Source of the DNA: Acidobacteriaceae bacterium | GTDB lineage: Bacteria > Acidobacteriota > Terriglobia > Terriglobales > Acidobacteriaceae | Direction: 5' to 3' | Assembly: GCA_903642235.1 (NCBI GenBank) | Contig: CAHJWL010000003.1 | Location: forward strand, 1 to 64,000 | Length of the DNA: 64,000 nucleotides | Shown here: piece after piece, positions 1 through 64,000 of the stretch | Numbering within the stretch: the first letter of the stretch is position 1 | Layout of the letters: each line of letters begins with the position of its first letter | Program-made: the position numbers and the translations under genes | Notes under the pieces: model-generated | Database searches by the model: none | What the model saw: only the letters and a program-made list of their open reading frames with translations | What the model was told of the DNA's origin: nothing

Positions 1-121
1 GGGGGGGGGGGGAGGGTACCTCCCGGTACCTTCTCCACCACTTTACGGAACCATCCGTCTCTCGCGTGCGTAAGCTGTCCTACGAGCCGCTGGCCCGAAG
101 CCCGGCTCGAGGAGCGCAGCA

Positions 122-1324
122 ATGGCACCAAAGAAGAAACGTAACTTCTGGATCTGGGGCGGCCTCTCCGTCCTCGTCCTCGCCGTCGTTCTTGGTGTCG
201 CCATGGCAGCCCGCGGCTCCTCCGCCAAGCTCGAACCCTCCCAGCTCGCCAAGGTCGAACGCGGCGATATCGCCCGCTCCGTCGTCGCTACCGGCAAGGT
301 CCAACCCATCCTCAAAGTGGAGGTCAAGAGCAAAGCCTCCGGCATCGTCACCAAGCTCTACACAGATATCAACGCCCACGTGCACACCGGTCAGTCTCTC
401 GCCCAGCTCGATCAGGTTGAGATCCTCGCCCAGGTCGCCGCGCAGCGCGCTCAACTCACCGCCGCCGAGTCCAACGCCACCGCTGCCACCGCCGCCATCC
501 AGTTCGACCGCGTCGCCGCAGAGTCTCCCGACCTCCCCATGTATGAACACACCTTCAAGCGAGCCGAACAGATGCAAAAGGACGGCGTCGTCTCGCAGCA
601 GGCCCTCGACGACGCCCAGCAGAAGTATGTCTTCGCCGCCAACTCCCGCGACAAGGCCCTCGCCCAGATCACTGTCGACCAATCCAAGCTCCACCAGGCT
701 CAGGCGCAGGTCGCCCAGTCCCAGGCCGCCCTCCAGCAGCTTCAGGAGCAGCTCTCCTACACCAACATCACCTCGCCCATGGAAGGCACCGTCCTCTCCC
801 GCAATGTCGAGCTCGGCGATGCCGTCTCCTCCATCCTTGTCCTCGGGTCCACAGCCACCCTCGTCATGACCCTCGGCGATACCACCCAGGTCTACGTTCA
901 GGGCAAGGTCGACGAGGCCGACATCGGCAAGGTCTACATGGGCCAGCCGGCCCGTATCAAGGTCGAGAGCTTCCGCGACAAATCCTTTCAGGGCAAGGTA
1001 ACCAAGATCTCTCCGCTCGGTGTCGAAAAAGACAACGTCACCACCTTCGAGGTTCGCGTCTCCATCGACAATCCCGGTGGCGAGCTCAAGGCCAACATGA
1101 CCGCCAACGCCGAGATCCTCCTCGAAGAGCACAAGGACGCCCTCACTGTACCCGAGCAATCCGTCATCTACGACAAAGACCGCAAGGCCACGGTCGAGGT
1201 TCCCGACGACAAGCAGAAGAAGGGCCGTCGCATCGTAGCCGTCAACGTCGGCATTTCGAACGGCACCAAAACCGAAGTCCTTTCCGGCCTCAAGCAGGGA
1301 GAAACCGTCATTCTCCAGCAATAA
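122..1324 (+). CDS. efflux transporter periplasmic adaptor (MacA/HlyD-like)
   Basis: A membrane-fusion adaptor of 400 aa that should link an inner-membrane ABC or RND pump to an outer-membrane channel. Residues 9-30 form one N-terminal membrane anchor after a KKK-rich start. Residues 57-97 look like the first half of a lipoyl / barrel-sandwich domain. Residues 100-210 are an Ala/Gln-rich coiled-coil hairpin. The second lipoyl half follows (TSPMEGTVLSRNVELGDAV), then a beta-barrel and a membrane-proximal domain. The ATG has GAGGAG eight bases upstream, which supports this start. The pump partner is not downstream, because the next gene is a DUF4097 protein, so it probably lies before the window. 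MacA-type is more likely than true RND because of the length and the single anchor, but the pump class cannot be settled here. Confidence 0.88.
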   Translation: MAPKKKRNFWIWGGLSVLVLAVVLGVAMAARGSSAKLEPSQLAKVERGDIARSVVATGKVQPILKVEVKSKASGIVTKLYTDINAHVHTGQSLAQLDQVEILAQVAAQRAQLTAAESNATAATAAIQFDRVAAESPDLPMYEHTFKRAEQMQKDGVVSQQALDDAQQKYVFAANSRDKALAQITVDQSKLHQAQAQVAQSQAALQQLQEQLSYTNITSPMEGTVLSRNVELGDAVSSILVLGSTATLVMTLGDTTQVYVQGKVDEADIGKVYMGQPARIKVESFRDKSFQGKVTKISPLGVEKDNVTTFEVRVSIDNPGGELKANMTANAEILLEEHKDALTVPEQSVIYDKDRKATVEVPDDKQKKGRRIVAVNVGISNGTKTEVLSGLKQGETVILQQ

Positions 1325-1452
1325 ATGCTGGACACATCACGATCTTCCTTCAGAAGAGCCGTCCTCTTGACCGAAGCGTAGAATCCGCATCCATTGCGGT
1401 TGCACCAGACCCGTACGTACTCAGAACCGGCACCAAACTCAAGGAGCCCCTC

Positions 1453-2322
1453 ATGCAAGCCCGACACCTCCTCTGCCTCTCTTCTCTGATCATCACTACG
1501 GTCGCCTTCGCTGCGGACAACAACTTCGACCGCACACTGAACGTCTCGGGCTCGCCCACCGTCAGCGTCTCCACCGGTTCCGGCTACATCCACCTCCGTG
1601 CCGGCTCTGACTCCCAGGTCCACGTCGCCGCGCATCTCCATGGCAATGGCGGCAGCAGCTGGTTTGGCGGCAGCAGCGGCGGAGATCTTCAGTCCCGCAT
1701 CGAGCAGATCGTCTCCAACCCGCCCATCCAGCAGAGCGGCGACTCGATCCAGATCGGCGAGCGTCATTCCGGTGACCGGTACCGGAACATCACCATCGAC
1801 TACGAGATCACCCTTCCCCGCGGCGCAAAGATCGAGGCCTCCACCGGCTCCGGCGACATCGAGACCCAGGATGTCGGCGCCGGTCTCAAGGCCGACAGCG
1901 GCTCCGGCTCTGTCCGCGCTCGCGGCGTGCACGGTCCAGCCATGCTTCAGACGGGCTCTGGCGACATCGAGCTTGAAGAAAATGCTCAGGGCGAAGTCCG
2001 TGTTCAGACCGGCTCCGGCTCTATCCGCATCCGCGATATGAACGGCTCTCTCCGCGCCCAGACCGGCTCCGGCGACATCGAAGCTACCGGCAAAATCCTC
2101 GGCGAATCCAAGCTTGAAACCGGCTCCGGCTCCGTCCGCCTCACCATCGGAAACGGCGCCGGGTACAACCTCGATGCGAGCACCGGCTCCGGCTCCATTC
2201 GCACCCAGTCCCCCATCCAGATGTCCGGCAATATCAACAGCCACCACGTCAACGGAACCGTCAACGGCGGCGGGCCCACCCTCCGCATCGTCACTGGCTC
2301 CGGAGATGTAGAGATCCGTTAG
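1453..2322 (+). CDS. exported DUF4097-family beta-repeat protein
   Basis: A 289-aa protein with a Sec signal peptide (about residues 1-20, ending VAFA). The rest is built from short beta-strand repeats of about 18-19 residues. Each begins TGSG, and several alternate between TGSGDIE and TGSG-S-[IV]-R. This is the pattern of the DUF4097 / adhesin-like putative beta-helix family, which has no firm biochemical role. AAGGAG lies seven bases before the ATG. It stands alone between an efflux adaptor and a phosphatase. A cell-surface or periplasmic location is inferred from the signal peptide only. Confidence 0.85.
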   Translation: MQARHLLCLSSLIITTVAFAADNNFDRTLNVSGSPTVSVSTGSGYIHLRAGSDSQVHVAAHLHGNGGSSWFGGSSGGDLQSRIEQIVSNPPIQQSGDSIQIGERHSGDRYRNITIDYEITLPRGAKIEASTGSGDIETQDVGAGLKADSGSGSVRARGVHGPAMLQTGSGDIELEENAQGEVRVQTGSGSIRIRDMNGSLRAQTGSGDIEATGKILGESKLETGSGSVRLTIGNGAGYNLDASTGSGSIRTQSPIQMSGNINSHHVNGTVNGGGPTLRIVTGSGDVEIR

Positions 2323-2387
2323 TTCGCACCTTCGGCGCAGCAGAGTGGAGGACTGCTTCTTCTCCGAGCAAGCGTCCCTCGAAAGGC

Positions 2388-2411
2388 CGGTCTTTCGCAC
2401 GGCGAAGACCG
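2388..2411. terminator. hairpin between DUF4097 gene and gph
   Basis: CGGTCTTTCGC and GCGAAGACCG can pair into a ten-base-pair stem with one bulged T and an ACG loop. No T-run follows on either strand, so it could be a weak terminator or an mRNA 3-prime stabiliser. Confidence 0.35.
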
Positions 2412-2466
2412 CGGAGATAAACCCGCGCATTTGCTCCCGTTAGGATCGTGAGCCACACTCACCACT

Positions 2467-3162
2467 ATGCCTCCGCGCCTCATCGTCTTCGATCTTGACG
2501 GAACCCTGATCGACTCCGAACAGGACCTCGCCAACTCTGTCAACGCAACCCTCGCCCATCTCCATCGCCCGTCGCTGCAACTCCCCCTCATCCGTTCCTT
2601 CATCGGCGACGGTGCCTCCATGCTTCTCCGCCGCGCCCTCGGCGATCCTGAAGGCGATCTCCATGATCAGGAACTTGTAACCGCCGCGCTTACCTTCTTC
2701 CTCGACCACTATCGGGTCCACAAACTCGACCACACCCATCCCTACCCCGGCGTTCTGGACGCCCTGACCGCCATCCATCTCACTCTTCCCGAAGCCCACC
2801 TTGCCGTCCTCACGAATAAGCCCGTGGACCCCTCCCGCGAGATCTGCGCCGGCCTCGATCTTGCTCCCTTCTTCTTCCAGATCTACGGCGGCGACAGCTT
2901 CCACCTGAAGAAACCCGACCCTACAGGTCTCAGGACCCTGATCGCTGAAGCCAGCCACCTCTCCCGGAACGCAGCCCCCATCCTCCCCGCCGAAACCGTC
3001 ATGATCGGCGACTCCGCCGTCGACATTGCCACCGCCGAGGCCGTCGGCACGCTCTCAATCGGCTGCACCTTCGGCCTCTCTGCCGAAACACTTGCCCACG
3101 CCGCTCCCACCGTGCTGGCCCGCTCTCCTGCCGATTGGCCACACCTGCTTTCCGCGCTTTAG
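2467..3162 (+). CDS. gph: HAD hydrolase, phosphoglycolate phosphatase type
   Basis: A 231-aa HAD-superfamily phosphatase, probably acting on 2-phosphoglycolate or another small phosphate ester in the cytoplasm. Motif I is DLDGTL with nucleophile D9 and D11. Motif II is LTNKP near residue 115. Motif III is the lysine in KKPDP near 147, and motif IV is IGDSAVDI near 180. A helical cap lies between motifs I and II, as in Gph/PGP. No clear Shine-Dalgarno sequence precedes the ATG. The gene ends in a four-base overlap with the convergent TonB receptor gene, the two stop codons sharing TTAG. The substrate is inferred from family resemblance; pyrophosphatase PpaX-like activity is an alternative. Confidence 0.82.
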   Translation: MPPRLIVFDLDGTLIDSEQDLANSVNATLAHLHRPSLQLPLIRSFIGDGASMLLRRALGDPEGDLHDQELVTAALTFFLDHYRVHKLDHTHPYPGVLDALTAIHLTLPEAHLAVLTNKPVDPSREICAGLDLAPFFFQIYGGDSFHLKKPDPTGLRTLIAEASHLSRNAAPILPAETVMIGDSAVDIATAEAVGTLSIGCTFGLSAETLAHAAPTVLARSPADWPHLLSAL

Positions 3163-5516
3163 CGAGCGCCGCCCCAGGCGAACCGTACCCCACCCTGCGC
3201 CAGCACGGGGTTGCCTAGAGTTAGCAGAGGTGTCCGCGCCACGTCCATGCGTTGATTGAGTACATTCTGTACAGAAACAAACGCGATAAACCCACGGCTG
3301 AGACCGTGTTCGCCATAGACATCCAGTGCAAAGAACCGGTGCAGCGGGTAGATGTTCGAGCTGTCATCAAAGGCCTGTCCACTCGCCCTTCCCGCCACCG
3401 TCACCGTACCCCATCGCGCAGCCACTGCTCGCAGTTGCATCGTTACACTCTGTCGCGGCACCTGCGGAATCCATTTACCGACCAGGGATGTTTGCGCGGA
3501 GAAGCCAGTCACCACTGCATGCGCATACTGGTATCCGACCGAGCCTGAGATTGCCCGGCCTTCGTTCACCTGCACTCGCAACTCCGCGCCCTGGCTCTGT
3601 ATCTGTCCGAGGTTCTCCCGCAAGTTGGTGATCGAGGTTGCCGTACTCTTTACCAGCACCGCCGAAACCGGCCGATTGATCTCCGTCCAGAAATAGGTCG
3701 ACTCGATGGCCAAACGCCCTGAATCTGGCTTCCAGCTCACCCCGCCATCCGCTCCGGTTGCCCGTTCGCTCTTAAGCTGCGGATTTGCCAGCGTCAACTC
3801 CTGCCCGACCTGCCCCTGTCGATACAGCTCATTCATGCTCGGCGCTCGAAACGCGCGGAAGGCTGCTCCATACATCTCGAACCCGCGCCCCAGATCCCGA
3901 ACCAGACCTACCCTTGGGCTCACCACGAGCTCGCTCCGATCTGCTACCGGAATTGTGGCACTCAAGGTTCCCGCAGGTGAAAACGTAAACATCTTCGTAT
4001 CACGATTTGCTGCGCTGTCTACCCGGAGGCTTGCCGTACCCGACCACCGCCCCCGCGCTCCTAGTGCCTCCACAAACCCGCCCACGAACCTCTGCCGCGC
4101 CGGCACCGTCTGCACCGAGCTCACCCCTCCTTGTACGAATGGCCGCTCAACATCATTCGCTCGCAAATCCCGAACGTCTGCCCCCACTACCGCGCCCGTG
4201 TGGCTGCTATGCAGCGCGGCATCGGTTGATCCGCCTATCTCCTGCGTCGTCGTGTGTTGCAGTCGTGTTAATGTCTCAACAGTTCGCGCCGCGTTGATTG
4301 CCGAAAAACTCTGCCGATAACCCTCATTTGCACCGAACACCCGTGCTCGCCCACTCACCCGCTCACCCGCCTGCCAGTCATCGCCCGCCAGCCATCGCCA
4401 GATCCGCGACCCGTTGGCCTGTAGCTCCGTTCCGTTCCCCCGTGCCTCGTTCAGCAGGTTGCCCACCAGAAGTACCTGGTGCCTGACTCTTCCCCCCGCC
4501 CTGGCCTCCTGATCAGAACGCAGCGCGGGGGAGACACCCGCCTCTCCACCCGGCGGCCCCTCAAACTGCCTTTCGAGCTCCACCCGGCCTGTCTGGTAGT
4601 GCACATTCGCGGCACGATCGATTGCTCCTACAAACTGAGGGGCCGTCGGCACATACCCTGCCGTTCGCAGACCCTCACCGGCAACACTCTCACCCCACAG
4701 TCCCTGCCGGAGGTCCAGTCTCCCATGCGCGTCGGTGGTATCCTCAGCCGCGCCTGCCAGCGTTCCTTCAAAGAGAGTCGAAGTCGGTTTGGTCGGAACA
4801 AGATCAATAACTCCACCTAAGGCGCTTGATCCATACAGGTCCGACCCGCCGCCCGTCGCCATCGCGATTCCTGCAATGGCGTCAGGAGGAATCTCGTTCC
4901 AGTGCACCCAGTCGCCAAATGGATCGTTCAGCGGCGCTCCATTCACCAGTACCAGGGAGCGGCTCGCAGCCGTTGACCCAAGACCGCGCAACGACACACC
5001 CTGCGAGGTCGGATTCGCCACCCACGAACTCGCCCGGCGAAAGAGCTCAAAGCCGGCTACTTGCCGCAATCGCTCGTCCAGCGTCAATGCCGGGAAACGC
5101 TGTAGCTGCCCTCCGTCAAGCGCAACCACAGTCTCTGCCTGCGGCCCCAGGGCGACACCGGATCGAGTTGTCGTTACAGTAACCTGCTCTGCCACGGTGG
5201 TCGCTCGCAGTACGAGAAGCATGTCACTGTCATTTACAGGAGTTTCAAGGCTCTCAAGACCTTCCACCCTTGCTCGTACCCTCACCGGACGAGCCTCACC
5301 CTGCGGACAGAGCAGGGCAAATGTTCCTGCAGCGTCCGCCATCGTCCGTTCCACCTGACCCGTCGCGCTGGTGCTCAGGATGAGTGCGCCTGGCACCGCA
5401 AGCCCCTGAGCATCAACAACCCGACCCTTTGCGCATGCTGCAAGCGCCTCAGGCGAGGGCAGCATACCGAGCAGGAGAACGAGCCACGCCGACCGCCAAA
5501 GGAGTAACCATCTCAT
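3159..5516 (-). CDS. TonB-dependent outer-membrane receptor
   Basis: A 785-aa outer-membrane receptor. A Sec signal peptide (about 1-26) is followed by a carboxypeptidase-regulatory-like Ig fold (about 28-105, beginning GRVVDAQGLAVPGALIL), then a plug domain with SLRGLGST and a 22-strand barrel. I place the start at the ATG at 5516 because AGGAGA lies about twelve bases upstream and the signal peptide begins there; the open frame itself runs further into the phosphatase gene. The substrate is unknown. The histidine phosphatase just upstream on the same strand could hint at cobalamin uptake (CobC-like), but no cobalamin riboswitch is visible, so I do not assign BtuB. The gene ends overlapping gph. 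Confidence 0.88.
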   Translation of the reverse strand: MRWLLLWRSAWLVLLLGMLPSPEALAACAKGRVVDAQGLAVPGALILSTSATGQVERTMADAAGTFALLCPQGEARPVRVRARVEGLESLETPVNDSDMLLVLRATTVAEQVTVTTTRSGVALGPQAETVVALDGGQLQRFPALTLDERLRQVAGFELFRRASSWVANPTSQGVSLRGLGSTAASRSLVLVNGAPLNDPFGDWVHWNEIPPDAIAGIAMATGGGSDLYGSSALGGVIDLVPTKPTSTLFEGTLAGAAEDTTDAHGRLDLRQGLWGESVAGEGLRTAGYVPTAPQFVGAIDRAANVHYQTGRVELERQFEGPPGGEAGVSPALRSDQEARAGGRVRHQVLLVGNLLNEARGNGTELQANGSRIWRWLAGDDWQAGERVSGRARVFGANEGYRQSFSAINAARTVETLTRLQHTTTQEIGGSTDAALHSSHTGAVVGADVRDLRANDVERPFVQGGVSSVQTVPARQRFVGGFVEALGARGRWSGTASLRVDSAANRDTKMFTFSPAGTLSATIPVADRSELVVSPRVGLVRDLGRGFEMYGAAFRAFRAPSMNELYRQGQVGQELTLANPQLKSERATGADGGVSWKPDSGRLAIESTYFWTEINRPVSAVLVKSTATSITNLRENLGQIQSQGAELRVQVNEGRAISGSVGYQYAHAVVTGFSAQTSLVGKWIPQVPRQSVTMQLRAVAARWGTVTVAGRASGQAFDDSSNIYPLHRFFALDVYGEHGLSRGFIAFVSVQNVLNQRMDVARTPLLTLGNPVLAQGGVRFAWGGAR

Positions 5517-5566
5517 CGTGTACTCAGTCTCTCCTGATCTGCCTGTGGGGAGCATCAGGGAAGGAT

Positions 5567-6169
5567 CTACTCCTCGAAGCCTCGGTTCCACGTCGCCAGC
5601 ACACGCGTCTCCCGCTCCCACCCTAACCGGCTCACGCTTCCGGTTCCGAGCGCCAGCAACCGACCAGCGCGTGCCTCCAGACCCATCCAGCGCGCGGCCA
5701 GAATCCTCAGGATGTGTGCGTGCGCAAACAGCGCCACGCGGCCTTGTGTCTCGCCAGCGGCCTTTGCGTCTGCCAGAGCCCGGGTAATCACCGCGTCCGC
5801 CCTCTCGCCTACCTGTTCGACGGTCTCTCCATCGTGTATCTCGTTCTGCCAAACGTTCCATCCCGGTTCAGTCTCGCGAATCTGCTTGGTGGTCTTTCCT
5901 TCATAGATGCCGTAGTTCCACTCCTTCAGACCGTCATCGACCACGGCTTGCTTGCCCAGGCCGGCGATCGAGCAGGTCTCTCTCGCTCGCTGCATCGGGC
6001 TGGTCAGAACCGCATCAAAGTGCGTGCCTTTCAGGAACTCTCTGAGCTCCTCCGCCCTCTTCCGTCCATGCTCGGTCAGTGGAATGTCGGTGCGGCTGGT
6101 GTGCGCGCCACTCAAGCTCCACTCCGTCTCCCCATGACGCACCAGCCATACCTCAACGCCTGCACTCAT
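5567..6169 (-). CDS. histidine phosphatase family protein
   Basis: A 200-aa member of the phosphoglycerate-mutase-like histidine phosphatases. The RHGE motif at residues 11-14 gives the phospho-accepting His12. SPMQRARET supplies a phosphate-binding Arg, EWNYGIYEG the acid, and HAHILRIL near residue 150 the second His. The ATG at 6169 is preferred because GAGGGGG precedes it by nine bases; a GTG at 6187 would add six residues. It is followed 50 bp later by the TonB receptor gene on the same strand, probably as one operon. CobC-like alpha-ribazole phosphatase, a broad phosphatase or a mutase-like enzyme all remain possible. Confidence 0.83.
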   Translation of the reverse strand: MSAGVEVWLVRHGETEWSLSGAHTSRTDIPLTEHGRKRAEELREFLKGTHFDAVLTSPMQRARETCSIAGLGKQAVVDDGLKEWNYGIYEGKTTKQIRETEPGWNVWQNEIHDGETVEQVGERADAVITRALADAKAAGETQGRVALFAHAHILRILAARWMGLEARAGRLLALGTGSVSRLGWERETRVLATWNRGFEE

Positions 6170-6300
6170 CGTCACCGTCCCCCTCACTCAATCCTAGTCG
6201 TATTGTTGGATGGGGCTTGGCGCGTCGTCGGAAAAGAGCCATGGCACTCCGCTGGCTTTGGCCATTCGCTCACGGCAGCACGCGCGAAGCGCAGCCGATT

Positions 6301-6306
6301 TACTCT
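6301..6306 (+). promoter_or_regulatory. TANNNT -10-like box before uvrB
   Basis: TACTCT ends six bases before the uvrB ATG, and no Shine-Dalgarno sequence lies between. If transcription starts the usual 6-7 bases downstream, the mRNA would be leaderless. No good -35 box is seen. Confidence 0.35.
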
Positions 6307-6312
6307 GTCTAA

Positions 6313-8301
6313 ATGGACTTTCAGCTCACTACCTCGTATAAGCCGCAGGGCGATCAGCCCCGTGCTATACGAGAGCTTCTGCAAGGTCTCAGCGCCGGGG
6401 AGAAGGATCAGGTCCTGCTCGGCGTCACCGGCTCTGGAAAGACCTTCACCATGGCTTCCATCATCGCCGAGTCCAATCGGCCGGCACTCATCCTGGCACA
6501 TAACAAAACGCTGGCAGCTCAGCTCTATCACGAGTTCAAGCAGTTCTTTCCGCAGAACGCCGTCGAGTACTTTGTCTCCTACTATGACTACTACCAGCCG
6601 GAGGCCTACATTCCCGCGGGCGATCTCTTCATTGAGAAAGAAGCCACCATCAATGAAGAGCTCGACAAACTGCGTCTCTCAGCGACGCGAAGCCTCTTTG
6701 AACGTCGTGACGCCATCATCGTCTCCTCGGTCTCGTGCATCTACGGCCTGGGCAGCCCCGAGGCCTACTACGGCATGCTGCTCTTACTCGAAAAAGGCCA
6801 GCAGATCAAGCGCGAAGACATCACCCGGCGCCTGGTAGAGATCCTGTACGAACGCAATGATGTGGACTTCCGCCGCGGAACCTTCCGCGTGCGCGGCGAC
6901 ATCATCGAGGTCTACCCAACCTACGACGAGATGGCATATCGCATCGAGCTCTTCGGCGATGAGATCGATGCTCTCTCGCAGATTGATCCGCTCTTCGGCA
7001 CGGTAAAGCAGAAGTACTCACGCCTTCCGATCTATCCGAAATCGCACTACGTGGTCCAGCCGGAGCGCAAGAAGACGGCCAGCGACTCCATCCTGAGTGA
7101 ACTGTTTGAGTGGGAGGCGCAGCTCGAAAAGGAAGGCCGTCTCGTTGAGTCACAACGTATCCATCAGCGCACCCGCTTCGACCTTGAGATGATCAAGTCG
7201 GTCGGCTACTGCCATGGAATCGAGAACTACTCGCGTCACTTCTCCGGCCGGCTGCCCGGAGAACCGCCACCAACGCTGCTCGATTACTTCCCTCGCGACT
7301 ACCTGCTCTTTATCGATGAATCGCATGTCACCGTGCCACAGCTGCACGGCATGTGGCATGGCGATCGATCGCGCAAGCAGAACCTGGTGGACTACGGATT
7401 CAGGCTTCCGTCCGCCATGGATAATCGCCCGTTGAAGTTCGATGAGTTTGAGGGCCGGACCGGACAGATTGTTTACGTCTCTGCGACACCCGGTCCGTAT
7501 GAACTGACCAAGTCTGCGGGCGTGGTTGTCGAGCAGATCATCCGTCCAACCGGACTCATTGATCCGCAGGTGGAGATACGACCGGTGAAGGGTCAAATTG
7601 ATGATCTGCTGGCCGAGATCCGCGACCGCACCGCCAAAGATCAGCGCGTTCTGGTAACGACACTCACCAAGCGCATGGCAGAGGACCTGGCAAATTACTA
7701 CACCGAGGTCGGCGTACGCTGCCGCTACATGCACTCTGAGATCGAGACGCTTGAGCGCATCAAGCTGCTGCGGGACCTGCGCAAAGGCGAGTACGACGTG
7801 CTGATCGGGATCAACCTCTTGCGTGAGGGCCTCGATCTGCCGGAGGTCTCTCTGGTAGCCATTCTTGACGCTGACAAGGAGGGCTTCCTGCGCTCTCAGG
7901 GGTCGCTGATCCAGACAATCGGACGGGCAGCGCGCCATCTGGAAGGACGAGCGATCCTATATGCGGATGTCATGACCGACTCCATGAAGCGCGCGCTGGA
8001 CGAGACCGATCGTCGCCGCACTGTTCAGGTCGCCTACAACACCGAACACGGTCTCACGCCACAGGCAATCAACCGGCCGCTCGAAATGGGACTGGCGGGA
8101 ATCTTGAAAGCAGACTACGCCGACCTGACAGAAGACGCGGCGGGTGTTCCGGACTTCTCCACACAACAGGAGCTCGACGTCTACATCGGAAAGCTCGAGT
8201 CCGATATGCGCGAGGCCGCAAAGAAGTTCGAATTTGAAAAGGCTGCGAAGCTGCGCGACACAGTCCGTGAACTGCGAACAAAGGAGTTCCTCTTCGCCTG
8301 A
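6313..8301 (+). CDS. uvrB: excinuclease ABC subunit B
   Basis: UvrB, 662 aa, the damage-verifying helicase-like subunit of nucleotide excision repair. It loads onto DNA with UvrA and then recruits UvrC. Walker A is GVTGSGKT near residue 40. The beta-hairpin segment [12 protein letters not shown] near residue 95 clamps the DNA. DESH near residue 335 is the helicase motif II, and [13 protein letters not shown] and QTIGRAARH are motifs V and VI. A C-terminal UVR domain (about 625-660) binds UvrC. Length and order are standard. It stands alone, with no uvrA or uvrC in the window. Confidence 0.98.
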
Positions 8302-8467
8302 GTCCTTCCCTAGAGCAGCGAGGCGGAAGGCAACTCTCTTCGTTTGTAGCTGCAAGTGTTTGCCTGATTGGTCACTTTTGCACCTACAAGTTCTTTGTTT
8401 GCATGTCGCACCTTGGCCTACTTCGTGCTTTGATCATTGAAGAACGTCTGTTCGCTTGAAGGAGCCT

Positions 8468-9127
8468 ATGCGCCCATTTCTCTCTGCTGCCCTTTCTGCT
8501 GCCCTGCTCTCTGGAGCTGTCAGTGCCAAGGCGGATGCCATTCCATATGCGAACCTCGGAACGGTCGCCCCAACAACCATCTATACCGCTACCGATACAG
8601 GCACAATCACTGGTTATTTCGTAAAGGGCGGCAAGCTGAGCGGAGGCGGAGAGTTGTTTACCGACTCCATCCGGCTGCTTGACCTCACCACGGGAACTCA
8701 GACAGGATGGCTTTTCAACAGCCAAACCACAACAACAGGAACGTCAGCAAACTTCGGATCCGTCAACAAAGGTGACACGCTTGTCTTTGAGTTGCTGGTA
8801 CAGGACTTGAGTAACACTCTCAGCATCTTTTCTTCCGATCCCGCATTGAGCGATGACAAATACAATCACGCCTACTTGACCCAGTTCTCGGGCGGAGTGT
8901 TGAACGGCGCCCTATTTCCGGCTGGCCTGTACGCTGGGATGGAAGACACGAACGTTCTGACCAACAACAATCCCGGCAATCTGGATTACGTTGACCTGAC
9001 CGCAGTCTTTCAGAATGTCACGGCGACTCCGGCTCCGTCCCCCACACCGGAACCGACGAGCCTAGTCCTGCTTGGAACGGGCATACTAGGAGCTGCCGGA
9101 ACGATCCGTCGCCGGCTCACACGTTAA
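8468..9127 (+). CDS. PEP-CTERM sorting-domain exported protein
   Basis: A 219-aa secreted protein of unknown function. It has an Ala-rich signal peptide (about 1-23, ending SAKA) and a C-terminal PEP-CTERM signal: TPEPTSL, a hydrophobic stretch, then a basic RRRLTR tail. In other bacteria such tails are processed by an exosortase during export of surface or exopolysaccharide-associated proteins. The central part is beta-rich without recognisable motifs. I prefer the ATG at 8468 because the signal peptide fits it and GAAGGAG sits just upstream, although only three bases away; a TTG at 8456 is an alternative. No exosortase gene is in the window. A strong terminator follows. Confidence 0.8.
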   Translation: MRPFLSAALSAALLSGAVSAKADAIPYANLGTVAPTTIYTATDTGTITGYFVKGGKLSGGGELFTDSIRLLDLTTGTQTGWLFNSQTTTTGTSANFGSVNKGDTLVFELLVQDLSNTLSIFSSDPALSDDKYNHAYLTQFSGGVLNGALFPAGLYAGMEDTNVLTNNNPGNLDYVDLTAVFQNVTATPAPSPTPEPTSLVLLGTGILGAAGTIRRRLTR

Positions 9128-9146
9128 ATAACTTCGCACACCGGAC

Positions 9147-9184
9147 GAGCTCACCGCAACACTCGCGGTGAGCTCCCTTTTCAT
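9147..9184 (+). terminator. intrinsic terminator after the PEP-CTERM gene
   Basis: A perfect 11-bp stem (GAGCTCACCGC at 9147-9157 with GCGGTGAGCTC at 9165-9175) with a seven-base loop, followed by CCCTTTTC. It starts 19 bases after the stop codon. Confidence 0.88.
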
Positions 9185-9290
9185 TGCGGACGCACCTGCG
9201 TCGTCGTCACCGGGCAACCTGCGGCTATCTCTGTCCAGGTTCCGGCGCGTCCGACGATCTCCTTGAGTCGAGAGTTGTCGCTCCTCCGCT

Positions 9291-9296
9291 TATACT
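9291..9296 (+). promoter_or_regulatory. TANNNT -10 box, possible leaderless start
   Basis: TATACT lies seven bases before the ATG at 9304. No Shine-Dalgarno sequence fits in the gap. The only -35-like hexamers (TTGAGT, TTGTCG) are at poor spacing. Confidence 0.45.
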
Positions 9297-9303
9297 CGCG
9301 CTC

Positions 9304-10053
9304 ATGACACTTGTGGATGCGGAAGCAGTCGAGCTCGAAACACCATCGGGACCTATGCGGACCCACATCATGCGTCCGTCTGGTCCCGGTCGTTACCCTG
9401 CCATCGCTCTCTACTCAGAGATCTTCCAGATCACCGCGCCGATCCGGCGCATGGCCGCGTTCTTCGCAGGTCACGGCTATGTAGTCGCCTGTCCGGAGAT
9501 CTATCATGAGTTCGAACCCGCCGGCACCGTGCTCGCCTATGACCAGGCCGGCTCTGATCGCGGCAACGAGCTGAAATACCGCAAGACGGTCGCCGCCTAT
9601 GATGCTGATGCACGTGTCGTGCTCGACCACCTCACATCTCGAGTCGACACCACAGGTGCAGTTGGAAGTCTCGGCATCTGTCTGGGAGGCCATCTTGCAT
9701 TTAGGGCCGGCTTTGATCCACGTGTGAAAGCCACGATCTGCTTTTATGCAACCGATCTGCATAAGGCTTCGCTTGGCCACGGAGATGATTCACTGGAACG
9801 CGCGGCCGATCTGGAGGGTGAGCTTATGATGATCTGGGGACGACAGGATCCGCATGTGCCGGTCGAAGGCAGGATGCAGATCCTGAACCGTCTGAATGCG
9901 GTTGGAACCCGGCTGAGCTGGCACGAAGTCAATGGCGCACATGCCTTTCTCAGGGATGAAGGCAGCCGGTATGACCCTGAGTTGGCCCACACTCTCTACG
10001 CCTTGGTCTTGGCGCTGCTGCATCGACGACTCGCGGTAGGGCAGGAACGCTAA
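9304..10053 (+). CDS. dienelactone hydrolase family protein
   Basis: A cytoplasmic alpha/beta hydrolase of 249 aa. The catalytic triad of the dienelactone hydrolase family is readable: Cys126 in GICLGG, Asp182 in GRQDPHVP and His213 in NGAHAF. A Glu in SEIFQI sits where the family has its oxyanion-side acid. The open frame extends upstream to 9184, but the ATG at 9304 is chosen because homologous sequence starts there and a -10 box lies seven bases before it. The natural substrate is unknown; carboxymethylenebutenolidase is only the name-giving activity. Its stop codon overlaps the stop of the convergent next gene (CTAA). Confidence 0.85.
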   Translation: MTLVDAEAVELETPSGPMRTHIMRPSGPGRYPAIALYSEIFQITAPIRRMAAFFAGHGYVVACPEIYHEFEPAGTVLAYDQAGSDRGNELKYRKTVAAYDADARVVLDHLTSRVDTTGAVGSLGICLGGHLAFRAGFDPRVKATICFYATDLHKASLGHGDDSLERAADLEGELMMIWGRQDPHVPVEGRMQILNRLNAVGTRLSWHEVNGAHAFLRDEGSRYDPELAHTLYALVLALLHRRLAVGQER

Positions 10054-10460
10054 CGCCAGCTCACTGCAAGATGCCAGCGCAGACCTTTGGCTTGCGTCTT
10101 TAGCAGGACCTCCCTGTACTCGTGCAATTCTTCGAGGACCGTTCGGCCCTCGCTTCCCAGCTGTTGCGGATCACGCTCTAAGTGGCCGACAAGGGCCTGT
10201 ACAGTCGAGAGTCCATCGGCTGCGCTGTACCACTGTGGCGGCGGTAGTTTCCGCATCAGCTCCTGATTTCCTGCACCCTCTTCAATGAGCAGCGCCAGCG
10301 AGTTCTCATCGGCGGAAAAGAATTCAATCAGGGGACGCGCGCCGATGCGCAGCGCCACTTTCTCAAGCGCGTCCTCGTGCCTCGCCAGCGCACGGCCATT
10401 CACAAAGATGTTGTAGCCCGGATCTTCGCCTTCGACGACGATGTACATCGAAGCTGCCAT
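10050..10460 (-). CDS. hypothetical protein, 136 aa
   Basis: I do not recognise a family. The protein is soluble and acidic, with an N-terminal beta segment (MYIVVEGEDPGYNIFVNGRA), a helical middle and a C-terminal helix rich in Glu and Leu. No signal peptide or membrane segment is seen. It lies 39 bases downstream of the EamA-like transporter gene on the same strand. A TAGACT box six bases before its ATG suggests its own, possibly leaderless, transcript. The composition and the tight stop overlap with the hydrolase gene make a real gene likely. Confidence 0.7.
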   Translation of the reverse strand: MAASMYIVVEGEDPGYNIFVNGRALARHEDALEKVALRIGARPLIEFFSADENSLALLIEEGAGNQELMRKLPPPQWYSAADGLSTVQALVGHLERDPQQLGSEGRTVLEELHEYREVLLKTQAKGLRWHLAVSWR

Positions 10461-10466
10461 AGCGGA

Positions 10467-10472
10467 AGTCTA
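10467..10472 (-). promoter_or_regulatory. TANNNT box before the 136-aa gene
   Basis: Read on the minus strand, TAGACT is followed by six bases and then the ATG. No Shine-Dalgarno sequence and no clear -35 box are seen. Low certainty on its own, but it matches four other genes in the window. Confidence 0.35.
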
Positions 10473-10499
10473 CCGATTTGCCGCTGAATGGACTAGGTG

Positions 10500-11399
10500 T
10501 CAGTGAAGGGACATCGTCACGGGCTCATCCACCAGATGATCGGATCGTAGACACGCGAACCCGCCGATCACCATCAGCAGCATGCCGACGCCCGCACGCG
10601 GAGAGATCGTGGGTCGCAGCAGCACACATGCTTCAAGAGCCGCGAGGAGCGGCGCAAAGACAAAACGCACTGACGAAGCCAGTGGATGGAGCAGATACAG
10701 TAGGCAAGCGACACAAGCTACATCTACGCTCGTAAGCGCAGCAAGAAGCAGATCTGGAGCCCCGAGCTCTTTGAGGGATGGCCATCCGTGTGTCAGCATG
10801 AGCCACACAGTACCCACCGCACAAAGGAAGATTGCATTGCCTGAAGTCACGATGAGGACGGACGCACGCGATGGAAGACGAATCATCTCGCGATGGCAGA
10901 GAACGCTGCAGATGCCGGTGAGAGACGTGGAAAGGAGGTAGAGGCCGAGTCCCGCCCATCCACGAACGCTGGCCGGCAGCGCCACCGGGAGCAGGAGCAG
11001 GGCGCCTCCCAGCGCAAGCGCTCCGGGGATCAGCCCTTCCTGTGTCTCGCCTCTCTCGTCGACCGCGCCGAAGGCGATGGCGACAACCATTGGAACGCCT
11101 GTCTGCGTCGCCACCGCCATCACACTGCTGAAGTGCTGCCTGCCATACAGCAACAACAACGCCGGAGCGCCCAGAGAACCTACGCCACCCAGCACCAGCT
11201 TCCAATTCCAATCCTGCACACGAGGTAAGTTGCGCCGCGACAGGATGCAGTGCCCTGTGACTGCAAATGCCGCTATGACAGCGCCACCCGCAAGGATGGT
11301 CAGATCGCTCAACGCTCCAGGCGTACCGGCAGGAAGGAGCCAGAGGGAGCCAGACAGCAGACAAACCGTCGTGAAGAGTGTTGCCGTTTGTCTCCGCAT
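10500..11399 (-). CDS. EamA/DMT-type membrane transporter
   Basis: A 299-aa inner-membrane protein with about ten hydrophobic segments arranged as two similar halves, as in EamA-domain drug/metabolite transporters. The start is placed at the ATG at 11399, which has GGAG four bases upstream; the longer open frame upstream is the reverse-frame shadow of the pnp tail. Small residues (Gly, Ala) in the helices fit a transporter. The substrate cannot be read. It lies 115 bases downstream of pnp on the same strand, and the 136-aa gene follows after 39 bases. Confidence 0.75.
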   Translation of the reverse strand: MRRQTATLFTTVCLLSGSLWLLPAGTPGALSDLTILAGGAVIAAFAVTGHCILSRRNLPRVQDWNWKLVLGGVGSLGAPALLLLYGRQHFSSVMAVATQTGVPMVVAIAFGAVDERGETQEGLIPGALALGGALLLLPVALPASVRGWAGLGLYLLSTSLTGICSVLCHREMIRLPSRASVLIVTSGNAIFLCAVGTVWLMLTHGWPSLKELGAPDLLLAALTSVDVACVACLLYLLHPLASSVRFVFAPLLAALEACVLLRPTISPRAGVGMLLMVIGGFACLRSDHLVDEPVTMSLH

Positions 11400-11514
11400 A
11401 AGGCTCCAGATGAGAGAGCAGGATGGTCGATACCGAAAGCCCTCCGGGTGTCGACCTATCCTGCTCCCACTATCCCTCTTCGAAGCTACATGGCTCCAGA
11501 AGACCCTTACTCGA

Positions 11515-13941
11515 CTAGCTGGCGCTTGGTGGACCGCCGCCGGAGCGAGGTGCACCGGGACCGCCACTTCGGCGACCGCCACGCCGCCGCCGCCCGCCGC
11601 CGGCACCAGGTCGTCTCTGCCCACCTTCACCGGAACGGCTTCCCTGTGGAGCGCCCGGAGCACCGGGAACTACTGGAACGTCATCTGCACGGTTGAAGTT
11701 CGGCTCATCCTCCTCCTCCTCATCCTCCTCGAAATCACCATCTGCTTCGGTCTCAAGATCAGCTGGAGCAGCGACCTGCTCCGCGTCCGGACGACGCGGC
11801 TGCGCCGGCGGCACTCCGGCTCCTTCAGGAACCTCAGGCAGCCCCAGCTTCGCACGCTGCTCGCGTAAAACAGCCTTCCGTGAAAGCTTGATGCGATTGC
11901 CTTCGATCGCAAGCACCTTAACCAGAATCTGGTCGCCTTCCCGTAATTCGTCCTTAACATCCTTCACGCGATGCTCGGCTATCTCGGAGACGTGGAGCAG
12001 GCCATCCGTACCAGGGAAGATCTCGACAAAGGCGCCGAACTCCGCGATGCGAACCACCTTACCGAGGTAGGTACGGCCCGGCTCCGGTACAGCCGTCAGG
12101 TCCGTGATCATCTGGATGGCACGGCTGAGACCATCCGCGTCGCTCGAGGCCACATTCACCCGGCCCGAGTCGTCGACGTCGATCTTCACGCCCGTCGCGT
12201 CGATGATGCCGCGAATCACCTTGCCGCCAGGTCCGATCAGATCGCGAATCTTATCCGTAGGGATTTGGATCGTGTGGATACGTGGCGCGAACTTGCTCTT
12301 CTCTTCATTCGCACCGGCGATGACGGCGTCCATGGTGTCAAGAAGAAAGAGCCGGCCCTTACGCGCCTGCTCCAGAGCCTCGCGCATGATCTGCGGAGTG
12401 ATGCCCATGATCTTGATGTCCATCTGCAGCGCCGTAATGCCCTTACGTGTTCCGGCAACCTTGAAATCCATATCGCCGTAGTGATCTTCCGCGCCTGCGA
12501 TGTCGCTCAGAATGGCGTAGTTGTCACCCTCCTTCACCAGCCCCATCGCAACACCGGCGACTGATCCCCCGAGTGCAATGCCTGCCTGCATCAGCGCGAG
12601 CGATGCGCCGCACACTGTCGCCATTGAAGACGATCCGTTGGACTCAAGGATGTCCGAGACGACACGAAGCGTGTAGGGTGACTCTGATTCCGGCGGCAGA
12701 ACGGCTTCGATCGCGCGGAAGGCAAGTGCGCCGTGCCCGATCTCACGCCGGCCGACACCGGTCATACGACCGACCTCGCCCACGGAGAATGGCGGAAAGT
12801 TGTAATGCATCATGAAGCGGCGCTTTTGCTCACCTTCATAGCTCTCCATGCGCTGCGCGTCATCTGTAGTTCCCAGCGTTGCCGTGACCAGCGCCTGTGT
12901 CTCTCCTCGGGTAAACAATGCGGAACCGTGCACGCGCGGCAGCACACCAACTTCAATCGAGATTGCACGAATCTGGTCAAACGCTCGGTGATCCGGGCGA
13001 ATCCGGTCTTTCAAGACCTGGTCGCGGAAGATCGTCTCTCGCAGAAGCTCGTAGTACTTACCGAGTTTCTTTGCGGCACCGCTATCCCCTTCCGGCAGAT
13101 CGCGCTTCAGCTCGTCCTTGATCTCCTTGACCTTGGCATAGCTTTCAAACTTGGGGTTCTTCTGCGTATCGAGAGCCTCACGTAATCGGTCACCGACCCT
13201 GCTTGTGAGCTGGTTCAGGTACTCCGTATCGACCGTCAGGGTGCTCACAGCTCGCTTCTGCTTACCCGCCCGGCTTACCAGATCCTCGATAGCTGCACAG
13301 ATCTTCTTGATCTCGCCATGAGCAAACTCAATGGCGTCGACGACGCGACTTTCATCGATCTCCTTTGCGCCGGACTCGATCATCACGATGCCGTCCTTCG
13401 TACCGACGACCATGATGTTCAGCTCGCTCTTCTCCCGCTCCGCATAGGTTGGATTGACGACAAAAGCCTCATCGACAACACCGATGCGCACGGCACCTAC
13501 CGGCCCATGAAAGGGAATATCGCTCAGAGCAAGAGCGCAGCTCGCACCATTGATGCCAAGCACATCTGGATCATTCTCCTTGTCAGCTGAGTACACAAAG
13601 GCGACGACCTGCGTCTCATTCCGAAAGGCCTCAGGAAAGAGAGGACGAATTGGTCGGTCAATCTGCCGGCTGGTGAGAATCTCTTTCTCGGAAGGCCGTC
13701 CCTCACGCTTGATAAAACCACCCGGAATGCGTCCACCGGCATAGGTAAACTCGCGGTACTCAACGGTCAGAGGAAAAAAGTCAATGCCCTCCTTCGGATC
13801 CGGAGAGGCCACGGCTGTGGCAAGGATGACATTGTCTCCGCTCGATGTGAGCGCAGCCCCAGAGGCCTGTTTGGCCATTCGCCCGGTCTCAAATTTGATG
13901 TGCTTGCCGCCGGCAAGCTCTACTGTGACGTCCTGCTTCAT
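11515..13941 (-). CDS. pnp: polyribonucleotide nucleotidyltransferase (PNPase)
   Basis: An 808-aa 3-prime to 5-prime phosphorolytic exoribonuclease and polymerase that degrades mRNA, usually as a trimer. Two RNase PH domains (about 1-225 and 330-550) flank an all-helical linker. A KH domain with GPGGKVIRGI (about 555-620) and an S1 domain (about 625-695, YLGKVVRI to RIKLSRKAV) follow. The tail is unusual: an acidic block (FEEDEEEEDEP) and then a Gly/Arg/Pro-rich segment with GRRRRGGRRS. E. coli PNPase has about 711 aa, so about 100 residues are extra. The ATG has GACGAGGAC upstream. It follows rpsO, the conserved rpsO-pnp order. Confidence 0.97.
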   Translation of the reverse strand: MKQDVTVELAGGKHIKFETGRMAKQASGAALTSSGDNVILATAVASPDPKEGIDFFPLTVEYREFTYAGGRIPGGFIKREGRPSEKEILTSRQIDRPIRPLFPEAFRNETQVVAFVYSADKENDPDVLGINGASCALALSDIPFHGPVGAVRIGVVDEAFVVNPTYAEREKSELNIMVVGTKDGIVMIESGAKEIDESRVVDAIEFAHGEIKKICAAIEDLVSRAGKQKRAVSTLTVDTEYLNQLTSRVGDRLREALDTQKNPKFESYAKVKEIKDELKRDLPEGDSGAAKKLGKYYELLRETIFRDQVLKDRIRPDHRAFDQIRAISIEVGVLPRVHGSALFTRGETQALVTATLGTTDDAQRMESYEGEQKRRFMMHYNFPPFSVGEVGRMTGVGRREIGHGALAFRAIEAVLPPESESPYTLRVVSDILESNGSSSMATVCGASLALMQAGIALGGSVAGVAMGLVKEGDNYAILSDIAGAEDHYGDMDFKVAGTRKGITALQMDIKIMGITPQIMREALEQARKGRLFLLDTMDAVIAGANEEKSKFAPRIHTIQIPTDKIRDLIGPGGKVIRGIIDATGVKIDVDDSGRVNVASSDADGLSRAIQMITDLTAVPEPGRTYLGKVVRIAEFGAFVEIFPGTDGLLHVSEIAEHRVKDVKDELREGDQILVKVLAIEGNRIKLSRKAVLREQRAKLGLPEVPEGAGVPPAQPRRPDAEQVAAPADLETEADGDFEEDEEEEDEPNFNRADDVPVVPGAPGAPQGSRSGEGGQRRPGAGGGRRRRGGRRSGGPGAPRSGGGPPSAS

Positions 13942-14126
13942 ATGCGTCCTCGTCTTCTATCGTGTAGTGAAAGATGTCAGTTCGCGTCGTTGAACACGAA
14001 AAGCAGCGGACAGGTCGCCAGGGATGGGCGAGCTAGCCGCTGCAGGTGTAAGAGGTCGGAGGTCTCTTCGTTTGTCGTTCGATGCTAGAGTCGAGCAAAG
14101 TCTCGGGAGATGGGTGCCAACAGCTG

Positions 14127-14173
14127 CCAGCGTTTGCTGGATCAATAGGCCACCGCTGTCTCTTTGCGACAGC
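14127..14173. other. two hairpins in the rpsO-pnp spacer
   Basis: CCAGC/GCTGG (loop of four, 14127-14140) and GCTGTC/GACAGC (loop of seven, 14155-14173) can fold on the minus-strand transcript between rpsO and pnp. In E. coli this spacer holds a partial terminator and an RNase III site by which PNPase controls its own mRNA. A similar role here is inference from position only. Confidence 0.35.
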
Positions 14174-14229
14174 CCGAGTTGCCGAAGGCCGCACCCTTGC
14201 CATACCTGCAAGAGATCTCCGATGTGCTG

Positions 14230-14496
14230 TTACTTGCGTATGCCGAGCTTGCCGATGACGTCGCGATACCGGTCCGCATCGCACCGCTTCAGGTAATCAA
14301 GGAGGCTGCGGCGCTTGCTGACAAGCATGAGCAGGCCACGGCGCGAACCATGATCCTTCTTGTGAGTTTTGAAGTGCTCGGTGAGCTCGGTGATTCGCTC
14401 ACTCAAGACCGCAATCTGGACTTCGGGGCTTCCCGTATCCGATTCGTGCGTGCGGAACTGCTGGATGATATCTGTCTTTCGTGCGGATGCCAACAC
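14230..14496 (-). CDS. rpsO: 30S ribosomal protein S15
   Basis: Ribosomal protein S15, 88 aa, a primary 16S rRNA-binding protein of the small subunit. The protein shows the full family pattern: [20 protein letters not shown], then [19 protein letters not shown] and the end [12 protein letters not shown]. The start is non-ATG: GTG at 14496, or the adjacent TTG. AGGAG lies about twelve bases upstream. It is the first gene of the rpsO-pnp unit. S15 and PNPase expression are usually tied through mRNA decay. Confidence 0.97.
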
Positions 14497-14582
14497 TGAC
14501 TTGGGTTACTCCTGACCGTCTAATACACTCATTCGTGATTGGTAGAAGAATACCATCTCGCGCTCGGGCCGGGCAATTGACC

Positions 14583-14612
14583 GAGCAACCCTCCTCACGA
14601 GGAGGGTTGCTC
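14583..14612. terminator. strong perfect hairpin between the hydrolase gene and rpsO
   Basis: GAGCAACCCTCCTC (14583-14596) pairs perfectly with GAGGAGGGTTGCTC (14599-14612), a 14-bp stem around two bases. It lies 41 bases after the stop of the leftward hydrolase gene and upstream of rpsO. No T-run follows on either strand, so it may be a Rho-helped terminator or a processing barrier rather than a textbook terminator. Confidence 0.5.
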
Positions 14613-14653
14613 AAAGCGGCCTTCTCTGAAGTTGCTGCTCTGCCGGAGCTGTG

Positions 14654-15343
14654 TCAGGCGAGATGTGTCTGCAGAAACCTAAGGGTGCGCTGCTCTGCAA
14701 GACCCGCCGCTTCAGGATTGAAGGAGGCTCGAGCATCGCAGCTGAATCCGTGTTCTGCACCCTCATAGACAAAGATCTCTACCTCCGGATGAGCAGACTG
14801 AACCGCATCGATCTGTGCTCGTTCGATGTGCGTATCGTTCGCTCCGAAGTGGAGCAGGATTGGACAGCTCGGTTCCTCGGCTGCTACGGAACCGATCCCT
14901 CCGGGGTAGTAGCCCACGCAGCAGTCAGGTCGGACGGCGAGATCTTCTCCACGGGTCGCCGTTAGCCAGCTCATAAAACCGCCATAACAATATCCAATTA
15001 CACCTACGCCACGCTTCGAGCGCTTGGCCTCACCAAACGCGGCAGCGATATCGAGCAGCGCTGTTCTTGGATCAAGCTTCTGCATGTACGCGACTGCGCG
15101 CTGCATGTCATCGCCGTCGTACGTCAGTTCAACCCCTTGCTCAATGCGATCAAACAGGGCCGGCGCAATGACGAGAAAGCCTTCTTCGGCATAGGCGTCC
15201 GCCGTCCGACGGATGTAATCGTTCACACCGAAGATTTCCTGGAGGATGATCAGAGCGCCAGACGGGGAGCCTGACGGCTCAGCAACATAAGCAGTAAAGG
15301 TGTGGCCATCTCCGGCGGTAAGTCGCTTTGTTGTGGTGGTCAT
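14654..15343 (-). CDS. dienelactone hydrolase family protein
   Basis: A second dienelactone-hydrolase-like protein, 229 aa, close to the classical length of carboxymethylenebutenolidase. The acid is in QEIFGV, the nucleophile Cys119 in GYCYGG, the Asp in GANDTHI and the His in AEHGFSC. It is more canonical than the relative at 9304 and not a recent copy of it. It is the last gene of a leftward cluster (exported protein, FlgM-like, 74-aa protein, hydrolase). The substrate is unknown; no aromatic-degradation genes are near. Confidence 0.9.
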   Translation of the reverse strand: MTTTTKRLTAGDGHTFTAYVAEPSGSPSGALIILQEIFGVNDYIRRTADAYAEEGFLVIAPALFDRIEQGVELTYDGDDMQRAVAYMQKLDPRTALLDIAAAFGEAKRSKRGVGVIGYCYGGFMSWLTATRGEDLAVRPDCCVGYYPGGIGSVAAEEPSCPILLHFGANDTHIERAQIDAVQSAHPEVEIFVYEGAEHGFSCDARASFNPEAAGLAEQRTLRFLQTHLA

Positions 15344-15379
15344 AACGCTGCTGCCCCTTTAAGTGAGTATGTGGCGCGC

Positions 15380-15604
15380 TTAGCTTTGCGCCAGGCGATA
15401 CAGACGCATAGTGCGCAGCCAGCCAAAGAAACGAAGCAGCTGCGCACGCTCGTTCCAGAGCAAATGGAAGAGGTCAGAGAGGCGTACGCTCGACGCCGGC
15501 TTCCCAGTGTAGGTCTCCACTCGCCACAGCAGGTATGGACTGCGCCACGGGCGGAGCCTGTGCCCTCGCGTCACGTTCCAGCCAAACCGAATCCATTCCA
15601 ACAT
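15380..15604 (-). CDS. small basic Trp-rich protein, 74 aa
   Basis: I do not know this family. The protein is rich in Trp, Arg and Leu (starts MLEWIRFGWNVTRG, contains SPYLLWRVETY) and has no signal peptide or long hydrophobic stretch. It lies 36 bases before the hydrolase gene and 44 bases after the FlgM-like gene on the same strand, which favours a real gene. No Shine-Dalgarno sequence is seen before the ATG. The aromatic/basic mix would fit a peripheral membrane or nucleic-acid contact, but that is a guess. A chance frame cannot be excluded. Confidence 0.55.
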   Translation of the reverse strand: MLEWIRFGWNVTRGHRLRPWRSPYLLWRVETYTGKPASSVRLSDLFHLLWNERAQLLRFFGWLRTMRLYRLAQS

Positions 15605-15648
15605 AAGTTTTCAATCCCAAAGCTTTCCTGAACTTCCGATTTGCCGCT

Positions 15649-15927
15649 TCACTGAGGAGATCTCTCACTCTCTGAGTGACCTCTCTTTAGACGGTCAATT
15701 AGCTTGTCGGCAATGTCATCCGCTGGTATCCGGTAGCTTCCGTCATCTAGGGCTCGTTTTAGCTGTTCCAGTCGCTCCGCCCGCGAAGAAGTACCTCCCG
15801 GGGACGCGGCAGTAGTCGCATCGATCGCAGAACGCGCCGTTGGTAACGAAGTGGGTCTGCTTCTTCGCACTGTACCTGTACCCCAAACGTGGACTTGCCT
15901 GCTTCCGGTCTTCATCCATGCTGTCAT
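15649..15927 (-). CDS. FlgM-like anti-sigma factor
   Basis: A 92-aa protein. Its C-terminal half (SRAERLEQLKRALDDGSYRI, then ADDIADKLIDRLK) has the hallmark of FlgM, the anti-sigma-28 factor: a helix, the G-[ST]-Y-x-[IV] turn and the ADxIAxKLI helix. The N-terminal half is disordered, rich in Thr, Ser, Arg and Ala, as in known FlgM. The start is unclear: ATG at 15927 or 15915, both without a Shine-Dalgarno sequence. No flagellar gene or sigma factor is in the window, so it may control a sigma-28-like factor elsewhere. The family call rests on one motif. Confidence 0.65.
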   Translation of the reverse strand: MTAWMKTGSRQVHVWGTGTVRRSRPTSLPTARSAIDATTAASPGGTSSRAERLEQLKRALDDGSYRIPADDIADKLIDRLKRGHSESERSPQ

Positions 15928-15997
15928 ACAAGGCAGATCGGCAGAGTGGCAAAAAGGTTAAGGACGCCTCAGCCTGCAAAGTACTCCGGGTGCAGCG

Positions 15998-16966
15998 TTA
16001 CTTGACGACCTGCTGAAAAAGCGGCGAACTAAGCAGACTTGCGAACTGACTATCGGATGACGAGTAGCTGACCAGCAATGTTCCTGCATTTGAGTCGATT
16101 GAGGTCTCGTCAAGGGCAGTCTTCTCGAGTGGGGTTCCCTGGGTCTTCTTGAGCAGCGAGACACCCTTCATCAGAGCAGCTGCGGTTGCTGCCGTCACGG
16201 TGTCAGACATCACGACAGCCATATCAAACTTGACGCCGTTCTGGAAATCCATCGTGTAGTGCGAACTCTTCATTCGGTTCTTGACTGTGTCGTAGTCGGC
16301 CAAGCCGGATGCGTCCCCAAGTACGCCCTTCATCATCGTCTGCGTACCCTTCTGATCAAGCAGACTCCACACAGCCTTCTGATCGACAGCTCCCATCTCA
16401 CTCACGAACTCAGAGTTTGAAAGGAAGTTCGGAGCCATACCGTCGCGCGCATCGAGCGCGGCACGAAGGGCGTCACGATCCCCGAAGACCAAAGTCGTCT
16501 GATTGAGAAAAGCGACGCTCAGGCCTGCGGCGCCCATCGGGTAAATGCTGTTGTTGCGGAGGGTCGTGATTTTCGTTTTGTTTTTGGCGAAGCTGGCAAG
16601 AATCTCCCGGGTTCGGAACTGACCTTGCGCGATGCCGACGGTCTTCACCTGCTCTGCACCGCTCGGCCTAAAGGCAGCAAATGCAAGCACATCCGCGTCC
16701 TGATCGACCTTGAGACCGGAAGTCTTAAGGGAGGTTTCGAGCCGTTTCAGCTCTGGCGGCAGAGTCCGGTCCTTAAGACTCATGGCGGCTGGAGAGTTCT
16801 GCATGGCGCGGTAGTCGACCACGATCAGCTGCTGCACGTCGTGTGGAATAACGGCCTTGGCGTCGCTTGAGAGCTCGGCGGCGTGGACCATGGTAGCGGC
16901 CGTAAGAAGTGCTGTTGCAAGGAGATACGAGGGACTTCGACGCAAGGGGGAACTCCGGAAGAGCAC
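15998..16966 (-). CDS. exported protein of unknown function, 322 aa
   Basis: No family is recognised with confidence. A signal peptide is clear (SPSYLLATALLTAATMVHA). The mature part has repeated Ala/Lys-rich alpha-beta stretches and no visible catalytic motif. The frame opens with GTG at 16966, which has no Shine-Dalgarno sequence. A TTG at 16945 is preceded by GGAG at seven bases and would start directly at MRRSPSYLL, so the true start is probably 16945. The gene heads a leftward cluster of small genes. A scoring or substrate-binding role cannot be read from the sequence. Confidence 0.78.
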   Translation of the reverse strand: MLFRSSPLRRSPSYLLATALLTAATMVHAAELSSDAKAVIPHDVQQLIVVDYRAMQNSPAAMSLKDRTLPPELKRLETSLKTSGLKVDQDADVLAFAAFRPSGAEQVKTVGIAQGQFRTREILASFAKNKTKITTLRNNSIYPMGAAGLSVAFLNQTTLVFGDRDALRAALDARDGMAPNFLSNSEFVSEMGAVDQKAVWSLLDQKGTQTMMKGVLGDASGLADYDTVKNRMKSSHYTMDFQNGVKFDMAVVMSDTVTAATAAALMKGVSLLKKTQGTPLEKTALDETSIDSNAGTLLVSYSSSDSQFASLLSSPLFQQVVK

Positions 16967-17206
16967 TGGGTGTAGCTATTTGATTGTTCCCTGAACGACG
17001 GCGGAGTGCAAGCACCGATGGTTGTAGAAACGAACCGGAACTGGCGGTTGGACGTGCCGGGAAGGCAAATGTAACGCACTGAGCGTGCAAAAAAGGATCT
17101 GTTTTGGCGCGTAAACAAGGTCAAAAATGCCCTAAACAGCCCTCCTTGTACGGTTTTGGCGCACGAAGGAGGCGTTCTCTCCGCCCGTCGTGAGGAGCCT
17201 GTGCCT

Positions 17207-18208
17207 CTAGCTGCGACCGACGGGCCATGCCATCGGAGTCGCGAGACGGCGTTCAAGCACCTTGGCGGCCGGATCAAAGTTGGGGATGCTTTCGGTCCAG
17301 AGGGTGGAGCCCTCGAGTGCGGCCTCCGGGATGAGCCCGATCAGCTCCCCTTCGGCAACAGTGGCGCCGTGGCGCGCAGCAAGCTGAGAGACGGTGGCGA
17401 AGACACGCGGAACGGGAGTCTGGCGGAAGTCGGTTATGTTGATGCTGACCTGCGCGCGTCCGTCCACGATAAGGCCGAGGGCTTTTACGCCGAGCAGGCC
17501 ACCGGACGAGGCGCGGAGATCGCGTGCGATGGCGCGGGCAACGGCGACATCTGGACCGGGCCGATCAAGAGAGATCTTCGCTCCGGCGGGCGGGCCGAGA
17601 AAGATGTTGTATGCGATCAGGAAGGATCGCGCGCCCACGGCGGAGGCTCCGGCGGTGGCATGGAGTTCAGGACCACCAACATCCGGACGCCGGGCTGTCT
17701 CGCGGAGCACAGCTGTACGCAGGCCCTCAAACTGACCTTTGCGCAGGTTTTCGAGCTCCACGCGGTCTGGACGGGCGGCCGCCGCGCCGTAGAAGTAGAC
17801 AGGGATGCCGAAGCGGCGCCAGATAGCAAGACCCGCCTGACGGGCGAGCAGGGCACATTCTGCGAGTGAGATTCCGCTGACAGGAACAAAAGGAATAACA
17901 TCCGTGGCACCGATGCGAGGGTGAACACCGGTCTGCGTGGTGAGATCGATCAGATCCGCAGCTTTTCCCGTAGCGCGGACCGCGGACTCGAGGACGGCTT
18001 CGGGTGAGCCTGCGACGGTCACGACGGAGCGATTATGGTCGCGATCGAGCGAGACGTCGAGCAGGCTGATGCCCTCACCCGTCATCGCCGCGACGATCTG
18101 TTGAACGAGCTCCTGGCTGATGCCCTCAGAGAAGTTCGGAACACACTCGACGATGGTTGCGGAGTTCACACACGTATTGTCGCTGAAGAGGGCATGCAGC
18201 AGAATCAA
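17207..18208 (-). CDS. ftcD: glutamate formimidoyltransferase
   Basis: The transferase part of FtcD, which moves the formimino group from N-formimino-glutamate to tetrahydrofolate at the end of one histidine-degradation route. The N-terminus reads IVECVPNFSEG, typical of the family. SLDRDHNRSVVT and the TGVHPRIGATDVIPF segment with the catalytic His follow. At about 320-333 aa it covers only the transferase domains; the cyclodeaminase domain of the animal enzyme is absent. The start is uncertain: TTG at 18208 or, more likely by homology, GTG at 18169. No other hut gene is near. Confidence 0.9.
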   Translation of the reverse strand: MILLHALFSDNTCVNSATIVECVPNFSEGISQELVQQIVAAMTGEGISLLDVSLDRDHNRSVVTVAGSPEAVLESAVRATGKAADLIDLTTQTGVHPRIGATDVIPFVPVSGISLAECALLARQAGLAIWRRFGIPVYFYGAAAARPDRVELENLRKGQFEGLRTAVLRETARRPDVGGPELHATAGASAVGARSFLIAYNIFLGPPAGAKISLDRPGPDVAVARAIARDLRASSGGLLGVKALGLIVDGRAQVSINITDFRQTPVPRVFATVSQLAARHGATVAEGELIGLIPEAALEGSTLWTESIPNFDPAAKVLERRLATPMAWPVGRS

Positions 18209-18230
18209 CTAGAAGCGGAGTCGCACATCC

Positions 18231-19199
18231 TTATAGAGTGTGAGACCCTTCCAGTGCCTGCTTCATGCCGGACCAGCTGATGCGCGTGGAAGCTTCTGGT
18301 GTACCTGCGCCGCGCCAATGCGTTTCAAGACTGACCGCGTTGTGATATCCGATCTGCTTGAGAGCTTTGAACTGTGCGGTCCAGTCGATAAAGCCTTTAT
18401 CGACGGGCGCCCATTCCGTCTTGCCGGCATTGTTCTTTACCGCATTCTTTACGTGGCAGTGATGAATCCGATCTTTCGGGAGGGCGTCCCAGCCGCCGGA
18501 GAAGGCGTCAAGCTCGCCGCGCATAACGGCGTTTGCCGGATCCCAATTAAGCGCCAGGTTGCGGGAGGGAACACCGGCGAGGGTCGCGGCGGCCTCGCGC
18601 CCTGTTCCGGTGTTGCAGGCAAACTCGTTTTCAAGCACCAGCAGGATGCCCTGCTTCCCTGCCGCTTCAGCGGCCTGCTGCAGTTTGTCGTTAATCGCTG
18701 AACGGTACGGCTTCACGTCTTCGAGGCGCCAGAAGTCGAAGCAGCGAACCTTATCCGTGCCAAATGCTTTTGCAAGATGGATGGAGTGACTCAGCACATC
18801 GTCCTGCTGTTTGAAGTTGGCATCAGCACCGAACTGATCGCGCTTCTCGGCATAGGTAGAAAGCGGAGCGCCGGGCCAGTCTACTTTGAAGAGCGGACTT
18901 GCAATGTCCGTAACGCGCAGGCTGTATCGGGCTAGTGTCTTGCGGGCTGAAGCGATCTCGTCTTCGCTGAGGTTTTGCAGGTTCTTGCCGTTTAAACCCC
19001 GAAGCTCAACCCACTCCAGACCAAAATCTTTCGCGATGACTGAACAGGCGTGATCGAAGTCTTCCGAGATCTCGTCCGAGATGACGGCGATGTGGAAAGG
19101 GCTCTTTGACGCAAGTGAAGCGAGAGCGGGTGCAGCAGCAGCGGCAGCAATACTGAGACTGGCGCCAGCGAGGAAGTTTCGTCGAGAGAGAGGGGGCAT
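18231..19199 (-). CDS. Tat-type sugar phosphate isomerase/epimerase family protein
   Basis: A 322-aa TIM-barrel protein of the AP-endonuclease-2-like (xylose-isomerase-like) family. A Tat-type signal (SRRNFLAGAS then an Ala-rich core) implies export in folded form. Metal-ligand candidates are the Glu of LVLENEF, the Asp of NWDPAN, the His of HCHVKN and the Glu of SLETHW. The start is put at the ATG at 19199, six bases after AGGA; the frame upstream adds an unlikely 22 residues. It ends 22 bases before ftcD on the same strand. The substrate is unknown. A similar Tat-type barrel gene is transcribed away from it. Confidence 0.85.
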   Translation of the reverse strand: MPPLSRRNFLAGASLSIAAAAAAPALASLASKSPFHIAVISDEISEDFDHACSVIAKDFGLEWVELRGLNGKNLQNLSEDEIASARKTLARYSLRVTDIASPLFKVDWPGAPLSTYAEKRDQFGADANFKQQDDVLSHSIHLAKAFGTDKVRCFDFWRLEDVKPYRSAINDKLQQAAEAAGKQGILLVLENEFACNTGTGREAAATLAGVPSRNLALNWDPANAVMRGELDAFSGGWDALPKDRIHHCHVKNAVKNNAGKTEWAPVDKGFIDWTAQFKALKQIGYHNAVSLETHWRGAGTPEASTRISWSGMKQALEGSHTL

Positions 19200-19555
19200 T
19201 GTCCGTCCTAGGGTGCAAGCGTTCGGAGGTAGTGTAGCGGAGAGACAGAAGCGCTGGTGCGACATCCTAAACAGAAAGTTTTGATGTTGATGACCTAATG
19301 GATCAGAGCGTGCGGGCCGGGAACGAAGGAGGGGAGCTCAGGGAGCAGAGCTCAGAAAAGTTTGCTGCCCGACCGTCGAGAATCGTTCGTGTGAGTTGTA
19401 GCCCTTCCTTGGAAGAAGCTACGGCCTATCTGAAGGTTCGCCTTCCGCCAGGATGGCGGCGTTCGATGTAGGTGCAGAGCCTCCAAACGTCCTGCCTCCT
19501 CAGACCTGCGGAGATGTCTGGACGAAAGACAGGAGGCCGCCATAGTATTCGCTGC
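19200..19555. other. spacer between divergent Tat-type barrel genes
   Basis: 356 bases without a supportable gene. It must hold the promoters of both divergent genes. Visible are an AGGAGG about 19 bases before the rightward ATG, a GTAGC...GCTAC hairpin around 19395-19420, and two copies of GAGCTC eight bases apart near 19334-19353. Confidence 0.5.
19543..19548 (+). promoter_or_regulatory. TANNNT -10-like box, possible leaderless start
   Basis: TAGTAT ends seven bases before the ATG at 19556. The nearest Shine-Dalgarno-like AGGAGG is too far (about 19 bases) to serve that ATG, so a leaderless mRNA is plausible. Confidence 0.4.
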
Positions 19556-20422
19556 ATGGATTCTTCTCTGACACGGCGCAGCTTTCTCTATGGGGGAGCA
19601 CTGCTCGCAGGCAGTGGCGCACTCTCGCTTGCGCGAGGTACGGAGGCGCAGAGCACGGCCTCACTGCCCGCATCTCCGGTGAAGCTGGGCGTCGCCAGCT
19701 ACACCTTTCGCAAGCTCGACCCGGCACACTTGATTGAGTGCATGAAGCAGCTGCGGACACCGTACCTGAATGTAAAGGACACACATCTCCCGATGGGGTC
19801 GGCGGCCGAGGTGAAATCGCGCGCCGACGCCTATAGAGCCGCGGGTCTGACCCTCACGGCGGCAGGAACGATTTACTTTCTGAAGGACGATGACAGTGAC
19901 ATGCAGGCCAAGTTTGAGTACTGCAAAGCTGCCGGGATCTCGTTGATCGTCGGCGCACCGACGCATGCGACACTTCCGCGTCTTGAAAGGTTCGTCAAGC
20001 ACTATGACATCCGTGTCGGAATCCACAATCATGGTCCTGAGGACAAGGAGTGGCCCTCGCCGCTCGACGTTTTGAAAGCCGTTGGATCGATGGATCCACG
20101 AATCGGCTGCTGCATCGACGTGGGGCATACGATGCGCGCAGGCGTTGACGTAGTCGAGGCGATCCGCAGAGCAGGATCGAGACTCTTCGATCTGCACATC
20201 AAGGATCTCGCGAAGGCCGACGCCAAGGAGAGCCAGGTGGCTGTTGGTGAGGGCACAATGCCGATCCGACAGATCTTTCAGGAGCTGATCCGGTTGCGAT
20301 ATGCGGGGTATGCGGATCTGGAGTACGAGATCCACGAAGAGGATCCGCTCCCGGGGGCGCTAGAAAGCTTTGCCTACATGCGCGGTGTGCTCTCAGGCCT
20401 GGGCTACAGAGTGGCCGGGTAA
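19556..20422 (+). CDS. Tat-type sugar phosphate isomerase/epimerase family protein
   Basis: A 288-aa TIM-barrel of the xylose-isomerase-like family with a Tat-type leader ([18 protein letters not shown]). Candidate metal and substrate residues are His in IHNHGPED, Asp in CCIDVGHT, His in DLHIKD and Glu in [10 protein letters not shown]. The ATG at 19556 begins exactly at the leader; the upstream frame (from 19472) would put 28 extra residues before the twin Arg. It is divergent from a similar gene at 18231-19199 but only distantly alike. Export suggests action on periplasmic sugars or sugar acids. The reaction is unknown. Confidence 0.85.
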
Positions 20423-20516
20423 CGCAGAGACACGCCCGTGTTTCCGGAACGCTCGAAGGCTGGGTCGTCCAGGCGCGCCCGGAATTCGTGGTAGATTCAG
20501 GAGTGTTCGCCTGCGT

Positions 20517-20604
20517 GGAGAGATGGCCGAGTGGCTGAAGGCGCACGCTTGGAAAGCGTGTATACCGCAAGGTATCCAGGGTTCGAATCCCTGTCTCTCC
20601 GCCA
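20517..20604 (+). tRNA. tRNA-Ser (GGA)
   Basis: An 88-base type II tRNA with encoded CCA. Acceptor GGAGAGA pairs with TCTCTCC and the discriminator is G. The anticodon arm is CACGC-TTGGAAA-GCGTG with anticodon GGA. The long variable arm (TATACCGCAAGGTATC) is typical of tRNA-Ser, and the T-loop is the normal TTCGAAT. Confidence 0.97.
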
Positions 20605-21014
20605 TAAACCTCCCCGTGGCATCTGCGAGCAAAGAAACCAGAAAAGTTTGCGGTCGAATCGGGAACTACTTTAGTCTCTGAGAAGACTCTTTAGTTATGC
20701 GAGCCTCGTCGCTCTCTGAAAAGACAGGACTGAACGGGTTGTCGCTAAGGGCGAGACGGCAATAATTCTCAGGCTACTTAGCGCTCACTGACTTACCGGG
20801 AGCCACGTCGTATTTGCACATTCAACGCAGCGGTTACGTGTGCTAACGATGTATGAGTCGCCCCTCTCGGTTAATCGATAAATTCAGGTATCCAAGACGT
20901 CGACGTGGCACGCTCCTCACGTCCCACGCTGGTTGAAGACGATCCCTGTGCGTTTCGCTCTTTCTGGGACTGCAGCCCTTGAGACGAATCCCGCATGGCA
21001 GGTAATTATGGTCT
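20605..21014. other. intergenic region after tRNA-Ser
   Basis: About 410 bases with no supportable ORF. A weak hairpin AGTCT...AGACT (20673-20688) followed by CTTTAG could end the tRNA transcript. The sequence CTCTGA-A/G-AAGAC occurs twice near 20676 and 20715. The rest looks unstructured; a small RNA cannot be ruled out. Confidence 0.45.
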
Positions 21015-21043
21015 TTGGTTTTAAGGCTGCTCGTCGCTACAGT
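21015..21043 (+). promoter_or_regulatory. promoter of the S9 peptidase gene
   Basis: TTGGTT, 17 bases, TACAGT: a good sigma-70-type spacing. The expected start near 21050 leaves a leader of about 38 bases before the ATG at 21088. Confidence 0.55.
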
Positions 21044-21087
21044 AGAGGAGATTTCGCAGGTAGATCACTCTGAGCCCGTTGGAGACT

Positions 21088-23607
21088 ATGCCTTCCCTTC
21101 TCGTTCCCAAGTGTCCGGTCGCACTTTTGCTCTTGCTTGCATCCGCTGTGCCTTTCGCCGCGCAGACAGTGACGGGGTATAACCTGCCGGACCCGGCGAT
21201 TCTGAAGGTGATGCAGGCGCCTTCGGCACCCTATCCTGAGGTCAGCCCGGCGGGCGATTCGATACTACTTACCAGCTATCAGCAATACCCATCCATTGAC
21301 CGTGTCGCTCAACCGTACCTGCGTCTGGCTGGCGTTCGCGTGGAGCCTGCAAATCACAGCAGGCACGATACGCCCGGTGGATATGGGATCACGAAGTGCG
21401 TTGAGAGCTACTCCGTGGTTCATGTCGCGGACGGCAAGACTATTCCCGTCAGCCTCCCCGCGGGGGCCTGTCCGGGACCCCCGTCCTGGTCGGCGGATGG
21501 CAAGCTCTTCGCCGTATCCAACATCACGTCGACTTCGGTGCAGCTCTGGATTGGTGATGCCGCTACGGGAACACTTCGCGTGGTGCCCAAGGTGGCGCTC
21601 AACCCGATGTTCGGCGATGACTTTCAGTGGCTTGGCGGAACCCACACTCTGCTGGTCAAGCTTGTACCGGCCGGGCTCGGTCCGATACCAGCGACACCTG
21701 CCGCGCTCGGCGGACCCGGTATACAGGAGGCGCTCGGCGGCAAGGGTGCAAGCAGCACCTATGAGGTGCGAGACGTGCTCACCAACAAGCACGATGAAGA
21801 TGTGTTCGACCACTTTGCCGCGGCGCAACTCGCACTCGTCGATGCCGGGACGTCTGCGGTCACCGCGCTGGGGGAGGCAGCCAACCTGCTGCATGTGATT
21901 CCCGCGCCGGATATGCATTCCATCCTGGTCACGTCCATCCATAAGCCCTACGCCTACGTGACAACATACGACCATTTTCCGCGCGAGGTCGAGGTTTGGA
22001 CTCCTACGAATTCAGGCAGTGTGACGCGGCACACTGTCGCATTGCTGCCGCTCGCGGATCGCGTTCCGATTCACGGTGTCCCTACCGGTCCACGCGACTT
22101 CTCATGGCGGCCTACCGATCCGGCCACGCTGGTCTGGGCTGAGGCGCTGGACGGCGGTGACTGGAATCGCACCGTGCCCTACAGGGACAAGGTTATGTTG
22201 CAGAAGGCACCCTTTACTGCTGCTCCGGTCGAGATCGAGCGCACCAACCAGCGCTACATCGGTTTTGGCTGGACAGAAAAGCCCGGACTCGCTCTGCTTG
22301 AGCAGGAGGATGAGAACTGCCACTGGATGCATACCGACGTTGTCAACGTTGACGACCTTGAGCAGAAGCCGCGTACCCTCTTCGATCTCTCCTACGACGA
22401 CAGCTACGGCAACCCCGGCACTCCAGTTGAACGAACGCTGCCGAATGGGCAGACAGTGATCCGGCTGGACAGGAACTCAATCTTTCTTTCCGGTCGTGGT
22501 GCTACGCCGCAGGGCCGTCGCCCCTTTCTGGATCGCCGGGACCTAATGACGGGCAGCTCTGAGCGGCTCTTCCGCAGCGAAGCAAATGGGCTGGAAAGCT
22601 TCCTTGCGTTCTCCGGGCCCGAGACACAGCAGCTCATCACCTGGCACCAATCGCCCGCGGATCCGCCGAACGCCTTCATGCGTACTCTCGGCAAGCCGGT
22701 GCCGGCTGCCGCCCCGGGTGACAGCATGATGGCGTCCTCCGAAGTGCCGATCACTCATATACCCGACCCGACGCCCGAGATCCGTGCCATTAAGAAGCGT
22801 CTGGTGAAGTACAAGCGCGCCGACGGCCTGGACTTATCCTTCACCCTGTACACCCCGCCCGGCTACAGGGAGGGTACACGCTTGCCGACCATCCTCTATG
22901 CGTACCCGCTCGACTACGCAAAGGCTTCGGAGGCTGGACAGGTGACCGGCTCCGACCAGACCTTCACGCGTCTGTACGAATATCAACTCTTGCTGCTCGC
23001 CGGCTACGCCGTCCTCGACAATACGGCGTTCCCGATTGTGGGAGACCCGAAGAAGGCGTACGACACCTACCTTGACCAGCTTGTCGCGGATGCCAACGCG
23101 GCCATTGCGGAGGGCGTACGACTTGGCATTGTCGACCCCAATCGTGTGGGCGTAACGGGCCATAGCCATGGCGCTCTGATGACCGCCAATCTGATTGCGC
23201 ATACCGACCTGTTCAGGGCCGGCGTGGCAACCAGCGGCTCGTACAACAAGACACTGACGCCCTTTGGCTTTCAGAACGAGCGCCGGTCCGTGTGGGAAGC
23301 GCCGGACGTGTACCGCACGGTGTCTCCGTTCTTCTCGGCCGATCGATTCAAGAATCCGCTTCTCATCGTTCACGGGGAAGAAGACGCGAATCCTGGCACG
23401 ACCCCGATCCAGGCCAAGCTGCTCTATGAAGCTATTCGCGGCAACGGTGGAACAACCAGACTTGTCATGCTGCCGCATGAGCCACACTGGTACACGGCAC
23501 TTGAGTCCAACGAGCAGCTCGTCTATGAGATGGTTCGATGGTTCGATACCTATGTGAAGAGTGCGCCAGCGCGCGCCCAAGATCCCTCAGGCACAAGCGG
23601 GCAATGA
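21088..23607 (+). CDS. exported S9 family prolyl-oligopeptidase-type peptidase
   Basis: An 839-aa serine peptidase. A signal peptide (about 1-26, ending PFAAQ) is followed by an N-terminal beta-propeller-like region and a C-terminal alpha/beta hydrolase domain. The triad is readable: Ser in GHSHGA, Asp in HGEEDANPG and His in PHEPHWY. The tail around the His resembles the glutamyl-endopeptidase-like branch (S9D) more than dipeptidyl peptidase IV. It probably degrades peptides in the periplasm or outside. The ATG at 21088 has GGAG three bases before it; a TTG nine bases upstream is an unlikely start. A promoter lies upstream and a hairpin downstream. Confidence 0.9.
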   Translation: MPSLLVPKCPVALLLLLASAVPFAAQTVTGYNLPDPAILKVMQAPSAPYPEVSPAGDSILLTSYQQYPSIDRVAQPYLRLAGVRVEPANHSRHDTPGGYGITKCVESYSVVHVADGKTIPVSLPAGACPGPPSWSADGKLFAVSNITSTSVQLWIGDAATGTLRVVPKVALNPMFGDDFQWLGGTHTLLVKLVPAGLGPIPATPAALGGPGIQEALGGKGASSTYEVRDVLTNKHDEDVFDHFAAAQLALVDAGTSAVTALGEAANLLHVIPAPDMHSILVTSIHKPYAYVTTYDHFPREVEVWTPTNSGSVTRHTVALLPLADRVPIHGVPTGPRDFSWRPTDPATLVWAEALDGGDWNRTVPYRDKVMLQKAPFTAAPVEIERTNQRYIGFGWTEKPGLALLEQEDENCHWMHTDVVNVDDLEQKPRTLFDLSYDDSYGNPGTPVERTLPNGQTVIRLDRNSIFLSGRGATPQGRRPFLDRRDLMTGSSERLFRSEANGLESFLAFSGPETQQLITWHQSPADPPNAFMRTLGKPVPAAAPGDSMMASSEVPITHIPDPTPEIRAIKKRLVKYKRADGLDLSFTLYTPPGYREGTRLPTILYAYPLDYAKASEAGQVTGSDQTFTRLYEYQLLLLAGYAVLDNTAFPIVGDPKKAYDTYLDQLVADANAAIAEGVRLGIVDPNRVGVTGHSHGALMTANLIAHTDLFRAGVATSGSYNKTLTPFGFQNERRSVWEAPDVYRTVSPFFSADRFKNPLLIVHGEEDANPGTTPIQAKLLYEAIRGNGGTTRLVMLPHEPHWYTALESNEQLVYEMVRWFDTYVKSAPARAQDPSGTSGQ

Positions 23608-23850
23608 TGGGGACCGCGAGGTCACTCGCGGAGCGGCTGGCGGCTGATGGGGCAAACCTGGGCGTACGCGGCCTATGGCTGGATCGCTGACGCGGAGGCG
23701 CGTCTTCTACCAAAGGCCCGTTCTATATATGGAACGGGCAGGTCCTCGCAGGAAGTGACTCTTCCCACCAAGAATCCATACAGTTTCCAGCAGAAGGCTG
23801 CATCGATTTACGGCCAGCGTCGACTGGCTTACCCAGACGATACTCAAGGC
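23608..23850. other. intergenic region between the S9 peptidase and Oar-like receptor genes
   Basis: No gene is supported. It carries one hairpin (23716-23739) and leads into the receptor promoter. A 76-codon open frame here has no recognisable features. Confidence 0.5.
23716..23739 (+). terminator. hairpin after the S9 peptidase gene
   Basis: GCCCGTTC (23716-23723) and GAACGGGC (23732-23739) form a perfect 8-bp stem with loop TATATATG, about 110 bases after the stop. No T-run follows, so its role as terminator is uncertain. Confidence 0.4.
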
Positions 23851-23880
23851 TTGACGGCTCTCCATGCAGCGTCGTAGTGT
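23851..23880 (+). promoter_or_regulatory. promoter of the Oar-like receptor gene
   Basis: TTGACG, 18 bases, TAGTGT: close to the sigma-70 consensus. The start near 23887 would give a leader of about 58 bases before the ATG at 23945. Confidence 0.65.
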
Positions 23881-23944
23881 TCCCCTCGCGGTGGAAATCC
23901 AACTTCGCCAGAACCTTACGCTGTCTGTTCTAAATAGGGGATCC

Positions 23945-26900
23945 ATGACTTACAAGCCTGCGCAAATCGGCCTTACCAGTGCGTTTCTTGCTGCCGCGCT
24001 TCTTGTGCCTTTCCCAACATTGCTCACGGCGCAGGCGGTCAATGGAACCCTCCTCGGCATCGTTACCGACGCGACAGGCGCCTCTGTCGCCAACGCTCAC
24101 GTCACCGTGACGGAGTCCGCTACCGGCGTCTCGCAACAGACTGTCTCAAACGAAAGTGGAAACTACTCCTTGCCTGGTCTTCAGCCCGGCACCTACACCG
24201 TTACTGTCGAAGCGCAGGGCTTCAAGCGAGACTCGCATGAGCACATCGATCTGCTCAGCAACACTTCGACACGCGTTGATATCGGACTTGTAACCGGAAA
24301 CGTTACGGAAACCGTCCTTGTCACTACCGCTCCTCCTTTGCTGCAGACTGATCGCGCCGACATCAGCACCAAGATTGAGGCCCAGCAGGTCGCCAACCTC
24401 CCGCTCGGCACCAACCGCAACTTCCAGTCGCTGCTCAATCTCGTGCCGGGAACGACTCCTGCAACTTTTCAGCATTCCCAGTTCTTCAACGCACAGAGCG
24501 CTCTCCAGACGCAGGCGAATGGCATCCCGCGCATGGGCAATCTTTACCAGATTGAAGGCATCGACGACGACGAGCGAACCGGTCTCCTGCAGATCATCAT
24601 TCCGCCTGCGGAAGCCATCCAGTCGGTCGACATCTCCACGAACAACTTCGAAGCCGAGCTGGGCCGCGCCATCGGCGCCGTGACCAATGTCACTTTAAAG
24701 TCCGGTGCAAACGCGTTTCACGGCTCTGCTTTTGAGTTCCTGCAGAACAGCGACGTCAACGCCCGCTCCTACTTCGGTGGTCCACTTGGCCATCTGTCGT
24801 ATAACTACTTCGGCGGTACCATCAGTGGTCCAGTCATCCGAGAAAAGCTCTTCTTTTTTGGCGATTATCTGCGCACCTCCGACCATGAAGCCATCTCAAA
24901 CACGTTCACCCTGCCGCCTCCGCAGTTCTTCACACCGAACGCCGCAGGCTTTCTTGACCTGAGTGCTCCGCTGCAGTCCAACGGCTCCGGTCAGGTGTAT
25001 GACCCGGCCACCGGCGATTCCACTGGCGCCAACCGCAGCGCCTTTGTAAATAATCAGATCCCCCTCAGCCGCGTTAATCCAGTCTCGCTCGCCATTCTGA
25101 AGCTTCTTCCCGCACCCAACCAAAACCAGCGCAATCTGGCGGCACCCACGAACAACTACGTCACTAATCTGCCATTTCGCAAGACCACCGACAGCTACGA
25201 CCTCAAGATCGACTACGCGCTCAACGAGAAGAACCATCTCAGCGGCCGATACAGCTGGCAACGCGTTCTCACCTTTCAGGCTCCTGCCTTCGGCCCTTTC
25301 GCCGGCGGTCCCGCGGGAGGCGGCTTTCAGGGCACCGGCAACCAACGCGCCTACAGCACCGGCCTCAACTACGATCACGTCTTCTCGCCCACTCTGTTCA
25401 CGGAACTCCGTTTCGGCGTCGCTCATCTGCACAACGACGCGCAACCCAGTGATTATGGCTCCGCTGACGCCACCACTCTCGGCATTCCTGGCGTCAACAT
25501 CAACCCGTTCACCAGCGGACAGGTCGGCATTACCATCGGCAATTTCACCGCGCCGACTATCGGCTACGCGGCGTCCGTCCCCTGGATTCGCGCCGAAGCC
25601 AACATCGATGTCGTCAATAATTGGACCAAGACGATCCGCAACCACTCCGTGAAGTTCGGCATTGATCTCCGCCGTGTCCGCGATGATCTCCTGCAAGACC
25701 AGACCTTTGGGGCACGGGGAGCCTACACCTTCGCTGAAAATCAGACGGCCACCATCCTCAACGGCTCCGGAACCAAGACCAACGTCGCCAATGACATCGC
25801 GAGTTTTCTGCTTGATCTTCCCAGCCAGACCGGCCGCGATCTCAACACCTTCTTCCCGGCCTACCGGCAATGGTGGTTTTTTGCCTTCGCGAGCGACAAG
25901 TGGCAGGTCAGCCCCAAGCTCACTGTGGACCTCGGCGTCCGGTGGGAGTTCTACCCACCTGCGACGCCCAAGATCGCCGGCGGCTTCTCTAACTATGTCC
26001 CCTCCACCAACTCGCTCGTCCTCGCCGGTGTAGGCGGCAACCCCTCAAACCTCGGCCTCCAGACCCGCTACAACTACTTCGCGCCCCGAACCGGCTTCTC
26101 TTATAGAGCGACCGAGAACACCGTACTCCGTGGCGGCTTCGGCCTGAGCTATACGCCATTTCCGGACAACAACTACGCCTACAACTACCCCGTCCGCGCC
26201 AACAACAGTTACCAGCCCGCATACACGTATGGTCCATCCGTCCTGGGCGACGGCACTCCAGCGACCTTCCAGGCCGGCTTTCCAGCTCCCGTTCCTGTTG
26301 CTATTCCCGCGAACGGCATCATTCCTGCCACCACCTCTCAGCTCAAGAACCAGCAATACAACGTGATCCCAAAGAACTACTTCAATCCATATGTCGAGTC
26401 CTGGAATGTCGCCGTTCAGCAGGCCTTTCCCGGCAACCTCTCTTTCCAGGTCGCCTATGTGGCCAACCACGGCGTCCACATGCCCGTAAACCAGAACATT
26501 AACAATCCAAGCTTCCTCGGTGGCGGCGTCGCCTCCGAACCAGAAAACATTCTTTTCGGCCGGACTGCCGCTACAAACCTTGTGTTCGCCGGCTTCTCCT
26601 CCAACTATCAGTCCCTTCAGACCCAATTGACGCGGCGCTTCTCAAAAGGCCTCTCCCTGACGACTGCCTTCACCTGGAGCAAGGCGCTCAACTACGCCAA
26701 TGGCGACGACGGCGGTCTTCAGTTCTTTGCGCAGCTTCGTCGCAACTACGCTCCCGCTGACTATGATCGCCGCCTGAACTACGAGCAAAGCTTTACCTAT
26801 GAGCTCCCCGTCGGCCGCGGACACCGCTTCTTCAGCTCCGGCCCTGCAGAGCTTGTTCTCGGCGGCTGGAAGGCGTCCGGCATTGTCTCCGTCGTCTCCG

Positions 26901-27337
26901 GGCTCCCTTTCATCGTCAATGCCAACAGCGGCTCTCTCAACACACCCGGCACCGCACAGACCGCCAATCTTACTGGTTCTTTCCATGTGCTTCACGGCAT
27001 CGGCGCGACCAACAAGTGGTTCGACACCTCGAATTTCTCGCAACCGACCGGAGTCAGCGTCGGCAACACCGGCCGCAACCAGTTCTACGGTCCCGGCTAC
27101 ATCCAGGACAATCTCTCCCTTTTCAAGAGTTTTCCTCTCTTTCGCGAGGCCTCCCTCGAAACCCGGGTCGACGCCTTTCAGCTTAGCAACACACCACAGC
27201 TTGGCAACCCTAACACTGGCACCCTCAGTGCCGCGAACTTCGGCACCGTTACCACTACTCTTGGAAGCGGTCAGGGAAGCGTCAACGGAATCGGCGGCGG
27301 TCGGACCCTGCAGGCCTCGGCGAAGATCAACTTCTAA
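23945..27337 (+). CDS. Oar-like TonB-dependent receptor
   Basis: A 1130-aa outer-membrane protein of the large TonB-dependent-transporter-like family that is expanded in acidobacteria. A signal peptide (about 1-31, LLTAQA) leads to a carboxypeptidase-regulatory-like domain (about 33-112, GIVTDATGASVANAHVTV). A plug-like region with NLPLGTNRNFQSLLNLVPG follows, then a long beta-barrel rich in Asn, Tyr and Phe. The ATG at 23945 follows GGGG; an upstream frame adds 27 unlikely residues. It has its own promoter and intrinsic terminator, so it is transcribed alone. The ligand is unknown; oligosaccharides or peptides are usual guesses. Confidence 0.93.
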   Translation: MTYKPAQIGLTSAFLAAALLVPFPTLLTAQAVNGTLLGIVTDATGASVANAHVTVTESATGVSQQTVSNESGNYSLPGLQPGTYTVTVEAQGFKRDSHEHIDLLSNTSTRVDIGLVTGNVTETVLVTTAPPLLQTDRADISTKIEAQQVANLPLGTNRNFQSLLNLVPGTTPATFQHSQFFNAQSALQTQANGIPRMGNLYQIEGIDDDERTGLLQIIIPPAEAIQSVDISTNNFEAELGRAIGAVTNVTLKSGANAFHGSAFEFLQNSDVNARSYFGGPLGHLSYNYFGGTISGPVIREKLFFFGDYLRTSDHEAISNTFTLPPPQFFTPNAAGFLDLSAPLQSNGSGQVYDPATGDSTGANRSAFVNNQIPLSRVNPVSLAILKLLPAPNQNQRNLAAPTNNYVTNLPFRKTTDSYDLKIDYALNEKNHLSGRYSWQRVLTFQAPAFGPFAGGPAGGGFQGTGNQRAYSTGLNYDHVFSPTLFTELRFGVAHLHNDAQPSDYGSADATTLGIPGVNINPFTSGQVGITIGNFTAPTIGYAASVPWIRAEANIDVVNNWTKTIRNHSVKFGIDLRRVRDDLLQDQTFGARGAYTFAENQTATILNGSGTKTNVANDIASFLLDLPSQTGRDLNTFFPAYRQWWFFAFASDKWQVSPKLTVDLGVRWEFYPPATPKIAGGFSNYVPSTNSLVLAGVGGNPSNLGLQTRYNYFAPRTGFSYRATENTVLRGGFGLSYTPFPDNNYAYNYPVRANNSYQPAYTYGPSVLGDGTPATFQAGFPAPVPVAIPANGIIPATTSQLKNQQYNVIPKNYFNPYVESWNVAVQQAFPGNLSFQVAYVANHGVHMPVNQNINNPSFLGGGVASEPENILFGRTAATNLVFAGFSSNYQSLQTQLTRRFSKGLSLTTAFTWSKALNYANGDDGGLQFFAQLRRNYAPADYDRRLNYEQSFTYELPVGRGHRFFSSGPAELVLGGWKASGIVSVVSGLPFIVNANSGSLNTPGTAQTANLTGSFHVLHGIGATNKWFDTSNFSQPTGVSVGNTGRNQFYGPGYIQDNLSLFKSFPLFREASLETRVDAFQLSNTPQLGNPNTGTLSAANFGTVTTTLGSGQGSVNGIGGGRTLQASAKINF

Positions 27338-27646
27338 CCTCTCACGCGGACGGGTGGTGCCGTCCACGCCGCGAAGGCCTTGAGCACCGACAGGTGCTCT
27401 TTTGGCACCCAACGATTCGAAGCCAAAGGGCCCAGCTCTTTATGACAAACTTCAGCAGACCGCCGAGACAGTAGCAAACAGGACTTCCTGTCCGTCCTCA
27501 AAGAGGAGTTCGGCTGCAATACACTGTCAGGAGCCGGTAGGCTGCGGACGCTCTGGCTGGCAACTCCTCTTAGACCAAGGGGCTAGTCTTCACCACAGCG
27601 CAACCTCCGGAAGGAGACTGACACGCTCCTCACTACCGCACGCTCC
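27338..27646. other. intergenic region before the ApbE-like gene
   Basis: 309 bases. It contains the receptor terminator near its left end. The rest shows no gene. AAGGAG at 27611 is too far from the assigned GTG at 27647 to decide the start of the next gene. Confidence 0.5.
27382..27403 (+). terminator. intrinsic terminator of the Oar-like gene
   Basis: GAGCACC (27382-27388), loop GACA, GGTGCTC (27393-27399) and then TTTT: a textbook intrinsic terminator 45 bases after the stop codon. Confidence 0.9.
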
Positions 27647-28705
27647 GTGGTTGCTCTTCGCGCCGCGCTTCTCTCCGTGCTCCTCACCGTGCCGTGCGTG
27701 TGCGCGAACACTCCCGCACCTCCAATCGTGCATCGTTTTCATCAGAACCACCTTGCCATGGGCACCGAGTTCACTCTTGACCTGTATGCCCCGGACCAGG
27801 CCCTTGCCTCAGAGGTCGCCGCGCAGGCCTTTGATGAGATCGACCGTCTCGAGGCGCTCCTGAGCAACTACCGCCCGGCCAGCGAGCTCTCCCGCATCGG
27901 TCGCGAGGCCGCAGCACACCCCGTCATCACTGATCCCGAGACCTTTCACTTTTTGGAGCGCTCGCTCTTCTGGAGCCGCGAGTCCGATGGCGCCTTCGAC
28001 ATTACCGTCGGCCCGGTCCTCCGCGCCTGGGGCTTTTTCTTCCACTCCGGCCGTATCCCATCCTCGTCAGAACTTGTCGCGCTCCGCCCCCGCGTCGGCT
28101 GGCAGCACATCCACCTCGATCCCGGCACGCGTGCGGTCAGCTTCATGACGCGACAGCCGATGGAGCTCGACCCCGGCAGCATCGGCAAAGGTTTTGCTAT
28201 CGATGCTGTCATCGCCATCCTTCGCGAGCAGGGCATCACCTCGGCCTTTCTCTCCGCCGGCAACAGCACCTTATATGGCCTCGGCGCCCCACCCGGCGCC
28301 TTCGGCTGGCCGGTTCATGTTCCTGATCCCCACCACCCCGGTCAGCCGGCAGCAACCATCCTCCTGCACGACACTTCGCTCTCTACTGGCGCCTGCACCG
28401 AAAAGTTCTTCGTTCACAACGGCCACCGTTACTGCCACATCTTTGACCCCCGCACCCTGAGCCCGGCGGAAGGCATGCTCCAAACCTCTGTCATAGCCCC
28501 CAGCGCCACCGATAGTGACGCTCTTTCGACCGTGGTCTTCGTCCTCGATCCCCAAGCCACGCGCTACCTCCTCGAGCACACCCCAGAGACCCGCGCCCTG
28601 CTCTTCGGCCAGCCCCCTGATCATGAAGCGTGTCTCGCCATAAACTGGGAAGGGAGCCCTTGCACCTCAGCGAAGCCCTCCCCGCATAAGGACCTGCCTT
28701 TATGA
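27647..28705 (+). CDS. apbE: FAD:protein FMN transferase (ApbE family)
   Basis: An exported 352-aa ApbE-like enzyme, which attaches FMN covalently to a Ser/Thr of target redox proteins. Family segments are AMGTEFTLDLYA near the start, DPGSIGKGFAID in the middle, SAGNSTLYGLG and SATDSDALSTVVF near the end. A short hydrophobic leader (about 1-20) suggests periplasmic action. The start is a GTG without a Shine-Dalgarno sequence, so the true start is uncertain. Its stop overlaps the next start as ATGA, coupling it to a Gfo/Idh/MocA oxidoreductase. No obvious flavoprotein target such as Rnf or Nqr lies in the window. Confidence 0.88.
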   Translation: MVALRAALLSVLLTVPCVCANTPAPPIVHRFHQNHLAMGTEFTLDLYAPDQALASEVAAQAFDEIDRLEALLSNYRPASELSRIGREAAAHPVITDPETFHFLERSLFWSRESDGAFDITVGPVLRAWGFFFHSGRIPSSSELVALRPRVGWQHIHLDPGTRAVSFMTRQPMELDPGSIGKGFAIDAVIAILREQGITSAFLSAGNSTLYGLGAPPGAFGWPVHVPDPHHPGQPAATILLHDTSLSTGACTEKFFVHNGHRYCHIFDPRTLSPAEGMLQTSVIAPSATDSDALSTVVFVLDPQATRYLLEHTPETRALLFGQPPDHEACLAINWEGSPCTSAKPSPHKDLPL

Positions 28706-29976
28706 TTGCTCGCCGCCTCTTCCTTCAGGGCCTCTCCGCCACCGCCATTACTGCCGGCCTCGCCCCGGAGATCTCGGCCCAGGAGGCCGCCTCCCAGGCA
28801 GAGACCGAAGCCGCCCGCCAAATTGCTCCCTCCGCCGACAGCAGTCCCCTTCGTGTCGGCATCATCGGCCCTGGCAGCCGCGGCAAAGAGCTCGTCCGCA
28901 ATCTTCTTCGCGTTCCTGGCGTCCGCATCGTCGCCGCCGCCGATGTCTACCCGCCGCGTTTCGACCAGCTCAACCAAGTCTGCGGCTACACCGTCCCGTC
29001 CCACACGGACTATCGGGCACTTCTCGACCGCAAAGACCTCGACGCGATCGTCGTCGCTACACCCCTCGGCCTGCACGCCAGCCACGTCATCCCCGCGCTC
29101 CAGAGCGGCCGTCACGTTTATGGCGAGAAGACCATGGCCTACACCGTCGACCAGGCCCGGGACATCGCCGCAGCTGCCAAAGTCAGCAACCGCATCTACC
29201 AGGTCGGCCATCAGTACCGCTACAGTCCGTGGATTCGCGCAGCCATAGCTCGCGTGAAGGCCGGTGAGATTGGCAATGTCACCCACATCCTCGGCTACTG
29301 GAACCGCAACAACGACTGGCGCCGCCCCGTCCCTACCGCAGATCCAAGCGGCCATCTCGAGCGCCTCATCAACTGGCGGCTCTACCATGAGTGGTCCCTC
29401 GGCCTCATCGCCGAGCTCGGCTCTCATCACATGGACATTGCAAACTGGATCTTCGGCTCCGCCCCCACAACCGCTCTCGCCTCCGGCTCCATCTGCTGCT
29501 ATCACGACGGCCGCGAAACCGACGATAACGTTCAAGTCGTCCTCAGCTACCCTGCCGGCCGCCGCTTCATCTTCACCTCCATGACTGATAACGCCAAGCA
29601 GGGCGACCAGCTCTGGCTCTACGGCACCAAAGGCTCACTCAACGTCACCCTCGAAGATGCCACCTTCTTCTACGAGCCTCGCCAGATCGTCAAAGCCCCT
29701 ACAAACGGCAAGGGCGAAGAGAAAGGCGTCACCACCAGCGCCTCGTACCGACCCGAAGGTGAGATGCCCTACCGCGGCCCCGGCAAACCCTTGACCATCG
29801 CCAACCCCGAAGACGCCACTACCATCGCTATCCGCGCGTTCGTCCACTGCGTCCGCACCAACACGCAGCCCATCGCCAACGCCGACGTCGGCCTCGGTTC
29901 AGCTCTCGGTGTGATCCATGCAAATCAGGCACTGCGTGAGAAGAAAGAAGTCGCCATACCACTGATCTCGACCTAA
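28702..29976 (+). CDS. Gfo/Idh/MocA-family oxidoreductase, Tat-type leader
   Basis: A 424-aa NAD(P)-dependent sugar oxidoreductase of the glucose-fructose oxidoreductase family. The leader ARRLFLQGLSATAITAGLA resembles a Tat signal. The Rossmann motif is GIIGPGSRGKELVRN near residue 54. EKTMAY supplies the usual Lys (EKP-like) of this family, and HQYRYSP and ELGSHHMDIANW the substrate-side residues, including a His in the typical place. Its start overlaps the apbE stop by four bases. Export with a tightly bound cofactor is known for glucose-fructose oxidoreductase and is inferred here. The exact sugar is unknown. Confidence 0.9.
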   Translation: MIARRLFLQGLSATAITAGLAPEISAQEAASQAETEAARQIAPSADSSPLRVGIIGPGSRGKELVRNLLRVPGVRIVAAADVYPPRFDQLNQVCGYTVPSHTDYRALLDRKDLDAIVVATPLGLHASHVIPALQSGRHVYGEKTMAYTVDQARDIAAAAKVSNRIYQVGHQYRYSPWIRAAIARVKAGEIGNVTHILGYWNRNNDWRRPVPTADPSGHLERLINWRLYHEWSLGLIAELGSHHMDIANWIFGSAPTTALASGSICCYHDGRETDDNVQVVLSYPAGRRFIFTSMTDNAKQGDQLWLYGTKGSLNVTLEDATFFYEPRQIVKAPTNGKGEEKGVTTSASYRPEGEMPYRGPGKPLTIANPEDATTIAIRAFVHCVRTNTQPIANADVGLGSALGVIHANQALREKKEVAIPLIST

Positions 29977-30121
29977 GCAGAAAAGAGCTTACGTTCGACG
30001 ACACAGTCGGCAAGAATCGCATGTCACTCACCTGAACGGTAAGTACTCTGCATACCGGCGTTGCTCCCTGCGAGAGAAACTCAGGTCGACCCTCCGATAC
30101 TTATCATCCAGGTAATGCTCT
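29977..30121. other. spacer between the oxidoreductase gene and tRNA-Arg
   Basis: About 145 bases with no gene. It holds the 3-prime flank of the leftward tRNA-Arg. I see no clear terminator for either neighbour. Confidence 0.4.
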
Positions 30122-30198
30122 TGGTGGCCCGGGCAGGAGTCCAACCTGCGACCTTCGCGTTAGGAGTGCGCTGCTCTATGCAACTGAGCTACCGGGCC
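30122..30198 (-). tRNA. tRNA-Arg (CCT) with exchanged 19-56 elbow pair
   Basis: A 77-base tRNA with encoded CCA. Acceptor GGCCCGG pairs with CCGGGCC, D-stem GCTC with GAGC, and T-stem GCAGG with CCTGC, all perfect. The discriminator is A. The anticodon loop CTCCTAA gives anticodon CCT (Arg). Two features are odd. The D-loop is AGTTGCATA, so position 19 is C (30180 on the plus strand). The T-loop is TTGGACT, so position 56 is G (30142). The usual G19-C56 tertiary pair is therefore replaced by C19-G56. The anticodon stem also has non-Watson-Crick ends: G27-A43 and A31-C39. A20, important for arginine identity in E. coli, is kept. Confidence 0.9.
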
Positions 30199-30280
30199 AC
30201 GTCTGCCTAGTGTACCCGCTCGGCTGGCCGAGAGAGGCGGATGACGGGGAGCGACTGGTAAACTAGGGACTGGAGCATCT

Positions 30281-31513
30281 ATGCCTCAGATAGTTCGGCG
30301 ACAGGCTGTTTCGGTGATGATCGGCAATGTGCGGGTGGGATCGGACGCACCGGTTGTGGTGCAATCGATGACCAATACGGACACGGCTGACACTGAAAGC
30401 ACCGTACAGCAGGTAGCCGCCCTGGCTCGCGCCGGCTCTGAGATGGTACGCATCACGGTGAACAACGACGACGCGGCGAAGGCAGTTCCGTACATCGTTG
30501 ACGAGCTTGCGAAGAAAGGGTGGACGACGCCTATCATCGGCGACTTTCACTACAACGGCCATCTTCTGCTGCGGAAGTATCCCGAGTGTGCGCGCGCGCT
30601 GGCCAAGTACCGCATCAACCCTGGCAATGTGTCCATCGGGCGCAAGGACGATGACAACTTCCGCACGATGATCGAGTGTGCTGTCGATAACCAGAAGCCG
30701 GTGCGAATTGGCGTGAACTGGGGATCACTGGACCAGGCATTGCTGACGCGAATGATGGACGAGAACTCGAAGAGCCATCAGCCGAGAGAGGCGCGCGACG
30801 TGATGATGGAAGCGATGGTCGTCTCCGCGCTCGATAACGCGGCGGCGGCGGAGCGGTACGGTCTGCGTCGCGACCAGATTCTTCTGAGCGCCAAGGTCTC
30901 AAACGTTCGGGATCTTCTGGATGTGTATACGGAGCTCGCGCGACGATCGGACTATGCCCTGCACCTCGGTTTAACAGAGGCGGGTATGGGGATGAAAGGT
31001 ATTGTCGCGTCAACGGCGGGTCTTGCGCCGCTTCTTCTCGCCGGCATCGGCGATACGATACGGGTAAGCCTGACGCCGACTCCAGGGGGCGATCGGTCTG
31101 AGGAGGTTCGCTGCGGCCAGCAGGTGCTGCAATCCCTTGGCATACGCAGCTTTATGCCCCAGGTCACAAGCTGCCCGGGATGCGGACGGACCACATCAAC
31201 CTACTTCCAGGAGCTCGCGGAACGCATCCAGAACTACCTTGTCGAGCAAATGCCGGAGTGGAAGCAGCAGTATGCCGGGGTTGAGGAGTTGAAGCTTGCG
31301 GTTATGGGCTGCATCGTGAACGGGCCGGGAGAGTCCAAGCATGCCAACATCGGCATCTCGCTTCCAGGAACCTTTGAAGAACCAAAGGCACCGGTTTACA
31401 TCGATGGGAAGCTCTTCACAACACTCAAGGGAGACCGCATTGTTGAAGAGTTTCAGGTCATCCTCGACGAGTATGTGGAGAAGCGCTACGGCAGGCATCT
31501 CGTCGTGGTCTAA
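30281..31513 (+). CDS. ispG: 4-hydroxy-3-methylbut-2-enyl diphosphate synthase
   Basis: IspG (GcpE), 410 aa, the iron-sulfur enzyme that turns methylerythritol cyclodiphosphate into HMBPP in the MEP isoprenoid pathway. The N-terminus contains [13 protein letters not shown]. The [4Fe-4S] ligands are Cys298 and Cys301 in SCPGCGR and Cys344 in GCIVNGPGE, followed by a Glu. GGAG lies seven bases before the ATG, and a TAAACT box at 30259 could be its -10. This is the compact bacterial two-domain form. It is convergent with a membrane glycosyltransferase gene ten bases away. Confidence 0.97.
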
Positions 31514-31523
31514 GCCGTCGCGT

Positions 31524-32720
31524 CTACCGCAGCCGCAGGGCTGCTCTGCGAAGCTCTTTGAGCGGATAGAACGTTCCTCGCCAGGAGACCCCGCCATTGC
31601 TCAGCGTGACTGCCGTTGACCGCACTATGGCATAAATAAAGAGAACGGCACTCACGGGAAAGCCGAGGACGTTCAGCATTCGCAACCGGCTCAGGCGGCG
31701 ACCGGCGATCTGATAGATACAAGCAATCGAGACCAGAGCAATTGCACTGGGAAGGCGGGTTTGCCTCCAGATCATGCCAGCAAGCGGGCCGAGACACAGG
31801 AACGAGAGGCCGCAGCATGCGGCTATCATCACCGGAATGCGGAACTGGAAGATGGCAAAGAGATTCTTGGTCATTGTGTTCAGGACGCCGCGCACCCCGG
31901 TAGCCCAGTGAACCTGAACAAAGCGCGGCGCAAGGGCCACTCGCTGGCGCAGACCTGCATTCCTGACCAACCGTCCCAGCGCAAGATCTTCAAGCACCTG
32001 CAATCGCAGCCGTTCGAATCCGCCCACCTGCTCATAGGCTGTCGTCCGAAGCAGGTTGAACGCGCCGATGCCGATGGCATCGCGGGCTGCATCATCGTTG
32101 ACTCGCCAAAGGCGAGCTCCCCACAGGCCGATCACCTGCAGAAAGGCCATCAGGATTCCCTCACCTGCCGACTGGATGACGGCCGTTGGGAGCGTGACAA
32201 AATGGTCCGCCTGCTGCGCCTCTGCGAGAGCAAGAGAGCGGCGGAGGCACTCGGGATGAAAGATGACATCGCCGTCCGTAAAGAGCAGCCACTCCGGAGC
32301 GAAGAGAGACCGCGCGTGGCGTGCGGCGAAAGCCATCGCATGTGTTTTCCCCAGCCATCCCTCCGGCAGATGGGTGACTTGAAGCACAGAGAGGCGGTCT
32401 GGATAACGACCCGCGAGCAAGGTCATGATGTCGCCAGTCGTGTCTGACGATCGATCGTTTACTGCGATCACATGCAGGTTAGGCCAGTCCTGGTCGATCA
32501 GAGACTGCAGGCACGCCGCAATCGCTTGCTGCTCGTCGCAGGCGGGAACGATAACCGCGATCGAGGTTCCCGCAGGAGGATGCGAGGGAGAGGAAGAGTC
32601 GAGCAGCGAGGGCAGGCGCTTGAGCCCGAAAGCTACCATCACCACCTGCACGCTCCATGCGCTTGCCAGCGCCCATGCTGCGATGAGGCGCGTCGTGGAG
32701 AACAGTAACGGCAGAGACAC
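31524..32720 (-). CDS. membrane glycosyltransferase, family 2 (HpnB-like)
   Basis: A 398-aa inner-membrane GT2 enzyme. An N-terminal membrane helix is followed by a GT-A domain with VIVPACDEQQAI, the metal-binding LFTDGDVIF, GGFERLRLQ and the LEDLALGR acid motif, and then three or four C-terminal helices ending in GGVSWRGTFYPL. The architecture resembles hopanoid-associated HpnB-type or carotenoid CrtQ-type transferases. Next to ispG an isoprenoid-linked acceptor is tempting, but no squalene/hopene gene is present. The start is GTG with AAGGA six bases upstream. Confidence 0.82.
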   Translation of the reverse strand: MSLPLLFSTTRLIAAWALASAWSVQVVMVAFGLKRLPSLLDSSSPSHPPAGTSIAVIVPACDEQQAIAACLQSLIDQDWPNLHVIAVNDRSSDTTGDIMTLLAGRYPDRLSVLQVTHLPEGWLGKTHAMAFAARHARSLFAPEWLLFTDGDVIFHPECLRRSLALAEAQQADHFVTLPTAVIQSAGEGILMAFLQVIGLWGARLWRVNDDAARDAIGIGAFNLLRTTAYEQVGGFERLRLQVLEDLALGRLVRNAGLRQRVALAPRFVQVHWATGVRGVLNTMTKNLFAIFQFRIPVMIAACCGLSFLCLGPLAGMIWRQTRLPSAIALVSIACIYQIAGRRLSRLRMLNVLGFPVSAVLFIYAIVRSTAVTLSNGGVSWRGTFYPLKELRRAALRLR

Positions 32721-32735
32721 TGCTGATCCTTAAGA

Positions 32736-32800
32736 ATGAGGTGCAGAAAGGGGATGAGGTGCGGAAAGGGGATGAGGTGCGGAAAGCAATGAGGTGTGGA
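32736..32800. repeat. 18-bp tandem repeat
   Basis: About 3.6 copies of an 18-base unit beginning ATGAGGTGCGGAAAGGGG, the third shortened by one base and the last partial. It lies upstream of the glycosyltransferase start and beside a GAACCA...TGGTTC hairpin (32799-32814). Confidence 0.9.
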
Positions 32801-32868
32801 ACCATCTCTGGTTCAAGGCGGTGAGCCGGAGTCCAGCTCTATTCTCCTATGAGGGACGGGTCCGGGAT

Positions 32869-34155
32869 TTAGGCAGCCGCAGTGTTCGAAGCGCTTTGCA
32901 GTGGAGGGGCGAAGCGGGCTCCAAAGATAAAGATGATGGCTGCCAGAATGAGTGTAATCAGCGTGGATCCAAGGCCTGTTGACAAGTTGGACCGATCCGA
33001 CACGGCGCCAATGATGCGAGGACTGATCGCATCGCCCAATGCATGAATCGCAAAAAGCTGACCGGCGAGGGCTGTCGCCCGGATCTCAGGCCGAACGGCG
33101 TTAACAGTCGCTGCGTTAACTGGTCCCGTTCCGAGAAAGATGAGAAAGATTGCTATGGCAAGGCTCGACAGCGTTAGAGCTTTCGGGCCAAAGAAACAGA
33201 CAAGGGCAGGCGGAACGGCGAGTGCAGCCGCGATACCGGGTACCAGATAGAGCGCTTTCGCGGTGTGCCTGGACCAGCGCTGCGCGACGACACCGCCCAC
33301 GATCGTTCCAGCAAGACCGGTGACAACGGTGATCGCCCCCATGAGAAACGCAGCTGAGCTTTGCGATCTGCCGTCCACTCGCTGAAGAAACGACGGCATC
33401 CACCAGGAGATGCCACCGAGAGTAAATGTGACCGCGGCATAGCCGAGGATGGAACAGAGGTATGCGGGATTTTTGAGGAGCGAGACGATTGCTGCTCTCT
33501 CTGGCCGCGCCTTCGCCTCCTTGCTTGCGAACCGTTGCGGCTCCTTCATGAAGAAGGCGATGAGCAGAGCAATCAGGATGGCGGGTACGGCCGAGACGAT
33601 GAAAGACATCCGCCAGCCGAAACGCTCCCCGACTGTTCCGCCCACGAGATAGCCCAGAGCAGCGCCGACCGGGATGGCGACGTTAAAGATGGTCAGGACG
33701 CGATTGCGCTGATCGTCGGGGTAGAAGTCGGCGAGCATAGCAGGGGCAAAGATGCCGAAGGAAGCCTCGCCGATGCCAAGCGCGGCATGGCGCAGATTGA
33801 GCGAGTCATAGGAGTGGACAGTCGCGGTGAGCAGATTGATGCCACCCCAGAAGAGCGCGGCCGCGACGATCATGGGCTTGCGTGGAAAACGATCACCGAG
33901 CCACCCAGTGATCGGCGAGGTAGCCATGTAGGCCAGCATGAACCAGAGTGTCAGCGAGCCAATCTGCTCATCGCTGATGCGGAACTCGCCCTTTACCTGC
34001 TCCTGCACGCCGGGCAGGATGTAGCGATCGATGTAGTTGACGAAGTTGAGCGCGGTGAGAAGGACGAGAGCCGTGGTTGCACCGGCAACAGCCCTGCCGC
34101 GGCTAGAAACCTTGCTCGGGGTCGAGACCTGGACGCTCATGCTGGGGATGAGCAT
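32869..34155 (-). CDS. MFS transporter, spinster-like
   Basis: A 428-aa major-facilitator protein with twelve predicted membrane helices. The first helix region LNFVNYIDRYILPGV and the loop GWLGDRFPRKP (MFS signature A) match the spinster-like branch. IGEASFGIFAPAMLADFYP is the typical helix 4-5 region. Substrates of this branch vary (lipids, sugar acids, hexuronates) and cannot be told here. The start is ATG at 34155, with another ATG at 34140; neither has a clear Shine-Dalgarno sequence. It probably stands alone. Confidence 0.9.
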   Translation of the reverse strand: MLIPSMSVQVSTPSKVSSRGRAVAGATTALVLLTALNFVNYIDRYILPGVQEQVKGEFRISDEQIGSLTLWFMLAYMATSPITGWLGDRFPRKPMIVAAALFWGGINLLTATVHSYDSLNLRHAALGIGEASFGIFAPAMLADFYPDDQRNRVLTIFNVAIPVGAALGYLVGGTVGERFGWRMSFIVSAVPAILIALLIAFFMKEPQRFASKEAKARPERAAIVSLLKNPAYLCSILGYAAVTFTLGGISWWMPSFLQRVDGRSQSSAAFLMGAITVVTGLAGTIVGGVVAQRWSRHTAKALYLVPGIAAALAVPPALVCFFGPKALTLSSLAIAIFLIFLGTGPVNAATVNAVRPEIRATALAGQLFAIHALGDAISPRIIGAVSDRSNLSTGLGSTLITLILAAIIFIFGARFAPPLQSASNTAAA

Positions 34156-34249
34156 AGCAGGCTTCAGGCTCTCACTTCTGAACCACTCAGAGCGTTGAGA
34201 GGGCGGGTGATCTGCGCAACTCGCGAAGCCATACCAGATGCACTTCGAT

Positions 34250-34663
34250 CTATCTCCGTACGTCTGCTTCGCTGCGCGGATAGTATGCGGTCACGACGGT
34301 AGAAATGCCGCCGCGCGGCCGGAAGTCTCCCTTGATCTCGCACCAGACGGGATCTGTCGCCTTTACGACGTCGTTCAAGACCTGGTTTGCGATGTTTTCC
34401 TGAAAGATGCCGAGGTTGCGATAGCAGAACAGATATTCTTTGAGGCTCTTGAGCTCGAGGCACAGCCTGCGGGGCATGTAGCGAATGGTCAGAACACCGA
34501 AGTCTGGCAGGCCGGTCTTCGGGCAGACTGAGGTGAACTCCGGATCGTCGATTAGGATCTCATACGACTGGAACTGGTTTTCCCAGGTCTCGATCTCCGG
34601 AAATTGAGTGTCAAGACCAGCCTTTGCGTGGTCGTCTGTGTAGCCGGTTGTGTGCGTCGCCAT
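34250..34663 (-). CDS. queF: preQ1 synthase (7-cyano-7-deazaguanine reductase)
   Basis: QueF, 137 aa, which reduces preQ0 to preQ1 with NADPH during queuosine synthesis. It is the short, unimodular (YkvM-like) form. The active-site Cys47 in FTSVCPKTGLPDFG forms the thioimide, and Asp54 is the proton donor. LELKSLKEYLFCYRN and FQENIANQVLNDVV are family segments. No other que gene and no preQ1 riboswitch is seen. A TAAACT box six bases before the ATG, without a Shine-Dalgarno sequence, suggests a leaderless transcript. Confidence 0.96.
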   Translation of the reverse strand: MATHTTGYTDDHAKAGLDTQFPEIETWENQFQSYEILIDDPEFTSVCPKTGLPDFGVLTIRYMPRRLCLELKSLKEYLFCYRNLGIFQENIANQVLNDVVKATDPVWCEIKGDFRPRGGISTVVTAYYPRSEADVRR

Positions 34664-34669
34664 GAGTCT

Positions 34670-34675
34670 AGTTTA
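34670..34675 (-). promoter_or_regulatory. TANNNT -10-like box before queF
   Basis: On the minus strand TAAACT is followed by AGACTC and then the ATG. A weak -35 (TTGAGC, spacing 19) would lie inside the terminator hairpin of the upstream protease gene. Confidence 0.4.
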
Positions 34676-34682
34676 CGGCGAA

Positions 34683-34716
34683 ACAGAAGGAGAGGCTCAA
34701 GGGCCTCTCCTTCTGT
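34683..34716 (-). terminator. terminator hairpin after the M48 protease gene
   Basis: ACAGAAGGAGAGGC (34683-34696) and GCCTCTCCTTCTGT (34703-34716) form a perfect 14-bp stem with a six-base loop. On the minus strand, the direction of the protease gene, the stem ends in TGTTTCG, a short T-run. It begins 16 bases after the stop codon. Confidence 0.75.
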
Positions 34717-34732
34717 CAAATGACCCGCGGGA

Positions 34733-35914
34733 TCAATTTCGGCGGCCGAGCGTAGGCCGGTCGTCGCCTGAGTTCGTCGTGGAGCTGGGGTTATTGGGAT
34801 CATTGTTGGACCCGCCCGTCCGGCGCAGGGTGGGCTTATTTCCATCATTCTTGTTATTCAGCTTGCGCTTGTTCTCGATGCGCGCCAAACGCGCTTTTAC
34901 GTCGTCGAACTCGCTGGTTGTAACGATGTAGTCCGGCTTCGCCGGCAGGATAGTTGCGATCTCATCTTCAGATCGGCCGATGCGGTCCGGCGTCTGTGGA
35001 TGATCGGAAAAGAGTTTGGCGACGGCACCGGGTTTGTGCTTCTCCAAGGCGTCGATCTTTTCGAAGAACTGGATGAAGGCCTGCGGATCGTAGCCGGCTT
35101 TGTACATGTATTGCAGACCCAGAAAGTCCGCCTCTGACTCATCCATGCGGGAGAATTTGAGGAATGCGACAGGGATAGCCAGTTGTGTGGCCTCATAGAT
35201 GCCGTATCCGGTGTAGGACCCCTGCGTCATGATGATGAGCGGAACGCTGGCGATCTGTGCCATGTTCATCTTTGTCATCTGGCGTGCGGCATGGTGCGCC
35301 ACGACGTGCGAGATCTCATGCGCCATGACGCCGGCGAGCTCCGCTTCCTCATCCGCAGCGAGAATCAGTCCCGAGTTGACGTAGAAAAAGCCACCCGGCA
35401 GAGCAAAGGCGTTGATCTCATCAGAATCGATGACCTTGATGGTGAACGGGACCTTGGCGTCGGAGTTCTTTACAAGGTTCTGACCGATTCGGTTCACGTA
35501 TTCGATCACGACCGGATCCGTGACGAGATGAGCTGACTTTTCAATCTCCATGGCATAGGACTTGCCGTTGCGGATCTCCCAGTCAGTGGAATACCAGTTG
35601 CCAAGCCCGCGGCCGCCTATGTTGCGTGTTCCGATCGCGTTGACGTCGTCCTCCGACCCTTTTTTGATATTTGGGTCGAGTGACTCCCCGGGAGACGGAA
35701 GTGAATCCGTCTTCTGCTTGGCGGCATCCGCCGCGGCCTTGTTCTCCGCCGGCGTGGGCTGCTTCTCTGTTCCGGGATCCTTGGGGATGGGGCCGGGAGT
35801 CGGTGTCTGCACCGGAACGGGTGACGGCGAGGGAACGCCGGTTGTGGTCTGACCTGGCAGACATGCACTCAATGAGAGAAGTGCTACGAGCGAGAGGGGA
35901 GCGAACGGACGCAT
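34733..35914 (-). CDS. M48 family metalloprotease, lipoprotein
   Basis: A 393-aa zinc protease of the M48 (BepA/Oma1-like) type. The lipobox LSAC at about residues 15-18 suggests anchoring in a periplasmic membrane leaflet. A Pro/Thr-rich linker (about 20-75) precedes the catalytic domain. HEISH near residue 200 gives two zinc ligands, and the third is a Glu in DESEADFLGL. The C-terminus is an Asn/Thr/Arg-rich tail. Such proteases in other bacteria control outer-membrane protein assembly. The ATG at 35914 is chosen because the lipoprotein signal starts there and AGGAG is ten bases upstream. It follows the secretin/pseudopilin set on the same strand. Confidence 0.9.
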   Translation of the reverse strand: MRPFAPLSLVALLSLSACLPGQTTTGVPSPSPVPVQTPTPGPIPKDPGTEKQPTPAENKAAADAAKQKTDSLPSPGESLDPNIKKGSEDDVNAIGTRNIGGRGLGNWYSTDWEIRNGKSYAMEIEKSAHLVTDPVVIEYVNRIGQNLVKNSDAKVPFTIKVIDSDEINAFALPGGFFYVNSGLILAADEEAELAGVMAHEISHVVAHHAARQMTKMNMAQIASVPLIIMTQGSYTGYGIYEATQLAIPVAFLKFSRMDESEADFLGLQYMYKAGYDPQAFIQFFEKIDALEKHKPGAVAKLFSDHPQTPDRIGRSEDEIATILPAKPDYIVTTSEFDDVKARLARIENKRKLNNKNDGNKPTLRRTGGSNNDPNNPSSTTNSGDDRPTLGRRN

Positions 35915-36055
35915 AGAGGAATCTCTCCTGGCTGAGACGGGGCAGGTATACGGCAGAAGCAGCTCCGCGCACACGTCTTCCACCTTCGTTTGACGTAGTA
36001 TGCGCTCTTTCGTCGCTCTGTGACAGAACGTCTTCTGCGACACACCTTGACCGGA

Positions 36056-36481
36056 CTACCAGGTGTTGTAGGAGCTTCCATCGGCCGCAGTCATCTGGGC
36101 GCCGGAGTGGAGATCACTGATGCCACCAGAGTCCGTCTGGTCGATGGTAGACAGGACATCCGACTGCGCCGGAACCCAGGTATCGGATCGCCTGGTAAAC
36201 GGATCGACCGGCATGACCTTCAGGTAGCCGGCCTGCACCAGGTCGTCGAGCGCCTGCGGCGCCTTCTGCTTGTCGATCGTGTAGGAATCGATGGCTCCGC
36301 GCATCGTCCGCAGATCCTCCCGCAGTACGGCTTCCTTCGCGTTCCGGACGTTGTTGGTGTAGGAAGGAATCGCAATGGCAGCCAAAAGGCCGATCACGAC
36401 CATGACGATCATGAGTTCGATCAGAGTAAAGCCGTCCTGCTCTGAGGAGGGGATCGTCCGGGATGGAGACATCGTTACCAT
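36056..36481 (-). CDS. type II secretion pseudopilin (GspG-like)
   Basis: A pseudopilin of about 141 aa. The leader ends QDG and cleavage would give FTLIELMIVMVVIGLLAAIA, with the conserved Glu at position 5. The body has VLREDLRTMRGAIDSY and a Pro-rich segment, as in GspG major pseudopilins. The C-terminus (AADGSSYNTW) resembles that of the gene before it. ATG at 36481 overlaps the previous gene by seven bases; ATG at 36472 directly follows its stop. Neither has a Shine-Dalgarno sequence, so translation is probably coupled. It is the third gene of the secretin set. Confidence 0.88.
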   Translation of the reverse strand: MVTMSPSRTIPSSEQDGFTLIELMIVMVVIGLLAAIAIPSYTNNVRNAKEAVLREDLRTMRGAIDSYTIDKQKAPQALDDLVQAGYLKVMPVDPFTRRSDTWVPAQSDVLSTIDQTDSGGISDLHSGAQMTAADGSSYNTW

Positions 36482-36981
36482 GTGGAGTATTTCGTACCAT
36501 CGAGCGCTGTACCCTGGCTCTTGCTGTGAACGTCGAAGACGTTCTGGCCGCCCCAGGAATCGCTCTCCGGATCGTCCTGATTCGACCGTAGACCCCACTC
36601 CGTTGTGTTCGTCATAGGGTCCGTCGGAATCTGCCGGAGAAACCGGACCTTCTTGGTTTGAATCTCGACTCCATCGACAAGCGTCTGGAGGTCGGGTGGA
36701 TAGTTCATGCTATCCGCCTTCGTCACCATGCCGCCCTTCTCCGCCGCGTCTTTGTAGTGATCGATAGCGTCCCGCATGCCCCAGAGGTCACGGCGCAGTT
36801 CCCGCTCCTTTTCGCGCTTTACCTGGAACCGGGCGATGGGGAGAGCAGCTGTCGCTAGCAGTGCAACGATGGCGACCGTAATGATCAACTCGACCAGCGT
36901 CAGGCCAGCGTCTGAATCCGCAAGCACGGGTTCCGGCTTTGCTGTCACCGCATACGAGCTTTGCCGAAGATGCTGCATCAT
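36475..36981 (-). CDS. type II secretion pseudopilin (GspG-like)
   Basis: A 168-aa pseudopilin. A leader of about 26 residues ends DAG, and cleavage gives LTLVELIITVAIVALLATAA with Glu at position 5. The body contains ELRRDLWGMRDAIDHYKDAA and PTDPMTNTTEWG, the GspG-type pattern. The C-terminus ALDGTKYSTW closely matches that of the following pseudopilin, so the two are probably tandem duplicates that have diverged. Its ATG overlaps the secretin stop (ATGA), so translation is coupled. Confidence 0.9.
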   Translation of the reverse strand: MMQHLRQSSYAVTAKPEPVLADSDAGLTLVELIITVAIVALLATAALPIARFQVKREKERELRRDLWGMRDAIDHYKDAAEKGGMVTKADSMNYPPDLQTLVDGVEIQTKKVRFLRQIPTDPMTNTTEWGLRSNQDDPESDSWGGQNVFDVHSKSQGTALDGTKYSTW

Positions 36982-39449
36982 TTCACATGAACAACTGCGC
37001 TCGAGCCTACCGTCGGCAGCGTCGCCTGGGAGCTACTGCGCGCCCCGACCTTCGGCAGCGAGATGGTTGAGTCCCCGGCGGCCAATGCTTTGAAGGTGAG
37101 CACGCAAACGCTTCCCTGCCCTTCAACCCCCTTCACACCGGGCGGCCGTGACGTAGAGACGTTGACGAGACCATCTCCTTCATCGCGATGAACGGTTGCG
37201 ACAGCCTGACCGTCACGCAAGAGCAGGTCCCCTGAGTCGACATTGACCAGTTGCAATACCTGAGAGTTGAACTTTAGTTGCAGCGGCAGCGAGTAGAGGT
37301 CGCTGGCGTTGTTTGCCATGACCGCCACCTGGAAGACACTGCCGACAGCCTGAACAGCGGAGGGCGGAACAAGGGTGAGGGTGACAGGAGCGGCTCCGGC
37401 CTGCGTCGCGGGCGCTGCTCCCTCAGCACCGCTGCTGAAAGCAGGTGTTGGAGTACCTGGCGTGGGCATCTGCGCCTGCTTGCTGAGTTGGCCGACGATC
37501 GCCGAGGCGGCGACTGCCGCGGAGGTCTGACCCGCGTCGGATGCACGTGGACGGGGAATGATCGGGACGTTCAAGCCAGCAGCGTTGAGATCATGACGCA
37601 GTTCGATCGATTGTCCGCTTCCCGTGTCGATAGGACGCGTGTTCATGCGGGTCAGGACTGACTCGCGCACGATGTGCGGAACCAGCAGAAAGACGATCTC
37701 ACTCTGCTGTGCTTCCTTGTTCTGCGAGGAGAAGAAGTACTTGATGATTGGAATCTCACCCAGTCCGGGAGTTCCGGTGATGTTCTTGAGGTCCTGCTTC
37801 TGGACCATGCCAGCCAGGATCGATGGCTCCCCCTCGCGCAGCTGGATGGTCTGCTCCACGATGTTCTGCCCGATGATCGGTTCGCTTACATTCGAGATCG
37901 TCACATTCGACTGGACGGCAGAGACCTCGATCTTCATCTTGAGGGTGACCTGCCGGTCATAGTGGACGGTGGGGGTCATGTCCAGATTGACACCCACGTC
38001 GATGTACTGAAACTGCGTTTGGACACCGATGGAGGCGATACCGGTGGAGACACCGGCGTTGTAGCTGCCGGTTGCGATCGGTACCCGGGTGCCCATCTTC
38101 AGCGTGGCCTTCTGCCCGTCGGTGGCGCGTACACGAGGGTTTTGTAGGATACGGGTATCCGCATCCGTAAGCAGGGCGTTCACCGTGCCGCCTGTTACCG
38201 AAACGGCGAAGTTGTTGGCGTTGAGGTTAGTCAGGTTGTTCAGAGTGAGATTGCTTGAAGTGGTATTGGTTCCGGTTGTCGTGCCGGTTGTCGTTGTGCC
38301 CGAGGTTCCGGTGGAGTTTGTTGCATTCGACGAGCTGGTGTTCGTTGTCGTTGGTGTCAGGCCGAAAGATTGGGGCAGCGTGATGCCCAGATTGCGAACC
38401 TTGTCGCGGTTGACCGAGAGAATGGCAACATCGACTACGACCTCGGACCGCGCCCGGTCGAGGTCATTCAGCAGCTTCTGCGCCAGCAGCAGTTGATCCG
38501 GCGTCGCCCGCATCACGATCGCGTTCTGCGACGGCACCAGGTAGATCTTTACGCTCGGATCCAGCAGGTTTCGGATGGCTGTAAGGATCTCGTTGGCGTC
38601 GTTCTGCTGGCTTGCATTTGTGAGATAGAAGGTCTGCACGGCGAGATCGTCGAGGTCGGTCCGGTTTGTCCGTGTGTTCTGCGCGATGAAGATCGTGTTG
38701 GGTGTGACCGGTTTATAGAAGGTACCGGCCTGTATCCCCACAATGCGCAACGCATCCGCGAGCGATACGTTAGTCAGATCGATAGGAATCCGCTTGGAGC
38801 TGTAGTTCGGGTCGAAGAGAACGTTGAGCCCGGCGAGCTTGCCGATTGCCTGATAGATGTTGCGTGTGTCTTCCACGCTATGGATCGTGATTGGATCGGT
38901 CGATACGGGTTGAAGTGTGATCGGCCCGGCGACATCGCCGAACTGCGGTCCCGTCTCTGCCAGAGTGCCCGGTGAGGGCGCTTCCCCCTCCGGAGCGGTT
39001 GCGGGAGATGCTGAAGAGGCCCGGCCAGGCTGATTCGGCTGCTGGGGAACATAGCCCTGACCGGGCGTCTGTAGAATCTGGATCTCCTGATCCGCTGTCT
39101 GATTTCCGGCGTCGATCTCGTGGGCACGAACGAACTCCTGCATGGCGCCACCCAGATCGCCACTCTGCTTCAGAACACGTCCGCGATCGATGTGAGCGAC
39201 CGCGGCCTGAAAGCGCAGCCGCTCGAAGCGCTCCTTGTATCGGAGATCTGCGGGCTTTTTGATGTGCGCCTGGCGGTAGGCCTCGAAGGCTGCATCATAG
39301 TCATCACGAACCTCTGCAGTCTCACCGCGTTTGTTCCACGTGCTGGCGGATTGCGCCTGCAGAGTGCCGGCCAGAAGGAGCATAGAGGCAGCGGCGAGCA
39401 GCGGAGTTGTGTTGATGAATCTGCCCAGACTGTTCCGCTTGCTTGCCAT
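36978..39449 (-). CDS. secretin with N-terminal TPR and C-terminal cohesin domain
   Basis: An 823-aa outer-membrane secretin of a type II secretion or type IV pilus-like machine. A signal peptide (about 1-32) is followed by TPR-like helices (35-125), a Pro-rich spacer, an N0/STN-like domain (ITLQPVSTDPITIHSVEDT), N1-type domains and the secretin core (about 440-640, ending IVFLLVPHIVRE). A Thr/Ser/Asn-rich insert of about 50 residues lies just before the core. The last 140 residues (about 685-823) look like a cohesin fold (VGSVFQVAVMANNASDLYSL...). The start is the ATG at 39449; the frame upstream is not coding. GAGGA lies thirteen bases before it. Confidence 0.9.
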   Translation of the reverse strand: MASKRNSLGRFINTTPLLAAASMLLLAGTLQAQSASTWNKRGETAEVRDDYDAAFEAYRQAHIKKPADLRYKERFERLRFQAAVAHIDRGRVLKQSGDLGGAMQEFVRAHEIDAGNQTADQEIQILQTPGQGYVPQQPNQPGRASSASPATAPEGEAPSPGTLAETGPQFGDVAGPITLQPVSTDPITIHSVEDTRNIYQAIGKLAGLNVLFDPNYSSKRIPIDLTNVSLADALRIVGIQAGTFYKPVTPNTIFIAQNTRTNRTDLDDLAVQTFYLTNASQQNDANEILTAIRNLLDPSVKIYLVPSQNAIVMRATPDQLLLAQKLLNDLDRARSEVVVDVAILSVNRDKVRNLGITLPQSFGLTPTTTNTSSSNATNSTGTSGTTTTGTTTGTNTTSSNLTLNNLTNLNANNFAVSVTGGTVNALLTDADTRILQNPRVRATDGQKATLKMGTRVPIATGSYNAGVSTGIASIGVQTQFQYIDVGVNLDMTPTVHYDRQVTLKMKIEVSAVQSNVTISNVSEPIIGQNIVEQTIQLREGEPSILAGMVQKQDLKNITGTPGLGEIPIIKYFFSSQNKEAQQSEIVFLLVPHIVRESVLTRMNTRPIDTGSGQSIELRHDLNAAGLNVPIIPRPRASDAGQTSAAVAASAIVGQLSKQAQMPTPGTPTPAFSSGAEGAAPATQAGAAPVTLTLVPPSAVQAVGSVFQVAVMANNASDLYSLPLQLKFNSQVLQLVNVDSGDLLLRDGQAVATVHRDEGDGLVNVSTSRPPGVKGVEGQGSVCVLTFKALAAGDSTISLPKVGARSSSQATLPTVGSSAVVHVK

Positions 39450-39763
39450 GCTTAGGTGTGATTCCTCAAATGGTCGGTGACGACTTGTATGGTGATGGAT
39501 CACCAGCTGTAGTCTTGTGTTTGCGAAACGGACCCAGCCTCCGTGCGCCCCGCGTGAGTATAGCATTCACTGTCGCTGGCTCCACGCAGCGACTCTTGTA
39601 CTTAGAGGACGTTCCTACTTCGAGACACCGCTCGTGCGCCGTCCCTTCGGTATCTTCTCGTTCGACGAAGGCCGCTTCATAGAGTGAGCGCAGGAACGCA
39701 TACTGGCACGATCTTTCGGAGAAGAGTTTCCCCCCGGCTGTCCGTGTTAAAGTAGAGGGTCCG
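39450..39763. other. spacer between divergent secretin and smpB genes
   Basis: 314 bases without a supportable gene. It holds the divergent promoters. GGTGAT-GG-ATCACC at 39491-39504 is a small perfect palindrome 42 bases upstream of the secretin start. TTAAAGT at 39748 may be the smpB -10. Confidence 0.5.
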
Positions 39764-40303
39764 ATGCCACGATCTCTGTCTAATCCGACTCAGGCCGCTT
39801 CCACAAAGCCAGCTCCGAAGGAGAAGGATCGTGATCCTGTCGCGGCGGGGCGGCGCGATGCCTCCTTCAATCGCTCGGCAGCGTACAACTACTTCCTCAC
39901 GGACCGCTTTGAGGCGGGCGTTGCACTTCGCGGTACAGAGGTCAAATCAATCCGTGAGGGCAAGGCGAATCTCAAAGACGCCTATGGTCTGCTCAAAGAC
40001 GGCGAATGCTTTCTCCTCAACGCGCATATTGGACCTTTCTCGCATGGGAACGCCATGAACCACGACGCGTTGCGAACCCGCAAGCTGCTGCTCCATGGAA
40101 CCGAAATCCGGAAACTGGACGCTCTGGTGCGGCAGAAGGGCTTCACGCTGATCCCTGTTCGGCTCTACTTCAAGAACGGCAGAGTTAAATGCGAGCTTGC
40201 CGTCGCCAAGGGAAAGCAGGAGTGGGACAAGCGCGAGACCGAGCGCAAGCGCGAGGCTGACAGCGAAACCCGGGCCGCGATTGCACGCAGCCAGCGGCGC
40301 TGA
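39764..40303 (+). CDS. smpB: SsrA-binding protein
   Basis: SmpB, 179 aa, which brings tmRNA to stalled ribosomes in trans-translation. Core segments are RSAAYNYFLTDRFEAGVAL, LRGTEVKSIREGKANLKDAY and GLKDGECFLLNAHI-like, followed by RKLLLH. The basic C-terminal tail is GKQEWDKRETERKREADSE. About 33 extra residues (SNPTQAASTKPAPKEKDRDP...) precede the core. The ATG has GAGGG four bases upstream and no better internal ATG exists, so the extension is probably real. No tmRNA gene is visible in the window. Confidence 0.96.
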   Translation: MPRSLSNPTQAASTKPAPKEKDRDPVAAGRRDASFNRSAAYNYFLTDRFEAGVALRGTEVKSIREGKANLKDAYGLLKDGECFLLNAHIGPFSHGNAMNHDALRTRKLLLHGTEIRKLDALVRQKGFTLIPVRLYFKNGRVKCELAVAKGKQEWDKRETERKREADSETRAAIARSQRR

Positions 40304-40368
40304 AACGATCCGCGAAAAGCGCGCACGTCCCCTTTTCGTTGCGTGCTCGCGCTGTAGGATGAGGATCT

Positions 40369-41910
40369 ATGGACATCTCACTTCTGGCTCAGGATGCAGC
40401 CTCGTTTCAGACCCCATTTCTTGCTGTTTTTGCGGTTGATATCGCTACCGGTGAGGATGCCGAGGCGCATCCGGTGCTGCTGACCACCTCAGACGCGTTG
40501 ACGGACGCTGCCTCACGCGTGCTCGCAACCGGCGAGTTTAAGGCGGCGCTGGGTGAAACTCTTGTGCTGCATGCACCGGCTGGTATCCGGGCGGACCGCC
40601 TTCTGATTGTTGGCCTTGGTAGAGCCAAGAGTCTGACGCCGGCGCAGGCCCGAAAAGGCGCGGGTAGTGCGTTGCGAGCGGCAAAGCCGCGCGGCATCCG
40701 GGAGATGGCCGTTGCCTTTCCGGAGGATCGGTCACTCAGCGATGAGAGTATTGATGAACTGCCGTGCCAAGCCACGATGCGCGCGATTGCGGAAGGTCTG
40801 GCACTTGCCGATCCGGACTACGACACCTACAAAAGCGACCGAAAGGACAAGGCCGTTCGCGCCGTTACTGTTCTGGCCCGCAGCACCGAACGATCGACGC
40901 GTGCCGAGATGGAGGAGGGGCTCCGGGAAGGGGTGGTCATCGCCGGCGCGCAGAACTTCGCGCGATCGCTGGTCAACGAACCCGGCAACATCCTCACGCC
41001 TACTGAACTGGCAAAGCGCACCGCAGCCATGTGCGCGGAGGTTGGCCTCCAGTGCGAGGTCCACTCCACGAAGAAACTGGAAGAGCTGAAGATGGGCGCC
41101 TTTCTCGCGGTCGCTCAGGGCTCCGAGCAGCCGCCCGCGCTAATTACGATGACCTACGAGCCAGCAACCAAGCCTGCGGCGGATGCGCCCATTCTCGGCC
41201 TGGTGGGCAAGGGCATCACATTTGACACCGGAGGCATTTCGATCAAGCCGGCCGACGGCATGGAGAAGATGAAGTACGACATGGCCGGCGCCGCCGCCAT
41301 GATCGGCGCCATGCGCGCCATTGCAGAGCTCAAGCCGGCCATCAGGGTGATCGGCGTCGTCTGCTCAGCCGAGAACATGCCGGACGGCCGCGCCTACAAG
41401 CCGGGCGATGTGGTCACGGCGATGAGCGGCAAGACGATCGAGATCATCAATACCGACGCCGAAGGCCGACTCGTGCTCGCCGATGGCCTGCACTACGCGA
41501 AGACACTCGGCTGCACACATCTGATCAACGCGGCGACGCTGACCGGAGCGTGCGTGGTCGCGCTCGGCATCCTCAATGCCGGCCTTTTCTCGAATGATGA
41601 CAGCGAGGCGGCCCGCTTTCAGGACGCGATGCGCCGTGCAGGCGAGCAGTTCTGGCGGCTTCCCTGTACCGACGACTATCGTGAACAGATCAAGAGCAAG
41701 ATCGCCGACATCATGAATACAGGCGGCGTCCGCTGGGGCGGTGCTATCTCGGCCGCGATGTTCTTGAAGGAGTTCGTCGGCGACACACCATGGATCCATC
41801 TCGATATCGCAGGCTGCGCCTGGGAGGACGAGGCAAAGGCCTGGATAGCCAAGGGTCCGACCGGGATCGCGGTTCGCTCAATCGTGGAGTGGGCCACAGG
41901 ACCCCGATAG
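40369..41910 (+). CDS. pepA: leucyl aminopeptidase (M17)
   Basis: A 513-aa cytosolic M17 aminopeptidase that removes N-terminal residues from peptides, normally a hexamer with two metal ions. The N-terminal regulatory domain covers about residues 1-170. The catalytic domain holds GKGITFDTGGISIKPADGM (Lys and Asp ligands), DMAGAAAMIGAM and the signature NTDAEGRL with the catalytic Arg. GAGGA lies just upstream of the ATG. It follows smpB by 65 bases on the same strand and converges on argS. In some bacteria PepA also binds DNA; nothing here shows that. Confidence 0.97.
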   Translation: MDISLLAQDAASFQTPFLAVFAVDIATGEDAEAHPVLLTTSDALTDAASRVLATGEFKAALGETLVLHAPAGIRADRLLIVGLGRAKSLTPAQARKGAGSALRAAKPRGIREMAVAFPEDRSLSDESIDELPCQATMRAIAEGLALADPDYDTYKSDRKDKAVRAVTVLARSTERSTRAEMEEGLREGVVIAGAQNFARSLVNEPGNILTPTELAKRTAAMCAEVGLQCEVHSTKKLEELKMGAFLAVAQGSEQPPALITMTYEPATKPAADAPILGLVGKGITFDTGGISIKPADGMEKMKYDMAGAAAMIGAMRAIAELKPAIRVIGVVCSAENMPDGRAYKPGDVVTAMSGKTIEIINTDAEGRLVLADGLHYAKTLGCTHLINAATLTGACVVALGILNAGLFSNDDSEAARFQDAMRRAGEQFWRLPCTDDYREQIKSKIADIMNTGGVRWGGAISAAMFLKEFVGDTPWIHLDIAGCAWEDEAKAWIAKGPTGIAVRSIVEWATGPR

Positions 41911-41964
41911 CAGAAGACGAGGCCAGTGATTCCGTACCAGGTGCAGGGACACTCACGAAGCGGG

Positions 41965-43992
41965 TTACATCACAGGTGGAACGTCGATCCCCAGCAGGCC
42001 GAGGGTGCGTGTCAGTTCACGCTGGGCGACGGCCGCAGTGGCCAGCAGCAGCGTGCGGCGATCCGGATCCGTCTCATGCAACACGTGATGGCGATGGTAG
42101 AAGTTGTTGAACTGCTGCGCGAGCTGGAAGGCGAATCGCGCGAGATGGGCCGGCTCTGAGGTTGCAATCGCCTGTTCGATCACTGTGGTCAGCCGCGATG
42201 CGAGCAGCCATGTCTCCCAAAGGCTGGTGCCCTCGTCTGAGTCCAGCAGCAGAGAGAGCCGAGGTACCGGAAGCTGTGTGAGATCCCTGAGTGCTTCTGC
42301 GACATCGGAGTTTGCCTTCCGCAGGATGTTTGCCGCCCGTACAACGGCGTACTGGATGTATGGCCCGGTCTCGCCTTCGAAGCTGAGAGCATCGTGAAAG
42401 TCGAACGCGATGACGGTGTTCCGGGTAAAGCGCAGCATGAAGAAGCGAAGGGCCCCCACGGCGATCTGCCGCGCGATACCGGCTCGTTCGTCTGCTCCGA
42501 GCTCTGGATGACGCTGGTCAACCTCCGCAAGAGCTGCCGCAATCAGACGATCGATGAGGTCATCGGCCTTTACGCCAAAACCCTTTCGACCGCTGACCTC
42601 CAGATACGATCGCTTCTGATCCTCGTCGCTGACGGTGTAGCCAAGATCCATGGCACAGCGCGGTGTAAGAGCCACCATCTCATAACTGAAATGGGTGTAG
42701 CGGTCGGCAGCCTCTGTGTAGCCCATACCGCGCAGCGCCTGCACCACGTTGTTCTGCGGATCGTTCTGCCGCGAGTCGATCACGTTGTAGATCGCATCGG
42801 CATGGCCAAAGCTGGGGTGCGGATCCTCTCCGGCAACTGCGGAGATCCAGCAGGTGTGAGTGGAATATTGATGGAATTGCCTGTAACCGAAATCCCTGTT
42901 CGGCAGCAGGTTGAACTTCCAGAGGTGGTATGCGATGTCCTTGCCGACGTAGGTTACGGTTCCATTTGAGCGAACGATAACCTTGGCTTCCTCATCGGGT
43001 CCGGTGAGTCCGTCCGGCGTATCGCCTGTGCTGCCGGCGCGGCGCATGACATAGCAACCCTTGTTCTTGCCCTCGGTCTCAAGATAAAGAACGCCCTTCT
43101 CCATCATCAGCAGGCGTGCCGCCTCCCAGAAATGCAGGGAGAGGATTTCACTTTCGCGCGGCAGGAAATCGTAGGCAATGCCGAGCCGTTCCATGGTCTC
43201 GAGATGGCGCCGAAGAACGGAGGTGGCGATGAGATCAGCGATCTCTGCGATCTCGTTTTCCCCTTCTTCGAGGGCGTGCAGCGTGGCCAGGCGAATCGCC
43301 TTGCGAGCCCCGGTCTGCTCCGGGTCCGCGGTGTACCACTGGGAGACACGGGCATACAGATCCCAGCAGAAGTAGTCGATGCGCCGGTTGCTCTCGAGGA
43401 GCTCCGTCACCAACTCGCGCACACGCAGAAGGCTCATCTGCTCCAGATGAATAAAGCCGACCACAACATCTGCGACCTGAACGCCGGTGTTGTCGATGTA
43501 GTTCTGCACGCCTACCTGATAGCCGCTCTTGAACGCATCCGGCCGCAACAGACGCTGAAAGGTGTCACCAAGGATGGCGTTGCGCAGATGACCGATATGC
43601 GCGGCCTTGTTGGGGTTGATGCTGGTGTGCTCGACCAGCCGGAAGCCTGGACCACCTATGTCAGCATGATGATCTTCCGCTATGGCACGCACCATGGTGC
43701 CACGTGTGAGCTTGAAGTTGAGATAGCCGGCGCCTGCCACCTCCACGGATGTGAGTTCCGGCAGAGAGCCCGTTGCAACTGCTGTGCGAAGCGCGTCCAC
43801 AAGCGTCTGCGCGATAGCACGAGGAGCCTTGCGCAAGCGCTTGGCCAGCTCAAAGGCGAGCGGTGTCGCCAGCTCGCCAAGGGCGATCGCTGGCGGCTGC
43901 TCAATGACAACGGTTTGACCTTCGAGGTCAAACTGCTGCTTGAGGATGCTGCGAAGCTGCGTGGTAATTGTCTGCTGTACTGTACGGAACAT
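41965..43992 (-). CDS. argS: arginine--tRNA ligase
   Basis: ArgRS, 675 aa, class I synthetase. The N-terminal tRNA D-loop-binding domain (about 1-110) is followed by the HIGH motif in SINPNKAAHIGHLRNAI near residue 130. SGRKGFGVKADDL fills the place of the degenerate KMSKS loop. The C-terminal helical anticodon-binding domain ends in LLGIDVPPVM. It is about 100 residues longer than the E. coli enzyme (577 aa), with extra sequence in the catalytic part. The start is the ATG at 43992, without an obvious Shine-Dalgarno sequence. It is convergent with pepA. The unusual tRNA-Arg of this window is one of its substrates. Confidence 0.96.
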   Translation of the reverse strand: MFRTVQQTITTQLRSILKQQFDLEGQTVVIEQPPAIALGELATPLAFELAKRLRKAPRAIAQTLVDALRTAVATGSLPELTSVEVAGAGYLNFKLTRGTMVRAIAEDHHADIGGPGFRLVEHTSINPNKAAHIGHLRNAILGDTFQRLLRPDAFKSGYQVGVQNYIDNTGVQVADVVVGFIHLEQMSLLRVRELVTELLESNRRIDYFCWDLYARVSQWYTADPEQTGARKAIRLATLHALEEGENEIAEIADLIATSVLRRHLETMERLGIAYDFLPRESEILSLHFWEAARLLMMEKGVLYLETEGKNKGCYVMRRAGSTGDTPDGLTGPDEEAKVIVRSNGTVTYVGKDIAYHLWKFNLLPNRDFGYRQFHQYSTHTCWISAVAGEDPHPSFGHADAIYNVIDSRQNDPQNNVVQALRGMGYTEAADRYTHFSYEMVALTPRCAMDLGYTVSDEDQKRSYLEVSGRKGFGVKADDLIDRLIAAALAEVDQRHPELGADERAGIARQIAVGALRFFMLRFTRNTVIAFDFHDALSFEGETGPYIQYAVVRAANILRKANSDVAEALRDLTQLPVPRLSLLLDSDEGTSLWETWLLASRLTTVIEQAIATSEPAHLARFAFQLAQQFNNFYHRHHVLHETDPDRRTLLLATAAVAQRELTRTLGLLGIDVPPVM

Positions 43993-44084
43993 ACGCTCGA
44001 TGTACCCATTGCCGGCCGACCCGGATCACGGTTAGAAGTCTGTGCGCAGGAGGAACGGTCTCTTCTGCGAAGGACGAAGCGGTC

Positions 44085-45086
44085 TCAGGGAAGCTTGTCC
44101 GGAAGAATGCCATTGTCGTCCAGCAATGGCTGGTGCGGCTGTGTTCGAAAGCGATGAAGCAGGAAGATAAGTCCTCCCACCCCGGTCACAGAGACCAGAA
44201 GCCATGCATGCAGCGACAGAGCAAAGACGGCTGAGAGGCTCATGGGCGCACCATGACTTACAAGAGCTGTCTTCACTGCCCACTCGAAGGTCCCGATTGC
44301 CCCTGGTGAGCTCGGAATGAGATAGGACAAATTTGCGACAGAGACGGCTTGCCAAGGACCGATGGAATCGACCGTAAGACCGACCAGGCGCCCGCCCGAG
44401 ACGAAGATCATGCCCTCCGCCGCCCAGATAAGCGCGGACTGAACCAGAAGAAGGCAGGATCCCGCGAGGCCTATCTCTCGGATACACGCGAGTGCCAGCA
44501 TCAGCCAGTGCTCTACCTTCCCCAGCAGAGCCGTCTGCGGCAAAAGGCGAAAGAGGCGCGATAAAGGGACTTCAAGAAAGCGCGCTCCCAGAAGCAAAGC
44601 AAGAAGACCGGCACTTGAGATGGCCAGCATCAGCTCCGCCAGGGCGCGAGAGTGCGGCGACACGTTGCTCCCCATAAAGATAACGAACAGGAGAACCAGA
44701 ACAAAGATGTCGAGCAGCTTTTCGAGGATGACGGTGCTCAGGATGACGGACGGGCTGGCACCCAGATCGCCTGCATAGGTGAAGACCCGCATGATGTCGC
44801 CGATACGCAGCGGCAGGATGTTATTTGCCGCGAGCGACGTCATCAGGACGCGAGCACAACTGGAGAACCGGGCACCGGTGGAGCGCATCATGCGGGTCCA
44901 ACGAACGCAGCGCAAGGTATAGCTCACACATGTGAAACCCAGGACACCTGCTATCCAGAAAGGATGTGAGCCTTTGAGGCTGCGGATCTGCGTGAGGGAG
45001 ATACCGCGGAAGGTGTACCAGAGAAAGAAACCGCTGATAAGAAGGCCAGGCAGCGTTCGAAACCACTTGTTGCTGTCTTGACTCAC
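44085..45086 (-). CDS. flippase-like membrane protein (LPG synthase TM-like, UPF0104)
   Basis: A 333-aa polytopic protein of the lysylphosphatidylglycerol-synthase transmembrane / AglD-like family. It has about eight membrane segments. Family marks are LRCVRWTRMM, NNILPLRIGDIMRV and the late motif SYLIPSSPGAIGTFEW. Relatives take part in lipid-linked sugar or glycolipid steps, or flip lipids. The start is GTG at 45086, with AGGAG eight bases upstream. It is divergent from another membrane protein gene. The soluble transferase domain of MprF is absent. Confidence 0.85.
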   Translation of the reverse strand: MSQDSNKWFRTLPGLLISGFFLWYTFRGISLTQIRSLKGSHPFWIAGVLGFTCVSYTLRCVRWTRMMRSTGARFSSCARVLMTSLAANNILPLRIGDIMRVFTYAGDLGASPSVILSTVILEKLLDIFVLVLLFVIFMGSNVSPHSRALAELMLAISSAGLLALLLGARFLEVPLSRLFRLLPQTALLGKVEHWLMLALACIREIGLAGSCLLLVQSALIWAAEGMIFVSGGRLVGLTVDSIGPWQAVSVANLSYLIPSSPGAIGTFEWAVKTALVSHGAPMSLSAVFALSLHAWLLVSVTGVGGLIFLLHRFRTQPHQPLLDDNGILPDKLP

Positions 45087-45194
45087 CGTGCAGGCTCCTT
45101 CAGAGCCGGGCCGAGCTCCCCCTTAAGTGTCCTGTGCGCCATGTAAGATATTGTACCGTTGGGAGTTTCTGGAGACGCAGCACGGGCGGTTGAA

Positions 45195-46925
45195 ATGGCT
45201 GATCTTCTGAGCCAGGCTAGTCGCTCGCAGGGTTCGTCCGAGAAGAACGGACTCATCCGGCTTGCATGCCGAATGTACGGAACGCGGGAGATCTCTTCTT
45301 TGTCGATTGTCACGAATTACCCTGCGGTCGAGACTTCCTCTCCTGCACTGCTGCGACCGCAATCGCTCCCGTTCGGAGCTTTGCTTTCTGTTCTTCTGAC
45401 TCCTTTGTCGCTGGTGATTCTCGGCTACCACCCGTATGCGGAGGACGGCGGGCTCTATCTAAGCGGCGTGGAGTACCTCCTCGATCCCACTCTGTTTCCT
45501 CACCTGCGGCAATTTGTAACTGCTCCTCTGCATTACTCTGTCTTCGCTCCCGTGGTGGCCTCTCTCATCCGCCACAGCGGCTTGTCCTTTGACGTAGCGA
45601 TCTTCACGCTTTTCCTCTTCTGTCTGTGGATGACTCTCTTCGCTGCGTGGCATATGGCGCGGGTCTGCTTCGCAACAACTCGTGAGCAGGTCGGCGCTAC
45701 GCTGCTGGTTGCGCTCTGGCTGAGCCTGCCGGTCGCGGGCACATCCCTGATGCTCATCGACCCTTACCTGACAGCTCGCAGCGTCTCAACACCTCTGGTG
45801 CTCTTCGCTGTTGCGGAGACGCTTCGCTCGCTCGCTGCCCGCAACTTCGGGAACACGACAGCCTCGTGGCGTCACCTGGTCCTAGTTTTTCTTGCGATCG
45901 TTCTTGCGGGCGCATTTCATCCGCTCATGGCGGGCTATGGTGCTGCCTTCGTTTTCTCGGCGCTCTGGATGGCGGTGCATCGTCCACGATCCGCTGCGCT
46001 CAAATCTGTTTTGCTGCTCAGTGCCGGCGTAGCAGTTGCGGCTGCACTACAAGGACTTGCGGCAGCGCCGTCTGCGGCTGTTACGCGAGCCTCCCTGACG
46101 CGGAGCTACTGGTTTCTTTCGCAATGGGAGTGGTTTGAAGTGCTGGGCCTTATCGCGCCGCTTCTGCTGCTGGAGGGGTTCAAGCGTTCTCGCCAGGCTG
46201 CCGGCGTCAGACCGCTGGTTCGAACTGCGACAGCGGTGGGTCTTTCGGCAACTGCAGTGTCTCTCTGCTTTGCACGAGCGCGCCTTCACTCTTTTGGAGT
46301 GGCGCACCTTCAGCCTCTGCGGACCTTTCAGATCATTTACTTCGCTCTGCTCCTCACAACGGGGGCATGGCTGGCGCGTGCCGTCCTCCGCGACGTCTGG
46401 TGGCGGTGGGGTATGGCGATTCTTCTTCTCGGGTTGCCGATATTGATCCCGGCCTGGCTTGTCTTCCCGCACTCGGCGCATCTGGAGGTTCCGGGCGGCT
46501 GGGCGGGAAACAGCACGAACCGCTGGGTTGAGGCCTTCCGGTGGATCCGCCAGGGCACTCCGGCCGATGCTCTCTTTGCGCTCGATGCCAATTACATTTC
46601 GGAGCCTGATGAAGACGCGCAGAGCTTTCGCGCCATCGCCGGGCGCAGCGCTCTTCCTGACTACTCCAAAGACGGAGGAGAGACGTCCGTGAATCCGGAG
46701 CTGAGTGAGGAATGGGTTCGCGGCGTCGATGCTCAGCAGGCACTCTCCGCTGAAAGCGATGAAGCCCGCAGACGAGCGCTTGCAGCTCTGGGCGTGACAT
46801 GGATGGTTCTGAAGAGCAATGCAAAAACCGCCGAAGCCTGCCCGTACGACAACGGAACCGTGAAGGTATGTAAGCTCACATCCATGTTGGCCGTGACTCC
46901 GGCGTCAGATATGAGAGATCGCTAG
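45195..46925 (+). CDS. polytopic membrane protein of unknown function
   Basis: About 576 aa with ten or more membrane helices and a soluble C-terminal part of about 130 residues ending near WMVLKSNAKTAEACPYD. The layout resembles GT-C-like or DUF6798-type membrane proteins, but no signature is clear. An acidic ED in YHPYAEDGGLYLSGVEYLL in the first periplasmic loop is a candidate catalytic site. The start is unsure: TTG 45159, ATG 45195, ATG 45273 or TTG 45300. I list the ATG at 45195. It is divergent from the flippase-like gene and ends seven bases before convergent bcsC. Confidence 0.72.
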   Translation: MADLLSQASRSQGSSEKNGLIRLACRMYGTREISSLSIVTNYPAVETSSPALLRPQSLPFGALLSVLLTPLSLVILGYHPYAEDGGLYLSGVEYLLDPTLFPHLRQFVTAPLHYSVFAPVVASLIRHSGLSFDVAIFTLFLFCLWMTLFAAWHMARVCFATTREQVGATLLVALWLSLPVAGTSLMLIDPYLTARSVSTPLVLFAVAETLRSLAARNFGNTTASWRHLVLVFLAIVLAGAFHPLMAGYGAAFVFSALWMAVHRPRSAALKSVLLLSAGVAVAAALQGLAAAPSAAVTRASLTRSYWFLSQWEWFEVLGLIAPLLLLEGFKRSRQAAGVRPLVRTATAVGLSATAVSLCFARARLHSFGVAHLQPLRTFQIIYFALLLTTGAWLARAVLRDVWWRWGMAILLLGLPILIPAWLVFPHSAHLEVPGGWAGNSTNRWVEAFRWIRQGTPADALFALDANYISEPDEDAQSFRAIAGRSALPDYSKDGGETSVNPELSEEWVRGVDAQQALSAESDEARRRALAALGVTWMVLKSNAKTAEACPYDNGTVKVCKLTSMLAVTPASDMRDR

Positions 46926-46932
46926 AAAGCGG

Positions 46933-49900
46933 TTACGGGACACGCAAGGGTCTGAAACCGGAGACCGGGAAGAGACCGGTAGGGTAGTCCTCGGTGGGTA
47001 CCTGCTGCTTGAACAGATAGCGCACAAAGAAGCCCCCGTTAACCGTGTTGTAGTTCCGTGAGTTGTTTGCGGAGGCAAAGCCCCCGACATACCAGTGATC
47101 CGCGATCTTGTAAGAGCCTTCGGTGTTCAGGGAGTAGTTCAGGCCAGTGTCACTGTTCTGGCTGAAGAAGGTGTTGTTTGCGCTCACTTGTAGCGCGCGA
47201 TCCAAGGGAAAATAGGCCGCGGAGCTTTCCTGAAAGGTCTGCACTCCAACGCTGCCGTTGACCGAGTAGTGGAAGCCTTGACGACTGGATCCCGTGTAGG
47301 TGATGGGCACGGAGGCAAGGAAATATACGTTCGGACTGAAGTACCCGCCCAAGCCATAGGTCGTTCCGCGCTGGTTGTTGTCGTAATGCATGGCAAAGAA
47401 GTTGCCGCCAACATTCAGGGTGCCGTATCCAGGCCAGGTGTGGACGCGAAAGTAGGCGCCCATGGTGCCCTCGTACTTCCTGTTATCGAGCACATGGTAG
47501 CCGGTGAGGGTTCCGCCATCGCCCGAGAGATAGAGCCCGGACTTTTCATTGCCGACATCCAGGCGCAGGCCCCCGGTGGTCGAGACGACGCCTCCCCAGA
47601 TGTCGCCGGCATACACGGGTGTGGTCGATCCGGGGTCGCGCAGGCCAGCGTAGGAGAGCTGCGTATCCTTAACGCTGTCGCGATCGCCAAAGAGAGTGAT
47701 GTGGCCCAGTCTCCATTGAGCGCGGGCAGTGATATTTGAAACCAGGAAGTTATATGGTGTGTACCCGGCGGCAATGCCGATGTTTGCCGTGGTGAGCTGG
47801 AGCTCCCCACCGATGCCACTGGAGAACTGCTGACCCGGGCCGTAGGCATTAACCTGGTTGGCCGGCAATCGTCCGAGCGTCGGGATGACGCCGGTGACGC
47901 CAGTGAACGCACTCGGATCGGATACGCCGGAGTTCAGGAAGACGGGGCGCGGAACCACGGTTGCGCGGACCGTCTTGCCGAGGACAGCAGAGGCCTCGAC
48001 CGGTGCCTCGATATCGACCAGGCGATCGAATCCGGGTGTTCCGCTGCGATAGCGTGCGACACCCGTGCCCCCGATCCAGCCGCTATAGGATGACTCGAGA
48101 GTGGCGAGTTCGATCTCCGTCTGCTCCCGCTGCGATTTCCCTGCCGGTACGACTCCGCCACCCGGATCATAGGAGCCGCGCAGAGGCGGCACATTCTTGG
48201 CGGTAAGATCGGCATCGGTCGGTGGCGTTCCCTCTGGCGCGGCAGCGGGGAGCGAGGGGTACGAACCAGAGGCGAGAGGCGCAGCCACGTTTGGATAGCT
48301 GAGAGGCTGAGATGGCGCAGGTGCGTAGGCGGAGGGGCTCGATGTTCCGGTGGAGGAGCGGCGGCGGCGCGTGATGTTGCTGCTGGATGCAACGTCTGGC
48401 TGCGGGTATTGCTGACCGAAGCTGTCGCCTGTCTGCCGTGGTGCGACAAACTGCGCATTTTCGGTCGGGGGCTGGCTTAGGCCCGGAGTGTAGGGGGCAT
48501 TCGGCAGATAGCGTGGGGTTGGCAGAACGTCCGTGACCTCGCGCTGCGCGGGAACAATCTGCGGAGCAGCATTGCCAAGCTGTACGGCAACCGGAGCCGG
48601 CGTATATCCAAAACTCCCGGCCGGAGGGCTATAGGGAACGTAAGGACCGTAGATGTCCTGTGTTGGAATTACCGCCATCTGGCGCGTGGCCGCAGACGAA
48701 CCTTCCCCCGAAAACGGCGATGCGCCCGGCGTTGATCCCAGAGCGGGCGCGGGCGTGAAGATCGGCTTTCGGGCATCGGCCAGGTTGGCAGGCGGGGAGG
48801 AGGTCGTCTCCCCAGGTGATGTTCGCTCGTCTACCTTTGCTGTCGGAAGATAGTCTTTCAGGGTGCCCCGGCTGGCCGGGGCTTGGTTGGGTCGGTAGGC
48901 TGGGTTGGCCATGTACGACGGAACGACACCCTGTCCCGAGGTGGGCTCCGACCCGAGTGTAACGGGCGGCTGTCCACTGAGATTGCTGTAGTTCGGCAGG
49001 TACGGGTGGTCAGCCTGCGCACTCTGAGTTTGAGAGCCGTTCAACGTCGAATCGCCGCCCGTGCTCAGCAGGGTTGCAAGATCCTGCGACTGCGTGGCAC
49101 TGGGAAGACGCACCGCAGGCATGGGCTGGCTGAGCTCGCCTGCCAGCTCCGCACCCGGATCACCGGGCGGCAAGGCGGCGAGCGAGGCGCGAAAGTAATC
49201 AGCCGCACGGCCACTGTTTCCGTGCGCCTGCTCAAACTTAGCGCCAAGCGTCAGCATCTGCGCATCTTTCGGGTAAGCGTCAAGTCCGAACCGAAGCCAG
49301 GTCTCCGCATCCTTCTGATCGGCGGAGGCCAGCGCCGCACCAACAGCCGATTTGTAGTCAGACGCGGTCGCCGCTGTCATGTCCTGTGATTTGTAGATGA
49401 GGACTGCCTGTTTGGGAAGGCCCGCACGCGCATACCCGGCAGCCAAAGCGCGCAGCACACCGGGGTTGTCCGGAAACGCCTTTGCCGCGGCATTCAGGAT
49501 GGCGAGCGAGCGCTTCTGATCGCCAGCGCCCGCTGCCTGATTTGCCCGGCGAACTGCCCAGTTGGTCCAGATGGTCTGGACCGTCCGGCGCTGCTCATCG
49601 GACAGATCCGGTCGCCCTCCAAGAAGCATCAACTGCCGATACAGACCGGCATCATTGCCGCTATTGAAGAGCAGCCAGGCGTCCTGCACATCAATGTCGC
49701 TCGGCGGCGCTGCATTCTGCGCGGCATAGTGCTGCTGCACGCGGTTGATAAAGGCCATCGCCTGCCGTGGCTGGCCGAGACCGTTGTAGATCGCACCAAC
49801 AGTCTGCAGGTACTCGGGATCTGCTTCCAACTGCCGCTTCAGACTGGCAGGAATCTGCTGCGCCTGGGCAAGTGCCTCCTGGTCGTGGCCCGACCCGTGC

Positions 49901-51909
49901 AGTGCCGCGAGGATACCCTTCCAGGCATCGGGACGATCGGAGTTCTCGGCCAGCACCTGCCTGTAGATCGGATACGCCTGCTGCGTGTTGTTGCGCGAGA
50001 GATAGATGCCGGCCAACTGCAGATCGAGGCCGACTGACGGCTTCTGATTCGCTGAGGTCTGCTGCGTCACTGCGCGCTCCAGCACCTGCTGCGCCATCTC
50101 CAGTTTGTTCGCGCCCTGGTAGACGGAGGCAACCGTGGACTCGAAGCCCACGTCGCGCATGGCTGCCTCGTAGGTTGCAGGCGGCATACTCTGCAGTGTT
50201 TGCAGCGCCTGCTCGTCGCTCTTCATCGCGTGCTCCGCGCGTACCAGACCCTGCCATGCTCCCGTGTTCGACATATCCGCCGCAAGCACCTGCCGATACA
50301 GGCCGGCTGCCTGATCTACGTGATTTGCCTGTTGCAACAGGGCTGCGAATTGCAGCTGCGTCTCAATTTTCAATCGGCTTGCGTCCGCCGGAAATGGTAG
50401 ATCAAGCGCACTGCGGAGGACGCGCTGCGCATCCGCATCACGGCCGACGGCGGAGTACGCGGAAGCAAGATTTCGAAGAAAGTCCGGGTCACGCATCAGC
50501 TGGGCATGGACCGCGGCCGGGATACGACGCTCTGTCAGCAGTGCCTGCGGAGAGTTCCCGGCACTGTAGTAGCTCTGAAAGAGCCCGCGCCAGCCGCCCG
50601 GGGTGTTCGGCTTCAGTTTGACCAGCTGCTCGAAGACCTGCGTCGCTGCATCCGACTGCTGCGCCTTGAGCAGCGTTCCGCCCAGACCCTCAAGCGCCTC
50701 CGGACTGTTCGGCCGCATCGCCAGGGCCGCCTGGTACTGCTGCTCCGCAGTCGTCAGATCATTCTCATTGAGAGACGTAGACGCCTCGCCCATGGTGAAC
50801 CAGAAGCGGGCCGTCGCGAGCGCCGGATCAAGACCAACATCCTTGGCGCCGTTCTGCTTCGCCTGATCAAGAAAGCTGATTGCCGCTCCGAAGTTCGACT
50901 GCTGCATGCGGATGTATCCCAGTCCGGCGAGAGCGCGGGCATTCTCAGGATCCGTGGCGAGAATCGTCTTGAAGCGCGTCTCTGCTTCATCGAGCTGCTT
51001 GGTGTTGAGTGCCTTGTAGGCGCCTTCCACTTCCTGGCCGCGCGCGCGGCCGGCTATAAGCTCAGGACTTTCTGGCACCGCAGCTTCGGCCTCACGACCG
51101 GCAGAAGGTTTGGGTGCGACCTTCGGCTGGTTGCGCAGCGCCGTCGCCAACTGTGCATCGTTGTGCTTGGCCAGGTAGGCGCGGATCTCGGGAGCGGAGG
51201 CAGGGTTCGCGGAGTCCCAGACAAGCGATTCCCGCAGAGCCTCCATCGCCGGCTGGCTGCCGGGATGCTTTTCGAGGTACCTGCGGCCCTCGCCGCGCGT
51301 CTTCGGATTGTAGGTGAGAATGCGGCCGAGTGCGATCTGATACCGGGAGTCCGCGGGATAGCGCTCGACCAGCGCGTGAAGACCGGATACGGCGTGCGGC
51401 CGGCCCGCCTCTGTGGCAGCTTCGGTTTCGTAGTACGCGAGCGCCCAATCGCCCGGAGGCGGCGTGTCGCCGAAGACCTTGCGGTAGATCCCCATCGCTT
51501 GCGCGTACTGTCCAGCCTCGGCATACTTGCCGGCCTGCTGCAGCTGCGCGCCGCGGGCATCATCCGTCGCTAGCTTTTCAGCACGCAGGATGCCAGGGTC
51601 GTTCGGATTGATGGCCTTCAGACGTTCCAGATAGCTCGCCGAGAGCTGTCCGTTTCCGCTCAGCTTGGCCGCTCGGGCCAGACCACTGAGCGCCTCTGTA
51701 TTGTTCGGGTCTGAGAGCAACACCTGCTGCCAGGTCTGCGTTGCCATATCCATCCGGCCCTTGACCTCGAGCGTGTGCGCCTTGTCGAGAAGCACCTGCG
51801 TCGCCGATTGTCCGATCTGTCCAGCAGCCGGAAGACACAGCGGAGCCACCGCAAGTGAGCTGCTGAGAAACGCGGTGAGAAGGGATCGGGATACGGGTTT
51901 TCTCTTCAT
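46933..51909 (-). CDS. bcsC: cellulose synthase outer-membrane subunit BcsC
   Basis: A 1658-aa protein that guides the cellulose chain through periplasm and outer membrane. A signal peptide (about 1-30) is followed by some 18-20 TPR-like repeats (about 35-925), an unusual Pro/Ser/Tyr-rich linker (about 930-1265), and the BCSC_C barrel domain (about 1270-1658). That last part shows alternating Gly/aromatic strands (HITLFGDRDSVKDTQLSYAG, YGLGGYFSPNVYFL). E. coli BcsC has 1157 aa, so linker and repeats are expanded. The ATG has AAAGG just upstream. It is the last gene of the bcs set, 172 bases after bcsZ, so it may also have its own promoter. Confidence 0.95.
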   Translation of the reverse strand: MKRKPVSRSLLTAFLSSSLAVAPLCLPAAGQIGQSATQVLLDKAHTLEVKGRMDMATQTWQQVLLSDPNNTEALSGLARAAKLSGNGQLSASYLERLKAINPNDPGILRAEKLATDDARGAQLQQAGKYAEAGQYAQAMGIYRKVFGDTPPPGDWALAYYETEAATEAGRPHAVSGLHALVERYPADSRYQIALGRILTYNPKTRGEGRRYLEKHPGSQPAMEALRESLVWDSANPASAPEIRAYLAKHNDAQLATALRNQPKVAPKPSAGREAEAAVPESPELIAGRARGQEVEGAYKALNTKQLDEAETRFKTILATDPENARALAGLGYIRMQQSNFGAAISFLDQAKQNGAKDVGLDPALATARFWFTMGEASTSLNENDLTTAEQQYQAALAMRPNSPEALEGLGGTLLKAQQSDAATQVFEQLVKLKPNTPGGWRGLFQSYYSAGNSPQALLTERRIPAAVHAQLMRDPDFLRNLASAYSAVGRDADAQRVLRSALDLPFPADASRLKIETQLQFAALLQQANHVDQAAGLYRQVLAADMSNTGAWQGLVRAEHAMKSDEQALQTLQSMPPATYEAAMRDVGFESTVASVYQGANKLEMAQQVLERAVTQQTSANQKPSVGLDLQLAGIYLSRNNTQQAYPIYRQVLAENSDRPDAWKGILAALHGSGHDQEALAQAQQIPASLKRQLEADPEYLQTVGAIYNGLGQPRQAMAFINRVQQHYAAQNAAPPSDIDVQDAWLLFNSGNDAGLYRQLMLLGGRPDLSDEQRRTVQTIWTNWAVRRANQAAGAGDQKRSLAILNAAAKAFPDNPGVLRALAAGYARAGLPKQAVLIYKSQDMTAATASDYKSAVGAALASADQKDAETWLRFGLDAYPKDAQMLTLGAKFEQAHGNSGRAADYFRASLAALPPGDPGAELAGELSQPMPAVRLPSATQSQDLATLLSTGGDSTLNGSQTQSAQADHPYLPNYSNLSGQPPVTLGSEPTSGQGVVPSYMANPAYRPNQAPASRGTLKDYLPTAKVDERTSPGETTSSPPANLADARKPIFTPAPALGSTPGASPFSGEGSSAATRQMAVIPTQDIYGPYVPYSPPAGSFGYTPAPVAVQLGNAAPQIVPAQREVTDVLPTPRYLPNAPYTPGLSQPPTENAQFVAPRQTGDSFGQQYPQPDVASSSNITRRRRSSTGTSSPSAYAPAPSQPLSYPNVAAPLASGSYPSLPAAAPEGTPPTDADLTAKNVPPLRGSYDPGGGVVPAGKSQREQTEIELATLESSYSGWIGGTGVARYRSGTPGFDRLVDIEAPVEASAVLGKTVRATVVPRPVFLNSGVSDPSAFTGVTGVIPTLGRLPANQVNAYGPGQQFSSGIGGELQLTTANIGIAAGYTPYNFLVSNITARAQWRLGHITLFGDRDSVKDTQLSYAGLRDPGSTTPVYAGDIWGGVVSTTGGLRLDVGNEKSGLYLSGDGGTLTGYHVLDNRKYEGTMGAYFRVHTWPGYGTLNVGGNFFAMHYDNNQRGTTYGLGGYFSPNVYFLASVPITYTGSSRQGFHYSVNGSVGVQTFQESSAAYFPLDRALQVSANNTFFSQNSDTGLNYSLNTEGSYKIADHWYVGGFASANNSRNYNTVNGGFFVRYLFKQQVPTEDYPTGLFPVSGFRPLRVP

Positions 51910-52081
51910 AAACCTTTGCGAGCGTGCAGCGACTGGGGGGCTTCGTCGTTGGGGAGAGCGGGGAGCGATTTTTGCTTCCCGAAGCTTACCGTGTTTCGAG
52001 AACTTTGTACCGCATTATCTGCCGACTTGACCCGGATCTACAGCCAAAGTTGCACACCAACAGGGCTCACAGCGTGGACGC

Positions 52082-53275
52082 TCATCGCCAGCGTACGATC
52101 AGCTTGCCGCCACGATCAAAGCGATACCGCTGCTCCGTCCAACCGGTCGCAAACAGCACAAGATTCTGGTCGTAGTACGCCGCCTCCTTTCCGTAGAGGC
52201 CCGTACCCGGATCGCGCGTCGCGCCTAGCCGGGTGAGTTGCACACGCTCCTCGTTTCGTTTGCCCAGCAGGTGCAGATAGGGAACGACAGCGGCGGAGAA
52301 CCCAGGCGATGAGTCCCGCTTGATGACCTGCCCCTGCGCGTCCATCTCCAGTGGCGGCGTCATCTCGTGCTGCAGATAGGCCGCCATGCCGGGCACCTGC
52401 GCCAGCATAGCTGCGAGTCCGGGCGTGCCCTCGTCCGTCAGGCCAAGCCAGAGATAGACGCGGATAGCTTCGTAGGCTCCGATTGGCACGGCGCTGTGAT
52501 CGTTCGCCGCTCGCTGCGCTGCAGAGATAGACGGCCGAACCGTTGTGCCCGCAGCGACCCAGTCCATCGCAAAGCCGGCTCCACTTCCCTTTTGCAGGAT
52601 TGTCTGCAGGCTGTTCAGGATCGAGTGCCACGGACCCTCGGTTTGTAACTCGGACAGGCGCATGAGGACCGGCGGCGGAAGGTAACTGGGATTGATGATC
52701 CACGTCTCGCTATCGGGATGAAAGCCGGTCGCTCCGGGCAGGAGAGTAATACCCAGGCCGGGAACGAAGGCCACCTCCTGCTGCGCGATGCGCGTTGCAA
52801 GAATCGCTCCGAGCTTCTCATAGCGCGGCTCCCGCCAGAGCCGCCCCGCCTCAAAGAGCGTGTACGCCATCCAGAGGTCAGCGTCGGAGGCGGGGTTCGG
52901 GTCGAGGATCTTCCATGCGCCATCGGGCGCCTTACCCCAGCTCCATGCGGGCAGACGCAGCGTCATGTCGCCGCCAGCCAGATTTGCCTCCGTCCATCGC
53001 AAGAGATTGTCAAAGCGCCCACGGTCATTGGCGACCAGGGCAAAGAACATCCCGTAAGCCTGCCCCTCACTGGTTGTGCGATCCCCTGCCGTGTGGTCGA
53101 CAACCCGTCCCTGACCATCGACCATGCGGTCAGCATAGCTGTTCCATAAGGGCCAGGGCTGCTCCGCACGGCATCCGTCGCTCAAGCAGATCGAAAGCGT
53201 GAGCAGCAGGCCGGCACACCGCAGCACAAGCCCGGACCCGTTCGCTGCACGCGATGTTGGTCGCCTGATGATCAT
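52082..53275 (-). CDS. bcsZ: cellulase BcsZ, glycoside hydrolase family 8
   Basis: A 397-aa endo-1,4-beta-glucanase of the cellulose machine. A leader (about 14-37) suggests export. The general acid is Glu70 in TTSEGQAYGMFFAL, and PASDADLWMAY carries Asp131 and Asp133 of the active-site cleft. The rest is an (alpha/alpha)6 barrel. The ATG at 53275 lies seven bases after the bcsAB stop; the longer frame overlaps bcsAB and is unlikely. Related enzymes trim misassembled chains and are needed for normal fibre output. Confidence 0.95.
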   Translation of the reverse strand: MIIRRPTSRAANGSGLVLRCAGLLLTLSICLSDGCRAEQPWPLWNSYADRMVDGQGRVVDHTAGDRTTSEGQAYGMFFALVANDRGRFDNLLRWTEANLAGGDMTLRLPAWSWGKAPDGAWKILDPNPASDADLWMAYTLFEAGRLWREPRYEKLGAILATRIAQQEVAFVPGLGITLLPGATGFHPDSETWIINPSYLPPPVLMRLSELQTEGPWHSILNSLQTILQKGSGAGFAMDWVAAGTTVRPSISAAQRAANDHSAVPIGAYEAIRVYLWLGLTDEGTPGLAAMLAQVPGMAAYLQHEMTPPLEMDAQGQVIKRDSSPGFSAAVVPYLHLLGKRNEERVQLTRLGATRDPGTGLYGKEAAYYDQNLVLFATGWTEQRYRFDRGGKLIVRWR

Positions 53276-53282
53276 CGTCTGT

Positions 53283-56200
53283 CTACTCGTTACCCTGCAG
53301 TCTTGCCCGTGCCCGCCGCCGCAACACCGCTCGGAGCAGAGTTGCAATGAGGAAGCAGATCACAATGGCGGTTACAACCATCAGCCATGGAAAGCGAGAG
53401 AACAGGATGTTCAGGTATGTCCACGTGGAGAGTGAGCCGACGTTATACACATCATTGCCGATGCGGTAGGAGACAAAGCGGGTTCCGTGCAACACACTCA
53501 CTGACTGCGATACATCGGAGGACTGGGAAGTCTTGAGGAACGTCGCCAGGAAGTTCGGGATCGTTGCATGATCACGGACAACCATCACGACGACTGACTT
53601 CCCTGAGCCGCTCGGCCACTCGATGCCCTCCATCAATGCATCGGGCAGACCTCCTGCCGTCTCGAGCTGCCCGGACTGCACATGATCGGAGCTCCGCACC
53701 TTCCACCATGCATGTTCGATCTGCGCGAAGAATCCCTGCGTGTCCTGGATGTGGAGACCGCTGCCATCAATGACGACCGGCAGGTTCTGATTGAGACGAC
53801 TAAGCGCCGCCTGATCCTCGACCGTGCCCATCACCAGGTAGTCCTTGCCGCTGTCGTTCTTCATGCCGTCGTTGTTCGTGACAGACACGTTCAAGACCGG
53901 ATAGCCGGTCTGCGCGCCGAAGTGTCCCATGAAGGTGAGATACATTTCGATCTCGTCGGCGGTCGGTGTATCTGGAAGAACCACGGCTGTGTCAGCCAGG
54001 TCAGCTTTGCGTGTGAATGGATAGCCTGCATTCGCAAAGAGCTCCAGGTTCGGCATCGGAGCCCAGTGCGGAATATCCGTAATGTCCAGATACGAATCTT
54101 TCAGCACAGCGCCCTGCAGGTTGTACGGCGCTGTGTCCTGGCATCGGCCCTTCTTCGGCAAGAGAAAGATGAACCGCATCATCAGTGAGTTTGAGAACGG
54201 CCGCATGTTGGCGACGGGAACAGAGATCACTGTGTCCAGCTTCGCAGAGGCCTTCTCTGTGTGCGGCATCGGAGTTGAGCTCACATAGCCGTCATTCATG
54301 TACACCTGAATGGTGCTGTCGTTAGAGATGGGAATGCTGTTGTAGCGATAGCCCATGTGGAACGAAATATCCTGCTTATTGCCGTAGAAGAGATCGGGCG
54401 GCAAGCGCATGTAGCCGCGGATCGGGACCGCACCATCTCCCTGCAGATCGCCGGTCTGCGCGATATCTCCAAGATGAACGACCTTGTCGGTCCGCAGCCA
54501 GCGCGGTGCGTCATCCGGCTCTCGCGGCGCGGGCGCCTTCAGACTCGGGATCCGTACCTGGTCGCCCTGGAAGAGACCACGCTGCAGCGTCAACGCCATC
54601 GCAGCTGTCACCAGGTCGTCAGGATTATCGCCACTCAGAACAAGAAGCTTTGAATACGGATCAGATGGGTTGGTCCGCATGGCGACAGTCGGGCCGGAGC
54701 TCCCTGTGATGTTGAAGCTGGTCGGCAACTCTGCCGAGTTCTCGCTGATGACGATTGCGTTGCCGGCGGGAATCGTTCCGAACGAGACCGGAAAACGAAC
54801 CGGTCGGAAGTCAGTCATGATGCCGAACCACGACGCGACAATGCCTGCAGCCTGCATGGCCTTCGGCGAGGGCTGTGCAAGGAAGATGATCGGCACAACG
54901 GGATGCAGGTTCACAGCCGCGTCATAGAACGGCAGCGGCAATAGCTTGAGATCGTTCTGAAGCGGGAGAAGCGCCCCTGCGAGCTCGATCGTAGAGTTCG
55001 TATCGACGTGGCTCCACAGTGTCGAGCTGGAGGGGTCTTCGCACTGGGTTGTGTAATGACCGACGAACTCGAAGTTCAGCTCATTCTGATGAACCAGCAT
55101 CTCCGCCGGCATGGTCAGCGTTGCCTCGAGCATTGCGCTTGATTCGTTGCGCGTTACGCTCACAGTGCTCTGACCGGATCCAGCCTGGTCCGCCGCAGCG
55201 GCCTCCTTCGCGCCATTCACCGTTGGCTGCAGGGACACTGGAAGTGTTGCAAAAAGAGTCCCATTCAGAGCCACCTTCAGGTGGCTCAGCGTAGGCAAGA
55301 GGGCCGGTGAGAAGTGATAGCGGATATGCATCGTCGCGGTCCGTACCACCTGCGTCTGCGGAACGGAGAAGAATACGGAGTGATAGGCGTCAACACCGCG
55401 CAGAATGATGGTGTCCTGCACGCCGACGTCGGCCAGCGTGAAGCGATTATCGAAGCTTCCCGCCGGAGTGGATCGGGCCTGGACTCCGCCATCAATAAGA
55501 GCACCCGCGCCCGCCAATTGCGGTTCGGCGCTCTGCTGCAGCGCCTGCGCTCCAGACGATGCCTGAGCGGCCCTCGCCGCGGTGGCTCCAAAGATCGCCA
55601 GCAGGATCAATGGCGCAATGCTGGTGGCAAGCCTTCCCTTTGGGACCGGTGTAGACCCGCCCGGCTTCCAGAAGAGCTCCTGCGCTGTCATCGACAGCCC
55701 GCGCATGGAAAGCGAGAAGATGCGCCGCAAGCTGCGCAGCGGCCGGTCTGGCTCGCGCGCTTCGCCCCATCCCAGCCAGGTGTCGGCGCGTGAGTACAGC
55801 ACCATGGTCAACGCCTCTTCTTCCTGCAAGGTCAAGGGATCATATTGCGCGCGCAGCACACTGCCCTGCGCCTGCACCACTGTCGCCGGCAGGGTTGCAT
55901 TTCCATCCAGCACGGGAAAGATAAGTTTGATCGGCTGGCCGGACTCGACGCCCAGTTCGCGCTCGACGCGCATCATGACGCCTCCACTGGACATGTCTGC
56001 TGTCACGCCATGGATGACGGTTCCGTTCGGCAGCACGACCTGCCCTGGAAGCTCCATCGTCACACGCACGGTCTGCCGTCTTTGCTGCCCTTCCCATGCC
56101 ACACCCACGCATACCCCAAGAATGATCATGTTGAAACAGGTCCAGAGCAGGTTCATCAGAATGGTGCCGAGGTGATCGGGATCGTACATCCCGGCAAGGA

Positions 56201-57845
56201 AGCTCAGTGGAAATGGAAGGCTGCTGCCTGGAAACTGGAAGTAGCGCGGCAGAGCTGCCAGAATGCCGAGAAGATTCAGTAACATCATCAGCAGAAACGG
56301 CTGTGCGATGCGCGAGTCGAAGAAGCTTTTGTTCACGACACCGCCCTTGGCCGTTACATTGAAGCTGCCCAGCTTCGGATTCACCAGAGCAAGCATGGTC
56401 GGGAGAAAGATGTACGGTGCGAGAACGGTCTCGTAGATCTCGTTCCAGAAGGAGTGGCGGTGCGCTCCCTGGATGCGGGAGTTGGTGATATTCGAGAGTA
56501 CGAGATGTGGAAAGGCGTACGCCAGGATAGCGGCCCAGTACCCTGGAACGTTGGTATGGCCGAGCAGCAGGTAGATGAGCGGCGCAGTCAGGAAGATGAG
56601 CCGCGGAAACGCATACAGGAAGTGCGACATGGCATTGAAGTAGCAGAGCCGCTGCGCCGGCTTCAGCCCGCGCGCAAACAGCGGGTTGTCTGTACGCATG
56701 ATCTGGATCATGCCGCGCGCCCAACGGATACGCTGCTTCACATGTCCCGATAGACGCTCCGTCGCAAGACCGGCCGCTTGCGGGATGTTGATGTATGCCG
56801 TATTCCATCCGTTCATCTGCATGCGCAGCGAGGTGTGTGCATCTTCCGTTACTGTCTCGACGGCGATGCCGCCGATCTCATCGAGCGCCGAACGCCGCAG
56901 CACGGCGCACGATCCGCAGAAGAAGGTTGCGTTCCAGAAATCATTGCCATCCTGCACGATGCCATAGAACAACTCGCCCTCGTTCGGAATGGTTCGGAAC
57001 TGGCCGAGGTTGCGCTCAAACGGATCCGGCGAGTAGAAGTGGTGGGGTGTCTGCAGCATGCCCAGCTTGGAGTCGCGCAGAAACCAGCCCAGCGTCACCT
57101 GCATAAACGAGCGAGTCGGCACATGGTCGCAGTCGAAGATGGCGACATAGGGCGAGTCCAGCCGTGCCAGAGCGCGGTTGATGTTGCCCGCCTTGGCATG
57201 CTTGTTGTCATCGCGGGTCATGTAGCCGATGCCGGCTTCTTCCGCGAACGCGCGAAACTCCGGCCGCTTGCCGTCGTCAAGGATGTAGACGTTCAACTTC
57301 TCTGCAGGCCAATCTATATTCATCGCGGCAAGGGCGGTGTAGCGCACGACGCTGAGCGGCTCGTTGTAGGTTGGGATTAGAAGGTCAACTGAAGGCCAGG
57401 TCTCAGGATCGTCGGGCAGCGGCACAGGTGTGCGGCGCAGCGGCCAGAGGGTCTGCAGGTAGCCCAGAAAAAGAATAATGAAGGCATAGGACTCCGCCAG
57501 CACCAGCAGCGAGATAAAGAACGCATCGAGCAAACTCCACCTGGTGCCCGGGTCCGCGAAGAACTTCACGGTAGTCGCCATGCGCCAGTAGCCATACCGA
57601 AAGGTCGAAAACATCGAGACCAGCATCAGCGTTAACGTCACCAGATACGACGTGGAGCTTCGATCCATCCAGATAGCAAGCGGAACGATGAGGACGTCGA
57701 GGATAATCTGCTGCGGCCAGGTCAACTCCAAGATCCCTGAGAAGACAAGAAACGAGAGCCCGCCGGCAATGATGACAAAGCGAAGTAATCTGAGCAGAGC
57801 ACCGTCACCGGACTCAAACTCCTGCCAAAAAGAGACGCGGTTCAT
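53283..57845 (-). CDS. bcsAB: fused cellulose synthase BcsA-BcsB
   Basis: A 1520-aa fusion of catalytic and periplasmic subunits. The BcsA part has N-terminal membrane helices and a GT2 domain with DDG near 190, DCD near 240, TED (VTEDAHTS) and QRIRW near 372. A PilZ domain (about 590-685) has RQTVR and DMSSGGV, the c-di-GMP-binding signature. From about 780 the BcsB part has paired carbohydrate-binding and flavodoxin-like domains, with a C-terminal membrane helix (about 1475-1500). The fused form is known from Komagataeibacter AcsAB. The ATG overlaps the bcsQ stop (ATGA). c-di-GMP control is expected from the PilZ motif. Confidence 0.97.
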   Translation of the reverse strand: MNRVSFWQEFESGDGALLRLLRFVIIAGGLSFLVFSGILELTWPQQIILDVLIVPLAIWMDRSSTSYLVTLTLMLVSMFSTFRYGYWRMATTVKFFADPGTRWSLLDAFFISLLVLAESYAFIILFLGYLQTLWPLRRTPVPLPDDPETWPSVDLLIPTYNEPLSVVRYTALAAMNIDWPAEKLNVYILDDGKRPEFRAFAEEAGIGYMTRDDNKHAKAGNINRALARLDSPYVAIFDCDHVPTRSFMQVTLGWFLRDSKLGMLQTPHHFYSPDPFERNLGQFRTIPNEGELFYGIVQDGNDFWNATFFCGSCAVLRRSALDEIGGIAVETVTEDAHTSLRMQMNGWNTAYINIPQAAGLATERLSGHVKQRIRWARGMIQIMRTDNPLFARGLKPAQRLCYFNAMSHFLYAFPRLIFLTAPLIYLLLGHTNVPGYWAAILAYAFPHLVLSNITNSRIQGAHRHSFWNEIYETVLAPYIFLPTMLALVNPKLGSFNVTAKGGVVNKSFFDSRIAQPFLLMMLLNLLGILAALPRYFQFPGSSLPFPLSFLAGMYDPDHLGTILMNLLWTCFNMIILGVCVGVAWEGQQRRQTVRVTMELPGQVVLPNGTVIHGVTADMSSGGVMMRVERELGVESGQPIKLIFPVLDGNATLPATVVQAQGSVLRAQYDPLTLQEEEALTMVLYSRADTWLGWGEAREPDRPLRSLRRIFSLSMRGLSMTAQELFWKPGGSTPVPKGRLATSIAPLILLAIFGATAARAAQASSGAQALQQSAEPQLAGAGALIDGGVQARSTPAGSFDNRFTLADVGVQDTIILRGVDAYHSVFFSVPQTQVVRTATMHIRYHFSPALLPTLSHLKVALNGTLFATLPVSLQPTVNGAKEAAAADQAGSGQSTVSVTRNESSAMLEATLTMPAEMLVHQNELNFEFVGHYTTQCEDPSSSTLWSHVDTNSTIELAGALLPLQNDLKLLPLPFYDAAVNLHPVVPIIFLAQPSPKAMQAAGIVASWFGIMTDFRPVRFPVSFGTIPAGNAIVISENSAELPTSFNITGSSGPTVAMRTNPSDPYSKLLVLSGDNPDDLVTAAMALTLQRGLFQGDQVRIPSLKAPAPREPDDAPRWLRTDKVVHLGDIAQTGDLQGDGAVPIRGYMRLPPDLFYGNKQDISFHMGYRYNSIPISNDSTIQVYMNDGYVSSTPMPHTEKASAKLDTVISVPVANMRPFSNSLMMRFIFLLPKKGRCQDTAPYNLQGAVLKDSYLDITDIPHWAPMPNLELFANAGYPFTRKADLADTAVVLPDTPTADEIEMYLTFMGHFGAQTGYPVLNVSVTNNDGMKNDSGKDYLVMGTVEDQAALSRLNQNLPVVIDGSGLHIQDTQGFFAQIEHAWWKVRSSDHVQSGQLETAGGLPDALMEGIEWPSGSGKSVVVMVVRDHATIPNFLATFLKTSQSSDVSQSVSVLHGTRFVSYRIGNDVYNVGSLSTWTYLNILFSRFPWLMVVTAIVICFLIATLLRAVLRRRARARLQGNE

Positions 57846-60277
57846 CGTTCACTCCAACGCACATTACGGAAGCCGGCTGTCGCCGGTGCGGACTGCGCGC
57901 GCAGCCAGGTCGCCAGGTTCATGTAGTCCTCGGCAACCGGAGCCTCAGGCGAGTAATCAATGATCGTCATGCCCTCTGCAAGCGCTTCACTCACGGCGGG
58001 TGCACGGCGAATGACAAACGGCAGCAGACGTTCGCCAAGCTGCCTGCGGAGGACCTCGCGGACATCCAGATGGAGAGGAAGCGCCGCGTCAAACTGATTG
58101 AGCACATAAAAGAACTTCAACGGCGTTCCGTCAGCACCATTTACGCCGTGAAAGAACTTCTCGAGCGCCTGCAGACTGATGACTGAGTTCATATCCGGCG
58201 CGACCGGCACCAGCACCGTTGGGTTGAGCCGGGCCATGCGACGAATGACCCAGCTGGTGCTGGATGTCAGATCAAGCACAATGCGGTGCGTACCTCGGCC
58301 GCTGCCAGCAATCTCTTCAACCAGCGACTCCTGCGCCGCCTCGTCCCCGGGATCCTGATCGACTCCGTAGTTGACCAGGTAGATTGGCGCATCCGTGCTG
58401 CCGCTCGGTGGTGAAAATGTGCGAACGGTTCCCTGCCGTAACTCGCTCGCTCCGAAGTAGTACGGCAGCAGCCCGTGGGATGTTGTGTCTGTCAGCAGCA
58501 CCTTCTCCCCGAGAGAAGAGAGCGAGCGGCCAAGGGTTGCGACCAGTGATGTCTTGCCGACGCCGCCTGCAAGGGAGAAGACAGCCAGCACCGGCGTGCG
58601 GGTCTCCTTCTGCCGCACAGGGGTGGTCTCCTGCCGTTCCTGCCCAGCCTGCTCAAAGACTCCCTTCAGCGCATACCAACGGGACGCCACACGTTCACGC
58701 GAACGCTGCAAGGTGTCAGAGACAGATTGCGGCGCGTCAGCACCCTCGGGGAGACTTGCAGCGGTGCGTGGACCAGCATGACCGCCAGGCTTCTGTGACC
58801 CTTGTATTCCCGAGGCACCCTGTGCGTAGATCCAAGCCGGTCCGACCGGGTCGACTGTCCGGGATGGAGACGGCGCAAGCGCCTCCTCCCTGCGCGGCTC
58901 TTTTAGCTCCGGTGTCGTACGGACTTCTGAGGTCGGCCGCACAGGCGGCACGGCAGAGGCGATCGGCTGAGCCTGCTCGCGGCGATACGCGGCAATAGCT
59001 CGATCGGAGTCGGTCGGGCGGTAGTTTGCCAGGTCCTGGCGCCGGCGCTTCGGCGTGGGGTCCTGAAGTTCACCGGCCGTTTCGTCCCGCACCTGCGGAA
59101 CCGGGCTTCGCCGCTCCTGCATTGGGAGGGCTGAGGCAGGCACGGGCGCCCGCCTCGCAGTCTCTGCTCCATCAGTCGATCGGGAGGGCGGTGTTCCTGC
59201 CGCGCCGGAGTTTGCCCAGAGCATCTGCCGGGCAGGTGTTGCGGCAGTGGCGGGAGGCGTGGTCGGTGCGGGTGTCCACACTCGCGCATTCGTTTCTGGT
59301 GAGCCGTCGTCCTGTCTCGCGTCAAGGCGCGGCAACGTGGTTTCGCGTGTCGCATAGGTTGGAACAGGCCGGTCGACACGACGAGATGCCGGTGAAGCCG
59401 CCTCACGAGAGGCTGCTTTGGTCTCAGGAGCAGAATCCGACTCAGGTCGATAGATCTGTCGGACGCCAGATGCATCGTCAGGTCGGTAACCCTGTGGACG
59501 GCGAGCTGCCGGAGGGCGCGGTGCCGGCCTGAGCGCCGGTGCCGCGGGCTCTCCCGAGTAAAGGCGAGACTGAGGCGGAGCATCCTGATCTGTTTCGCGC
59601 ATCTCTGAGGGCGGAGCGAGGCGGCTTTGATCGGCGCGCACACGATTAGGGTGGAGTGCTACCGGAGGCTCGGGCGGTCTTGAAGCCACTGTTTCCTCAT
59701 CCTCCGCATCCTCTGGCCGGGCGTCCGGCGTATACGGATCCGAGATCTTTCCCGGTACGTCTGCCTCCAGCGGTACTATCTGAGCACGCCGTCCACGCGA
59801 GTTGGATTCAACATAGAGGGCTGCCTGCCGTCGGGCAGACGCACTCGCTTGAGCAATCTCGTACTCTTCACGCTGGGTGACTTCCTCGGCCTGCGCTGCG
59901 GACTCCGCTCGCCCAGCGGCTTCCACACGTTCCGCCGCCGCGAGCTGCGAAGCTCGTTCGGCCTCACGCAGAACCTGATGCTGACGATGTGCATCTCCGT
60001 TTATCTGCTCGGTCTCTGCCACCTGCTCCGCGCGGAGTGCGCTCTGCTCCGCAACTGTCGCCGCAGCCTCGGCCTCGGACTGCGCGCGCAATTCCACGTC
60101 ACGGACCTGTTCGGCCGCACGGTGTCGCAATTGAGCGCGGTACTCACGCCGGGACGCGGAGAAGTCGCGATACTTTGCACCATGGAGATTGGCCCAGGAG
60201 TAGAGCACAGCAACATCCTCGGGTGTCTCAACACTCGGCATCTCGTCGAATGGTTCAGAGTTACGACTATCCATCAT
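57842..60277 (-). CDS. bcsQ: BcsQ-like ATPase with long N-terminal scaffold
   Basis: 811 aa. The C-terminal 250 residues (about 560-805) are a ParA/MinD-type ATPase of the BcsQ (YhjQ) kind: deviant Walker A LAGGVGKTSL near 572, LTDTTSHG, IVLDLTSS, and a tail LLPFVIRRAPAVSEALAEG like that of E. coli BcsQ. The first residue of the usual KGGxGK motif is Ala here. Residues 12-50 (EDVAVLYSWANLHGAKYRDF) resemble the small BcsR protein. Residues 45-170 are Ala/Glu/Arg-rich and probably coiled coil, and about 170-540 are Pro/Arg-rich and disordered. E. coli BcsQ has about 250 aa. The ATG ATG at 60277 follows AGGA. It is the first gene of the bcs operon. Confidence 0.85.
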   Translation of the reverse strand: MMDSRNSEPFDEMPSVETPEDVAVLYSWANLHGAKYRDFSASRREYRAQLRHRAAEQVRDVELRAQSEAEAAATVAEQSALRAEQVAETEQINGDAHRQHQVLREAERASQLAAAERVEAAGRAESAAQAEEVTQREEYEIAQASASARRQAALYVESNSRGRRAQIVPLEADVPGKISDPYTPDARPEDAEDEETVASRPPEPPVALHPNRVRADQSRLAPPSEMRETDQDAPPQSRLYSGEPAAPALRPAPRPPAARRPQGYRPDDASGVRQIYRPESDSAPETKAASREAASPASRRVDRPVPTYATRETTLPRLDARQDDGSPETNARVWTPAPTTPPATAATPARQMLWANSGAAGTPPSRSTDGAETARRAPVPASALPMQERRSPVPQVRDETAGELQDPTPKRRRQDLANYRPTDSDRAIAAYRREQAQPIASAVPPVRPTSEVRTTPELKEPRREEALAPSPSRTVDPVGPAWIYAQGASGIQGSQKPGGHAGPRTAASLPEGADAPQSVSDTLQRSRERVASRWYALKGVFEQAGQERQETTPVRQKETRTPVLAVFSLAGGVGKTSLVATLGRSLSSLGEKVLLTDTTSHGLLPYYFGASELRQGTVRTFSPPSGSTDAPIYLVNYGVDQDPGDEAAQESLVEEIAGSGRGTHRIVLDLTSSTSWVIRRMARLNPTVLVPVAPDMNSVISLQALEKFFHGVNGADGTPLKFFYVLNQFDAALPLHLDVREVLRRQLGERLLPFVIRRAPAVSEALAEGMTIIDYSPEAPVAEDYMNLATWLRAQSAPATAGFRNVRWSER

Positions 60278-60383
60278 GGGTCCTATGGTTACCGGCACCT
60301 GAGCAAATTTGATTACGCGTGAACACTGAACGAGGAAAAGAGGTAACAATGCACTCTCTTTCGTGCAATAAGCAGAGGCTACC

Positions 60384-60398
60384 GGGGGGGTGGGGGGG
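60384..60398. repeat. G7-T-G7 tract upstream of the bcs operon
   Basis: Seven G, one T, seven G on the plus strand, 107-121 bases before the bcsQ-like ATG. It lies in the likely leader or promoter of the operon. Long G-runs can slip in replication or fold into quadruplexes. No other such interrupted run occurs inside the window. Confidence 0.9.
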
Positions 60399-60414
60399 AG
60401 TCAATGGATGCGAC

Positions 60415-60432
60415 ATGACACTTTAGTGTCAT
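60415..60432. promoter_or_regulatory. 18-bp perfect palindrome, candidate operator
   Basis: ATGACACT-TT-AGTGTCAT, perfectly symmetric, 138 bases upstream of the bcsQ-like ATG and 80 bases before tRNA-Lys. The size and symmetry fit a dimeric repressor or activator site. No T-run or long stem supports a terminator. The regulator is not known. Confidence 0.6.
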
Positions 60433-60511
60433 CTAATACAACTGCAAGTGGCGTGTGGTGCAGGAGTTACACCCGTCAAGTGCTTCAGTATGCTAACTTT
60501 GTACTAGGTGA

Positions 60512-60587
60512 GAGCCTGTAGCTCAGTCGGTAGAGCATCGCCCTTTTAAGGCGTTGGTCCTGGGTTCGAGCCCCAGCGGGCTCACCA
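60512..60587 (+). tRNA. tRNA-Lys (TTT)
   Basis: A 76-base tRNA with encoded CCA. Acceptor GAGCCTG pairs with CGGGCTC (one T-G pair). The D-loop is AGTCGGTA with normal GG at 18-19. The anticodon loop is CTTTTAA, giving TTT, and the T-loop is the normal TTCGAGC. It is convergent with hldD across a shared terminator region. Confidence 0.98.
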
Positions 60588-60626
60588 CTTCTTCTTATTT
60601 CAGAACAAGCGATAGTCAGAACAAAG

Positions 60627-60668
60627 AGCCGCCAGGGTCGTGCTCTTTCGAGCAGGGCTCTGGCGGCT
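60627..60668 (-). terminator. terminator of hldD
   Basis: AGCCGCCAG (60627-60635) pairs with CTGGCGGCT (60660-60668), and an inner TGCTC/GAGCA stem caps the hairpin. On the minus strand the stem runs into CTCTTTGTTCT, a T-rich tail, 21 bases after the hldD stop. It may also stop the tRNA-Lys transcript. Confidence 0.7.
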
Positions 60669-60689
60669 GTCTGCGTAAAACTTCGTAAG

Positions 60690-61676
60690 TCAGGCTCGGG
60701 CGGCAGGCTCTTCTGCGAAGGTCTCCCGGACGCCGTCTTCCAGCTCTGTTAGAGGGGCGCTATAGCCGGCGGAGCGTAATCCGGAGATCTCCGCTTCTGT
60801 GAAGTGCTGGTATCTGTCTTTCAGATCGCCGGGAAAGGGGATGAACTCGATCTTCCCTGCCCCGTGCACCGCCATCAGTGATTCCGCGACGGCCTTGAAG
60901 GTGCGCGCATGACCGGTTCCCGCATTCACAACCGCCTGGACCGGCTCCCTCGGGGAATCGGGCAGCAACCCTCCGAAAAACATGTTAATGCGGGCAAGAT
61001 CGCGTACGAAGACGAAATCGCGGCGCTGTTCGCCATCCTTGAAGCCGCCAGAGCCCTCGAACATGCGAATCGTGCCAGAGTCCAGAAGCTGCCGGGTGAA
61101 GTGGTGGATGACGGATGCCATGCGGCCCTTGTGCTGTTCGCGCGGCCCGTAAACGTTGAAGTAACGCAGACCGATCACCGGTGAGGTGAAGGCTGGTGCA
61201 AGGCGCCGGACATAGTTGTCGAAGACCAGCTTCGAGAAGCCGTACACGTTCAGCGGTCTCTCGTTGGCCGGATCCACCGCAAAGGCGGTTGAGGCTCCGT
61301 ACGTGGCAGCCGTGGAGGCGTACACAAACGGGATCTCCCGCTCTGTTGCGAAATGCAGCAGCACCTTCGAATAGTCGAAGTTGTTCCGCATCATGTACTG
61401 ACCGTCATCCTCCAAGGTGTTCGAGCACGCACCCTGATGCAAAATGGCCTCGATTGGCTCTTCATCAAAGTCGCCTTCAATCAAGGAGTCGAGGAAATCG
61501 AGCTTATCCATGTAATCCGCATAGAGCGCGCCCTGCAGATTCAGGAACTTCGGTCCGGACAAATTGGACGCTGGCGCGAGATTGTCGACGACAAGGATGT
61601 CGGTGTGACCTGCGCGGTTGAGTTCGTGGACGAGGTTGGAGCCAATAAAGCCTGCGCCGCCGGTGACGATGATCAC
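60690..61676 (-). CDS. hldD: ADP-glyceromanno-heptose 6-epimerase
   Basis: A 328-aa short-chain epimerase (RfaD/HldD) that makes ADP-L-glycero-D-manno-heptose for the lipopolysaccharide inner core. The Rossmann motif is VTGGAGFIGSN at the N-terminus. HQGACSNTLEDDG is a family mark, NVYGFSK holds the catalytic Tyr and Lys, and RYFNVYGPREQHKGRMASV the substrate region. The start is GTG at 61676, nine bases after AAGGGGAG, exactly where the family begins; the longer frame to 61829 is not needed. No other heptose gene is near. Confidence 0.93.
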   Translation of the reverse strand: MIIVTGGAGFIGSNLVHELNRAGHTDILVVDNLAPASNLSGPKFLNLQGALYADYMDKLDFLDSLIEGDFDEEPIEAILHQGACSNTLEDDGQYMMRNNFDYSKVLLHFATEREIPFVYASTAATYGASTAFAVDPANERPLNVYGFSKLVFDNYVRRLAPAFTSPVIGLRYFNVYGPREQHKGRMASVIHHFTRQLLDSGTIRMFEGSGGFKDGEQRRDFVFVRDLARINMFFGGLLPDSPREPVQAVVNAGTGHARTFKAVAESLMAVHGAGKIEFIPFPGDLKDRYQHFTEAEISGLRSAGYSAPLTELEDGVRETFAEEPAARA

Positions 61677-61794
61677 GTATCTGTTTCTCCCCTTCCAGTC
61701 TAGTTGGTCTCGCGATTCTGCAGAAAGCTCTTGCGGCGTCCGGGCGCGAAGTGTACAAGGTCTGCGGAGCCCCAACGGGGCTGGAGGACGAACG

Positions 61795-62202
61795 ATGACG
61801 ATCGAGACGTATCTGATGTTCAAGGGCAACTGCCAGGAGGCGTTTGAGTTTTACCAGACTGTGCTGGGGGGAACCGTTGAGGCGATGTTTCGTTACGCGG
61901 ACGCTCCAGGAGGCTCTCCGGTTCCGGAGGAGTGGGCAACTAAAATCATGCACGCCCGCATGGTGGTGGATGGCAACTCGATCATGGCGTCGGACGCGCC
62001 TCCAGGCCGTCAGGATACTCCGGCCGGCTTCAACGTCTCACTGTCGATCAAGACTGTCGCCGAGGCAGAACGCATCTTTAACAGCCTGAGTGAAGGCGCA
62101 CAGCGGATCACCATGCCTCTCGGCGAGACCTTCTGGGCCAAGCGTTTCGGTATGGTGACGGATCGATTCGGAACTCCATGGATGATCAACGGCGAGGGCT
62201 GA
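61795..62202 (+). CDS. PhnB-like VOC family protein
   Basis: A 135-aa glyoxalase-fold protein of the PhnB/3-demethylubiquinone-methyltransferase-like group. It opens IETYLMFKGNCQEAFEFYQTVLGG, and the end FWAKRFGMVTDRFGTPWMIN is typical. Proteins of this group are widespread and mostly without known substrate; the metal ligands of true glyoxalases are not evident. GGAGGA lies six bases before the ATG. It is divergent from hldD and converges on the GMC oxidoreductase gene. Confidence 0.9.
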   Translation: MTIETYLMFKGNCQEAFEFYQTVLGGTVEAMFRYADAPGGSPVPEEWATKIMHARMVVDGNSIMASDAPPGRQDTPAGFNVSLSIKTVAEAERIFNSLSEGAQRITMPLGETFWAKRFGMVTDRFGTPWMINGEG

Positions 62203-62223
62203 GTGTGCGGTCGCTCGTGAAGG

Positions 62224-63870
62224 TCAACCGGTGGTGCCTGTCGCGCCTTCTATCTCAGCAGGAAGAACATCCAGCAGGCGCTGCTTCAAGGTGTCGGCCA
62301 GCCGGATGGAGAGCGCTACGATCATCTGGGTCGGATTACAGTGACCACCGGTTGGGAAGGTAGAGCTCCCGGAGATATAGAGACCTTGGATGCCATGCAC
62401 TTCGCCGTGCCGATCCACCACACCGTTTCGCGCATTGTCTGCCATGCGGGTGGTGCCCATAGGGTGAGCGACGTCGGGGAAGGTGTTGGGCGGAAAGGGT
62501 TCGCCCTTGCCGATCCATTCCTCCAGGCGCGGCGCTACCTCTCCGATGCTCGAGAAATGGGCTGCGACAAGCGTTGCCATGCGTCGGATGGTGCGTGCTT
62601 CGACCTCATGGGTGCGCCAGTCTATCTGCGAAATCCGTTTTCCCCATCGATCTGTCTGGTTTGACAACCGGATGCGGCTGTTCGGATCAGGAGTCTGCTC
62701 ACACATGCAAACGAGCTCTAGTTGCGTGAGCTTGTGCGGCGTTCCCTTGCGGGCAAGGAAGTAGTTGTACAGACCACGGGCAAAGAGGCGTGGATGCGAG
62801 GTGATCGTCAGCGCGTCCCGGCGCGCGGTACTTCTGTCGTTCAGCAGGCGCGTAAAAGCATTCCACGGATCATCAGGGGCAATGATTTCGCGCACAAAAG
62901 CAGAGCAGTTGACCAGGTGCTCCGCTTTTTGCAGTTCCGGGCTCAGCCGGAACCCGCGCAGGTAGCGATTCTCTCCCGTTGCACTCTTTACCCGATAGGA
63001 GAGAAAGTGCTTGCGAAGCGGGCGTGAGACGCGGGGGAAGACACCGACAGTATCGCGAGGATGATCCATAAGAAAGCGGCCGACAAGATCGTTGGCATTC
63101 CCCAGACCGCCCGGGATGCGCTGATCGGATGCCAGCAGAAGCCGCGCGTTTTCGATGCCTCCAGCGCACACCACTACGGTTGAGGACCGGACAGTGTGCC
63201 TCCGGCCCTGGGGATCAATGACTTCCAGACTGGACACGCGCAAGCCTGCATCGTCTGTGTGAATGCGAAGTACCGTCGCGTGTGTGACCAGGGTGACGTT
63301 CGCACCCAGCTGCCGAAGCAGATGTCGGCCGAACCGCATGAAGTCACGTCGTGAGACCTCGTCCCGGCTTAGCTGCCAGAAAAAGGGGCGGAGATAGTCA
63401 GGGTCAGGCCGCTTGGCAGGCTGGGTCTGACCGGCGAGCTTCCAGAAGCGATCGTCACTAAAACCCGTACCGACCCCGAGTCCCAGGTACTCCCGAGAGC
63501 GATCCAGAAAGGGGGTGAGATGGTCTAAACCAAAGGGCCAGCCGGTGTGGGGCAGCCAGTCGCGGTGCTCAAAATCAATTTCATCGAAAGGAGCGCAGCG
63601 GCCGGTCCACGTATGCGAGCTGCCGCCAACGATGCGGTTGCGAACCTGCCATTGATTGAGAACACGGCTTCGACCCACGCTTTCAATCTCGTTCAGGGCG
63701 TCTGCGCGTTCCTGCCGATCAAAGCCACCGCTCTCGAGCAGAAGTACTCGAAGAGCAGTTCCGGAGAGCTCGCGGGCCAGAGTACAACCCGCAGGACCTG
63801 TTCCGATGATGCACACATCACACGCGAGAGTTGAGGCACTTTCACTTGCCTGCAGATCAAGATGAGGCAT
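62224..63870 (-). CDS. GMC-type FAD oxidoreductase
   Basis: A 548-aa flavoenzyme of the glucose-methanol-choline family, oxidising an alcohol group on a sugar or similar compound. The FAD-binding GxGxxG is CIIGTGPAGCTLARELS near residue 21, and VGGSSHTWTGRC is the FAD-covering segment. HPMGTTRM and SGSSTFPTGGHCNPT near the end carry the catalytic His and a conserved His/Asn partner region. No Tat or Sec leader is evident, so it is probably cytoplasmic. The ATG at 63870 has GAGGA eleven bases upstream; the frame to 63993 is longer without support. The substrate is unknown. Confidence 0.9.
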   Translation of the reverse strand: MPHLDLQASESASTLACDVCIIGTGPAGCTLARELSGTALRVLLLESGGFDRQERADALNEIESVGRSRVLNQWQVRNRIVGGSSHTWTGRCAPFDEIDFEHRDWLPHTGWPFGLDHLTPFLDRSREYLGLGVGTGFSDDRFWKLAGQTQPAKRPDPDYLRPFFWQLSRDEVSRRDFMRFGRHLLRQLGANVTLVTHATVLRIHTDDAGLRVSSLEVIDPQGRRHTVRSSTVVVCAGGIENARLLLASDQRIPGGLGNANDLVGRFLMDHPRDTVGVFPRVSRPLRKHFLSYRVKSATGENRYLRGFRLSPELQKAEHLVNCSAFVREIIAPDDPWNAFTRLLNDRSTARRDALTITSHPRLFARGLYNYFLARKGTPHKLTQLELVCMCEQTPDPNSRIRLSNQTDRWGKRISQIDWRTHEVEARTIRRMATLVAAHFSSIGEVAPRLEEWIGKGEPFPPNTFPDVAHPMGTTRMADNARNGVVDRHGEVHGIQGLYISGSSTFPTGGHCNPTQMIVALSIRLADTLKQRLLDVLPAEIEGATGTTG

Positions 63871-64000
63871 GCACCTGGTTTCCTCTGTCAAGCACGTCTC
63901 CTCAGAGACAGCTCTGCACACTATGGCATCGATCCGATCTGAGTGAAACCGAAAGCCTGTGTTTCTTGAGTCGGCTGCATTCCTCCGACACAAATCTTGG

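Follow-up and report, generated by a model that had tools for sequence, protein, structure and literature searches.

A naturally inverted C19-G56 elbow pair in tRNA-Arg(CCU) genes of Acidobacteriaceae and other bacteria

The tertiary pair formed by bases 19 and 56 of tRNAs is treated as practically invariant, and RNase P, elements of the ribosome and modification enzymes dock on it. Can both of its partners be exchanged in a gene that is kept by its host and, if so, how did such an exchange arise? This question is raised by a tRNA-Arg(CCU) gene of an Acidobacteriaceae bacterium, located in the first 64,000 nucleotides of contig CAHJWL010000003.1 (hereafter the window, i.e. the whole stretch of DNA that was analysed). 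The gene and its remarkable positions are the following:

30122..30198, minus strand: tRNA-Arg(CCU) gene, CCA encoded (ARAGORN call; RF00005, 56.5 bits)
30142, minus strand: G56, normally C56, in the T-loop TTGGACT (sequence reading; position from the cmscan alignment)
30162..30164, minus strand: anticodon CCU (ARAGORN)
30167, minus strand: A31 opposite C39 (30159), a mismatch (cmscan and family comparison)
30171, minus strand: G27 opposite A43 (30155), a mismatch (cmscan and family comparison)
30180, minus strand: C19, normally G19, in the D-loop AGTTGCATA (sequence reading; position from the cmscan alignment)

The D-loop reads G18 C19 A20 and the T-loop U54 U55 G56 G57 A58. The canonical elbow pair G19-C56 is absent and is replaced by C19 and G56, while G18, U54, U55, G57 and A58 are the standard bases; the potential for a Watson-Crick pair at 19-56 is thus kept. 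In what follows, genes with C19-G56 are called swapped and genes with G19-C56 canonical. A first-pass annotation, made from the letters of the window, had described this complementary exchange in a gene encoding its CCA. Indeed, the sequence and the cmscan alignment concur in placing C at 19 and G at 56, the CCA is present, and the covariance model RF00005 accepts the gene well above its gathering score of 29, ARAGORN agreeing on Arg(cct). Of the two anticodon-stem mismatches that it listed, both exist, but G27.A43 also occurs in canonical Arg(CCU) genes from this family and so does not set the gene apart; A31.C39 (A31.G39 in Terriglobus) is seen, within this family, only in the swapped lineage. 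All helices other than the anticodon stem are intact. The set of bases specifying arginine in bacteria, A20, C35, U/G36 and A/G73 (PMC9976931, Table 1), is represented by A20, C35, U36 and A73. ARAGORN finds two other tRNA genes in the window, Ser(GGA) and Lys(UUU), and both carry C56, in line with the normal loops ascribed to them.

The mismatches of the anticodon stem could suggest a pseudogene or a sequencing error. This has next to no probability, as the gene is identical in 17 other genomes, its other helices are intact, its promoter box is conserved and it is the sole Arg(CCU) gene found in its genome. All 77 bases are the same in 17 of the 24 genus-mates searched, an identity by which decay and sequencing error were ruled out; one further copy matches at 76/77 and three at 71/77, and the 21 full-length copies all carry C19-G56. 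In the three remaining genus-mates, the gene is cut by a contig end (G015), only a 3' half with G56 is seen (G017), or only a weak match is found, in a 74% complete genome (G019). The same 77 bases also occur in named Granulicella and Edaphobacter records. The gene is therefore a kept variant and not a decayed copy, as the first-pass annotation had proposed. Two features upstream of the gene bear on its maintenance and its location:

30209..30214, minus strand: TACACT, a putative -10 box that ends 10 nt short of the mature 5' end (conservation upstream of related swapped genes)
30281..31513, plus strand: ispG (gcpE), divergent neighbour (Pfam GcpE, 6.6e-113)

Of the 59 distinct sequences upstream of related swapped genes, 41 contain the motif TA[CG]A[CA]T in their last 25 nt, and 39 of these 41 boxes sit 8-10 nt before the mature end, compared with a mean of 1.1 boxes and a maximum of 5 in 500 shuffles of the upstream stretches. 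In seven of the eight other family genomes examined (G167 being the exception), ispG and the swapped gene are no more than 5 kb apart; this holds for none of the 12 canonical genes examined. On the other side of the tRNA gene, positions 27647-29976 hold an ApbE-family gene and, directly after it, a gene for an oxidoreductase of the Gfo/Idh/MocA family; the tRNA is encoded on the other strand.

The genome that carries the window (3.79 Mb, 29 contigs, 99.87% complete) gives 46 tRNA matches corresponding to 45 distinct sequences, among which only the Arg(CCU) tRNA of the window is devoid of C56. The other arginine tRNAs (ACG, TCG, CCG, TCT) all have G19 and C56. Another intact Arg(CCU) gene, an observation that the first-pass annotation had held to speak against its own reading, was looked for and not found in the 29 contigs of this 99.87% complete assembly, a gene in an assembly gap being possible. 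The genome encodes a tRNA-Arg(UCU) and a TruB-family protein, and AGG accounts for 3.9 of every 1000 codons in 28 long open reading frames of the window (a rough set). It also carries two distinct tRNA-Cys(GCA) genes (L019, L030) and a tRNA-Trp (L062, G000:C23:9740-9809) that scores 39.1 bits, the lowest of the 46 matches.

The exchange is by no means restricted to this gene, and in this respect the first-pass annotation was too narrow: further lineages of bacteria show it, almost without exception in tRNA-Arg(CCU), and so do phage tRNAs. Named genomes were scanned with the pattern G18 C19 ... G53 UUGGANUC and a GCUC/GAGC D-stem, whatever the anticodon. Among the 120 stretches listed, 111 were identified by ARAGORN as Arg(CCU). 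The listed swapped stretches belong chiefly to Acidobacteriaceae (Granulicella, Edaphobacter, Terriglobus and Bryocella among the matches listed), Blastocatellia (Pyrinomonas, Aridibacter and others) and Caulobacterales (mostly Brevundimonas), with isolated cases including one Oscillospiraceae MAG. MAGs labelled Verrucomicrobia and Rhodanobacteraceae carry a swapped gene of acidobacterial type and a MAG labelled Bordetella one of Brevundimonas type; binning errors are possible in all of these.

The other 9 of the 120 listed stretches, not called Arg(CCU) by ARAGORN, include tRNAs for Asn in Mycoplasma sp. SG1, Thr in a Fibrobacter MAG, Gly in a Bacteroidales MAG and Arg(CCG) in Nocardia colli. 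L115, also among the nine, is G19-G56 by manual alignment, and L151 is ambiguous. Three cyanobacterial stretches from Symploca and Microcoleus (L120, L162, L203) are swapped and called Pyl(cta) by ARAGORN, whereas alignment of the anticodon loop by hand gives Arg(UCU). In the 0.6 Mb genome of Mycoplasma sp. SG1, one of the two pattern-fitting tRNA genes is swapped, namely the tRNA-Asn(GTT) of L141 (616001-622852 of NZ_CP076852.1).

How far the exchange extends in Acidobacteriota, and whether single intermediates exist, had both been raised by the first-pass annotation. A scan of 396 genomes of this phylum, in which G56 was obligatory while position 19 could be C or G and the anticodon was free, gave one match each in 36 genomes from 9 of the 210 genera, and all 36 matches are Arg(CCU) with C19. 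Furthermore, in each of five genomes compared (that of the window, Terriglobus roseus, Edaphobacter modestus and two Brevundimonas), exactly one of the 21-23 pattern-fitting tRNA genes is swapped, the Arg(CCU) gene.

The second point, i.e. the intermediates, was addressed with complete lists for two families. The window's family has 121 Arg(CCU) genes in 119 of 140 genomes, 11 being C19-G56, 110 G19-C56 and none mixed; the Brevundimonas family has 138 in 137 of 149 genomes, 21 being C19-G56, 117 G19-C56 and none mixed. No single mutant therefore exists among these 259 pattern-fitting genes, nor was any seen among the matches listed in two further scans. Among the 120 Arg(CCU) genes of viral contigs listed, 119 are canonical, one is swapped and none is mixed. 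When all anticodons are considered, viral contigs gave 54 C19-G56 stretches and two G19-G56 stretches. They also gave 69 C19-C56 candidates, most of which were rejected as single mutants because their D-loops read GCG and so still offer a G to C56; about seven of the 69, those without a second G, look real, as do the two G19-G56 cases. The single states are thus rare but not absent. In the GCG type (L596-L663, e.g. AGTTGCGTA, with C56), an extra base possibly lies between the usual two Gs.

The near absence of mixed states in the family lists and viral contigs indicates that positions 19 and 56 mostly change together, as a pair would. As C19 and G56 recur jointly in more than 100 genes while single changes are nearly absent, chance is excluded and the flipped pair of the window tRNA is real. 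The two single mutants may differ in their effects, as a table in PMC5039416 suggests: a plant protein-only RNase P cleaves 90% of a G19C pre-tRNA and 0% of a C56G pre-tRNA.

Such a distribution can result either from repeated change or from the spread of one gene. Judging from the loops, more than one origin of the double change is probable: whichever lineage is taken, what separates canonical from swapped D- and T-loops is mainly G19 to C and C56 to G. Three separate origins, one per bacterial lineage, would be the likely number. In the window's family, the D-loop changes from AGATGGATA in canonical genes to AGATGCATA in swapped ones, and the T-arm of some swapped relatives, GGCAG-TTGGACT-CTGCC, equals the canonical GGCAG-TTCGACT-CTGCC of G063 except for base 56. 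The swapped sequence of this family thus looks locally made, given this T-arm and the shared G27.A43. In Caulobacteraceae, a swapped gene (AGCCGCATA, TTGGAGT; G965) and a canonical one (AGCCGGATA, TTCGAGT; G919) differ only at positions 19, 42 and 56 over 54 matched bases; most swapped genes of this group have the D-loop AGCTGCATA. Under a uniform model with about 21 eligible tRNAs per genome, the same tRNA would be struck by chance in two further lineages about once in 440, a figure that is simple arithmetic and not a formal test.

In the window's family, the swapped gene has also moved, since swapped genes adjoin ispG and the canonical genes examined lie elsewhere. A tree of the IspG protein unites G430 with the ten swapped genomes (support 90/82, under the tool's mark of 95). 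G430 is the sister of the swapped G176 (100/99), and its Arg(CCU) gene (C1:3638544) is canonical and far from ispG; the 700 bases preceding its ispG showed no Arg(CCU) gene. These two congeners are therefore in opposite states, and a replacement in G430 is likely.

This new locus is one of the reasons for considering that a single ancestral swapped tRNA spread from a phage or between phyla, an alternative to repeated origin that we regard as rather improbable. Phages do carry swapped Arg(CCU) and Arg(UCU), and the window gene is about as close to the swapped genes of Brevundimonas (64/77) as to its nearest canonical relative among those compared (G063, 64 of 76 aligned bases). Acidobacterial or Brevundimonas types in MAGs labelled otherwise would also fit, binning errors being possible. 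Another point concerns the Blastocatellia-type loci, where near-identical swapped genes occur in two families. Among 15 such loci, 12 share one upstream gene of the tRNA (5 of 5 swapped and 7 of 10 canonical), a common position that speaks for change in place; this neighbour encodes a phosphoribosyltransferase domain and is probably apt. The tree of this apt-like protein is discordant with the state of the tRNA, swapped G292 grouping with canonical G049 (100/100), which implies more than one change or a transfer. This discordance weighs against the favoured reading of repeated change in local genes, as transfer would account for it equally well. However, the stems and the other loop bases are common to the swapped and canonical genes of the same lineage, which argues against the spread of one sequence.

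Mobile elements offer another route. An integrase acting at tRNA-Arg(CCU) may have swapped in its own 3' half with G56, C19 being the compensating change, or G56 may have been selected because it alters the attachment site. We consider this doubtful, and slightly more so than a spread by transfer. Copies of the 3' half carrying G56 do exist in viral contigs and genomes (L032, L036, L044, L665-L667), a Phage_integrase gene adjoins the copy in L032, and partial repeats of the 3' end are found downstream of several genes. The gene is an integration site, and the 3'-half copies in L665 (G017), L666 (G015) and L667 (G023), which are whole or partial and start near the anticodon loop at a distance from any whole gene, are probable attachment sites of integrative elements carrying G56. 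On the other hand, the swapped sequence is still present in these elements, the two complete family lists contain no Arg(CCU) gene with G19-G56, and within lineages C56G can be the sole difference between a swapped and a canonical T-arm, so that wholesale replacement of the T-arm by an integrative element was set aside as unsupported there. Moreover, with a single and insensitive query integrase and loci having at least 1.5 kb downstream, an integrase-like match was found at 1 of 36 swapped loci in the window's family, 0 of 19 of Blastocatellia type and 0 of 36 in Caulobacterales, compared with 0 of 12 and 0 of 9 canonical loci.

Phages also carry whole swapped tRNAs. ARAGORN recognized a tRNA in 53 of the 54 swapped viral stretches: 27 Arg(UCU), 9 Arg(CCU), 5 Thr and 12 others. 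Since bacterial swapped genes identical to six of the nine Arg(CCU) are known from the scan of named genomes, these six are probably proviral flanks. The excess of arginine is modest, the canonical viral control being also rich in Arg(UCU) (46 Arg(UCU) and 5 Arg(CCU) among the 151 viral tRNAs listed), and several sequences repeat one another. Three phage Leu tRNAs (L033, L035, L043) have G56 in an exact-match scan and C19 by manual reading. Many phage tRNAs of the viral contigs L310-L360 carry C19-G56, and in L037 and L045 the Arg(CCU) and Arg(UCU) genes are both swapped.

Globally, we favour, with good confidence, the reading that the window gene encodes a compensated, working tRNA-Arg(CCU) that reads AGG, the double change having arisen independently in about three bacterial lineages and having then been held by selection. 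The inverted C19-G56 pair would remain Watson-Crick. The loop-loop contact of the elbow and its exposed flat face, as described in PMC4810234, should therefore persist, so that the L-shape and the flat stacking surface offered to RNase P and the ribosome would be preserved. The arginyl-tRNA synthetase would still read A20, C35 and A73. Two compensating point changes in the local gene would have followed each other through a short-lived and disfavoured single mutant, independently in each of the roughly three lineages, and purifying selection would then keep the new pair. tRNA-Arg(CCU) may be able to bear such an intermediate because AGG is infrequent (see the codon count above) and can also be read by the tRNA-Arg(UCU) of the same genome. 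As a reason for the bias towards Arg(CCU), this is conjectural. Relaxed constraint alone does not explain the bias, since redundancy with a U34 isoacceptor is common to other C34 tRNAs, none of which is swapped among the 36 matches.

The folding, charging and translation that we infer for the swapped tRNA are extrapolated from its sequence and from engineered tRNAs with the same pair. The G19C/C56G double mutant of E. coli tRNA-Leu was reportedly studied by Du and Wang in 2003. According to PMC3602588, aminoacylation of the G19C/C56G variant is no different, and a broken pair abolishes it. Likewise, according to PMC10412605, charging of mitochondrial tRNA-Ser(UGA) is abolished by G19C and restored by C19:G56, recognition depending on the integrity of the elbow and not on the identity of the pair. 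By analogy, these results argue for near-normal charging and would match the pattern found here, in which both paired states seem viable and single states disfavoured. The effect on processing or on decoding of AGG codons that the first-pass annotation had thought possible would be conjectural.

Could the swap instead be adaptive? The tRNA might evade or recruit a factor that recognizes its T-loop or elbow (TruB, the U54 methyltransferase, a tRNA-cutting toxin or a regulator), leading to special decoding of AGG. The exchange affects one isoacceptor in unrelated lineages, is retained afterwards and recurs in phage tRNAs. Furthermore, the T-arm of TruB substrates has the consensus GUUYRANYC (PMC7912444), from which the window T-arm departs by G56 where a Y is expected, and a TruB-family gene is present in the genome. 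An effect on modification by TruB is thus possible. Nevertheless, we give an adaptive swap only a small share of probability: no candidate factor or phenotype was identified, and charging of engineered C19-G56 tRNAs is reported to be normal or restored (PMC3602588, PMC10412605). In its widest form, which we judge to be just as unlikely, the inverted pair would be a selected, convergent mark on the AGG/AGA-reading arginine tRNAs of bacteria and phages, treated differently by an elbow or T-loop factor so as to tune AGG decoding or protect the tRNA; this could mean, for example, the lack of pseudouridine at 55. More generally, consensus rules predicting modification of U54 and U55 may misjudge swapped tRNAs.

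Among the literature matches listed, no report of a natural C19-G56 tRNA-Arg(CCU) or of its distribution was found; subscription journals and tRNA databases lie outside this search, so that it may have been noticed before. A label identical to ours is used for an A-site tRNA in one structure paper, where we take it for a reversed naming of the normal pair. The term written there is 'C19-G56 pair' (PMC10944890). A natural flip restricted to one isoacceptor would make it possible to tell whether the partners of the elbow depend on the identity of the two bases or just on a flat pair of Watson-Crick type. In addition, the recurrence in Arg(CCU), with single mutants nearly absent, is a clean example from nature of how compensatory evolution crosses a fitness valley.

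Several known tRNAs are related to this case. The engineered tRNA-Leu and mitochondrial tRNA-Ser(UGA), as presented in PMC3602588 and PMC10412605, have the same inverted pair with normal or restored charging, but they are laboratory variants of other tRNAs, whereas the present case is natural, genus-wide and concerns a tRNA-Arg. tRNA-Pyl and many mitochondrial tRNAs likewise depart from the standard elbow; according to PMC7609411, they lose the 19-56 pair, unlike the window tRNA, which keeps it with its bases exchanged. Another counterpart is the canonical bacterial tRNA-Arg(CCU) (RF00005), with which the window tRNA has in common the cloverleaf, the CCU anticodon, A20, C35, A73 and the encoded CCA, and from which it differs by C19-G56, A31.C39 and a flipped 30-40 pair.
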